A stretch of DNA of 36,185 nt from a virus, in IMG/VR virus record IMGVR_UViG_3300032117_000086, positions 1-36,185 of that record; one strand, given 5' to 3'. How positions within the stretch are numbered: the first letter of the stretch is position 1; the number at the start of each line of letters is the position of its first letter. A model generated the notes under the pieces. The model worked only from the letters and a program-made list of their open reading frames with translations. It ran no database searches and was not told where the DNA came from. A program made the translations under genes and the position numbers. Of the stretch, positions 1 to 36,185 are shown piece by piece.

Positions 1-2927
1 CCATCTGAACCAAGGGTGGTTGTAGTCGTACCTGTAGTATTGCTAATATTAGAGCTTATTGTCCAACCACCTATAGTTCCAGTTGAGCCGGTTATAGTAC
101 CGCTAAACGAACCACTAGCAGCTGCTAAAGTACCGCTAAACGAACCGCTTGCTGCAACTAATGCACCACTGAAAGTACCGCCTGCAGCATTAAGATTACC
201 GCTAAACGTACCGTTACCGTTTATAGTTAAAGTACTACCGTCCCATGTTAAATTTTGACCTAAAGAAAATTTACCATCAGATCCTGCCCAAAACTTTGTA
301 TACTGATCATTATAAGCCGGCGTGTGGCCGGTTGTGCCAATAGATATACTCTTAGTGGAACTATAACCATCTAATAATATAGGACTGCTACTACCAACTG
401 TAAATTTACCGCTAAAGTAACCTGCATTACCTGCAACAACAGGTGAGAATATAGAGCTACCAGTAATAAATGAGCCTATTGTACCACCACCACCGTTATT
501 ATATGTACCCGCTGCAATGCTATCTGCTATAGCTTTTGCGTTAGTATACGCGGTTCCAGCTGAACTATCTGCATATGTTTGTGTAGCAGCATTACCACCC
601 GTTACATTAATAGTACCATTAACAGATAACGTACTACCATCCCACTTTACATAATTACTACTACTACCAATACTAATCTTAGGTGTAGTACTATCTAAAC
701 CAAGCCACCAACCTGCTGTGTTGTCTGAATAACTTGTTTTACCGCTATATATACCATTACCACCTAACGGGTTAATTGATATGTTACCTTGAATTGTTAA
801 TGTTTGACCGTTCCAGAAAGTATAATTTGAGCTACCACCAAATCCGTCACCCACGAAGAATATAGGATCAGCACCGGTGTTACCCGATATTGTACTGCCA
901 GTAGGGTAACCTAAATAAAAACCGTTACCGGTCATTGTTACTTGACCTATACCACTACCTGTCTTTGTAGCAGAAATTGTAGGAGATACACTATAACTAC
1001 GTAACGCAGTATTAGGTAAGGTGGTACCATTGTAGCCACCCATATTTAAATAACGACCCACTAATGCATCTGTAGTTAAAAGTAAGTTAGTTGCAACACT
1101 ACTAAACGAAGCACCAGCACTTGCCCAATCACTTGTAGTACCGGGTGTTGGCCAACCGCCACTACCATTTTTACTGTTAGGATTGTTAGTATTTGAATTA
1201 GAAGCAAACCAGTAACTACCTCCGTTTAATACAACATCGGTGCGCACACCGGGTATATAATAATATGGCACCAATACGCTGTAATTACCTTGATAAACAG
1301 GGCCAGCACCGGTATCGCCTGTCGGTCCTGCTACTACTTTAGCAACACTAAATGTCTTATATACTGCTGTACCTTGATAGTTTGCTGATAAAGTCCAAAC
1401 TACATTTAATGTTGCACCAATATTAGTGACTACATAACGATTCTTTGCAGATCCGTCATTAGCACTAGCTACAAACGTTAAAGTGCTACCACCTGCATTA
1501 GTAACTGAATATATACCGAAACCAGAACACTGATTGGTTACGTTAGTTGCACCGCTATATACTATAAAGTCACCAGAAATTGCTGAAACATTAGCTGTTA
1601 CGTTACCGTTACTATCTGCATTGATAGTAGCAGCATCATTAGTTAATACACCTAATAACGTATTGGTACCGTTAACTAATTTAGTAACAGACTGAGAAGC
1701 AGTATATAGTACGCTACTTGTATCTAATAAAGAAGCAGTAAATGAAGCAGTAACTGCATTTGGGTTACTAACAAATACACTAACTGGTAACACTCTTACA
1801 GCTGAATTTGAAGGAGTTGTTAATAAACTGCTTGTTACGTCTGTACCGTTATTAGAACTATCATATACTGTAGCTGTCCAGTTAACATATGTAGTAGAAG
1901 TAGCAGGTACAATATTACTATTTAAAACTGTAGCAGAAATTGTATCTACTGCATTAAGAGGTGAACCAGAACTGAATACAAATATATTTTTGTTTAAAGT
2001 TAAACCTAGAGATTTAGCTGTACCTGCTGCCCCTTGTTTAGACTTGGTAACTGTAAATATAGCTGAAGCTGATTGACTACCATATACTGCTCGTAATGCT
2101 AATTTACCAGTATCTTGATTATAAGGTATACTTGTAATACTGTATATACCGCTGCTATTAATTGTACCAGTAACATTAGTTTGTCCACTAATAATACTAT
2201 ATGATAAGCTTGCAGGGGCAATTAAATTTTGACCAAGATAAACATTAAACGCACCGGTGGCAGTCGAATAATCTGTTACAGTACCGTCATTACCTGCAGG
2301 TAATGCTACTGAATAATTTGATAGTATACCATAAAATGCAGATTGACCATCAGCACCATCTACTTCTCTATAAATTTGATCTGTATCTACATAGACGTTA
2401 CTACCAGATACAAACATTGCACTAACTAATACGGTTGTAGCTGAACCTAAATTTGTTGTAGTGTAATTAGTAAAGTTATAAGGTGAAGAAGTACCATGGA
2501 CTTCAGTTGAGTCCATAAAGTTACCATTTGCATCGTATCTTAAAAATGCAAAGCGTACTGGATTGAGATTAGTTGGTACTAAATTCTGTACATACGCTGT
2601 TACGGTCGTAGAAGTAACACCGTAAGGGGTAGTGTTATCGTTTTTATAAAAAAATGTCTTAACCGGGCTTAATACTAAAGCTAAACCGTATGATACTGAA
2701 TTACCCGCTGCACCAGGGGTACCTGTTGCACCTTGTGCACCGGTAGCGCCTTGAAAACCTTGATACCCACCACCACCTACACCTTGTTGTTGCAGCCAAG
2801 TCAACGTTTGAGCCAAAGACATTTTGTATGTTTTTGGATCATTTTCGGTCTGAGATACCGGAATAGTAATGTCTTGAGTTATAACATTTGACGGTACTTG
2901 TGGTAAATCTGTAATTTTAATAGACAT
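1..2927 (-). CDS. Large tail-fibre-like structural protein, C-terminus beyond left edge
   Basis: The reading frame opens at an ATG at 2927 and stays open to base 1, so at least 975 codons are present and the C-terminus is missing. Read from the N-terminus: a probable virion-docking segment (MSIKITDLPQVPSN), a short Gly-X-Y stretch ([18 protein letters not shown], about residues 58-75), then many Ser/Thr/Asn-rich beta segments, and at the window edge a repeated block of the form GTFSGxLxAASGSFSG. That repeat style is common near the distal parts of phage fibre and host-specificity proteins. No enzyme motif was seen. A CTAAATA late-promoter motif lies six bases before the ATG. It is the last visible gene of the minus-strand structural run, after the PKD-like gene. 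Tail fibre or tip protein is inferred from composition and neighbours, not from a named family. Confidence 0.75.
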   Translation of the reverse strand, partial: MSIKITDLPQVPSNVITQDITIPVSQTENDPKTYKMSLAQTLTWLQQQGVGGGGYQGFQGATGAQGATGTPGAAGNSVSYGLALVLSPVKTFFYKNDNTTPYGVTSTTVTAYVQNLVPTNLNPVRFAFLRYDANGNFMDSTEVHGTSSPYNFTNYTTTNLGSATTVLVSAMFVSGSNVYVDTDQIYREVDGADGQSAFYGILSNYSVALPAGNDGTVTDYSTATGAFNVYLGQNLIAPASLSYSIISGQTNVTGTINSSGIYSITSIPYNQDTGKLALRAVYGSQSASAIFTVTKSKQGAAGTAKSLGLTLNKNIFVFSSGSPLNAVDTISATVLNSNIVPATSTTYVNWTATVYDSSNNGTDVTSSLLTTPSNSAVRVLPVSVFVSNPNAVTASFTASLLDTSSVLYTASQSVTKLVNGTNTLLGVLTNDAATINADSNGNVTANVSAISGDFIVYSGATNVTNQCSGFGIYSVTNAGGSTLTFVASANDGSAKNRYVVTNIGATLNVVWTLSANYQGTAVYKTFSVAKVVAGPTGDTGAGPVYQGNYSVLVPYYYIPGVRTDVVLNGGSYWFASNSNTNNPNSKNGSGGWPTPGTTSDWASAGASFSSVATNLLLTTDALVGRYLNMGGYNGTTLPNTALRSYSVSPTISATKTGSGIGQVTMTGNGFYLGYPTGSTISGNTGADPIFFVGDGFGGSSNYTFWNGQTLTIQGNISINPLGGNGIYSGKTSYSDNTAGWWLGLDSTTPKISIGSSSNYVKWDGSTLSVNGTINVTGGNAATQTYADSSAGTAYTNAKAIADSIAAGTYNNGGGGTIGSFITGSSIFSPVVAGNAGYFSGKFTVGSSSPILLDGYSSTKSISIGTTGHTPAYNDQYTKFWAGSDGKFSLGQNLTWDGSTLTINGNGTFSGNLNAAGGTFSGALVAASGSFSGTLAAASGSFSGTITGSTGTIGGWTISSNISNTTGTTTTTLGSD

Positions 2928-2933
2928 TGATAA

Positions 2934-2940
2934 TATTTAG
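2934..2940 (-). promoter_or_regulatory. T4-type late promoter motif CTAAATA
   Basis: On the minus strand the sequence CTAAATATTATCA runs straight into the ATG at 2927, with six bases between the motif and the start codon. It resembles the T4 late promoter TATAAATA. Initiation at the usual distance would put the transcript start at or next to the ATG. Confidence 0.5.
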
Positions 2941-2948
2941 CTTTACTA

Positions 2949-3416
2949 TTAACCGTTATAATTTATAAGCAAATAGTTTGGGTTATTTGTTTCCAATAAG
3001 AACATTTGAGTGTTACTTGTATCCCATGCTCTAGAACGTAATAAATGTACTTCTCCAAACACGTACGGTTTAGGAGATCCTATTGTTGGGTTTGTAGTAA
3101 AAAACGGTAATATATTAGTAGCTGATAAAGTATACACTGTTGGTGTGAAATTAGCCGGACCAATAAATGCGGATATCGTAATTACGTATGTATTATTTTG
3201 AGAAGGTAGTACACAAGTAAGATTTGATCTACAATCTGTACTGTCTGGTGTAGCTGTAAAGTTGTTTGTACGTGTTACTGTTTGTCCAGGAAGCTGATAT
3301 ACAACTTTACTCAAAAATTGAGGACTAGTTAATGATATACTGCTAGGTTGAAACGTTAAGGTTAACGGAGCATAACCTGAAGTAGCAGAAGATGTAGTTG
3401 TAAATGAAAATACCAT
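2949..3416 (-). CDS. Small PKD/Ig-like virion protein
   Basis: This 155-residue protein has an N-terminal segment FSFTTTSSATSGYAPLTLTF, which fits the opening strands of PKD-type Ig-like domains (the TSGxAPLTVTF pattern). The rest is beta-rich, with no signal peptide and no membrane segment. Two cysteines (in DCRSNLTCVL) could pair but are not diagnostic. The start ATG at 3416 follows the stop of the 531-residue gene by one base (TAA C ATG), so translation is probably coupled. Such single Ig-like domains are frequent on phage capsids and tails as surface decorations. A structural role is inferred from fold resemblance and position. Confidence 0.65.
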   Translation of the reverse strand: MVFSFTTTSSATSGYAPLTLTFQPSSISLTSPQFLSKVVYQLPGQTVTRTNNFTATPDSTDCRSNLTCVLPSQNNTYVITISAFIGPANFTPTVYTLSATNILPFFTTNPTIGSPKPYVFGEVHLLRSRAWDTSNTQMFLLETNNPNYLLINYNG

Positions 3417-3417
3417 G

Positions 3418-5013
3418 TTATACTGTCAGTATTGTTAAATTGTTATCTGTTAATATTGGGTTAGCAGATTGGTTTGTTAATACCTTACCTAAGATATTTT
3501 GATTTGTTGTATAGCTAATAATATTAAATGCTTGTGAACCAAACATACCACCAAACGCTATAAAGCTTATTACATATGAAGAAGCATCCTTATTATATGT
3601 AATGACAGGAGGTTCAATATAAGTTAAATACTCCAATTCAGCATCTATAGCTGATGCACCTTGAGCATAAAGGAATTGACTATAATCAGTAGTATTGGTT
3701 GGAAATATTCTTTCTCTTGTACCAGGCTTGTTAATATCGTACTGATATAAAACAGGTACAATTAAACCTTGAGTACTATAACCGGAAAGTTCACCTGTAC
3801 TACTTGTTACTACAGCAGATAACAATAAACAAGCTGTAAACTTTTTAAGTGTTTCATCGTACCAATTACCACCGTAATACACATCTGCTACACTACCCAC
3901 TGTTATACCTGTTAAGGACAGTGATGATAACAAACGCGTTGATACTTGAGTGTGGTAGTCCAATGTTAAATAATCTACACTACCACAGTTAATAATATTA
4001 TTAGTATAATCGTATGATATTTTTTCGTATATTGTATAACCGCTTAATTCAATTATTAATGTATCAAAGAATACTTCAATGTTCTTAATGTTATTAGCTG
4101 ATAACTGAGAGTATATAGCAGGTTCATTAACGTGCTTATAAAATATAGCTGATAAAGATGAAACTGCAGGTGAAATAGTACCGTCTACTGTTTTAGTCCA
4201 TAATTGACCAAAAGCATTTTGCATGTTATACATTGTACGTCCAGCTGCAGGTACTGCTTTATATAAAGCGTATTGATTACCGTATACATCTGTTTGCCAT
4301 GCACATAGTTCTGTATTAGGTGTAACTAATAGATTACGTACTCTTAAATCAATATCGTGATACTTTACCCAATCTTCTTGAGTGTACTTATTAGTAACTA
4401 ACCACTTGTCTTTATCTGCACCGGTCCAGAATTCAAAATCGTTTTGTATAGAAACTACGCCGTTACTATCGTTTTTAGTACTTTCGTAATTAGACTGATA
4501 AGGGATAAACTTTTGATATAAATCTGAACCTAATACCTGACCATCAAAAGCGGTACCAGTACCAACAGCTTTTTGCCAGTTAGTGTTTTCGTAGTGGGTA
4601 ATTATATTATTTTGATCTTTACCTGTATTACCTCTACCTTTATTAAATTTCGAAGGATCAATATAAGTATAAGTCTGACCTGGTGTAATGCTCTTAGTAT
4701 CAATATAAGAAGTTATATTCTTAGTTAAATAAACTGAAGCACCAACATTATTAGGTGTAAAATAACCACCAAGTTCTGCTTTAGTTAAAATACCACTCCC
4801 ACTTTGAGGTAAAGTAGCTACTGTAGGATAGTATCTATCTCCTAAATTAGCCCAAGGGGCCATTGCAGCAATTTCAGCTCCAACATACCCGTTACCTGTA
4901 CCGGACAGTATATATTCATTATTAGCCAGGTACTTCTCAGTAAGAGTTGTTAACTGAGCACTAATCTGCTCAGCTGTTGTGTTTACATCGACTTGTATTG
5001 CAGATAGTAACAT
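3418..5013 (-). CDS. Virion structural protein, unrecognised family
   Basis: A 531-residue soluble protein starting at an ATG at 5013. I do not recognise the family. It has a short helical N-terminus (about 1-35, VNTTAEQISAQLTTLTEKYL), a segment reading GGYFTPNNVGASVYLTKNIT (about 80-100), and a long region rich in Tyr, Asn and Thr with mixed alpha/beta character. Neither collagen-like triplets nor an S74 tail is present. It lies between the 950-residue fibre (three bases upstream) and the PKD-like gene (one base downstream), so all three are probably translated from one message. The position suggests a baseplate or fibre-connector component, but nothing in the sequence proves that. Confidence 0.6.
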   Translation of the reverse strand: MLLSAIQVDVNTTAEQISAQLTTLTEKYLANNEYILSGTGNGYVGAEIAAMAPWANLGDRYYPTVATLPQSGSGILTKAELGGYFTPNNVGASVYLTKNITSYIDTKSITPGQTYTYIDPSKFNKGRGNTGKDQNNIITHYENTNWQKAVGTGTAFDGQVLGSDLYQKFIPYQSNYESTKNDSNGVVSIQNDFEFWTGADKDKWLVTNKYTQEDWVKYHDIDLRVRNLLVTPNTELCAWQTDVYGNQYALYKAVPAAGRTMYNMQNAFGQLWTKTVDGTISPAVSSLSAIFYKHVNEPAIYSQLSANNIKNIEVFFDTLIIELSGYTIYEKISYDYTNNIINCGSVDYLTLDYHTQVSTRLLSSLSLTGITVGSVADVYYGGNWYDETLKKFTACLLLSAVVTSSTGELSGYSTQGLIVPVLYQYDINKPGTRERIFPTNTTDYSQFLYAQGASAIDAELEYLTYIEPPVITYNKDASSYVISFIAFGGMFGSQAFNIISYTTNQNILGKVLTNQSANPILTDNNLTILTV

Positions 5014-5016
5014 TTA

Positions 5017-7869
5017 TTATAGTATACCTGATAAGGATTGCTTTAACGTATCTAACTCGTATTTAAGTTCTTTTATAGATTCAATTAATAGTGCTGTTAT
5101 ACGAGAGTATTCAATACCAACGCATACTTCCCCTGCACTTGTTGCACTAGTTGATACCACATATGGTAATACATTTAATACATCTTCTGCAATAAAACCT
5201 ACATTATTAGTATCTTCTGGATCGTGTACATTATCATATATTACACCAGATAACTGTTCTGTAATAGTTAAAGGATTGCCAATAACAGTTGTTAAAGGTC
5301 TAATATTAGTTTTGTTTACTTTAGAAGATGTAGTAGTATATGAAACAGCTGTAACGTTACCTACACTATCAAAATGCGCTTGCTGAGCAGAATTATATAC
5401 ACCACCGCTTGTTGTACCTGCACCAATAGTTACACCGTAACCAGTATAAAATGCACATATATTACCACCAGAACCAGCATCGTCAATAGCAATACCGCTA
5501 TGACCTACTAGATAGTGAGTAACTGTTACACTATCAAATGTAACACCGCTTGTAGTGTTAAGTGTTTGATTAGCAGTAATACCTTGTGCACCTTGAGCTC
5601 CGGTAGAACCTTGATTACCTGTTGCACCTTGTGCGCCTGTAGAACCTTTAGCACCTTGTGCACCAGTAGCGCCTTGAGCACCTGAACCTGTAGCGCCTTG
5701 ATTACCTGTTGCGCCTTGTGCCCCGGTAGCGCCTTGTGCCCCGGTAGCGCCTTGCGCGCCGTTTGAACCGTTAGTTCCAGCAGCACCCTGTGCACCAGGA
5801 GTACCAGTAGCGCCTTTTAAGCCTTGTGCACCCTGTGCGCCATTTGATCCGTTATTTCCAGAAAAACCTGATATACCGGAAGCACCTTGCGTGCCTTGGT
5901 TACCAGTAGAACCTTGGTTACCAGTAGAACCTACAGGGCCTGAAAACCCAGAATAACCAGAAGCGCCTTGAGCACCTTGGGAACCTTGAGCGCCTGAACC
6001 TGTTGCACCTTGATTACCAGTTGCTCCTTGTGCACCAGGTGCGCCTTGAGCACCTTGAGCACCTTGTACGCCAGTAGAACCAGCTAAACCTGAATAACCT
6101 GAATAGCCTGAAGTACCTGTAGAACCTTGAGGGCCAGCAGCTCCTTGATTACCTGTACTTCCTTGATTACCAGTACTACCTTGAGCACCTTGATTACCAA
6201 CTGCACCTTGCGGTCCATTACCACCTTGTGCACCAGTAGCACCTTGAGAACCGGTAGCACCTTGAGCTCCTGTATTACCAGAGAAACCAGAATAACCAGA
6301 AGCACCTTGTGCGCCTGCTCCGGTCGCACCTTGATTGCCTTGTGCACCTTGCGCGCCTGTAGAACCAGTTGCACCTTGATTACCAGTGTAACCTACTGCA
6401 CCCTGAGCACCAGTTGCGCCTTGAGCACCTTGTGCACCAGTGCCTCCTGGACCAGTAGCACCTTGAGAACCTGCAGTACCTTGTGCACCTTGACTGCCAA
6501 TAGCGCCTTGCGCACCTTGATAGCCTTGTGCACCTTGTGCACCAGTAGCTCCTTGATTACCGGTAGCGCCTTGTGCGCCTTGTGCACCTAAAATTCCGCT
6601 AAAGCCCGAAATACCACTAAAACCAGAATAGCCAGAAATACCGCTAAAACCGGAATAACCAGATGTGCCTATACCAGAATAACCACTATAACCAGATATG
6701 CCTGATGCAGCATATGAACCAGGCAAACCACTAAAACCTGAAATACCACTAAACCCGGAATAACCACTAAAACCAGAGGCACCCTGTGCTCCTTGAGCTC
6801 CTTGTGGTCCTGTTAAGCCTGAAAAACCAGAGTAACCAGATTGTCCTACTGCACCAGTGTAGATACCGGTTTGTATGTTACTGTAATGCTGAGTACCTAA
6901 GTAGAAGAAACCAATTGTTGCATTATCGTTAGCTGCTGTGCTAGCAAATACTCTATAAACTAATCTATCTTGGGTACCGTTCTGTAAAGTAAACGGTAAT
7001 GAAATATTATACTGTACAGATTGTAATAAAGGTGTATTAAAAGGTGTTGGTGTTAAATATGAACTAGTAGCAGAGAACAATGGTACTTCTGTATTATAAG
7101 GTGTTCTATCATATATAACGTGAGTTAGGTATACTGCTGAGGTAGCTTGAGAATCTGTACCTGTTAAAGCATACCATGTATTAAATGTCCAAGTACCAGT
7201 AGTAATGATCGGTATATCAGGATCTCCAATATTGGTAACCATTTGCCCTAGCCCTGCACCATTCTCATTAGCGCTTAATGTGTAAGGGTAGTACGTTTCC
7301 GCACCAGATTGCGGTGTTTGGAACATTACACCATAGTATACACTAAAATTAGAAGAGGAACTTGAAGGGTAATATGTTACACCAACTGCAGGTGTACCTG
7401 AAAAACCAGAAAAACCGGAATAACCACTATAACCTGTTATACCGGAATAACCACTAAAACCAGAATAACCGCTTATACCTGTACCGACTGCACCTTGATT
7501 GCCTTGGTAACCTTGTGCACCTTGAGCTCCCTGCGCGCCTTGTAGGCCTTGACTACCTTGCGGACCGGTAGCACCTTGACTACCTGTTGAACCTGTAGAG
7601 CCTTGCGGACCAGTAGCACCTTGACTACCTTGCGCGCCTGTACCGCCTGGGCCAGTAGCGCCCTGTACACCTTGTGGCCCTGTACCACCTGTTGAACCTT
7701 GCGGACCTTGTGGTCCTGTACCTTGAGCACCTTGAAAACCTGAATAACCAGAAATACCACCAGGTGCACCTTGCGAACCTGGAAACCCTGATTTACCTGA
7801 ATAACCAGAAAAACCTGAAGCAGCTGCTGCAGGTATCATTTGAAGTTGGTTTACTTTAGTAAGGGACAT
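5017..7869 (-). CDS. Collagen-like tail fibre with S74 intramolecular chaperone domain
   Basis: 950 residues. Order of parts: a short N-terminal tag ([17 protein letters not shown]); a Gly-X-Y array (about 18-158); a beta domain (about 160-345) related to inserts in the 841-, 1038- and 1210-residue fibres; a second, very long Gly-X-Y array (about 345-765) dominated by GAQ, GAT, GNQ and GPQ triplets with interspersed GYS/GFS blocks; a beta linker; and a C-terminal peptidase S74 domain (about 840-950). S74 hallmarks are the Ser848/Lys853 pair in SSKVNK, the GFIAEDV motif and the terminal helix. In that family the domain helps the fibre trimerise and then cuts itself off between linker and chaperone. 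The stop is one base before the ATG of the next gene (TAA T ATG). Confidence 0.88.
5575..6835 (-). repeat. Long Gly-X-Y triplet array, mostly GAQ/GAT type
   Basis: About 140 consecutive nine-base units encode Gly-X-Y triplets in the 950-residue fibre, with few breaks (for example GTGAQG and GSGAQG). [10 protein letters not shown] block lies at its promoter-proximal end (about 6590-6835). The repetition is in the protein reading frame; third positions vary. Confidence 0.85.
7390..7830 (-). repeat. N-terminal Gly-X-Y triplet array of the 950-residue fibre
   Basis: Nine-base units encode GAQ, GPQ, GST and GSQ triplets with GYS/GFS blocks at both ends. It precedes the beta domain of the fibre. 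Confidence 0.8.
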
Positions 7870-7870
7870 A

Positions 7871-8899
7871 TTACGACGGTGTAATGATTACTATTTCTGC
7901 TCCTGCTGGAGGTGCTTCAGAAAATACTAAATTGCTATTTTGAACGCTAATCTTATAAGCGTTGTATGGGGTTTGAAACAGGCCATCGATGGTAACTCTG
8001 TACATACCACCGTCTGTTTGTGTTATGTTGTTTAAAGCATATGTAGTGGTGTAGCCATCACCTGCATAGATATAAACATTACTTGAATTCGCCATATTAT
8101 TACTTACACTCGTACCTACAAAACCGGTCACGCCATAGCAAGGATTTAACGTATTAGCTGTGTTTAGTGCTTGTATAATCAAACCAAGCAAGTATTGTGT
8201 AGGGGCTTCGTATAAAGATGTATTGTACAGTACCGAATAGGTATCAGCTGCAAAAGTAGTGTACCAATTAATAGACACACTTGGATCTCTATCATGGTAG
8301 TTTGCTATGTCATATAGTTCTTCAATTTCTATACTGAATGAATCCGATATATCATTTAAATTTGGAAGATATTGTAATAGGTTGCCGTTTGATACAACTA
8401 AACCTGCATTACCTGAATCTGGTCTTTGGGTAAAAACACTTAAGATATAAGAGTAAAACAGACCCTCTAAATAACCATTAGTACCTAATTGGTTATATTT
8501 TAACTTGGAGTAAACTATGTTGCTCCTACGCTCTGCTATGTATCTTGATACGTCCTTTAACTTACGGGCAAAATATGTAACTGCCCCTTGGATATCTAGA
8601 TCATCACTATAATTGATTATACTAAAAAATGTTTGCTCTTCTGGATTTCTTGTAGATAGACCGAGTTGTTTAAGAAAATCTGTATATGTTTTTCTAACAT
8701 ACTGAAACATTGCCTGAGGGGTATTGGCTCTAGCTTTATACCAATTCTTTAAATACGTATTGTACTGATCTATTTGTGCCCGGGTATCTATGTTATTATT
8801 GTACTGTTTCCATTGTTGAAAAGAGTACGGATTAGCACTATCATTCGCCGTAACTAATGTAGTAGGCTTAGCTAAAGACTGGATGTTAATAACAGGCAT
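7871..8899 (-). CDS. Baseplate-associated-like virion protein
   Basis: 342 residues from an ATG at 8899. The N-terminal two thirds are helical and contain a stretch reading [20 protein letters not shown] followed by [17 protein letters not shown]. This resembles a segment found in large virion proteins of T4-related and other large phages (acidic pair, then a YFxRKLK helix). The last 65 residues form a small beta unit ([10 protein letters not shown] ... [17 protein letters not shown] ... [13 protein letters not shown]), the common phage module of the type VDGxxQTPxxDYxxS...FxxAPxAGxxIxI. It sits between the small Cys protein and the 950-residue S74 fibre, and its stop abuts the fibre start. 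A structural role is likely; which baseplate part it belongs to is not clear. Confidence 0.6.
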
Positions 8900-8927
8900 T
8901 AATAATACTTACAGACGAAGTATGATT

Positions 8928-9161
8928 TTACCATTTCAGAGCTGGGCATTTTGCTGCCTCTAAACGTACTTTTAAGTTCATGTAACAACCACATAAATTG
9001 CATTTAGCTCCCTCTTCAAGATGCTTACAACTAGCACATATACCAATACGGGATAGTTGCTTGCTTTCTTCAGCCAAAACAACACCGTTTTTTCTATACA
9101 TATTAACGGTGTTAATTAATGTTTCTGTAAGATTAAAAGCGCTTGTTTTAAGAGTGGCCAC
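8928..9161 (-). CDS. Small Cys-cluster (zinc-ribbon-like) phage protein
   Basis: 77 residues. The C-terminal half carries Cys42, Cys45, Cys54, Cys57, Cys59 and Cys72 in the pattern CASC-x8-CNLCGC-x12-CPALKW. This fits a small phage family with a CxxC...CxxCGC...KCPxxKW signature (DUF6171-like) and suggests a bound metal. The start is GTG at 9161, 13 bases after the stop of the short S74 fibre; the next in-frame ATG is at residue 21 and would still leave the whole Cys cluster. The N-terminal 35 residues are helical. Its function is not known to me. The placement among virion genes may mean a structural or assembly role, but this is only context. Confidence 0.6.
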   Translation of the reverse strand: MATLKTSAFNLTETLINTVNMYRKNGVVLAEESKQLSRIGICASCKHLEEGAKCNLCGCYMNLKVRLEAAKCPALKW

Positions 9162-9174
9162 TCTATAACTTATC

Positions 9175-10083
9175 TTACGAGCCTAGCTTTGCACTAATAG
9201 CATCGATCTTAGTTGAAAGCGCTTTGATAGCTTCAGTAAGAAGAGCTGTAATACGGCTATAATCGATACCTGTAACCGTACCATCAACAGTTGTAACAAC
9301 TGAGTTAAGTACTGGCTGCACGTCTTCTGCAATGAAACCGATTTCATTTGTTGCAGATATATCAATTAAGCTATCGTATACTACTGCATTTAATTGCTTT
9401 GTAGTTGATAGTGGATCAACAACATAACTTGTTAAAGGTCTAATGTTTGTTTTACCAACACGAGAAGATGTTGAAGTGAATGATACAGCTGTTGCGTTAC
9501 CGTTAGCATCAACTGTAAAGTTTTGAGCAATGTTAGCTGTCTTAGCTGAAAGCTGTCCGTTTACTGTGAAAAGTGCGTTAGGTGAAATTGTACCAACACC
9601 AATAGTACCACCAGAGTTGAAGAATAAGCTACCTGCGCTTAATGAATTTGTACCGGTGAATAATGCACCGTAACCAGATGAACCAGTACCTGCAAAAGCA
9701 CCAGAGAAACCAGAAGCACCTTGTGCACCAGTTGCACCTTGGTTACCTTGGAAACCTTGAGCACCTTGATTGCCTTGGAAGCCCTGCGCGCCTTGAGCAC
9801 CAGTAGCGCCTGTTGTACCTTGTGCACCAGTAGTGCCTGTAGCACCTTGAGCTCCGTTGACGCCAGAATAACCAGAATAACCAGAAGCACCTTGTGCGCC
9901 TGGTGTACCTGTACTACCTTTTAATCCTTGGGCACCTTGAGCGCCTGTTGTACCTTGTGCTCCAGTAGCACCTTGTGCACCGTTTGTGCCGTTTAAGCCT
10001 GTAGCGCCTTGAGCTCCTTGTGCTCCCTGAGCGCCTGCGCCTGAATAACCTGAGTATGCGTTTGCTGGATTAAAATATGCCAT
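9175..10083 (-). CDS. Short collagen-like tail fibre with S74 chaperone domain
   Basis: 302 residues: a 10-residue N-terminal tag ([10 protein letters not shown]), a Gly-X-Y array (about 11-128) of GAQ, GAT, GNQ and GFQ triplets, a beta linker ([19 protein letters not shown], about 146-164), then a peptidase S74 domain (about 200-302). The self-cleavage dyad is Ser206/Lys211 in SSRVGK; GFIAEDV is at 249-255; the last 25 residues form the usual helix. The S74 domain is very close to that of the 841-residue fibre (shared [17 protein letters not shown] and [14 protein letters not shown]), so one was probably copied from the other. A CTAAATA motif 19 bases before the ATG gives it its own late promoter, separating it from the accessory cassette upstream. 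Confidence 0.88.
9700..10050 (-). repeat. Gly-X-Y array of the short S74 fibre
   Basis: Nine-base units encode [12 protein letters not shown] and GNQ triplets with one GYSGYS interruption. The doublet GFQGNQGAQ is repeated in tandem near 9740-9790. Confidence 0.8.
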
Positions 10084-10102
10084 AGTAGTATTGGTTGTTA
10101 AT

Positions 10103-10109
10103 TATTTAG
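10103..10109 (-). promoter_or_regulatory. T4-type late promoter motif CTAAATA
   Basis: The minus strand reads ACTAAATAATTAAC, 19 bases before the ATG at 10083. It lies in the largest intergenic gap of the window (10084-10166) and probably starts a late transcript for the short S74 fibre. Confidence 0.55.
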
Positions 10110-10166
10110 TAAAAAATACTACAGTTTATACGGGTTTTGAGTTAAAAATAAACGGATATGTCAAAA

Positions 10167-10745
10167 CTAAAAAACAGAAGCAAATCCACCTTCAAAACCG
10201 TGAGAATGTTGTTGCGCTCCAAACTTTCTAATATAACGTAAACCAAATTCAGCTTTTTCTGTTAACTCATATGCAAATCCAACTTTACCAGTATTAGATT
10301 CAAAATAGTATTTGTTGTTATAAGCATTACGATAACGATAACTACTAGTAAGTGTTAGTTTTTTGGTAATCTTAACATCTTCTTCTACTGTAAACTGATA
10401 ATGACTATAATCACTGCCTTTTTCATTAATAATACGACCGGTACCTACTTGAAGGTTAGTTGTAAAGCGATCAATAGTAAACAAATCTCTACTTAACTGT
10501 AACTCAAGCATACTCTGTAAAGGAGCATTCTTTGTAGTGTCACGATTAATTTCATAATCTATACCTAACTGATAATCCAATATATGTGTAGAAGGGGTAA
10601 TAGCGAGGTGTTCATTAGTAGCTTTAGGTCCTTTTATGTAAGGGGCTTGAGTATACACCTCTGAACCATATTCAAATTCGACGCCAGATTCCGCAAGAAC
10701 TGATGTAGCTGTTAATAATAGAAATACAACTAATAAGTTTTTCAT
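10167..10745 (-). CDS. Small outer-membrane beta-barrel candidate with signal peptide
   Basis: 192 residues. A clear signal peptide opens the protein (MKNLLVVFLLLTATSVLA, likely cut after Ala18). The mature part shows alternating polar/hydrophobic strands typical of a small barrel (HILDYQLGIDYEIN, SMLELQLSRDLF, TTNLQVGTGRII, LTLTSSYRYRN, KVGFAYELTEK, EFGLRYIRKF) and ends in Phe, as barrel-assembly signals in outer-membrane proteins usually do. Its length would suit about eight strands. The ATG overlaps the TGA of the transporter gene by four bases (ATGA), so the two are translationally coupled. A secreted protein of this kind is not a virion part; it more likely changes the envelope of the infected cell. 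Its exact role (pore, exclusion factor or adhesin) is unknown. Confidence 0.7.
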   Translation of the reverse strand: MKNLLVVFLLLTATSVLAESGVEFEYGSEVYTQAPYIKGPKATNEHLAITPSTHILDYQLGIDYEINRDTTKNAPLQSMLELQLSRDLFTIDRFTTNLQVGTGRIINEKGSDYSHYQFTVEEDVKITKKLTLTSSYRYRNAYNNKYYFESNTGKVGFAYELTEKAEFGLRYIRKFGAQQHSHGFEGGFASVF

Positions 10746-11809
10746 TTAATAAAAGTAAAAATAGCTGCAGTTAATAAAAGTAAAAATGCCCAGGTACCTA
10801 ATGCTTTGTAGTATGTAGATAGAGGGGTACCGAAATAACGTTTACCGATCATAACACATTCGTGCATTGGAGTTAAAAGATAACCACAATAATCTAATGC
10901 AAAAAACCATAGTAGATACTGTCTACCAAACACTGTTGTAGCTAATACAGTTAAAGCTGCAAATTTACCATCACTACCCATACTAAAGCTAGCCGCAAAT
11001 AATAGCATACTAATAATATACATACCACTAAATGTATGCGGATCTAAGCCCCAGTTTCTTACTGCGTGTTCAATCCAGGCTCTATGTTCTTGCATATAAC
11101 CAGAAGTAAAAAAGATAACACCGATTAATGCAATAGTAGTCCAGTTAACATAACTACTAATTTTTTTCCAGCTATAGGTCTTAGTAATATACAGATAATA
11201 AGCTAATAGAGCACCGAAGATAGGAAACACTAGCTCTGGACCTTCTCCACCAAGTAGCATATACGTAAGAACTGCAGTAATAAACGGTATTACATTTTTA
11301 ATAAAGTTACCAGCACCAAGATTTTCTTGAGGTGTAATCTCTATCTCGTCTTCTTTAATAACAAAGAATAGATAGTAAAAAATAAATGCAGCACTAACAG
11401 CTATCAACGGCCATAACATTTTTAACCATACTGCATATGTAATACCAAACGCTGCCATTGGTAGTATTACTGGTTTCTCAATAGGAGACCACATATAATA
11501 GTGATGGGTAGTAAGGAAGTCAATAGGTCCAAGCTTTTGACGTGCTTTTACATCTTTTTCTTTTGAAGCTGTTGCTGTATCTAATATGCCTGCACTAACT
11601 GTACTTCTACCTTCTAGAGGCAATATACCACTAATAAGACTAATAACAGCAATAACTAACTTGTTACTTTTAATTTTAAATTTTAACCACCCATATGTAC
11701 ATCCAAATAGGTTATGCTCTTTAGCAATACCCGCTACTACCATAATAGTAAAGAGTACAAAGAGATAGATTTCGTCTCCGAGATAAAAACGGTCTAAAAA
11801 GTCACTCAT
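10742..11809 (-). CDS. DUF401-like inner-membrane transporter
   Basis: 355 residues with about nine or ten hydrophobic segments, beginning near residue 14 and ending at the C-terminus (AFLLLLTAAIFTFI). Three stretches fit the DUF401 family of predicted multi-span transporters, related to the ion-transporter superfamily: SGILPLEGRSTVSAG (60-74) against the family LLPMPGGxxxSAP loop, FLTTHHYYMWSPIEKPVILP (98-117) against the FINYWFRHxWEYxxPLYP segment, and GYLLTPMHECVMIGKRYF (309-326) against GxxxSPxHLCxxLTxEYF. The protein is somewhat shorter than usual for the family. It is coupled by a four-base overlap to the outer-membrane barrel candidate. The substrate cannot be told from sequence. A TATAAAATA stretch just upstream of the ATG is a broken late-promoter match at best. 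Confidence 0.7.
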   Translation of the reverse strand: MSDFLDRFYLGDEIYLFVLFTIMVVAGIAKEHNLFGCTYGWLKFKIKSNKLVIAVISLISGILPLEGRSTVSAGILDTATASKEKDVKARQKLGPIDFLTTHHYYMWSPIEKPVILPMAAFGITYAVWLKMLWPLIAVSAAFIFYYLFFVIKEDEIEITPQENLGAGNFIKNVIPFITAVLTYMLLGGEGPELVFPIFGALLAYYLYITKTYSWKKISSYVNWTTIALIGVIFFTSGYMQEHRAWIEHAVRNWGLDPHTFSGMYIISMLLFAASFSMGSDGKFAALTVLATTVFGRQYLLWFFALDYCGYLLTPMHECVMIGKRYFGTPLSTYYKALGTWAFLLLLTAAIFTFIK

Positions 11810-11823
11810 AGCTATATTTTATA

Positions 11824-13458
11824 TTATTTCTTTACAATAGCCAGGTAAAAACCGTTCCACCACATATCAGGATCTTCTAAATCGTTTAATAATATTTTTT
11901 CGTATATTATTTCCAAACCAGCGTCTAAGATGCCTTTCTTGGCTCCATCTACTACACCATCAAAATTAGCATCATCAAATATGACAACTGCTTCATCCTT
12001 AAGTTTATCTGCAAAGTATCTTATTGCGTGGTAATTAGCTTCAGCACTATGATCTGCATCATAAAAGAAAAGATCTATATCATCTATACTAGCTTTATTT
12101 ACTTTTAAAAAATGACTATCAAATATCTTAACTTTATTATCTCCTTTATACTTCTTTACATTTTCAATAAACTTTTCTTTAGATGATTTAAAAGCTACTT
12201 TACCATTAGCAGATTTGGTTTGTTCTAACCAATGATCTACTGCATAAGCTTTGAGGTTGTTGTCTTTAATGGTTGCGCAAAAAGTGGCACCATTTAACAC
12301 GCCGACTTCAAGATAACTAGTCGATATCTTACCTAACCCGTTTAACAGTTGTTTCATTTTCTCTGATGTAATGCCTTCTACTTTTACATCTATAGGTCGG
12401 TTTACAGTTTCTATTAATAAACGAGTTACCTGCTCAGCTTTTTTATTAGCTTTATTACCTTTAGCTTTCCATACCTTTTCACAGTAGTTACAATCCCAGC
12501 AATTAAACTTACAGGTCTTTATCTTTTGACGCCAAACATTAATCGGTTTATCTATTAAGTTTGTATCTTCTATATATGTATTAAAGTCATCGAATAGTAT
12601 TTCTTCTTTATTAGCAAATCGCTTAATAATATTCATCGTTTCTTGCATACGGAAACTATTCTCTCTTCCGTGCATTTTAATTACATCAATACCTAGATCT
12701 AAAAACTCTAACCAATCTTGTCTCCAAGGTGGAAAATTAGCATTTTTAAGTTGTACAGCTATATCTTGATTCTGCCATCTTGGACAACTTACCCTACTAA
12801 TAGGGTCTGTAAAGTATTGATTACCGGTGGTTCTCGTATTGTTGAAATGGTAATGTTCATCCATTACCGGACAACCACCGACACAACCTTCATTAGCTAA
12901 TAAAGATAGCTTTATACCATATTTGTCTTTAACACGTTTAATCTCTCTAAGTCTATCGTGGTCTCTCATAAGAACACGATCAAGGTTAACATAGTTAAAA
13001 CCAGCTTGAGCTAAAGCAGCTACTTCTCTTGGTTCTTTTACTGCTCTTAATATAGTATTTTTAACGAACAGTTCAGGAAAGTTGCGTTTAATCTGGCCTG
13101 TTAGCAACCAATGAGTATGAGGTAAAGTACACGATCTTACACCTACATCATACAACGGTTTAAAGTTCTTTATCCAGGTTTCTAAGTTTTGTTGACTAGC
13201 TCTTATAGCTGTGTTGTTAAAAGTAGCTGATATAGGTATACCAGTTTCTTTTTGTACGTGTAAAGCCGTTTCAATAGCAAACTTATAGTCTTCTTGCTGT
13301 AAGAAAACATCGCCCATTGCATCTTGTACAAAGGGAGCTATACGACAAGTAAAATAAATGTCGTAAATGTAATCCTTATACTTTTTACAAAACTCTAAAA
13401 AACTATAAAACTGCGGTTCTGTAAGTTTAGGATTTAGCGGTATACTAAATATCTTCAC
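11824..13458 (-). CDS. U32-family (COG0826-like) domain fused to a class I SAM methyltransferase
   Basis: 544 residues. The N-terminal part (about 1-345) looks like a U32-family barrel: FNYVNLDRVLMRDHDRLREI (154-173) fits the family beta-strand/helix, NEGCVGGCPVMDEHYHF (189-205) its Cys motif, and LGIDVIKMHGRENSF (255-269) its GIxxxKIxGR motif. Cys192, Cys196, Cys225 and a cluster at Cys316, Cys320, Cys323 and Cys326 could hold an iron-sulfur centre. Known members (UbiU/UbiV, RlhA, TrhP) hydroxylate ubiquinone precursors or RNA. The C-terminal part (about 375-544) is a methyltransferase: motif I EVGVLNGATF (384-393), AYAVDHW (404-410), DLFFYDADHS (462-471), VIFDDANFDGV (492-502). The start is GTG at 13458, inside the end of the previous gene (14-base overlap). 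The substrate is unknown. Confidence 0.72.
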   Translation of the reverse strand: MKIFSIPLNPKLTEPQFYSFLEFCKKYKDYIYDIYFTCRIAPFVQDAMGDVFLQQEDYKFAIETALHVQKETGIPISATFNNTAIRASQQNLETWIKNFKPLYDVGVRSCTLPHTHWLLTGQIKRNFPELFVKNTILRAVKEPREVAALAQAGFNYVNLDRVLMRDHDRLREIKRVKDKYGIKLSLLANEGCVGGCPVMDEHYHFNNTRTTGNQYFTDPISRVSCPRWQNQDIAVQLKNANFPPWRQDWLEFLDLGIDVIKMHGRENSFRMQETMNIIKRFANKEEILFDDFNTYIEDTNLIDKPINVWRQKIKTCKFNCWDCNYCEKVWKAKGNKANKKAEQVTRLLIETVNRPIDVKVEGITSEKMKQLLNGLGKISTSYLEVGVLNGATFCATIKDNNLKAYAVDHWLEQTKSANGKVAFKSSKEKFIENVKKYKGDNKVKIFDSHFLKVNKASIDDIDLFFYDADHSAEANYHAIRYFADKLKDEAVVIFDDANFDGVVDGAKKGILDAGLEIIYEKILLNDLEDPDMWWNGFYLAIVKK

Positions 13459-14155
13459 CCTGGGTCTTGTCTTCGAGTGTTAACTGCTGTTTTGCAACCT
13501 GATCAATATAAGTTAACTCTGGTACAGGTGCACCTGCCAACTCTTTCATAGTTGCTTGGCCGATAGCATCAATACCTTTACCTAAAACACCGTTATACTT
13601 GATAGCTAACTGAAGTGTTTCTTTTACTTCAGTCATAGGCATCATAAGAATAGAATCTAAATTACCTTGACTGATACGACCAATAGTGTTTAAATCCATT
13701 GCAGCTTGTTTAGCCATTCTTGTAACCCAATATTCGCGTTCTTGCACCTCATCGTGCTGATCAAACTTTTTTAAAGACTCTAAATCTGGTACAGCTGCCT
13801 TAACCATTTCAGCGAAATTGTTAATTTCATTAATGCACATTCTTTCCTTTTTGTTGTACATATGAATATCCCATTCTGCTGTTTCTAAATCTACCTGTAA
13901 AAGTTGCTTCTTTAAATCATCAGTTTCATTAGCAATATCTCGTTCAATTATTTGTTTTTCAATAATACGCTTTTTGCGATTGCGTAAAATCTGTTTAAGC
14001 ATACCGTGACGGGTATCGATTTCTAATAACGCTTGACGAACTCTACGATATTCCGTTACCTGGGAATTAACCACAAAATAACGAGATTGAAAATCGGACA
14101 TACCGATTGAGTTCTCACTTTCATTTACGAAATTAACAATATCTTGTGTTTCCAT
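13445..14155 (-). CDS. Coiled-coil protein of unknown function
   Basis: 236 residues from the ATG at 14155 (METQDIVNFVNES). An earlier in-frame TTG at 14173 exists, but the ATG sits one base after the upstream stop (TAA T ATG), the same join seen at other gene borders here, so it is preferred. Residues about 30-125 are strongly helical and highly charged (RRVRQALLEIDTRHGMLKQI, RNRKKRIIEKQIIERDI), pointing to a coiled coil. The C-terminal part is also helical and ends in an acidic tail. No catalytic motif was seen. It overlaps the start of the U32-methyltransferase gene by 14 bases, so the two are made together. I do not recognise the family. Confidence 0.6.
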   Translation of the reverse strand: METQDIVNFVNESENSIGMSDFQSRYFVVNSQVTEYRRVRQALLEIDTRHGMLKQILRNRKKRIIEKQIIERDIANETDDLKKQLLQVDLETAEWDIHMYNKKERMCINEINNFAEMVKAAVPDLESLKKFDQHDEVQEREYWVTRMAKQAAMDLNTIGRISQGNLDSILMMPMTEVKETLQLAIKYNGVLGKGIDAIGQATMKELAGAPVPELTYIDQVAKQQLTLEDKTQGEDI

Positions 14156-14156
14156 A

Positions 14157-14816
14157 TTAAAATTGATAACCAAATTCTACTGCACTAATTCTTTTGTTTG
14201 TTGTTCTATCCCAACGCCCTACTCTTATAGCAAGATCTCTAGTCATTTCTATACCGCAAAGATCTTCTCTATGTAAGACGTGATCATCTATGGATGATAA
14301 GCTTTCTACTTTAGCACTTAATTCAGCGTGTAAAGTTGCATCATACTTAGGTCTTTCAGAACCGTCAAGATTTAACAAACCTAACTGTCTATCTTCCATT
14401 TCTTGCTGTATGTGTAAATGTAGTGCTTTCTTGTGTAAAGAAATAACATCATCTGTTAGATCAACCGGTGTGTCGGAATTAAGTAAAGCGTCGTGTATAT
14501 AAACTTTTGTTTTTCTTTTACCTGCTGATAAAGATTCTACATCCGGCGTTAAGCCTTCTATGTCTGAATAGGCTGAACGGTAGCCACGAGTTTCCCCGTA
14601 ATATTTGCTTGCTGAAAGTGCTTCATTTTCAGTTAATTCAACTAACGTTATATACTTTGTAACCCCGTGAAAAGGATATGCTTCTGTAGCACTACAGGTA
14701 GCATAAGCAGTATCTGTAGTAAAACTTACAATATTGAAGTTATCAATACACGTAATAACTTTCATACCCTCTATTTGCGGTATGTATTGAAAGAATTTTG
14801 CAAGATAGTACTTCAT
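14157..14816 (-). CDS. Unrecognised protein at head of accessory cassette
   Basis: 219 residues from an ATG at 14816, 15 bases after the stop of the Cys-rich tail paralogue. The N-terminal 70 residues look like a mixed alpha/beta unit (MKYYLAKFFQYIPQIEGMKV, FNIVSFTTDTAY). The middle, about 100-180, is helical and charged. The C-terminus (AIRVGRWDRTTNKRISAVEF) is basic. There is no signal peptide, membrane span or recognisable motif. It is joined by a one-base gap to the coiled-coil gene, so 14816-11824 probably reads as one translational unit of three genes. The role is unknown. Confidence 0.5.
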   Translation of the reverse strand: MKYYLAKFFQYIPQIEGMKVITCIDNFNIVSFTTDTAYATCSATEAYPFHGVTKYITLVELTENEALSASKYYGETRGYRSAYSDIEGLTPDVESLSAGKRKTKVYIHDALLNSDTPVDLTDDVISLHKKALHLHIQQEMEDRQLGLLNLDGSERPKYDATLHAELSAKVESLSSIDDHVLHREDLCGIEMTRDLAIRVGRWDRTTNKRISAVEFGYQF

Positions 14817-14831
14817 ATTTGTTAAAATTAA

Positions 14832-15902
14832 TTACATTGTTGAGCCAGGAACGCCACCCAGTAAGTAGCAACAACCTGTACCGCAACAACCAGAACTCAT
14901 TCCACCGTGTCCTTTTGGTTGCATAGTTGAACCACCAGCTACAACCGAATCTGTTAAATAAGACACTTTAGTAGTGTTATTGGTTTGATTACCATCGTAA
15001 GAACCTAATGTATACCCCCAATCTTGACCGACTTGGCAGTTTTCTTCACCGCAAGACTCAGGACGGCTCATTGTTGAAAGTTGCGAGCCTGTTGTATCAT
15101 TAAACTTGTAATACGTTGAAGAACCGGCATAAGAACCAGAAGCATTATATCCTACTCCGTGCTTACTTGATAATCCTTTTGGTTGTCCGTCGGTACTACT
15201 TGCAAAGCTCCATCCACCATTTGACCAGGTTTCATTAGAAAAGTTTAAAAAACCTGAACTACTATTTGCACCGACAATACCATAATATTGTCCAAAGAAT
15301 CCGCTAAGACCCCCTACTGTACCACCGCTATTACCGTTTCCTGTTATACCCGTATTTAGTCCTAACATAGTATCAGAAAAAGTATATAATTTTTCAGTAG
15401 AGTTGTAGTTACCACCCGTACAGTATATTATAGTTAAGCTTGGATTCATTAATGCTTTAAGGTTTTGACGAGATTGCTTCATATCAGCACCGCCATTATG
15501 ACCTCTTAACGTTTCAGTGGTCATATTCATTATAGATGTAAGGTTGCCAGTAGTCTGTACACCACCACTATCATTAAAACAATACGTATGAAAATCACTA
15601 AACCCGCCGTCCATATAAGACTGAATGTTGTCCATCATATCACCGAGATTAGTTGTAGTATCGGTGTTATGAAGAGTTCTATTAGTGTTACGCCAAGGTG
15701 AACTATTTTGATAGCCGCAATGAGTATAACCTCTTGTATATATAGTACGGAACAAGAAACTAGTAAAGTAACCTGATAGCGCTAAAGTCCTAGCATTAGC
15801 TTGCATTACCCAACTATAACCATCAAATACGTAAAGTAAACCGTTAGGTAGCGCTGGGTATGTAGTGCCTGCTGAAGGAGAAGATGGAAAACTTAATGGC
15901 AT
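14832..15902 (-). CDS. Tail-associated protein, paralogue A, with Cys-rich C-terminus
   Basis: 356 residues. The first 35 residues (SFPSSPSAGTTYPALPNG then YVFDGYSWVM) form an N-terminal unit common in marine phage tail proteins. The rest holds repeats of about 50 residues, for example GVGYNASGSYAGSSTYYKF and WGYTLGSYDGNQTNNTTKV, each followed by Asp and a Gly-rich turn, which suggests blades of a beta propeller. It is clearly homologous over its length to the 359-residue neighbour (shared NTNRTxHNTDTTTNLGDMMD and QPKGLSSK). The C-terminus carries two Cys pairs, 339-340 and 344-345 (SGCCGTGCCYLLGG), where the neighbour reads SGACGTGSVTLLGG. An AGGAGG ribosome-binding site precedes it. Receptor-binding or fibre-tip function is an inference. 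Confidence 0.65.
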   Translation of the reverse strand: MPLSFPSSPSAGTTYPALPNGLLYVFDGYSWVMQANARTLALSGYFTSFLFRTIYTRGYTHCGYQNSSPWRNTNRTLHNTDTTTNLGDMMDNIQSYMDGGFSDFHTYCFNDSGGVQTTGNLTSIMNMTTETLRGHNGGADMKQSRQNLKALMNPSLTIIYCTGGNYNSTEKLYTFSDTMLGLNTGITGNGNSGGTVGGLSGFFGQYYGIVGANSSSGFLNFSNETWSNGGWSFASSTDGQPKGLSSKHGVGYNASGSYAGSSTYYKFNDTTGSQLSTMSRPESCGEENCQVGQDWGYTLGSYDGNQTNNTTKVSYLTDSVVAGGSTMQPKGHGGMSSGCCGTGCCYLLGGVPGSTM

Positions 15903-15906
15903 AATA

Positions 15907-16986
15907 TTAACCTCCTAAAGAGCCTCCTAATAAAGTTACACTACCTGTACCACAAGCTCCTGAAGATGCACCACCGTGTCCTTTAGGTTGTGTAGTCGAG
16001 CCCATATTTGAAATTGTATCTGTAGTATAATACACCTTTTGAGTATTGTTAGTTTGATTACCGCCGTTGTAAGAGCCGAGAGAGTAGCCCCAATCTTGAC
16101 CAACTTGCCAGTTTTCTTCGCCACAACTCTCGGGACGTCCAATACCACTTATATATGAAAGAGTCACGTCGTTAAATTTATATAATGTTGATGAACCATT
16201 ATATGTACCTGGTGCGTTATAACCAAACCCCCATTTACTTGATAAACCTTTCGGTTGGCCATCTGTAGAGGACTGACCAGAAAATATATCTAAACTTGTC
16301 CAGGTTTCTGTTCCCCAGGATAAATACGCACCAGCGCTATTAGCGTCAATAACACCAAAATACTGTCCCCAAAAACCGCTAAGACCACCACCAGTACCAC
16401 CACTTGTGTTACCATTATCAGGCCCACCTACTGTTAACATAGTATCTGTAACTGCACTATACTTGTCTGTATTAGTTTGATTACCACCAGTAATATAAAT
16501 TAATGTAAGACCGGGGTTCATTAATGTTTTACAATTTGAACGAGAAGTTCTTAAATCTCTATTACTGTTGTGAGTTCTTAAAGTTTCAGTTATCATACTC
16601 ATCGACGAAGTATAAGATGATGTACCACCCACCCCACCAGAATCATTAAAAACAAAAGTGTTATAATCTGTAAAACCACCATCAAGATATGATCCTGTAT
16701 TATCCATCATATCACCAAGATTAGTTGTAGTATCAGTATTGTGAATAGTTCTATTAGTGTTACGCCAAGGTGAACCACCCTGATAACCACAATGCATATA
16801 ACCACGAGTGTAAATTGTTCTAAACAGAAAGGAAGGTTCACCAGCTGTTTGTGTTAAATTAGTCATATATGGTGTTCTACCCCAAGACACCCAAGAGTAA
16901 CCGTCATACGTATAATACACCCCTATATTAGAAAGAAACCTCTGACCAGATGTTGGAGAAGTTGGAAAGCTTAGCTGATTTGCCAT
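15907..16986 (-). CDS. Tail-associated protein, paralogue B
   Basis: 359 residues, the upstream copy of the tandem pair. It opens with MANQLSFPTSPTSGQRFLSN and YYTYDGYSWVSW, then shows the same propeller-like repeats as its neighbour (GFGYNAPGTYNGSSTLYKF, WGYSLGSYNGGNQTNNTQKV). The pair also shares RTIYTRGYxHCGYQ and RPESCGEEN. The largest differences are the N-terminal 50 residues, the glycine-rich middle loop (about 190-205) and the C-terminus, which here lacks the double Cys pairs. It starts three bases after the stop of the 366-residue S74 fibre. Its last codons (GGA GGT) contain the strong ribosome-binding site for the next gene. Duplication followed by divergence of the ends would explain the pair. 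Confidence 0.65.
   Translation of the reverse strand: MANQLSFPTSPTSGQRFLSNIGVYYTYDGYSWVSWGRTPYMTNLTQTAGEPSFLFRTIYTRGYMHCGYQGGSPWRNTNRTIHNTDTTTNLGDMMDNTGSYLDGGFTDYNTFVFNDSGGVGGTSSYTSSMSMITETLRTHNSNRDLRTSRSNCKTLMNPGLTLIYITGGNQTNTDKYSAVTDTMLTVGGPDNGNTSGGTGGGLSGFWGQYFGVIDANSAGAYLSWGTETWTSLDIFSGQSSTDGQPKGLSSKWGFGYNAPGTYNGSSTLYKFNDVTLSYISGIGRPESCGEENWQVGQDWGYSLGSYNGGNQTNNTQKVYYTTDTISNMGSTTQPKGHGGASSGACGTGSVTLLGGSLGG
15911..15916 (-). promoter_or_regulatory. Strong Shine-Dalgarno site AGGAGG
   Basis: The minus strand reads AGGAGGTTAATATTATG, eight bases between the site and the ATG at 15902. It overlaps the last two glycine codons of the upstream gene. It stands out because most starts here have no clear ribosome-binding site. 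Confidence 0.7.
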
Positions 16987-16989
16987 ACT

Positions 16990-18090
16990 TTACTCTTTCG
17001 GTTTAATAAGCGCTCTAAGTTCGTTAATTTGAGCTTGTTGTTCTTTTATTGCTTCAATAAGAAGAGGTATAATACGTTCATATTGAACAGCAATATAATT
17101 TTCACCACTCTTAGAATATGTTGTACCATCTTCTCTTGTACCAATATCAAATGGCGCAGGAACTACAACTTCAGGTAAAACTACTTCAAGTTCTTGAGCA
17201 ATAACACCCACTTCTGGTTTTGTACTGCTATAACCGTACTGTTTAGCTAAATCATTTGGTAAATAGCTTATACCGTTAATAGCTAAAACTTTTGCTAATG
17301 CATTAGCAATATTACCCTTAATATCTTTAAGACGTTTATCAGAGTAATTTGCAGTAATACTGCTAGTTGCGGTAATAGAACCAGTAACTGCTAAATTACC
17401 AGACATACCAACGTTACCAGTAATGGTACCGCCTGAAGTTCTAAAAATAGTTGAAGGGTCAACATACGGTACTGCAACTACCCAAGAACTAGAAGACGAG
17501 ATCCAAATGTTTAATGCACCTGTATCTGTATTGTACCATAAATTACCACTACCTACAGCTGAAGGTACTCCATTAACAGTACCACTCTGTACATACACTG
17601 TAGTATTAGCACCAAGCTGACCAGAATACCCGGAAGTTCCTGTTGCACCTGTTGCACCTTGTGCACCTGACCCTGTTGCACCTTGAGCACCTTGAGCTCC
17701 GGTGGAACCTTGAGCACCTTGAGCTCCGGTGGAACCTTTAGCACCCTGCGCACCAGTAGCGCCTTGAACACCATTTGAACCAGCAGCGCCTTGAGCTCCG
17801 TTAGAACCAGCTGCACCTTGTGCACCAGTAGCACCCTGCGCACCGTTAGAACCTACTGTACCGTTTGTACCTTGCGCACCAGTAGCGCCTTGAGCGCCAT
17901 TTAAACCATTAACACCAGAGTAACCAGATATACCTTGTGCGCCTTGCAAGCCTGTAAATCCTTGAGGACCGGTAGCACCTTGTGCTCCGGTTTGACCTGC
18001 TTGTCCGGTTGAACCTTGTGCACCTTGTGGACCTTGGGTACCAGAAAACCCTGAAGCTCCTTGTATACTATATGTAAATGGTGTGGCCAT
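16990..18090 (-). CDS. Collagen-like tail fibre with canonical S74 chaperone domain
   Basis: 366 residues: a short tag (MATPFTYSIQGAS), a Gly-X-Y array (about 12-155; [12 protein letters not shown]), a small beta unit of the phage GNLWYNTDTGALNIW type (about 176-202), a beta linker with GNVGMSGNLAVTGSITATSS, and a peptidase S74 domain (about 245-366). The cleavage dyad is Ser250/Lys255 in SDKRLK, closer to the classic S74 motif than in the other three S74 fibres here; the core motif reads GVIAQE and the terminal helix is intact. The domain is clearly of a different lineage from the other three. The ATG follows a TAAATA motif whose first three bases are the stop codon of the 841-residue fibre. 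Confidence 0.88.
   Translation of the reverse strand: MATPFTYSIQGASGFSGTQGPQGAQGSTGQAGQTGAQGATGPQGFTGLQGAQGISGYSGVNGLNGAQGATGAQGTNGTVGSNGAQGATGAQGAAGSNGAQGAAGSNGVQGATGAQGAKGSTGAQGAQGSTGAQGAQGATGSGAQGATGATGTSGYSGQLGANTTVYVQSGTVNGVPSAVGSGNLWYNTDTGALNIWISSSSSWVVAVPYVDPSTIFRTSGGTITGNVGMSGNLAVTGSITATSSITANYSDKRLKDIKGNIANALAKVLAINGISYLPNDLAKQYGYSSTKPEVGVIAQELEVVLPEVVVPAPFDIGTREDGTTYSKSGENYIAVQYERIIPLLIEAIKEQQAQINELRALIKPKE
17630..18060 (-). repeat. Gly-X-Y array of the 366-residue fibre
   Basis: Nine-base units encode GAQ, GAT, GST and GSN triplets, with near-identical tandem copies of GSTGAQGAQ near 17690-17740. Confidence 0.8.
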
Positions 18091-18096
18091 ATTCTA

Positions 18097-18102
18097 TATT
18101 TA
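18097..18102 (-). promoter_or_regulatory. Late promoter motif TAAATA overlapping a stop codon
   Basis: The minus strand reads GTTAAATATAGAATATG. The TAA is the stop codon of the 841-residue fibre and six bases separate the motif from the ATG at 18090. Confidence 0.45.
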
Positions 18103-20625
18103 ACTCAATCTTGCACTTAACTGTGTTACTAAATTACTTAGGTTATTTATTTGTATTTGCTGTGCTTTAACTGCTTCAGTAAGAAGAGCTGTTATACGGC
18201 TATAATCAATACCAACAACTACATCTCCTTCTGTGGAAACTACAGCTGGTAGTACTGGTAATACATCTTCTGCAATAAAACCAATTTCGTTAGTAGCGGA
18301 TACATCAATTAAACTATCATACACGACTGCATTTAATAATTGAGTAGTTGCTAATGGATCTACAATAAAAGATGATAATGGTCTAATATTTGTCTTACCG
18401 ACTTTAGAAGATGTAGAAGTAAATGATACTGCAGTAGCGTTACCGTTAACATCCACTGTAAAGTTTTGAGCTATACTTGCTGTTTTAGCTGATAAAGAAC
18501 CAGCAACTGTAAGAGTACCACTAGGTGCAGTCGTACCTATACCAACGTTACCTGTAGAGGTAATGCGCATATACTCTGTACCAGGAGAAACGATATTTCT
18601 GCCTTGATTAAAAACAAGCGCGTTAACGCCAGGTGGTTGACCTATATCCCAATCAGCAAGCCCTGATTGTGTGAACTGTAAATAGCAGCCGCTTTGAGAG
18701 GTAGTTGCGGTGTTAAACAGTTGCATCATTATACCTTCAGTCGGGTTATTAGCGTATTGCTGAAACGGTACGTTAGGTGTTGGTTGGTTTACACCAATAA
18801 AACTGTTATAAAAATAAAGATTGCCCGCGCTTAATGAATTTGTACCGTTAAATAAAGCTGCAGCACCTGACACACCAGTACCAGCAAATGCACCAGAGAA
18901 ACCAGAAGTACCAGTAGCTCCTTGAGCGCCTGTAGCTCCTTGAGCGCCTGTAACACCTTGCGCGCCTGTAACACCTTGCGCGCCATTTGTTCCAGCAGCA
19001 CCTTGTGCACCGTTAGTACCGTTAGTACCTGCAGCTCCTTGAGCTCCTGGAGCACCTGTACTACCTTTTAATCCTTGTGCGCCTTGCGCCCCTGTAGCAC
19101 CGGCCGCACCTTGCGCGCCTGTAGTACCTTGTGCACCGACAGCTCCTTGTGCACCATTCGTACCGTTAGTACCGCTAAAGCCTGAGTAACCGGAATTTGA
19201 TCCTGCAGCTTGAATTTGAGAACCGGGATACTCAACTATTAAGCCTGCTGTAGTACCGATACCAATCATTACTGGTTTAATAATTGAACCAACAGCTGAA
19301 GGAGGTGTTGTGGTCATTAGACCTGCTGTTGTATCTGAAAGATAGTACTGGGCAGCATCTACTATACCTGTAAAACCTGAAGTGTAACCGTTTGCTACGT
19401 ACTGGAATGTTGTGCCTGTAGCGCTAACTACAACACCAATAATATCTGATGTACTCGGGCTATTAGCTTGTGCTAATGCATAACCACCTGAAGTCTTATA
19501 TATAACTTGACCAGGACTAAATGAATTACTATAAGTTACTGATACATTAGTAGCATTTAAACCACTTGAACCAGACGCACCAGATATACCGCTAAAGCCT
19601 GATATACCACTAAAACCGCTAAAGCCGGAATAGCCTGATATACCTGAAAAACCAGATGAACCTTGACCAGAGTAACCAGATGCACCAGATACACCTTGAC
19701 CAATTGGAGTTCTAATTACAGAATAATTAGTTGCACCATTATATATAAATGTAGCCGATACTGTTTGTGTATTCGGTGAATACATTCCTACATTAACAAG
19801 TATTCTATCTGTAGCTGAAAGTAAAGTAATATTACTTGTTACATAACTAAACTTAGTATATGTTGGTGTTGCAGCTGTTGTAAATACTGCTCCTGTATCT
19901 GCACTTAAAATAAATGCACTAGTTGAGCTTGTAGCCATTGAATAGCTATACAAACTAAATACAAAGCCTGCAGAAGGGTTTGGTGTTGTTGCACCCGCGC
20001 CTACTTGATAAAACCATTCAATGTCCCAAATACCAGCTGGTATTTCTGCAATACCTGGCTCTCCAATAGGAGTTAAATAACCACCTATTGATTGTGCACT
20101 ATAAGCATTACTATTAGTACTGTTTACATAAGCAACATCATCATATTGAGTAACCCCACCACCACCCGGTGTCAATGCAATTACTTCATATAATGGTTGA
20201 TCACTGTTAACTTCTTGAAAGAAATAGGTTCTACCATATACAGACGCGCCTGTAGGTCCAGACCAACCTGATATACCACTAAAGCCAGATATACCTGTAA
20301 AACCGGATATACCACTGAAGCCACTAAAGCCTGAGTAACCACTGATACCAGTAAAACCAGACCAGCCGGAAATACCTGAAAAGCCGCTTATACCACTAAA
20401 GCCGGAAAAGCTCGAGTAGCCACTATAACCAGATATACCTGTAAAACCGCTATAACCACTTATACCGGTAAACCCGGAAAAGCCGCTAATACCAGTAAAT
20501 CCAGAATAACCGGAAGCACCCTGTGCACCAGTAGAGCCTGTTGCTCCTTGTGCGCCAGTCAGACCGGTAGTACCTGAATAACCGGATTGTCCCTTAATCG
20601 CTGTGTATACAAATGTATTGCTCAT
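18100..20625 (-). CDS. Modular collagen-like tail fibre with S74 chaperone domain
   Basis: 841 residues. Parts in order: tag [27 protein letters not shown] array (about 14-125); beta domain (about 130-310, GRTYFFQEV ... SYSMATSSTSAFILSAD ... RTPIGQG) closely matched in the 1038-residue fibre; short aromatic array (315-355); a beta module SPGQVIYKTSGGYALAQA (about 365-475) of a type widespread in phage fibres; GAQ-type array (about 480-580); beta linker with GNVGIGTTAPSGTLTVAGS; S74 domain (about 735-841) with Ser739/Lys744 and GFIAEDV. The S74 part nearly matches that of the 302-residue fibre. A TATAAATA late promoter lies 18 bases before the ATG. The chaperone would be removed after trimer folding. 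Confidence 0.88.
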   Translation of the reverse strand: MSNTFVYTAIKGQSGYSGTTGLTGAQGATGSTGAQGASGYSGFTGISGFSGFTGISGYSGFTGISGYSGYSSFSGFSGISGFSGISGWSGFTGISGYSGFSGFSGISGFTGISGFSGISGWSGPTGASVYGRTYFFQEVNSDQPLYEVIALTPGGGGVTQYDDVAYVNSTNSNAYSAQSIGGYLTPIGEPGIAEIPAGIWDIEWFYQVGAGATTPNPSAGFVFSLYSYSMATSSTSAFILSADTGAVFTTAATPTYTKFSYVTSNITLLSATDRILVNVGMYSPNTQTVSATFIYNGATNYSVIRTPIGQGVSGASGYSGQGSSGFSGISGYSGFSGFSGISGFSGISGASGSSGLNATNVSVTYSNSFSPGQVIYKTSGGYALAQANSPSTSDIIGVVVSATGTTFQYVANGYTSGFTGIVDAAQYYLSDTTAGLMTTTPPSAVGSIIKPVMIGIGTTAGLIVEYPGSQIQAAGSNSGYSGFSGTNGTNGAQGAVGAQGTTGAQGAAGATGAQGAQGLKGSTGAPGAQGAAGTNGTNGAQGAAGTNGAQGVTGAQGVTGAQGATGAQGATGTSGFSGAFAGTGVSGAAALFNGTNSLSAGNLYFYNSFIGVNQPTPNVPFQQYANNPTEGIMMQLFNTATTSQSGCYLQFTQSGLADWDIGQPPGVNALVFNQGRNIVSPGTEYMRITSTGNVGIGTTAPSGTLTVAGSLSAKTASIAQNFTVDVNGNATAVSFTSTSSKVGKTNIRPLSSFIVDPLATTQLLNAVVYDSLIDVSATNEIGFIAEDVLPVLPAVVSTEGDVVVGIDYSRITALLTEAVKAQQIQINNLSNLVTQLSARLS
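20255..20580 (-). repeat. Aromatic Gly-X-Ser array of the 841-residue fibre
   Basis: Nine-base units encode [12 protein letters not shown] and GWS triplets. Two further arrays lie in the same gene: a short aromatic one at about 19560-19700 and a GAQ-type one at about 18880-19195. Confidence 0.8.
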
Positions 20626-20643
20626 AGTTCATTGAAGCAATAA

Positions 20644-20651
20644 TATTTATA
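20644..20651 (-). promoter_or_regulatory. Late promoter TATAAATA (exact T4 consensus)
   Basis: The minus strand reads GTATATAAATATTATTG, 18 bases before the ATG at 20625. This is an exact match to the T4 late promoter octamer in a 31-base intergenic gap. Confidence 0.65.
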
Positions 20652-20656
20652 TACCA

Positions 20657-23600
20657 TTAGACTATAAACCAGCTGGTACCGTTGTATACAATAGTAGCTG
20701 CTTCGTAGTTATAATTTAATAGGTAAGTGTTTTGACCGTCAATCGTTACACCTGCGCCAGATAACGTAATGTTATTTGTACGAGCTGCACCAGATTCGTC
20801 TTTAATTGTTATAAACGTACCTTGACTTAATGGTAGAGCTGGCAAGTACAATGTAGCAGGTCCTGCAACATTAACACCAATGTATTCATCGGTTGATTGT
20901 AGAGCGTTTGGTGAAGTAGTTACTAATCTTACACCTTGAACGTTTGGATATATAATCTGTGAGTTGTCAAGGTTTAAGTAGCCGCGTTCATTTACTACTA
21001 CAGCTGTTGTAGATGTAATAGCTCTCATGATCGGTTTTGATACCGTACCGAAAGCACTTGGTGAAACTGTTGTAACACTACCTGCAATAGTTGGTGATAG
21101 GTAATAACATTCACCTGGTGTTAAGCTTGCTAGACCGTTAATTAAACCGTTATATACGATTGTAAATGTTGTACCTGTTGAAGATTGAACAACACCAGTT
21201 GCTTCAGCATCAGCTGCATTGTCTGCAATTGCTAAGAACCAACCGCTTGAACCGTTGTCAAGACGTACTACGTTACCAGCACTGAATGTATTGGTATATG
21301 TAATGACTTGGCTTGAAATGTTTACTGTAGTACCAGAAATACCTGAGAAACCAGATATACCGCTAAAGCCGCTGTAACCGCTAATACCAGAGAAGCCTGA
21401 TATACCGGAAGCACCGGACCAGCCTGAAATACCACTAAAGCCTGATATACCGCTAAAGCCACTAATACCAGAGAAACCTGAAATACCAGTGAAGCCGGAG
21501 TAGCCAGATATACCACTAAAACCAGATATACCTGTAAAGCCGCTAAAGCCCGAAATACCGCTAAAGCCGCTGTAGCCACTAATACCACTGAAACCGCTTA
21601 TACCGGTAAAGCCTGACCAACCAGAGATACCTGAGAAACCAGATATGCCTGTAAAGCCACTATAGCCGCTTATACCGCTAAAGCCAGACCAGCCTGAAAT
21701 ACCGGTGTAACCGCTATAGCCACTAATACCGCTAAAGCCGGACCAGCCACTGATACCGCTAAAACCTGATATACCGGTAAAGCCTGAGAAGCCAGAGTAG
21801 CCTGATATACCACTAAAGCCAGACCAACCGCTAATACCTGAGAAACCAGATATGCCGCTGAAGCCTGAAATACCAGAGAAGCCAGAATAACCTGACCAAC
21901 CACTGATACCACTAAAGCCTGATATACCACTGAAACCAGACCAGCCGCTAATACCGCTGAAGCCGGAGTAGCCTGAAATACCACTAAAGCCTGATATACC
22001 AGAAAAGCCACTATAGCCACTAATACCGGAGAAGCCCGAGATACCGCTAAAGCCGCTTATGCCGCTAAAGCCTGAGTAACCGCTAATACCAGTAAAGCCG
22101 GACCAACCAGAAATACCTGAGAAACCAGATATACCACTGAAGCCACTATAGCCTGAAATACCACTAAAACCCGAGGTACCAATACCGCTAAAGCCGGAGT
22201 AACCTGAACTACCACTAACACCTTGACCGATTGGAGTACGTAAAGCGGAATATATTGAACTACCATTGTAATGGTAAGTAGCAGTAATTGTTGATGTGCT
22301 TGTTGTATAAGCAGCGATCTGTAATAAAATACGATCTGTTGCAGAAAGCTTTGTAATCGTGCTTGTAACGTAACCTAATTTTTGGAAAGTTAAAGATGTA
22401 TCTGTAACAGGGCCTGAATCAGCACTTAAGATAAATGCGCTAGTAGCGCTTGTAGCCATTGAGTAGCTATATACGCTAATAACAAAGTTTGCTGCGCTAG
22501 CAGAAACGTTACGATAGAAATCGAATTCCCACAAACCAGCTGGAATTTCAACTAAGCCTGGTTCCCCAATTGGTGTTAAGTACCAACCGTAAGCGCTTGG
22601 GCTACCTGGACCTGCTGTGGTAGAGTTAAGAGCTAATGCGTCATCGTTTACGTCTGTACCACCACCGCCTGGCACTAACGACATTACTTCAAATACTGTT
22701 GGGTTTTGATCGCTTGTTACTTCTTGTAGGTAGTATGTTCTACCGTAAATGGATGCACCAGTACCACCAGAGATACCAGACCAACCACTAATACCACTGA
22801 AACCGCTTATACCGGTAAAGCCAGACCAACCGCTAATACCTGAGAAACCAGATATACCTGTAAAGCCAGAGTAACCAGAAATACCACTGAAACCACTGAT
22901 ACCGCTAAAGCCTGAGATACCAGAGAAGCCAGAGTAACCGGAAATACCAGTAAAGCCTGACCAACCCGAGATACCACTAAAGCCGCTAATACCACTGAAA
23001 CCAGATATACCGGTAAAGCCTGAATAACCAGACCAGCCACTAATACCGCTGAAACCAGAAATACCTGTAAAGCCTGACCAACCTGAGATACCAGAAAAGC
23101 CTGAAATACCTGAAAAGCCAGAATAGCCGGACCAGCCACTAATACCGCTGAAACCGCTAATACCTGTAAAACCGCTAATACCGCTGAAGCCCGAATAACC
23201 GGACCAGCCAGAAATACCACTAAAACCACTTATACCGGTAAAGCCGGAGTAACCGCTAATACCTGTAAAGCCAGAGTAACCAGAAATACCAGTAAAGCCG
23301 GACCAACCAGAAATACCGCTGAAACCGCTAATACCTGTAAAGCCTGAAAAACCGGTATAACCAGAATAACCTGTAAAGCCTGAATAACCAGACCAACCAC
23401 TGATACCTGAGAAACCGGAGTAACCAGAAATACCTGTAAAGCCAGACCAACCACTGATACCTGAGAAACCGCTAATACCTGTAAAGCCAGAGTAACCAGA
23501 AATACCTGTGAAACCGCTTATACCGCTAAAGCCGGACCAGCCTGAGATACCACTAAAGCCTGAAATGCCAGAAAAACCACTGTAACCGCTAATACCACTA

Positions 23601-23773
23601 AAACCGCTTATACCAGTAAAACCTGATATACCAGTATAGCCGGAATAACCGCTAATACCAGAGGCTCCGGAATAACCGCTTGTGCCTGTAGCACCTTGTG
23701 CACCTTGTGCACCGTTTTGACCGGAGAAACCTGATTGACCTCTAATTGCTGTGTATACGAAGGAATTTGCCAT
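20657..23773 (-). CDS. Giant aromatic Gly-X-Ser repeat tail fibre
   Basis: 1038 residues. Tag MANSFVYTAIRGQSGFSG is nearly the same as in the 841-residue fibre. A very long array of Gly-(F/Y/I/W)-(S/T) triplets fills about residues 30-340; a beta domain follows (about 343-510, GRTYYLQEV ... SYSMATSATSAFILSAD ... RTPIGQG), then a second array (about 515-810). The C-terminal 220 residues hold two modules shared with the 625-residue fibre: AGNVVRLDNGSSGWFLAIAD ... VNERG and the terminal EYIGV ... LPALPL ... IKDESG ... YNGTSWFIV. There is no S74 domain. It lies 56 bases after the 625-residue gene with no clear TAAATA motif, so it is probably read from upstream. A fibre role is inferred from modules and neighbours. 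Confidence 0.85.
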   Translation of the reverse strand: MANSFVYTAIRGQSGFSGQNGAQGAQGATGTSGYSGASGISGYSGYTGISGFTGISGFSGISGYSGFSGISGFSGISGWSGFSGISGFTGISGYSGFTGISGFSGISGWSGFTGISGYSGFSGISGWSGYSGFTGYSGYTGFSGFTGISGFSGISGWSGFTGISGYSGFTGISGYSGFTGISGFSGISGWSGYSGFSGISGFTGISGFSGISGWSGYSGFSGISGFSGISGWSGFTGISGFSGISGWSGYSGFTGISGFSGISGFSGISGWSGFTGISGYSGFSGISGFSGISGFSGISGYSGFTGISGFSGISGWSGFTGISGFSGISGWSGISGGTGASIYGRTYYLQEVTSDQNPTVFEVMSLVPGGGGTDVNDDALALNSTTAGPGSPSAYGWYLTPIGEPGLVEIPAGLWEFDFYRNVSASAANFVISVYSYSMATSATSAFILSADSGPVTDTSLTFQKLGYVTSTITKLSATDRILLQIAAYTTSTSTITATYHYNGSSIYSALRTPIGQGVSGSSGYSGFSGIGTSGFSGISGYSGFSGISGFSGISGWSGFTGISGYSGFSGISGFSGISGFSGISGYSGFSGISGFSGISGYSGFSGISGWSGFSGISGFSGISGWSGYSGFSGISGFSGISGFSGISGWSGFSGISGYSGFSGFTGISGFSGISGWSGFSGISGYSGYTGISGWSGFSGISGYSGFTGISGFSGISGWSGFTGISGFSGISGYSGFSGISGFSGFTGISGFSGISGYSGFTGISGFSGISGFSGISGFSGISGWSGASGISGFSGISGYSGFSGISGFSGISGTTVNISSQVITYTNTFSAGNVVRLDNGSSGWFLAIADNAADAEATGVVQSSTGTTFTIVYNGLINGLASLTPGECYYLSPTIAGSVTTVSPSAFGTVSKPIMRAITSTTAVVVNERGYLNLDNSQIIYPNVQGVRLVTTSPNALQSTDEYIGVNVAGPATLYLPALPLSQGTFITIKDESGAARTNNITLSGAGVTIDGQNTYLLNYNYEAATIVYNGTSWFIV
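21330..22225 (-). repeat. Aromatic Gly-X-Ser/Thr array, second block of the 1038-residue fibre
   Basis: About 100 nine-base units. The triplet GIS closes most units, which are six residues (GFS-GIS) or nine ([18 protein letters not shown]). Glycine and serine codons vary freely between copies. Confidence 0.85.
22765..23735 (-). repeat. Aromatic Gly-X-Ser/Thr array, first block of the 1038-residue fibre
   Basis: About 105 uninterrupted triplets of [12 protein letters not shown] and GFT. Trp nearly always follows a GIS triplet. A few GAQ triplets sit at the promoter-proximal end. Confidence 0.85.
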
Positions 23774-23829
23774 GGTGGTATATTATTACAGATTACTTAT
23801 TATTATCGAAATGGTTTTTTAGTTAGTTA

Positions 23830-25707
23830 TTAAACTAAATTCCATCTATTACCATAATATACTACTTCCACCGTTTCGTAAGGAGAAGTAATTTCATCGT
23901 ATGCATATCCATCAATTGTATCCGGATATGTAGCAGAAATTATAACATAATTGGTAGTACTATTAGCTAATCCTGTCATATCTTTAATAGAATATGCTTT
24001 ACCGTTAAAGCCTCTTGGTAATGTAATAGTAGATATACCATTATATTCTACACCAATATAATAATCCGTGGAAGCTGGTGTATAATATTGATTAGTAACG
24101 CCTATTACGTTTACAGAACCACCTAATGCTGAATCGTTTGTATTTAATATACCACGTTCATTAACAACAACACCAACATTAGTACTTACCGCTCTTAATA
24201 TTGGTTTGGAAACTGTACCTACTGCGCTCGGGGAATATGTTGCAAGTGCGCCCGCAACTGTATCAGACAAGAAATAACATTCTCCCGGATTAAGTGTAAC
24301 AGTATTGTCAAAAGTAATTAAACCGTTATATACTATATAGAAGTTGTAACCAGTTGAATATTGTATAACGCCTGTTGCTTCAGCATCTTTAGCGTTGTCT
24401 GCTTGAGCTAGTACCCAACCACCACCTGCGTTATCAAGTCTTACAACTTGACCAGCACTAAACATATTACTATATGTTATTAATTGGCTAGAAATATTAA
24501 CAGGTGAACCGCTATAACCACTATAACCTGAAAAACCGCTTGTACCGGAATAACCTTGAATACCTGAAAAACCGCTATAACCAGACCAACCTGAGATACC
24601 TGAGTAACCGTCTATACCACTATAACCGGAAAAACCAGATATACCGCTAAAACCAGTATCACCTTGCGCACCTTGAAAGCCTGTATCGCCTTGTGCGCCT
24701 TGTGCGCCTTGCGGACCGAAATCACCTTGAGAACCTTGCGGGCCAAAGTCGCCTTGTGCACCTTGTGGTCCTATATTACCTTGTGCACCCTGGGGACCGA
24801 AGTCACCTTGGGCACCCTGTGGACCAAAGTCGCCTTGAGCGCCTTGCAGACCTATACTACCCTGAGGGCCTTGCGGACCGAAGTCACCTTGAGCGCCTTG
24901 TGAACCAAAACTACCTTGCGCACCTTGTGCACCATCTTGACCTGAAAAACCTGAAGTACCGGAATCGCCTTTAACTTGACCTACATTAGCCCAAGTGCCA
25001 TTACCTAGTACCCATAAATCACCAGTAGTTTCATCAATTACACCGTTACCGTTTACTGCACTAGGAAACGCCGTGTTTAAAGTTGTTTGAGGATTACCAC
25101 CTACAGTAGGTACAGTACCAATAATAGTAACTGATGTACCATTTTGTCCGGAATAACCTGAAGCACCATCTTGTCCAATAGTACCGTTTTGTCCGCTATA
25201 ACCAGAAATGCCTGAAAAACCACTAATACCACTAAAACCAGATATACCGCTAAAGCCGGAAATGCCGGAGTAACCTGAAATACCGCTAAAGCCAGAGTAA
25301 CCAGATATACCACTAAAACCGGAGTAACCAGAAGCACCAGATATACCAGTTGAAGCTGTAAACTGTACTGTACCGTCTGGGAATATTACACCACCGTTAC
25401 TACTTAATTGAAAACTATACGAACTATTTGTTAAAGCAGATAGTGAACCAGTGCTATTACCACTTGAAAATAAAACTAAGTTTCCGTCGGCCGTACCGTT
25501 TTGATACCAGTATATATAAGGTACGCCACTAATAATAAGACGTACTTGCATTGACTGGAACCTGACTGCTGATGGTATAGAAGCATTAGCTGCTGAAAGA
25601 GCACCTGCTATAGTAGCACCTGCATAAGGACCAGACCATGAGTCTACCGGTAGTGGGTTTACCGGTTGAATACCATATACGAGTTGTAAGCCTGGAGTTA
25701 AAGACAT
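23830..25707 (-). CDS. Modular collagen-like tail fibre without S74 domain
   Basis: 625 residues. The N-terminal 120 residues hold a docking-type domain with [20 protein letters not shown] and [11 protein letters not shown], a pattern frequent at the base of phage fibres. Then come an aromatic array (about 122-190), a small module [20 protein letters not shown] ... [19 protein letters not shown] (about 190-248) also present in the 1210-residue fibre, and a mixed array (about 248-400) with a striking GDFGPQGAQ periodicity. The C-terminal 225 residues carry the [20 protein letters not shown] ... VNERG module and the terminal [18 protein letters not shown] ... YYGNRWNLV module, both shared with the 1038-residue fibre. 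AATAAATA lies six bases before the ATG. No self-cleaving chaperone is present. Confidence 0.83.
24505..24950 (-). repeat. Mixed Gly-X-Y array with GDFGPQGAQ period
   Basis: The central part (about 24700-24920) repeats GDF-GPQ-GAQ and close variants (GNI, GSI, GSF; GLQ) in 27- to 36-base units. GYS/GFS/GIS triplets follow it at 24505-24660. Confidence 0.8.
25137..25345 (-). repeat. N-terminal aromatic Gly-X-Ser array of the 625-residue fibre
   Basis: Nine-base units encode GYS, GFS and GIS triplets, ending in [19 protein letters not shown]. Confidence 0.75.
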
Positions 25708-25713
25708 TTTAAA

Positions 25714-25721
25714 TATTTATT
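25714..25721 (-). promoter_or_regulatory. T4-type late promoter motif AATAAATA
   Basis: The minus strand reads AATAAATATTTAAAATG. The ATG at 25707 starts six bases after the motif. The motif overlaps the stop codon of the 1210-residue fibre. Confidence 0.5.
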
Positions 25722-28700
25722 ACGACCATGTTACCTGGTGCCTGTGGTTGGATGAATAAGGTGTAGCATTAGATAACGTGTAAATGTTGTATGATGTTGG
25801 TGTACCAGCATAATTATAAACATTACCTGCACTTAACACGTAACTTGCAGTAATATTTGCGTTTAATGCATCTAGATCAAGTACTTGAGATATCGTATGA
25901 CCTGTTGGCATTGCTATTGTGAATGTATCATATACATTACCTGTGCTTAATAAGAATGGATTACCTAATGTAGTTACGAACGCATCATAAGGTAAAGCTC
26001 TAATACTACTTGAGCCTGTTGGTGCAGAAGCTTCAGGTCCATACCATATTAAATTGTAGAAGTTTATCGTGGTACTGGTTGATGTACCTGTGTTATAACT
26101 GTCTGTAGCGACTACTTGATATACTATATTAGAAGCAGCACTTACTGTAGGTACAGCAAATACTATATTAGAAGATGACAAGCTACTTGTACCAGGGCCA
26201 ACATTAGCAGAAGCTAAGAATACGTATGTACCACCGTTTACTGAGTAATTTAACTTATACGAACTTAATGGTACGTAATTGCTGTTGTTGTGGTTTGTTA
26301 TAGTACCACTAATATAGCTACTTGTGTTACCTATTTCTCTTGTATATGTAGATTCTGGAGCTGTTGTGCTAGAAGCTGTAATTACAAACGTTGTTGTTGG
26401 TGCTACATAAGCTGCAGGTGTAACTGTTGTAATAGCTCCTGCAGACAATAAATTCGAGTCAGTAAAGATATACTGATACTGGAAGTTCTGAGTATTGTAG
26501 TTCGTATCTGTCATCGTATGTGTATACGTGCCAGATGTAGCTGATAGCGCTTGATAACCGCTTAATAAAGGTGTCCAAGAACCAGAACTGTTTCTTCTCC
26601 ATTGCAGTAATGCTGATAGTGCCGTAGCACCAACAGTATTAATTGTATAACCGTAATTTAATACGTTTGCAATTGCTGTTTGATTAAATTGTACAGTGCT
26701 TGAAGTTGTTAATGTAGCATTTGGAGCAATGTCTTGAGATACTGCTAATTGTATGACTTGAGCTGGTGTTAAACCTATTGCAGGTATTATGTCACCGTTT
26801 TTGTATTGACCGAAAGTATAACCGCTTGCTAAATTAACAGATAAGTTTTCAGTATAGGTATATTCAATACCACTATAACCAGATATACCACTAAAACCAG
26901 AACCACCGCTGTAACCGCTATAACCAGAACCACCGCTATAACCACTATAACCAGATATACCAGTAAAGCCTGAGATACCACTAAAGCCTGAGTAACCAGA
27001 TAGACCTAAACCGCTAAAGCCAGAATAACCAGATACCCCAGAACCACTGAAACCACTATAACCGCTTATACCGGTAAAACCACTATAACCACTGATACCG
27101 CTAAAGCCAGAATAGCCAGACCAGCCCGATATACCGGAGAAGCCTGAGAAACCAGATGTACCTGTAAAGCCTGATATACCACTAAAGCCACTAAAGCCGC
27201 TATAACCGCTTATACCAGTAAAACCTGACCAACCTGAAATACCAGTATAACCACTAAAGCCTGAGTAACCAGATATACCACTAAAACCGCTTATACCTGT
27301 AAAGCCTGAGTAACCACTTATACCGCTTGCTCCACTAAAGCCTGAGTAACCTGATATACCGCTAAAACCTGATACACCACTAAAGCCACTAAAGCCTGAG
27401 TAGCCTGAAATACCACTAAAGCCTGAGATACCTGAAAAGCCGCTTATACCAGTGAAGCCGGAATAACCTGACGTACCCACACCACTAAAACCACTATAAC
27501 CTGAAGTACCGCTATCGCCTTTAATTTGACCAACATTAGTCCAAGTTGTACCACTATATACCCATAAGTCGCCAGTATTTTCATCTATTACACCATTACC
27601 AGCTACTGCTCCAGGGAATGCTGCATTTAAAGTAGCCTGTGGGTTACCGCCGACTGTTGGTACTGTACCTATAATAGTAACTGAGGTACCATTTTTACCA
27701 GAATAACCAGATAAACCAGAAATACCAGAGAAGCCAGATATACCACTAAAACCAGATATACCTGTAAAGCCTGAATAACCGCTTATACCGGTAAAGCCGC
27801 TGAAACCAGACACACCACTAAAGCCTGAGAAGCCGGAGTAGCCTGAGATACCGCTGAAACCAGATGTACCTGAAAACCCAGAATAGCCGCTAATACCAGA
27901 GAAGCCTGAAGTACCGCTATAACCACTATAACCAGATATACCTGAAAAACCGCTTATACCACTGAAGCCGCTAATGCCGCTAAAGCCTGATAAACCGCTG
28001 TAACCGGAATAACCAGATATACCGCTAAAACCTACGTAGCCGCTGTAACCACTAAAGCCTGAAAAACCGCTATAGCCTACAGCGCCAGACCAACCAGAGA
28101 TACCCGAGAAACCAGATATACCACTGAAACCACTATAACCTGATATACCACTAAAGCCGACAGGACCGCTATAACCAGATATACCACTAAAGCCTGATGT
28201 ACTGTCTCCACTAAACCCGGAATAACCAGATAAACCTAAACCACTAAAGCCAGAGAAACCTGATTGTCCTTGAGAACCAAAACTAATGTTAGTTATAATT
28301 CTACTATAATGCGTAGTACCTAAGAAATAGTAAGCAATATTAACACCACCTGTACCATCACCACCATTAAGATCAGAAGTATCGTTTGTTTGGCCGTATA
28401 TATCAATTCTAATACGATCTGAAGGTTGTAATAAAATAGCTTCAGTAATATAATACTGAGTTCTAATAAAGTTAGTATTACCGTACGTATGTACTAACGG
28501 ATCGCTGGTAACAGAGAAGAGTTGTGTTGTAGTACTGTCTGTAGCGACTTTGCTTACAACATATGTAATATGAGACTGTATACCAGGATCACTAGCATGT
28601 ACTCCGTAGTATTGATAATAAGAATCAAAGTACCAACTACCAATATCAATTAATGTTTTACCAGGATCTCCAGAAAGTGTAGCTGTACTGAATATTCTTA

Positions 28701-29352
28701 CAGGGTTTAAAGGCTGATTAAAGAACCCAGTATCGAATTCAACTTCAGCACCTACTTCGGGAAATTCTTGGGCAGCATCTGTAACACCAGGTATGTCTGA
28801 AGGTACATCAGATGGATAATAAACTACGCCTATAGGAGAAGAACCTGAGTAACCAGATTCACCAGAAGCACCCGAGGTACCGCTAGCACCACTTGCACCT
28901 GATATACCACTAAAACCAGAAACACCAGAACCACTAAAACCAGATATACCACTAAAGCCTGATTGACCATTTAAACCACTAAAGCCTGATTGACCATTTA
29001 AACCGGAGTAACCAGAAGTACTATTACCAGAAAAACCAGATATACCTTGACCTCCTTGTGCACCTTGAGCGCCTTGTGGTCCAGTATCGCCTTGCGCGCC
29101 TTGTTGTCCCTGCATTAACGAGGATATCGCTACTGCATAGGTTGAGTACGAACCATCTGAATTTGGTTGATCTAAAAATGTTAAATCATTATTCTGTAAA
29201 TTTGGTACTATCGGTAGTTCGTGTGGGAACACAATTGATGGCGTACCATTTGTAGTATTTGAATATGCAGAAGATGCGCCGGAAACTCCTTCATTAGGGA
29301 GTGCAGAAAGCTCATTAACATATACAATTGTTGGGTATTGCGGGACCGGCAT
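25720..29352 (-). CDS. Largest collagen-like tail fibre, 1210 residues
   Basis: The N-terminal 78 residues look like a docking domain (YPTIVYVNELSALPNEGVSG ... YSTYAVAISSLMQGQ). Next: a short array (about 79-165), a beta domain (about 170-358, VVYYPSDVPSDI ... YYFLGTTHYSRI) related to that of the 950-residue fibre, an aromatic array (about 360-552), the [20 protein letters not shown] ... GDLWVYSGTTWTNVGQIKG module (about 555-620), a third array (about 620-825) and a 380-residue C-terminal beta region. The latter begins SGYTFGQYKNGDIIPAIGLT and then shows Ig-like strands (YTHTMTDTNYNTQNFQYQYI). There is no S74 domain. It is the first fibre in transcription order after the neck-like gene. A TAAATA motif six bases before the ATG overlaps that gene's stop codon. 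Confidence 0.83.
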   Translation of the reverse strand: MPVPQYPTIVYVNELSALPNEGVSGASSAYSNTTNGTPSIVFPHELPIVPNLQNNDLTFLDQPNSDGSYSTYAVAISSLMQGQQGAQGDTGPQGAQGAQGGQGISGFSGNSTSGYSGLNGQSGFSGLNGQSGFSGISGFSGSGVSGFSGISGASGASGTSGASGESGYSGSSPIGVVYYPSDVPSDIPGVTDAAQEFPEVGAEVEFDTGFFNQPLNPVRIFSTATLSGDPGKTLIDIGSWYFDSYYQYYGVHASDPGIQSHITYVVSKVATDSTTTQLFSVTSDPLVHTYGNTNFIRTQYYITEAILLQPSDRIRIDIYGQTNDTSDLNGGDGTGGVNIAYYFLGTTHYSRIITNISFGSQGQSGFSGFSGLGLSGYSGFSGDSTSGFSGISGYSGPVGFSGISGYSGFSGISGFSGISGWSGAVGYSGFSGFSGYSGYVGFSGISGYSGYSGLSGFSGISGFSGISGFSGISGYSGYSGTSGFSGISGYSGFSGTSGFSGISGYSGFSGFSGVSGFSGFTGISGYSGFTGISGFSGISGFSGISGLSGYSGKNGTSVTIIGTVPTVGGNPQATLNAAFPGAVAGNGVIDENTGDLWVYSGTTWTNVGQIKGDSGTSGYSGFSGVGTSGYSGFTGISGFSGISGFSGISGYSGFSGFSGVSGFSGISGYSGFSGASGISGYSGFTGISGFSGISGYSGFSGYTGISGWSGFTGISGYSGFSGFSGISGFTGTSGFSGFSGISGWSGYSGFSGISGYSGFTGISGYSGFSGSGVSGYSGFSGLGLSGYSGFSGISGFTGISGYSGYSGGSGYSGYSGGSGFSGISGYSGIEYTYTENLSVNLASGYTFGQYKNGDIIPAIGLTPAQVIQLAVSQDIAPNATLTTSSTVQFNQTAIANVLNYGYTINTVGATALSALLQWRRNSSGSWTPLLSGYQALSATSGTYTHTMTDTNYNTQNFQYQYIFTDSNLLSAGAITTVTPAAYVAPTTTFVITASSTTAPESTYTREIGNTSSYISGTITNHNNSNYVPLSSYKLNYSVNGGTYVFLASANVGPGTSSLSSSNIVFAVPTVSAASNIVYQVVATDSYNTGTSTSTTINFYNLIWYGPEASAPTGSSSIRALPYDAFVTTLGNPFLLSTGNVYDTFTIAMPTGHTISQVLDLDALNANITASYVLSAGNVYNYAGTPTSYNIYTLSNATPYSSNHRHQVTWS
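26868..27505 (-). repeat. Aromatic Gly-X-Ser array, third block of the 1210-residue fibre
   Basis: About 70 nine-base units of [12 protein letters not shown] and GFT triplets with occasional breaks such as SGSGVSG, SGLGLSG and SGGSG. Confidence 0.8.
27690..28270 (-). repeat. Aromatic Gly-X-Ser array, second block of the 1210-residue fibre
   Basis: About 63 nine-base units of GFS, GIS and GYS triplets, with rarer GTS, GVG and GLS variants. Confidence 0.8.
28840..29115 (-). repeat. First Gly-X-Y array of the 1210-residue fibre
   Basis: A GAQ-type start ([15 protein letters not shown]) passes into GFS/GIS triplets and GASGASGTSGASG. The unit GLNGQSGFS occurs twice in tandem near 28965-29010. 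Confidence 0.7.
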
Positions 29353-29358
29353 ATATTA

Positions 29359-29364
29359 TATTTA
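29359..29364 (-). promoter_or_regulatory. Late promoter motif TAAATA overlapping a stop codon
   Basis: The minus strand reads AATTAAATATAATATATG. The TAA is the stop codon of the neck-like gene, and six bases separate the motif from the ATG at 29352. Confidence 0.45.
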
Positions 29365-30372
29365 ATTGTTCAGGCCTGGATAACCGATATAAGTGTTAGG
29401 TCTTCCTTCAACACCAGCAGCACTAGCAGCAGGAGCAGATAAGTTACCACCTAACAAGTCTACTAGTGTTACATTACTATCATAAGATCCATATACACCA
29501 GTATCTGGTTTACCGACTGTTGGGTTAACACCACTATAGCTAGCATATCCAGATAGCGGTGCATTTGTATTTGTTTGATAGTTATATACGTTATTTCTAG
29601 TAAAGTTATCGACGTTTTGAGAGTAAGCTTTAATATCGATAACACGAGCAAACTCTGTTTGACCGGGTTCCCCTGTATTGAGAGGTACTAAACCATCAGC
29701 TTTATTGTCATATACTTGATCACTATAGTTTTCTCTAGGTGCATTAGGTTCAAATGTATAGTCGTAACGCTTACCCTTGATCGTCCATATATAATGACCC
29801 ATCAATTGATTCTTATCGCCACCCTTTTGATCAACACGCTCAGTTATTTCATATATCTGACCAGATCTACCACTTGGTCGAGTTGCACCATATTCAACAA
29901 GTTCTATAACGTCACCTGCTTTAGGTTCCCATGTATATTGACTTGTTACAGCACTTAATGATGAAGTAGATAAAGATTTTGTAAACGTCTGTATAGATAT
30001 AACAGCTGTAATGTCAGCTTCACCCTGTATACCAAACTTACTCAATATAATACTATCATTATTAAGAGTCAAACATATTACCATTGGTATAGGTGGTAAG
30101 AATCCGGCTAATGGTTGTTCACCATAGAAGAAGTCATGTCCAGATAGTGTATATGCATTAACATAATAATATACAAGCATTCCGTACTGGCTAATCTGTT
30201 CATTCCACCAATTATCAAATAATTGGATTTCGTACGCATTTTGTGTTATATCTAAATAGCGCAAGTTTCCTATAGCACATTCCGCTGCTCCGGGTATATT
30301 TGTACCTATCGGATTATAAACACCGGGTGGTACGTAAGGACCGGTATCAACACAATATTGCGCAATTGACAT
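29362..30372 (-). CDS. Neck protein, T4 gp14-like
   Basis: 336 residues from the ATG at 30372 (MSIAQYCVDTGPYVPPGVYN). The open frame runs further upstream to 30903, but that part only mirrors the scaffold-like gene on the other strand. Residues about 100-210 resemble the core of T4-type gp14 neck proteins: SKFGIQGEADITAVISIQTF, then WEPKAGDVIELVEYG, GQIYEITERV, and an HYIWTIKGKRYDYTFEPN stretch. The C-terminal 100 residues are Asn/Ser/Gly-rich and probably flexible. In T4, gp14 helps close the head and joins it to the tail. GTAAATA sits five bases before the ATG, and the scaffold-like gene diverges from the same 55-base gap. The family call rests on motif pattern only. Confidence 0.55.
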   Translation of the reverse strand: MSIAQYCVDTGPYVPPGVYNPIGTNIPGAAECAIGNLRYLDITQNAYEIQLFDNWWNEQISQYGMLVYYYVNAYTLSGHDFFYGEQPLAGFLPPIPMVICLTLNNDSIILSKFGIQGEADITAVISIQTFTKSLSTSSLSAVTSQYTWEPKAGDVIELVEYGATRPSGRSGQIYEITERVDQKGGDKNQLMGHYIWTIKGKRYDYTFEPNAPRENYSDQVYDNKADGLVPLNTGEPGQTEFARVIDIKAYSQNVDNFTRNNVYNYQTNTNAPLSGYASYSGVNPTVGKPDTGVYGSYDSNVTLVDLLGGNLSAPAASAAGVEGRPNTYIGYPGLNN

Positions 30373-30377
30373 AAAAA

Positions 30378-30384
30378 TATTTAC
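30378..30384 (-). promoter_or_regulatory. T4-type late promoter motif GTAAATA
   Basis: The minus strand reads TGTAAATATTTTTATG, five bases between motif and the ATG at 30372. It forms the leftward half of a divergent promoter pair. Confidence 0.5.
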
Positions 30385-30412
30385 AAAAGTTATAGAATTA
30401 ATCAGTAATATA

Positions 30413-30419
30413 CTAAATA
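30413..30419 (+). promoter_or_regulatory. T4-type late promoter motif CTAAATA
   Basis: The plus strand reads ACTAAATAATATTATAATG, eight bases between motif and the ATG at 30428. It forms the rightward half of the divergent pair and serves a single gene that ends in a terminator. Confidence 0.55.
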
Positions 30420-30427
30420 ATATTATA

Positions 30428-31411
30428 ATGAGCAAAATAAAGAACTTATCCGACCTAGACTCTCTATATAGTATGGTCCAAGAAAATGCTGCTAAAATGC
30501 CAGCAATTGTAAATGGTAACAAGCAGCCTGATATTCTTTTAACAGATGCGACACAATATGTCCCAGCTGGTAAAGCTCCTAAGGTAGGCCAAGGCTTCGG
30601 CAAAGATAAAGAAGAATTAGCAAAAGACACTGGCCCTGAAGCTGCTGGTAACTTCAAGAAAGGTGAAGCTAAAGAAAAACAACATGCTGCTAAAGAAACA
30701 AAGCAAGAAGAAAGCGATGCAAAAGCAGCTAAGAAAAATGAAGAAGCTCCAGAAAAAATGGAAGAGAATGTAGATTCTGCTTCGAGAACTCCTAAATATA
30801 AGAAACAACAATTTACTATGCCTAAATCAAAATTCCAAAAATTATACGAAGACGCTATTAACAGCGGTGCATTCCAAAACGTTAGCGAAGAAGAAGCTAT
30901 CACTCCAGTAGAGCCAGCAGCAGATGCTCCTGAAATGGGCGGCGATGAAGCAGGTCATGAAGAAGAAGCTTGCTGCACTCATGAAGAAGCAATCGAGATG
31001 GTAGAAAAGCTTCTAAAGTTCCTTAAGAAGGATACAGAATTTGACAAAGCTCACGGCGATTTAGGTGATGAAGATAAATTCATTACTGGCGGTGAAGAAG
31101 AAACAGCAATGGAAGACTCTTCCGAAGAGGAAGAAGAATCAATGGATGAAGCTGTTGAAGCTGAAGATCTTGGTCACCCACTCGAAGGTGCTAAGTCCGA
31201 AGAGCTAAAAGATGGTCACAAGATTCATAAAGTTGGTGGTTCAGGCGTAACCAAAGTTAAAGGTGCTGCAACTGAACAAGGTGCAAGCTTTAAGAATGAG
31301 CCAGCTCCTAAGAAAGAAAAAGAATCAGCACATCTTAAAGACGGTCACAAACTTCATACAGTAGGTAATCTTACACCTGATAAAGGTGAAGCTAACGCCT
31401 TTACTAAATAA
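30428..31411 (+). CDS. Acidic, highly charged scaffold/prohead-core-like protein
   Basis: 327 residues, rich in Glu, Lys, Asp and Ala and poor in aromatics. After a helical N-terminus (SKIKNLSDLDSLYSMVQEN), residues about 60-125 are a mixed-charge stretch (KEKQHAAKETKQEESDAKAA). A helix with PKSKFQKLYEDAINSG follows, then an acidic region with a Cys pair (EEACCTHEEAIEMVEKLLKF) and runs of Glu (SSEEEEESMDEAVEAED). The unit LKDGHKIHKVGG recurs as LKDGHKLHTVGN near the C-terminus. Composition and place beside neck and terminase genes suit an internal scaffold or prohead-core protein like T4 gp67/gp68/gp22, but no family motif was recognised. It has its own late-type promoter and a strong terminator. 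Confidence 0.55.
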   Translation: MSKIKNLSDLDSLYSMVQENAAKMPAIVNGNKQPDILLTDATQYVPAGKAPKVGQGFGKDKEELAKDTGPEAAGNFKKGEAKEKQHAAKETKQEESDAKAAKKNEEAPEKMEENVDSASRTPKYKKQQFTMPKSKFQKLYEDAINSGAFQNVSEEEAITPVEPAADAPEMGGDEAGHEEEACCTHEEAIEMVEKLLKFLKKDTEFDKAHGDLGDEDKFITGGEEETAMEDSSEEEEESMDEAVEAEDLGHPLEGAKSEELKDGHKIHKVGGSGVTKVKGAATEQGASFKNEPAPKKEKESAHLKDGHKLHTVGNLTPDKGEANAFTK

Positions 31412-31432
31412 GTTTTTAGGCATAGACACTTC

Positions 31433-31461
31433 AAAAGCCCTTAGCAATAAGGGCTTTTTTT
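31433..31461 (+). terminator. Rho-independent terminator with GCAA tetraloop
   Basis: An 11-base-pair stem (AAAAGCCCTTA paired with TAAGGGCTTTT) closes on a GCAA loop and runs into seven T. It ends the scaffold-like transcript and lies between convergent genes. On the minus strand the stem is followed by only four T, so it may also act weakly on the terminase transcript. Confidence 0.9.
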
Positions 31462-31469
31462 ATGGCTGT

Positions 31470-33263
31470 TTAATAAGGTCTATCTTGAGAGAATCCTCTA
31501 TCAAGCATACCAGCTGCTGGGCTACCATGTGGTAATCTCCACCCGTCTTGAAGTAGGTCTTCCATATCGGAATTAATATTAGGATTCTGTCTTAATTGAT
31601 TAGACATGAGTACAGGGTTATGTGCAGTGATACCTGGTTCTTCTCTGTCTTTGTTTCTTCTATATGTTTCTGAAGGCTTAGGCACACTTACAATAAAAGG
31701 ATCCCAGTTATTAGGTATCATTTTAAACGGTCTACCATTAGCATCTTGTTGTGTTACTTCGTAAAATTGTTCAACAACTTTAGGCTCTAATATAAACATA
31801 GCCCATATTAAAGCTTCTACTCTATCGTCCAAGTACTTGTCTGATTGCTTTTTCCATACTCCATTATCTTGACGTATATATGTTTTAAACTCTTCTATAG
31901 TTTGTTTATCGTATATTTTAACACATCTTAATACGTTCATCCAGTATCTAAAGTTAGCCATGGAGTTAAACTTACTGTTAGTATGAGAGTATACACCTAA
32001 TCGATTATCCTTTTCTACCTTTTCAGTAAACGAACCCATACTTGGTGTATACTTTACTATATTGAGATATTGATGGGTATGAGTTAAAGCATCTACTACT
32101 TGTGCACCGCAATTATTGCGTTCAACTAATAATGGAGGGTTATTCCATTCTGCGGCAATTTCTACTAATCTAGCAGTAAAATTAAAAGGGTCTAGTTTGT
32201 TATTAGCGTATGTAGCTACTTGTTCTATGTTGGTTAAATCAGTCACATCCACTACTTGTATAGTAGAGTTAGCTCTGCCAATACCTTCTCCAACGTCAAC
32301 ACCTATACTATAGAAATGTCCATCTTCTCTGTCTTTATATATTTTGTAAAACCCATCATCATCTTCAAAGACAGGTTCTGGAGAGTTTTGGGTCATTTCA
32401 TCTAACTGATCTTTATCGAATAAGTTTTCACCTACAGCTCTAAATTCATTACCATATTCTTGGTTAAATGACTCTTCTGAACCGAGTGCTCTCATAGTCA
32501 TTTCTTTCCATCTATCATCTCTACCTGGTACTTCATGCCAATCTACACGTTCGTGGTGCCAACCATTCTTACCAGCAACAGCATCTGTATATGTGTTATA
32601 AAATAGGTTGCCTACACCGTTAGGGGTAGATAACATAAAAATTTTGGACTTCTTAGAAGATGAAATAACAGGAAATACTGACTCCCAAAAGTCATCCATA
32701 AACTCTGGTGGAATGAATGCTGCTTCGTCCAAGAGTAGACAGTTAATAGACTCGCCTCTAGCAGCATCAGATGTTGTAGTACTAATACCAATAGAGGAAC
32801 CATTTTCTAGCTCCATACCCTCTTTTGCGTAAGCTATTACACCTGGTTTCATATAGTTGGGTAACATTTCGTACGCTAACTTAATACGTTTAAAAATATT
32901 CTTAGCTGTTTCTTGTTTGTTAGCAATTAACAGTACTCTATAATCATCATGAAAACAGATCATCCATAAAGCGAATATGGTTAGGATAGTTGTTTTACCA
33001 ATCTGTCTAGAAGCTAATACTACGTTAAACCTGTTCTCCACCAACGCTTTAAGTACTCTTTTTTGAAAGTTATAAAGCTTAATTGGTTGCTTACCTTCAT
33101 CCAAACTAACGATATAGAAGAAGCGAGAGAAGTGTAAAATCGATTTGCGTGCTCTTTCTAGATCTTCCACCATTTCTGGTGTCCAATTAAATTGAGTTTC
33201 AGGTACAGGTAAGTTCTTATTACCCAAATAATATGTAGTCTGATCTCCTTTTGCTTTGGCCAT
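31470..33263 (-). CDS. terL: Terminase large subunit (T4 gp17-like packaging ATPase/nuclease)
   Basis: 597 residues, close to T4 gp17 in length. The ATPase part has the Walker A motif SRQIGKTT (85-92), Walker B LLLDEA (176-181) and coupling motif STPNG (212-216). The nuclease part has the three acidic sites in order: Asp323 in GVDVGEG, Glu381 in LVERNN and Asp479/Asp480 in LDDRVEALIWA. In this family the protein docks on the portal, pumps DNA into the prohead and cuts the concatemer. It is transcribed opposite to both neighbours: convergent with the scaffold-like gene, divergent from the 230-residue gene 48 bases away. No small terminase subunit was identified in the window. Confidence 0.96.
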   Translation of the reverse strand: MAKAKGDQTTYYLGNKNLPVPETQFNWTPEMVEDLERARKSILHFSRFFYIVSLDEGKQPIKLYNFQKRVLKALVENRFNVVLASRQIGKTTILTIFALWMICFHDDYRVLLIANKQETAKNIFKRIKLAYEMLPNYMKPGVIAYAKEGMELENGSSIGISTTTSDAARGESINCLLLDEAAFIPPEFMDDFWESVFPVISSSKKSKIFMLSTPNGVGNLFYNTYTDAVAGKNGWHHERVDWHEVPGRDDRWKEMTMRALGSEESFNQEYGNEFRAVGENLFDKDQLDEMTQNSPEPVFEDDDGFYKIYKDREDGHFYSIGVDVGEGIGRANSTIQVVDVTDLTNIEQVATYANNKLDPFNFTARLVEIAAEWNNPPLLVERNNCGAQVVDALTHTHQYLNIVKYTPSMGSFTEKVEKDNRLGVYSHTNSKFNSMANFRYWMNVLRCVKIYDKQTIEEFKTYIRQDNGVWKKQSDKYLDDRVEALIWAMFILEPKVVEQFYEVTQQDANGRPFKMIPNNWDPFIVSVPKPSETYRRNKDREEPGITAHNPVLMSNQLRQNPNINSDMEDLLQDGWRLPHGSPAAGMLDRGFSQDRPY

Positions 33264-33311
33264 TACATATACTTACTATGGATCTAGCACAAGTCAAAAG
33301 TAAGTTATTGT

Positions 33312-34004
33312 ATGAAAAAGCTGACGCTTACTGATAATAAGTTTAATTCCAATAATTATTGGTCATTACCTGTTAAAGCTTACTTGGAACTTCCTACAGC
33401 TGGTGGCCAACCAGTTTATCCTGGTCCTGAGTTCTTAGAGTTGTTTGATCAAGAAGGCTATGTAATGACTCGCTTAGAGCAGCAATTTGCTGATGCTAAT
33501 GCAATTACTCTATCAACTCACTATAAAGATCAAACATGTCTTAAGAGACCATGGATAACACGTGAACCGTATCCAAATGAAAACGGTGCACCTTATGATG
33601 GTTCATATTTAAATCATAGTTTATTATTTGAACGTAGAGCTTTTAACGGAGCTGCACTTGAACAACTAAAAGGATGGACGAAAAATAACTCTCAAATATA
33701 TAAGCTTATTAACTTACGTCCTAAATGGGGTATAGACTTCTCAGTAGACTATTCAGATGTTGAAGGTAATACAATAGAAGTAATACACTATGAACATGAT
33801 GAGTTTAATTATGAGGCTATTGAAATACGTAGAGAGAAAGTAGAAAACCTGTTCTTAACTACTGATTGGGATGATGTTGCTAAAGAAATGTTAAAGCGTA
33901 AAGACCAATGGCAGGAATTAGATTTATTCGCACAAGGGGATTGGAAGTGCGAATTTCTCGGTATACCCACTGATAGTCAAAAGAAAATATCTTGGCGGAT
34001 TTAG
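33312..34004 (+). CDS. Conserved-looking protein of unknown function
   Basis: 230 residues from an ATG at 33312. The sequence is well composed for a globular cytoplasmic protein, with many aromatic residues (NSNNYWSLPVKAYLELP, LKRPWITREPYPNENGAPYD, LFAQGDWKCEFLGIP). There is no signal peptide, membrane span or coiled coil, and I see no catalytic motif. The middle part (RPKWGIDFSVDYSDVEGNTI then EVIHYEHDEFNYE) looks like an antiparallel sheet. It lies between the terminase and a nucleotidyltransferase, where phages of this kind often keep small packaging or assembly genes. I do not recognise the family. Confidence 0.55.
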   Translation: MKKLTLTDNKFNSNNYWSLPVKAYLELPTAGGQPVYPGPEFLELFDQEGYVMTRLEQQFADANAITLSTHYKDQTCLKRPWITREPYPNENGAPYDGSYLNHSLLFERRAFNGAALEQLKGWTKNNSQIYKLINLRPKWGIDFSVDYSDVEGNTIEVIHYEHDEFNYEAIEIRREKVENLFLTTDWDDVAKEMLKRKDQWQELDLFAQGDWKCEFLGIPTDSQKKISWRI

Positions 34005-34043
34005 ACTTTAATCCTAAACAAGTCTTAAAATACCGGGTATAGC

Positions 34044-34050
34044 GTAAATA
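34044..34050 (+). promoter_or_regulatory. T4-type late promoter motif GTAAATA
   Basis: The plus strand reads CGTAAATATTTACATAATATG, ten bases between motif and the ATG at 34061. The motif sits in an inverted repeat, GTAAATATTTAC. Confidence 0.5.
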
Positions 34051-34060
34051 TTTACATAAT

Positions 34061-35119
34061 ATGTTATTCCCTGAAAACAAGCTTACCATTGAAGACCATA
34101 ATAGTCTTAATCCGACTATTTGGCAAAATGACAAGCTTAGGCCAGAAGTTAAAGATAAACTTATAGATGTAGCTCAAGCGTTTCTTGAATCAATTGAAAT
34201 TGATGTTGACGTAGAAGATATAACATTTACAGGTTCTTTAGCTAATTTTAACTATACACCTTATAGTGATATAGACTTACACATATTAACCGATCTTGAT
34301 AGTTACAAGTACGATAAGGAAGTACTTAAAGATTATTTTAAAGCTAAAAAGACTGTTTGGAATAGCTCTCATGAAATTAAAATTAAAGGTTTCGATGTTG
34401 AGGTTTACATACAAGATATAAATGAAGAGCATCACTCTACTGGTGTATATTCTATAAAGAATGACGACTGGTTGGTTCATCCTAGCAAATCAAAACCAGT
34501 TGACAGACATGCAATAATGGCAAAAGTAAAAACAATGAAAGACGCTATTGAACATGCATTAAGCGATAACTGCGATTTAGAGTGTGCTGAAATTGCTAAA
34601 GAAAAAATATTAAAAGCTCGTGCAGCTGGTTTAGAGAGAGCTGGGGAATTTTCAGTGGAGAATTTAGCATTTAAAGAGCTAAGACGCTCCGGCGATATAG
34701 ATCGTCTAATAAAAGGTGTAATTGAAAAGAAAGATAAAGAACTATCGTTAAGTCAAGAGACGTTTAAAAACTTTTTCGGTATGCCGGGTATACTCGCTAA
34801 AAAAGACGGTAGTAGAGGTAAACGTCACCATGGGGTAAAAGCGGGTGTATCAAAAATGACTAACCCAGACAACGTTAAATCGTTGAGTATGGTAGCAAAG
34901 AGTCATTCTGAAATGGAAACGCCTTTTATCGAGATTGAAAATTTAAAAAAGAAACCTAAGGGCAAAACCTATCTTTTACCACATACAGCTAAAGCAATTG
35001 CTTATTTTTATGGTATGAATATGGAAAAGGTAAATGTAAACCCTCGTGGTTTAAGTACTAGCGGTATTGTCTTGGGCTGGGATCCTTCAGTAAGAAAATA
35101 CTATCTACACAAACAATAA
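34061..35119 (+). CDS. Phage nucleotidyltransferase-fold protein
   Basis: 352 residues. Residues about 55-117 hold a nucleotidyltransferase signature: FTGSLANFNYTPYSDIDLHI (56-75) has the GS...DxD pattern with Asp70 and Asp72, and FDVEVYIQD (111-119) supplies the expected third acidic site (Asp112 or Glu114). This is the fold of minimal nucleotidyltransferases that transfer NMP groups to nucleic acid, protein or small molecules. The segment 120-230 is helical. The basic C-terminal third (KKDGSRGKRHHGVKAGVSKM, YLLPHTAKAIAYFYGMNMEK) has no domain I can name. It is joined to the tube-like gene by TAA C ATG, so it is made together with tail proteins. The target cannot be told from sequence. Confidence 0.7.
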   Translation: MLFPENKLTIEDHNSLNPTIWQNDKLRPEVKDKLIDVAQAFLESIEIDVDVEDITFTGSLANFNYTPYSDIDLHILTDLDSYKYDKEVLKDYFKAKKTVWNSSHEIKIKGFDVEVYIQDINEEHHSTGVYSIKNDDWLVHPSKSKPVDRHAIMAKVKTMKDAIEHALSDNCDLECAEIAKEKILKARAAGLERAGEFSVENLAFKELRRSGDIDRLIKGVIEKKDKELSLSQETFKNFFGMPGILAKKDGSRGKRHHGVKAGVSKMTNPDNVKSLSMVAKSHSEMETPFIEIENLKKKPKGKTYLLPHTAKAIAYFYGMNMEKVNVNPRGLSTSGIVLGWDPSVRKYYLHKQ

Positions 35120-35120
35120 C

Positions 35121-35750
35121 ATGAGCAATACTCCTTTACCTGCAGTACAACAACAAGCTGTTCTTAATAAAAGTAGAAAAGATAAATTTCTGCTTATTTT
35201 AGACTTACCTGATTCTTTAAAACAGATTAATATAGTAAATCAGTTAGATAGAGATACGACTAAGGTAAGTTTAGATTCTTTACAATATTCAGTATATGGA
35301 ACTGTTGTACCACCTACTACTGTAAGCCCTGTCGGTATGGCGTATGCAGGTCAAACACTAAGCTTAACAACAGGTAAGAGAGATAAATATCCAGAAATTA
35401 CAGTTAACTTTACTGTTGATAACGGCTTTAATAACTGGTGGGTGCTTTGGAAGTGGTTGGATTACATAAACGGCTCGCAAACAAGCGTAATGGATCCGAA
35501 TAATCTTTCCCCAACCGCTTACGGAGCAACTGGTAAACCTGTTATTAATAGTCTTACTAATTTACAACCATACCAAACAACTATAAATGTGTATGGATTG
35601 GATGAATACAATAATAATAAAATCCGTTTTACGTATAGTAAAGCATTTATTACAGGTTTAACCGGAATAACGTACAATTATAGAGATGCTGATCAACTTG
35701 AGTCGTCTTTTACGTTCTCATTTAGTCAGTTAAATGCAGAATTACTTTAA
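35121..35750 (+). CDS. Tail tube-like protein
   Basis: 209 residues, one base after the stop of the nucleotidyltransferase gene. The pattern fits contractile-tail tube proteins: an N-terminal beta segment (KFLLILDLPDSL), the loop VPPTTVSPVGMAYAGQTLSL, then KRDKYPEITVNFTVDNGFNN followed by WWVLWKWLDYING, and C-terminal strands (YQTTINVYGLDEYNNNKIRF, SSFTFSFSQLNAEL). T4 gp19 is about 160 residues, so this one is longer. It lies directly before the sheath gene, which supports the call, although in T4 the tube gene follows the sheath. An alternative is another tube-fold tail protein such as a tail terminator or baseplate-tube adaptor. Confidence 0.55.
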   Translation: MSNTPLPAVQQQAVLNKSRKDKFLLILDLPDSLKQINIVNQLDRDTTKVSLDSLQYSVYGTVVPPTTVSPVGMAYAGQTLSLTTGKRDKYPEITVNFTVDNGFNNWWVLWKWLDYINGSQTSVMDPNNLSPTAYGATGKPVINSLTNLQPYQTTINVYGLDEYNNNKIRFTYSKAFITGLTGITYNYRDADQLESSFTFSFSQLNAELL

Positions 35751-35777
35751 TTTGTTGAGGTTTCATTCCGAAAACGC

Positions 35778-35784
35778 CTAAATA
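35778..35784 (+). promoter_or_regulatory. T4-type late promoter motif CTAAATA
   Basis: The plus strand reads CCTAAATAATAGTATAATAC, 16 bases between motif and the sheath ATG at 35801. It gives the sheath gene its own late promoter within the 50-base gap. Confidence 0.55.
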
Positions 35785-35800
35785 ATAGTATAATACTACT

Positions 35801-36185
35801 ATGGCTACCTTACGTCAAATACAATCCCCTGGTGTACAAATTAACGAAATCGACTTAAGCACAAGATCTACAGTTCCAAACGGTACTAACATATTCGTTA
35901 CTGGATTTGCCGCTCAAGGACCTTCTAATGAGATTATAAATCTTACTACCAGCTCGGACTTTTTAAATATTTTCGGTGCACCAACAAATGCCGCTGAACG
36001 TTATTTTTATTACACGGTTAATCAATTATTTACAGGCGGTACAAACGCACAAGTACAAGTAGCTCGTTTACCTTACGGTGCTGATTTAGGAGATGGTTAC
36101 AATTCAAGTAAATATAGCGCATTAGTATTTCCAGTTATTCCTTTACAACCTGGTCAAACATTAGATAATGCATCTACATCAGCTA
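35801..36185 (+). CDS. Tail sheath protein, N-terminal part (T4 gp18-like)
   Basis: 128 codons are present before the right edge cuts the gene. The N-terminus MATLRQIQSPGVQINEIDLS matches the conserved opening of T4-type sheath proteins (SPGVxxxExDLS). NIFVTGFAAQGPSNEIINLT and SDFLNIFGAPTNAAERYFYY continue the family pattern. In such phages the sheath polymerises around the tube and contracts to drive it into the host envelope. It follows the tube-like gene by 50 bases and has a CTAAATA motif upstream. The C-terminal domain that carries most sheath-sheath contacts lies outside the window. Confidence 0.9.
   Translation, partial: MATLRQIQSPGVQINEIDLSTRSTVPNGTNIFVTGFAAQGPSNEIINLTTSSDFLNIFGAPTNAAERYFYYTVNQLFTGGTNAQVQVARLPYGADLGDGYNSSKYSALVFPVIPLQPGQTLDNASTSA

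Follow-up and report, generated by a model that had tools for sequence, protein, structure and literature searches.

The open reading frame at 20657..23773 (minus strand) of the window, an uncultured virus record of 36,185 bases, was found to encode a variant of the phage collagen-like fibre proteins, with long Gly-X-Y arrays that are free of proline and filled with aromatic residues and Ile at X. Whereas shafts of Gly-X-Y type are known from phages, this composition appears to be new, as does the nearest-neighbour law by which Ile-type X residues avoid each other. We found no published description of either the aromatic repeat or the law in the open-access literature. The order of the triplets is far from random, and the protein, judging from its predicted domains and gene neighbourhood, most likely forms a trimeric stalk in the tail fibre of a phage with a contractile tail.

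The gene starts with ATG and encodes 1038 amino acids. Array 1 (22751..23740, minus; aa 12-341) consists of 110 unbroken Gly-X-Y triplets, the first seven of which are mostly ordinary collagen-like, with F 37, I 37, Y 16 and W 11 at X (101 of 110) and S 88 and T 19 at Y. Array 2 (21326..22171, minus; aa 535-816) adds 94 unbroken triplets with F 36, I 36, Y 12 and W 8 at X and S 86 and T 8 at Y, and is preceded by a short GXY stretch (22178..22222, minus). When the arrays were pooled, F, Y, W or I occupied 193 of 204 X positions and S or T 201 of 204 Y positions. No Gly interruption and no Pro was present in these 204 triplets, so the imino-acid richness that is typical, albeit not defining, of collagen-like proteins is missing. 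A first-pass annotation of the DNA had described two Pro-free arrays of about 100 triplets each, with Gly at every third residue, bulky X and Ser or Thr at Y, and this description was borne out. Inside the span assigned to them, 21330-23735, a globular domain of 176 amino acids (22223..22750, minus; aa 342-517) separates the two arrays. This middle domain was predicted with low confidence to be a jelly-roll-like beta sandwich and has a paralogue in the ORF at 18100-20625; a TNF-like or CBM-like name was rejected, given that the model was weak (pLDDT 55-62) and matched many unrelated sandwiches at a Z of ~9. Behind the arrays lies a C-terminal region of 222 amino acids, composed of a weakly modelled first part (20942..21325, minus; aa 817-944) and a C-terminal domain (20660..20941, minus; aa 945-1038).

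Gly recurs at every third residue over 204 triplets, and the ORF matched the Pfam Collagen family (PF01391) with 292 bits against a cut-off of 27.2, as well as PHROG tail-fibre families. These scores, like the sequence matches to PDB entries, reflect the Gly spacing; matches to solved collagens, including 8zxl, agreed at Gly only and were set aside. The ORF is one of seven collagen-like genes in a block that adjoins genes for terminase, head closure, tail tube and tail sheath, which places it in a tail region. Four of the seven end in the self-cleaving chaperone Peptidase_S74, which is absent from the C-terminus of the ORF at 20657..23773. Among the neighbours, the gene at 18100..20625 (minus) combines shorter aromatic arrays with the same middle domain and a Peptidase_S74 end; that at 23830..25707 (minus) has aromatic triplets together with ordinary collagen triplets (GAQ/GDF), with no break in the register, and ends in the same C-terminal domain family; and that at 25720..29352 (minus) encodes 1210 amino acids with aromatic arrays. 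The fibre block also holds a DUF401 membrane protein and a phrog_1458/Methyltransf_24 protein at 10742-11809 and 11824-13458. At 29362-30903 and 30428-31411, the start (GTG) of a minus-strand ORF lies antisense to a plus-strand ORF, and the true start of the head-closure gene is probably later, near MSIAQYCVDTG.

Structure models were obtained with AlphaFold2 for one chain only. The arrays received no structure in this one-chain run (pLDDT about 23) and no predicted strand, and the last 94 residues were assigned a fold at pLDDT of about 70-83. The best match to this predicted fold was CBA120 TSP4 (Z 12.7, rmsd 1.9, 92 residues), with further matches to the Klebsiella phage KP1 baseplate (Z 11.3), T4 gp10 (10.4) and T4 gp9 (9.8), and the model contained the gp10-type beta domain of tail attachment proteins. 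The matched proteins are tail attachment proteins and are trimeric. T4 gp10 and CBA120 TSP4 have the predicted fold in common with the last 92 residues of the ORF (Z 10.4-12.7); neither is known to carry a collagen-like shaft.

The order of triplets was compared with 2000 shuffles within each array, and no shuffle attained any of the observed values. Ile triplets were never neighbours (0 pairs versus 25.5 expected), Trp followed directly on GIS in 19 of 19 cases (6.7 expected), Thr was never found at Y of an Ile or Trp triplet (0 versus 11.6), and 22 of 24 Thr triplets were followed by an Ile triplet (8.4-8.8 expected). Distances between non-aromatic X positions were mainly 2 triplets (38 of 81) or 3 triplets (30 of 81), and units of 6 and 9 residues closed by GIS were freely mixed. 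Spectra of the Ile/Val positions did not rise clearly above a null that shuffled unit order, and single arrays peaked at differing periods. A register of 7/3 or 2.4-2.5 triplets, for an Ile stripe or a superhelix, was hinted at by autocorrelation and then rejected, since power spectra reached z values of only ~2-4 against the renewal null and their peaks differed between arrays. The neighbour law is local.

Arrays of the same type were found well beyond the window. A search of viral sequence for the GFSGIS grammar, which the first-pass annotation had proposed, gave at least 119 stretches matching GF[ST]GISGF[ST]GIS, and GYSGFSGYS likewise had many matches among the viral contigs listed. The array type thus appears in well over a hundred viral contigs. 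Among 84,980 genomes of bacteria and archaea, 30 stretches matched the pattern, and only two MAG contigs among them had long arrays of such a kind, so aromatic arrays seem in essence a phage feature. The MAG contigs L129 and L141, assigned to Nitrosotalea and Bacteroidetes, carry long aromatic arrays and are probably viral contigs binned with a host. Blastn matches to Staphylococcus phages were discarded; StAP1, the one inspected, contains an unrelated proline repeat (EPEKPI).

After removal of shared DNA, the sample comprised, among the matches listed, 1004 arrays with 24,555 triplets at 193 loci. Set A was picked by GFSGIS, and set B by GYSGFSGYS at loci outside set A. Over these 24,555 viral triplets from the listed matches, X was Y in 31%, I in 21%, F in 19%, T in 7%, A in 5.5% and W in 2%, and the Y position was S in 86% and T in 7%. 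Pro filled 1.5% of X positions and 0.3% of Y positions. The residues FYWILV made up 1.6% at Y, so that bulky hydrophobic residues are confined to X, a feature typical but not defining of collagen. Aromatic and ordinary collagen triplets shared a single register in 84 of the 373 viral runs among the matches listed.

Comparison of the two sets separated a general rule from local habits. Ile-Ile neighbours numbered 29 in set A and 16 in set B, or 0.04 and 0.05 of expectation, and 49 of the 56 set A loci with at least 10 Ile had no such pair. Ile-Val and Val-Ile were low in both sets and Ile-Leu and Leu-Ile in set A, and F-F and Y-Y neighbours were reduced only mildly. In either set, Ile and Trp triplets almost entirely lacked Thr at Y. 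Trp after Ile was a mere tendency across the sets, about twofold, and in set B Thr triplets stood before aromatic triplets and hardly ever before Ile, the opposite of what is seen in the window lineage. A universal contact from Y to the following X, as Thr before Ile might have represented, was therefore rejected. The Trp-after-Ile and Thr-before-Ile rules are lineage dialects, and the general rule is that one Ile triplet hardly ever stands next to another. The first-pass annotation was accordingly right that unit order is not random, and its grammar of GIS, Trp and Thr stands within the window; its placement of Trp after GIS and of Thr in GFTGIS does not extend to arrays in general, and it had caught only part of the Ile rule. 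Asp stood before Ile at 2.3-2.6 times expectation and Ile before Asp at 0.1-0.46 over the 193 viral loci listed, with Ala deviating in the same direction.

The nearest relative, a 140-kb contig (L247), carries the same gene with exactly 1038 amino acids and 0 indels. Between the two orthologues, Gly changed at 0 positions, X at 48 of 204 and Y at 17 of 204. Several of the Ile/Trp differences require three base changes, which suggests copying of segments. The same codon was used for identical residues at a frequency of 0.56 and 0.67 in the two arrays, 0.69 in terminase and 0.97 in the middle domain; the value for array 1 compares with a shuffle level of 0.44. The terminases share 90% amino acid and 85% nucleotide identity, and the middle domain (22223-22750) shares 98% DNA identity with that of L247 and is also very close in a further contig (L254). 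Given that the terminase comparison marks the middle domain as the outlier, this domain is best read as a module recently exchanged between fibre genes, and hypermutation of the arrays, as the scrambled array codons beside a 98% identical domain might have suggested, was rejected. The arrays are old and evolve only somewhat faster than the genome. Within the gene, 41 exact repeats of 30 nt were present versus 0.6 in a synonymous shuffle, and the longest exact repeat measured 40 nt; short segments are therefore copied inside the gene. Array 1 measured 324, 324, 336, 336, 339 and 261 amino acids in six relatives (array start trimmed by the search rule); a strict lock on length holds for the L247 pair, but other pairs gain or lose triplets.

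We propose that the ORF probably encodes the subunit of a homotrimeric tail fibre (or baseplate fibre) whose arrays form collagen-type triple-helix shafts stabilised by packing. Three chains would wind around each other with Gly at the core, the bulky side chains of X lying in the outer grooves and Ser or Thr at Y, giving shafts of about 95 and 81 nm at an assumed 0.86 nm per triplet. The beta sandwich would form a knob joining both shafts, and the end domain of gp10/TSP type would set the trimer and dock or anchor the fibre. We infer trimer, triple helix, packing and shaft role alike from these features. At X, the aromatic residues Phe, Tyr and Trp are among the least favourable for triple-helix stability, as is Ser at Y. 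In host-guest peptides, each replacement of Pro at X costs 2-15 deg C and each replacement of Hyp at Y costs 0-21 deg C, and long recombinant helices show no quantitative agreement with additive stability rules (PMC7824840). Simple additivity of such costs would predict no stable helix from triplets with aromatic X and Ser Y. This puzzle leaves either a large unlisted packing term, or several helices packed as in the C1q stem, or another fold. According to the proposal, aromatic and Ile side chains would substitute for Pro by packing between chains or neighbouring helices, and would tolerate only certain neighbours, of which the order rules would be the record. Axial pairs between neighbouring collagen chains stabilise or destabilise by several degrees, with the stabilising pair running from a Y residue to the following X (PMC12086834). 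Given that axial contacts matter in collagen, neighbour rules are to be expected for a triple helix, and those observed would fit a helix stabilised by axial contacts instead of imino acids, although no modelled contact explains the Ile-Ile exclusion in particular. The best argument from sequence for one kind of helix is that aromatic and ordinary triplets share a register, both in the window genome and in the listed viral runs. A bolder reading, possible rather than probable, is a Pro-free collagen that draws its stability from ordered packing of aromatic and aliphatic residues at X, perhaps in laterally packed or non-supercoiled helices, under a nearest-neighbour code that bars consecutive aliphatic X residues.

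The first-pass annotation had offered an unusual triple helix or a bundle of polyglycine-II helices. The collagen-type triple helix is favoured here, and the strict Gly period, bulk at X only, the register with ordinary collagen and the trimer-type end domain support it best. A polyglycine-II or polyproline-II bundle, of single chains folding back or of parallel chains that lack a supercoil in the manner of S16 gp38, snow flea antifreeze protein or the C1q stem, is a rather unlikely alternative. S16 gp38, a Gly-rich phage tail-fibre part with a PPII backbone like that proposed for the window ORF, reportedly has short polyglycine-II motifs linked by loops at the fibre tip, whereas the window ORF has internal shafts of 110 and 94 consecutive triplets that contain a single Gly each and no turns, and so does not fit the polyglycine-II adhesin kind. 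Ile positions also lack a clear long-range phase beyond the renewal null, and the smooth mixing with ordinary collagen triplets speaks against a bundle as well. A PPII backbone does suit GXX repeats, an aromatic-rich surface would favour lateral packing, and the C1q stem consists of untwisted PPII trimers packed via hydrophobic side chains, but it is an animal protein of heterotrimers that contain Pro and Hyp (PMC11869133). The triple helices themselves are possibly packed in parallel bundles. Beta-solenoids are common among tail spikes. Such a fold, or a triple beta-helix, with turns of 6 and 9 residues that end in GIS is hardly credible here: the two unit lengths mix freely with no coherent period common to the arrays, such folds need no Gly at each third residue, and the array parts lack predicted strands.

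The low pLDDT of the arrays in one chain and their low-complexity composition would also suit a disordered, sticky linker resembling the aromatic spacer repeats of phase-separating proteins. We consider this improbable, given that orthologues never replace Gly and hardly ever swap X and Y classes, that excluded neighbours reach just 4-5% of expectation in unrelated arrays among the matches listed, and that array 1 length stays within about 5% in several relatives, the one with 261 amino acids excepted. The order rules might instead be a by-product of unit duplication, for which the excess of repeated 30-mers speaks, rather than of selection. This is very improbable: the copies are old, codon sharing in array 1 being near the shuffle level, and a single base change (TTY to ATY) beside an Ile codon suffices to make the forbidden pair. 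Phe-Ile neighbours number hundreds to thousands per set over the 193 loci listed, Ile-Ile pairs are all but missing, and F/I exchanges are observed between orthologues, so the deficit would seem to need selection.

Among known proteins, EPclA and EPclB, prophage side-tail proteins of E. coli O157:H7, share with the window ORF a phage Gly-X-Y shaft between globular domains. EPclA has a tail-fibre role, and the two proteins are dumbbell-shaped proven trimers whose triple helix melts at 42 deg C (PMC3368898). Their shaft is ordinary bacterial collagen plus coiled coil, whereas that of the window is Pro-free with aromatic X, a contrast of composition for which the EPclA sequence itself was not compared. 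In a tblastn search against isolate phages, the sole match was Salicola phage SCTP-2, to the C-terminal region. Aromatic arrays are present in a cultured phage, Methylophilaceae phage P19250A (KX815270) from Lake Soyang, in gene 0023, which encodes 1202 amino acids. Its arrays, of 137 and 127 triplets, are of the same type as those of the window ORF, it lies shortly behind the gene for host specificity protein J and is fibre-like, and it has 1 Ile-Ile neighbour versus 6.7 expected, in agreement with the rule. The phage differs in its 38.7-kb genome and in having, in place of a contractile tail, a protein J gene of lambda type, and the gene product in having Glu, Asp and Ala mixed into X; an end domain in common with the window ORF was not detected. 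Gene 0023 (L260:7409-11014) is labelled a tail length tape-measure protein, yet appears to encode an aromatic collagen-like fibre protein.

According to the rules of collagen, the triple helix is held by imino acids at both X and Y and weakened by aromatic residues at X and by Ser at Y. In well over a hundred viral contigs, shafts of up to 100 or more triplets nevertheless appear to be built from these disfavoured residues, in an order kept by selection. If the arrays are triple helices, the stability scales miss a large term, and phages would supply materials work with a collagen that is genetically encoded and free of hydroxylation. Otherwise, a fibre fold common in phages is still unsolved. 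The cultured phage P19250A makes either case testable.
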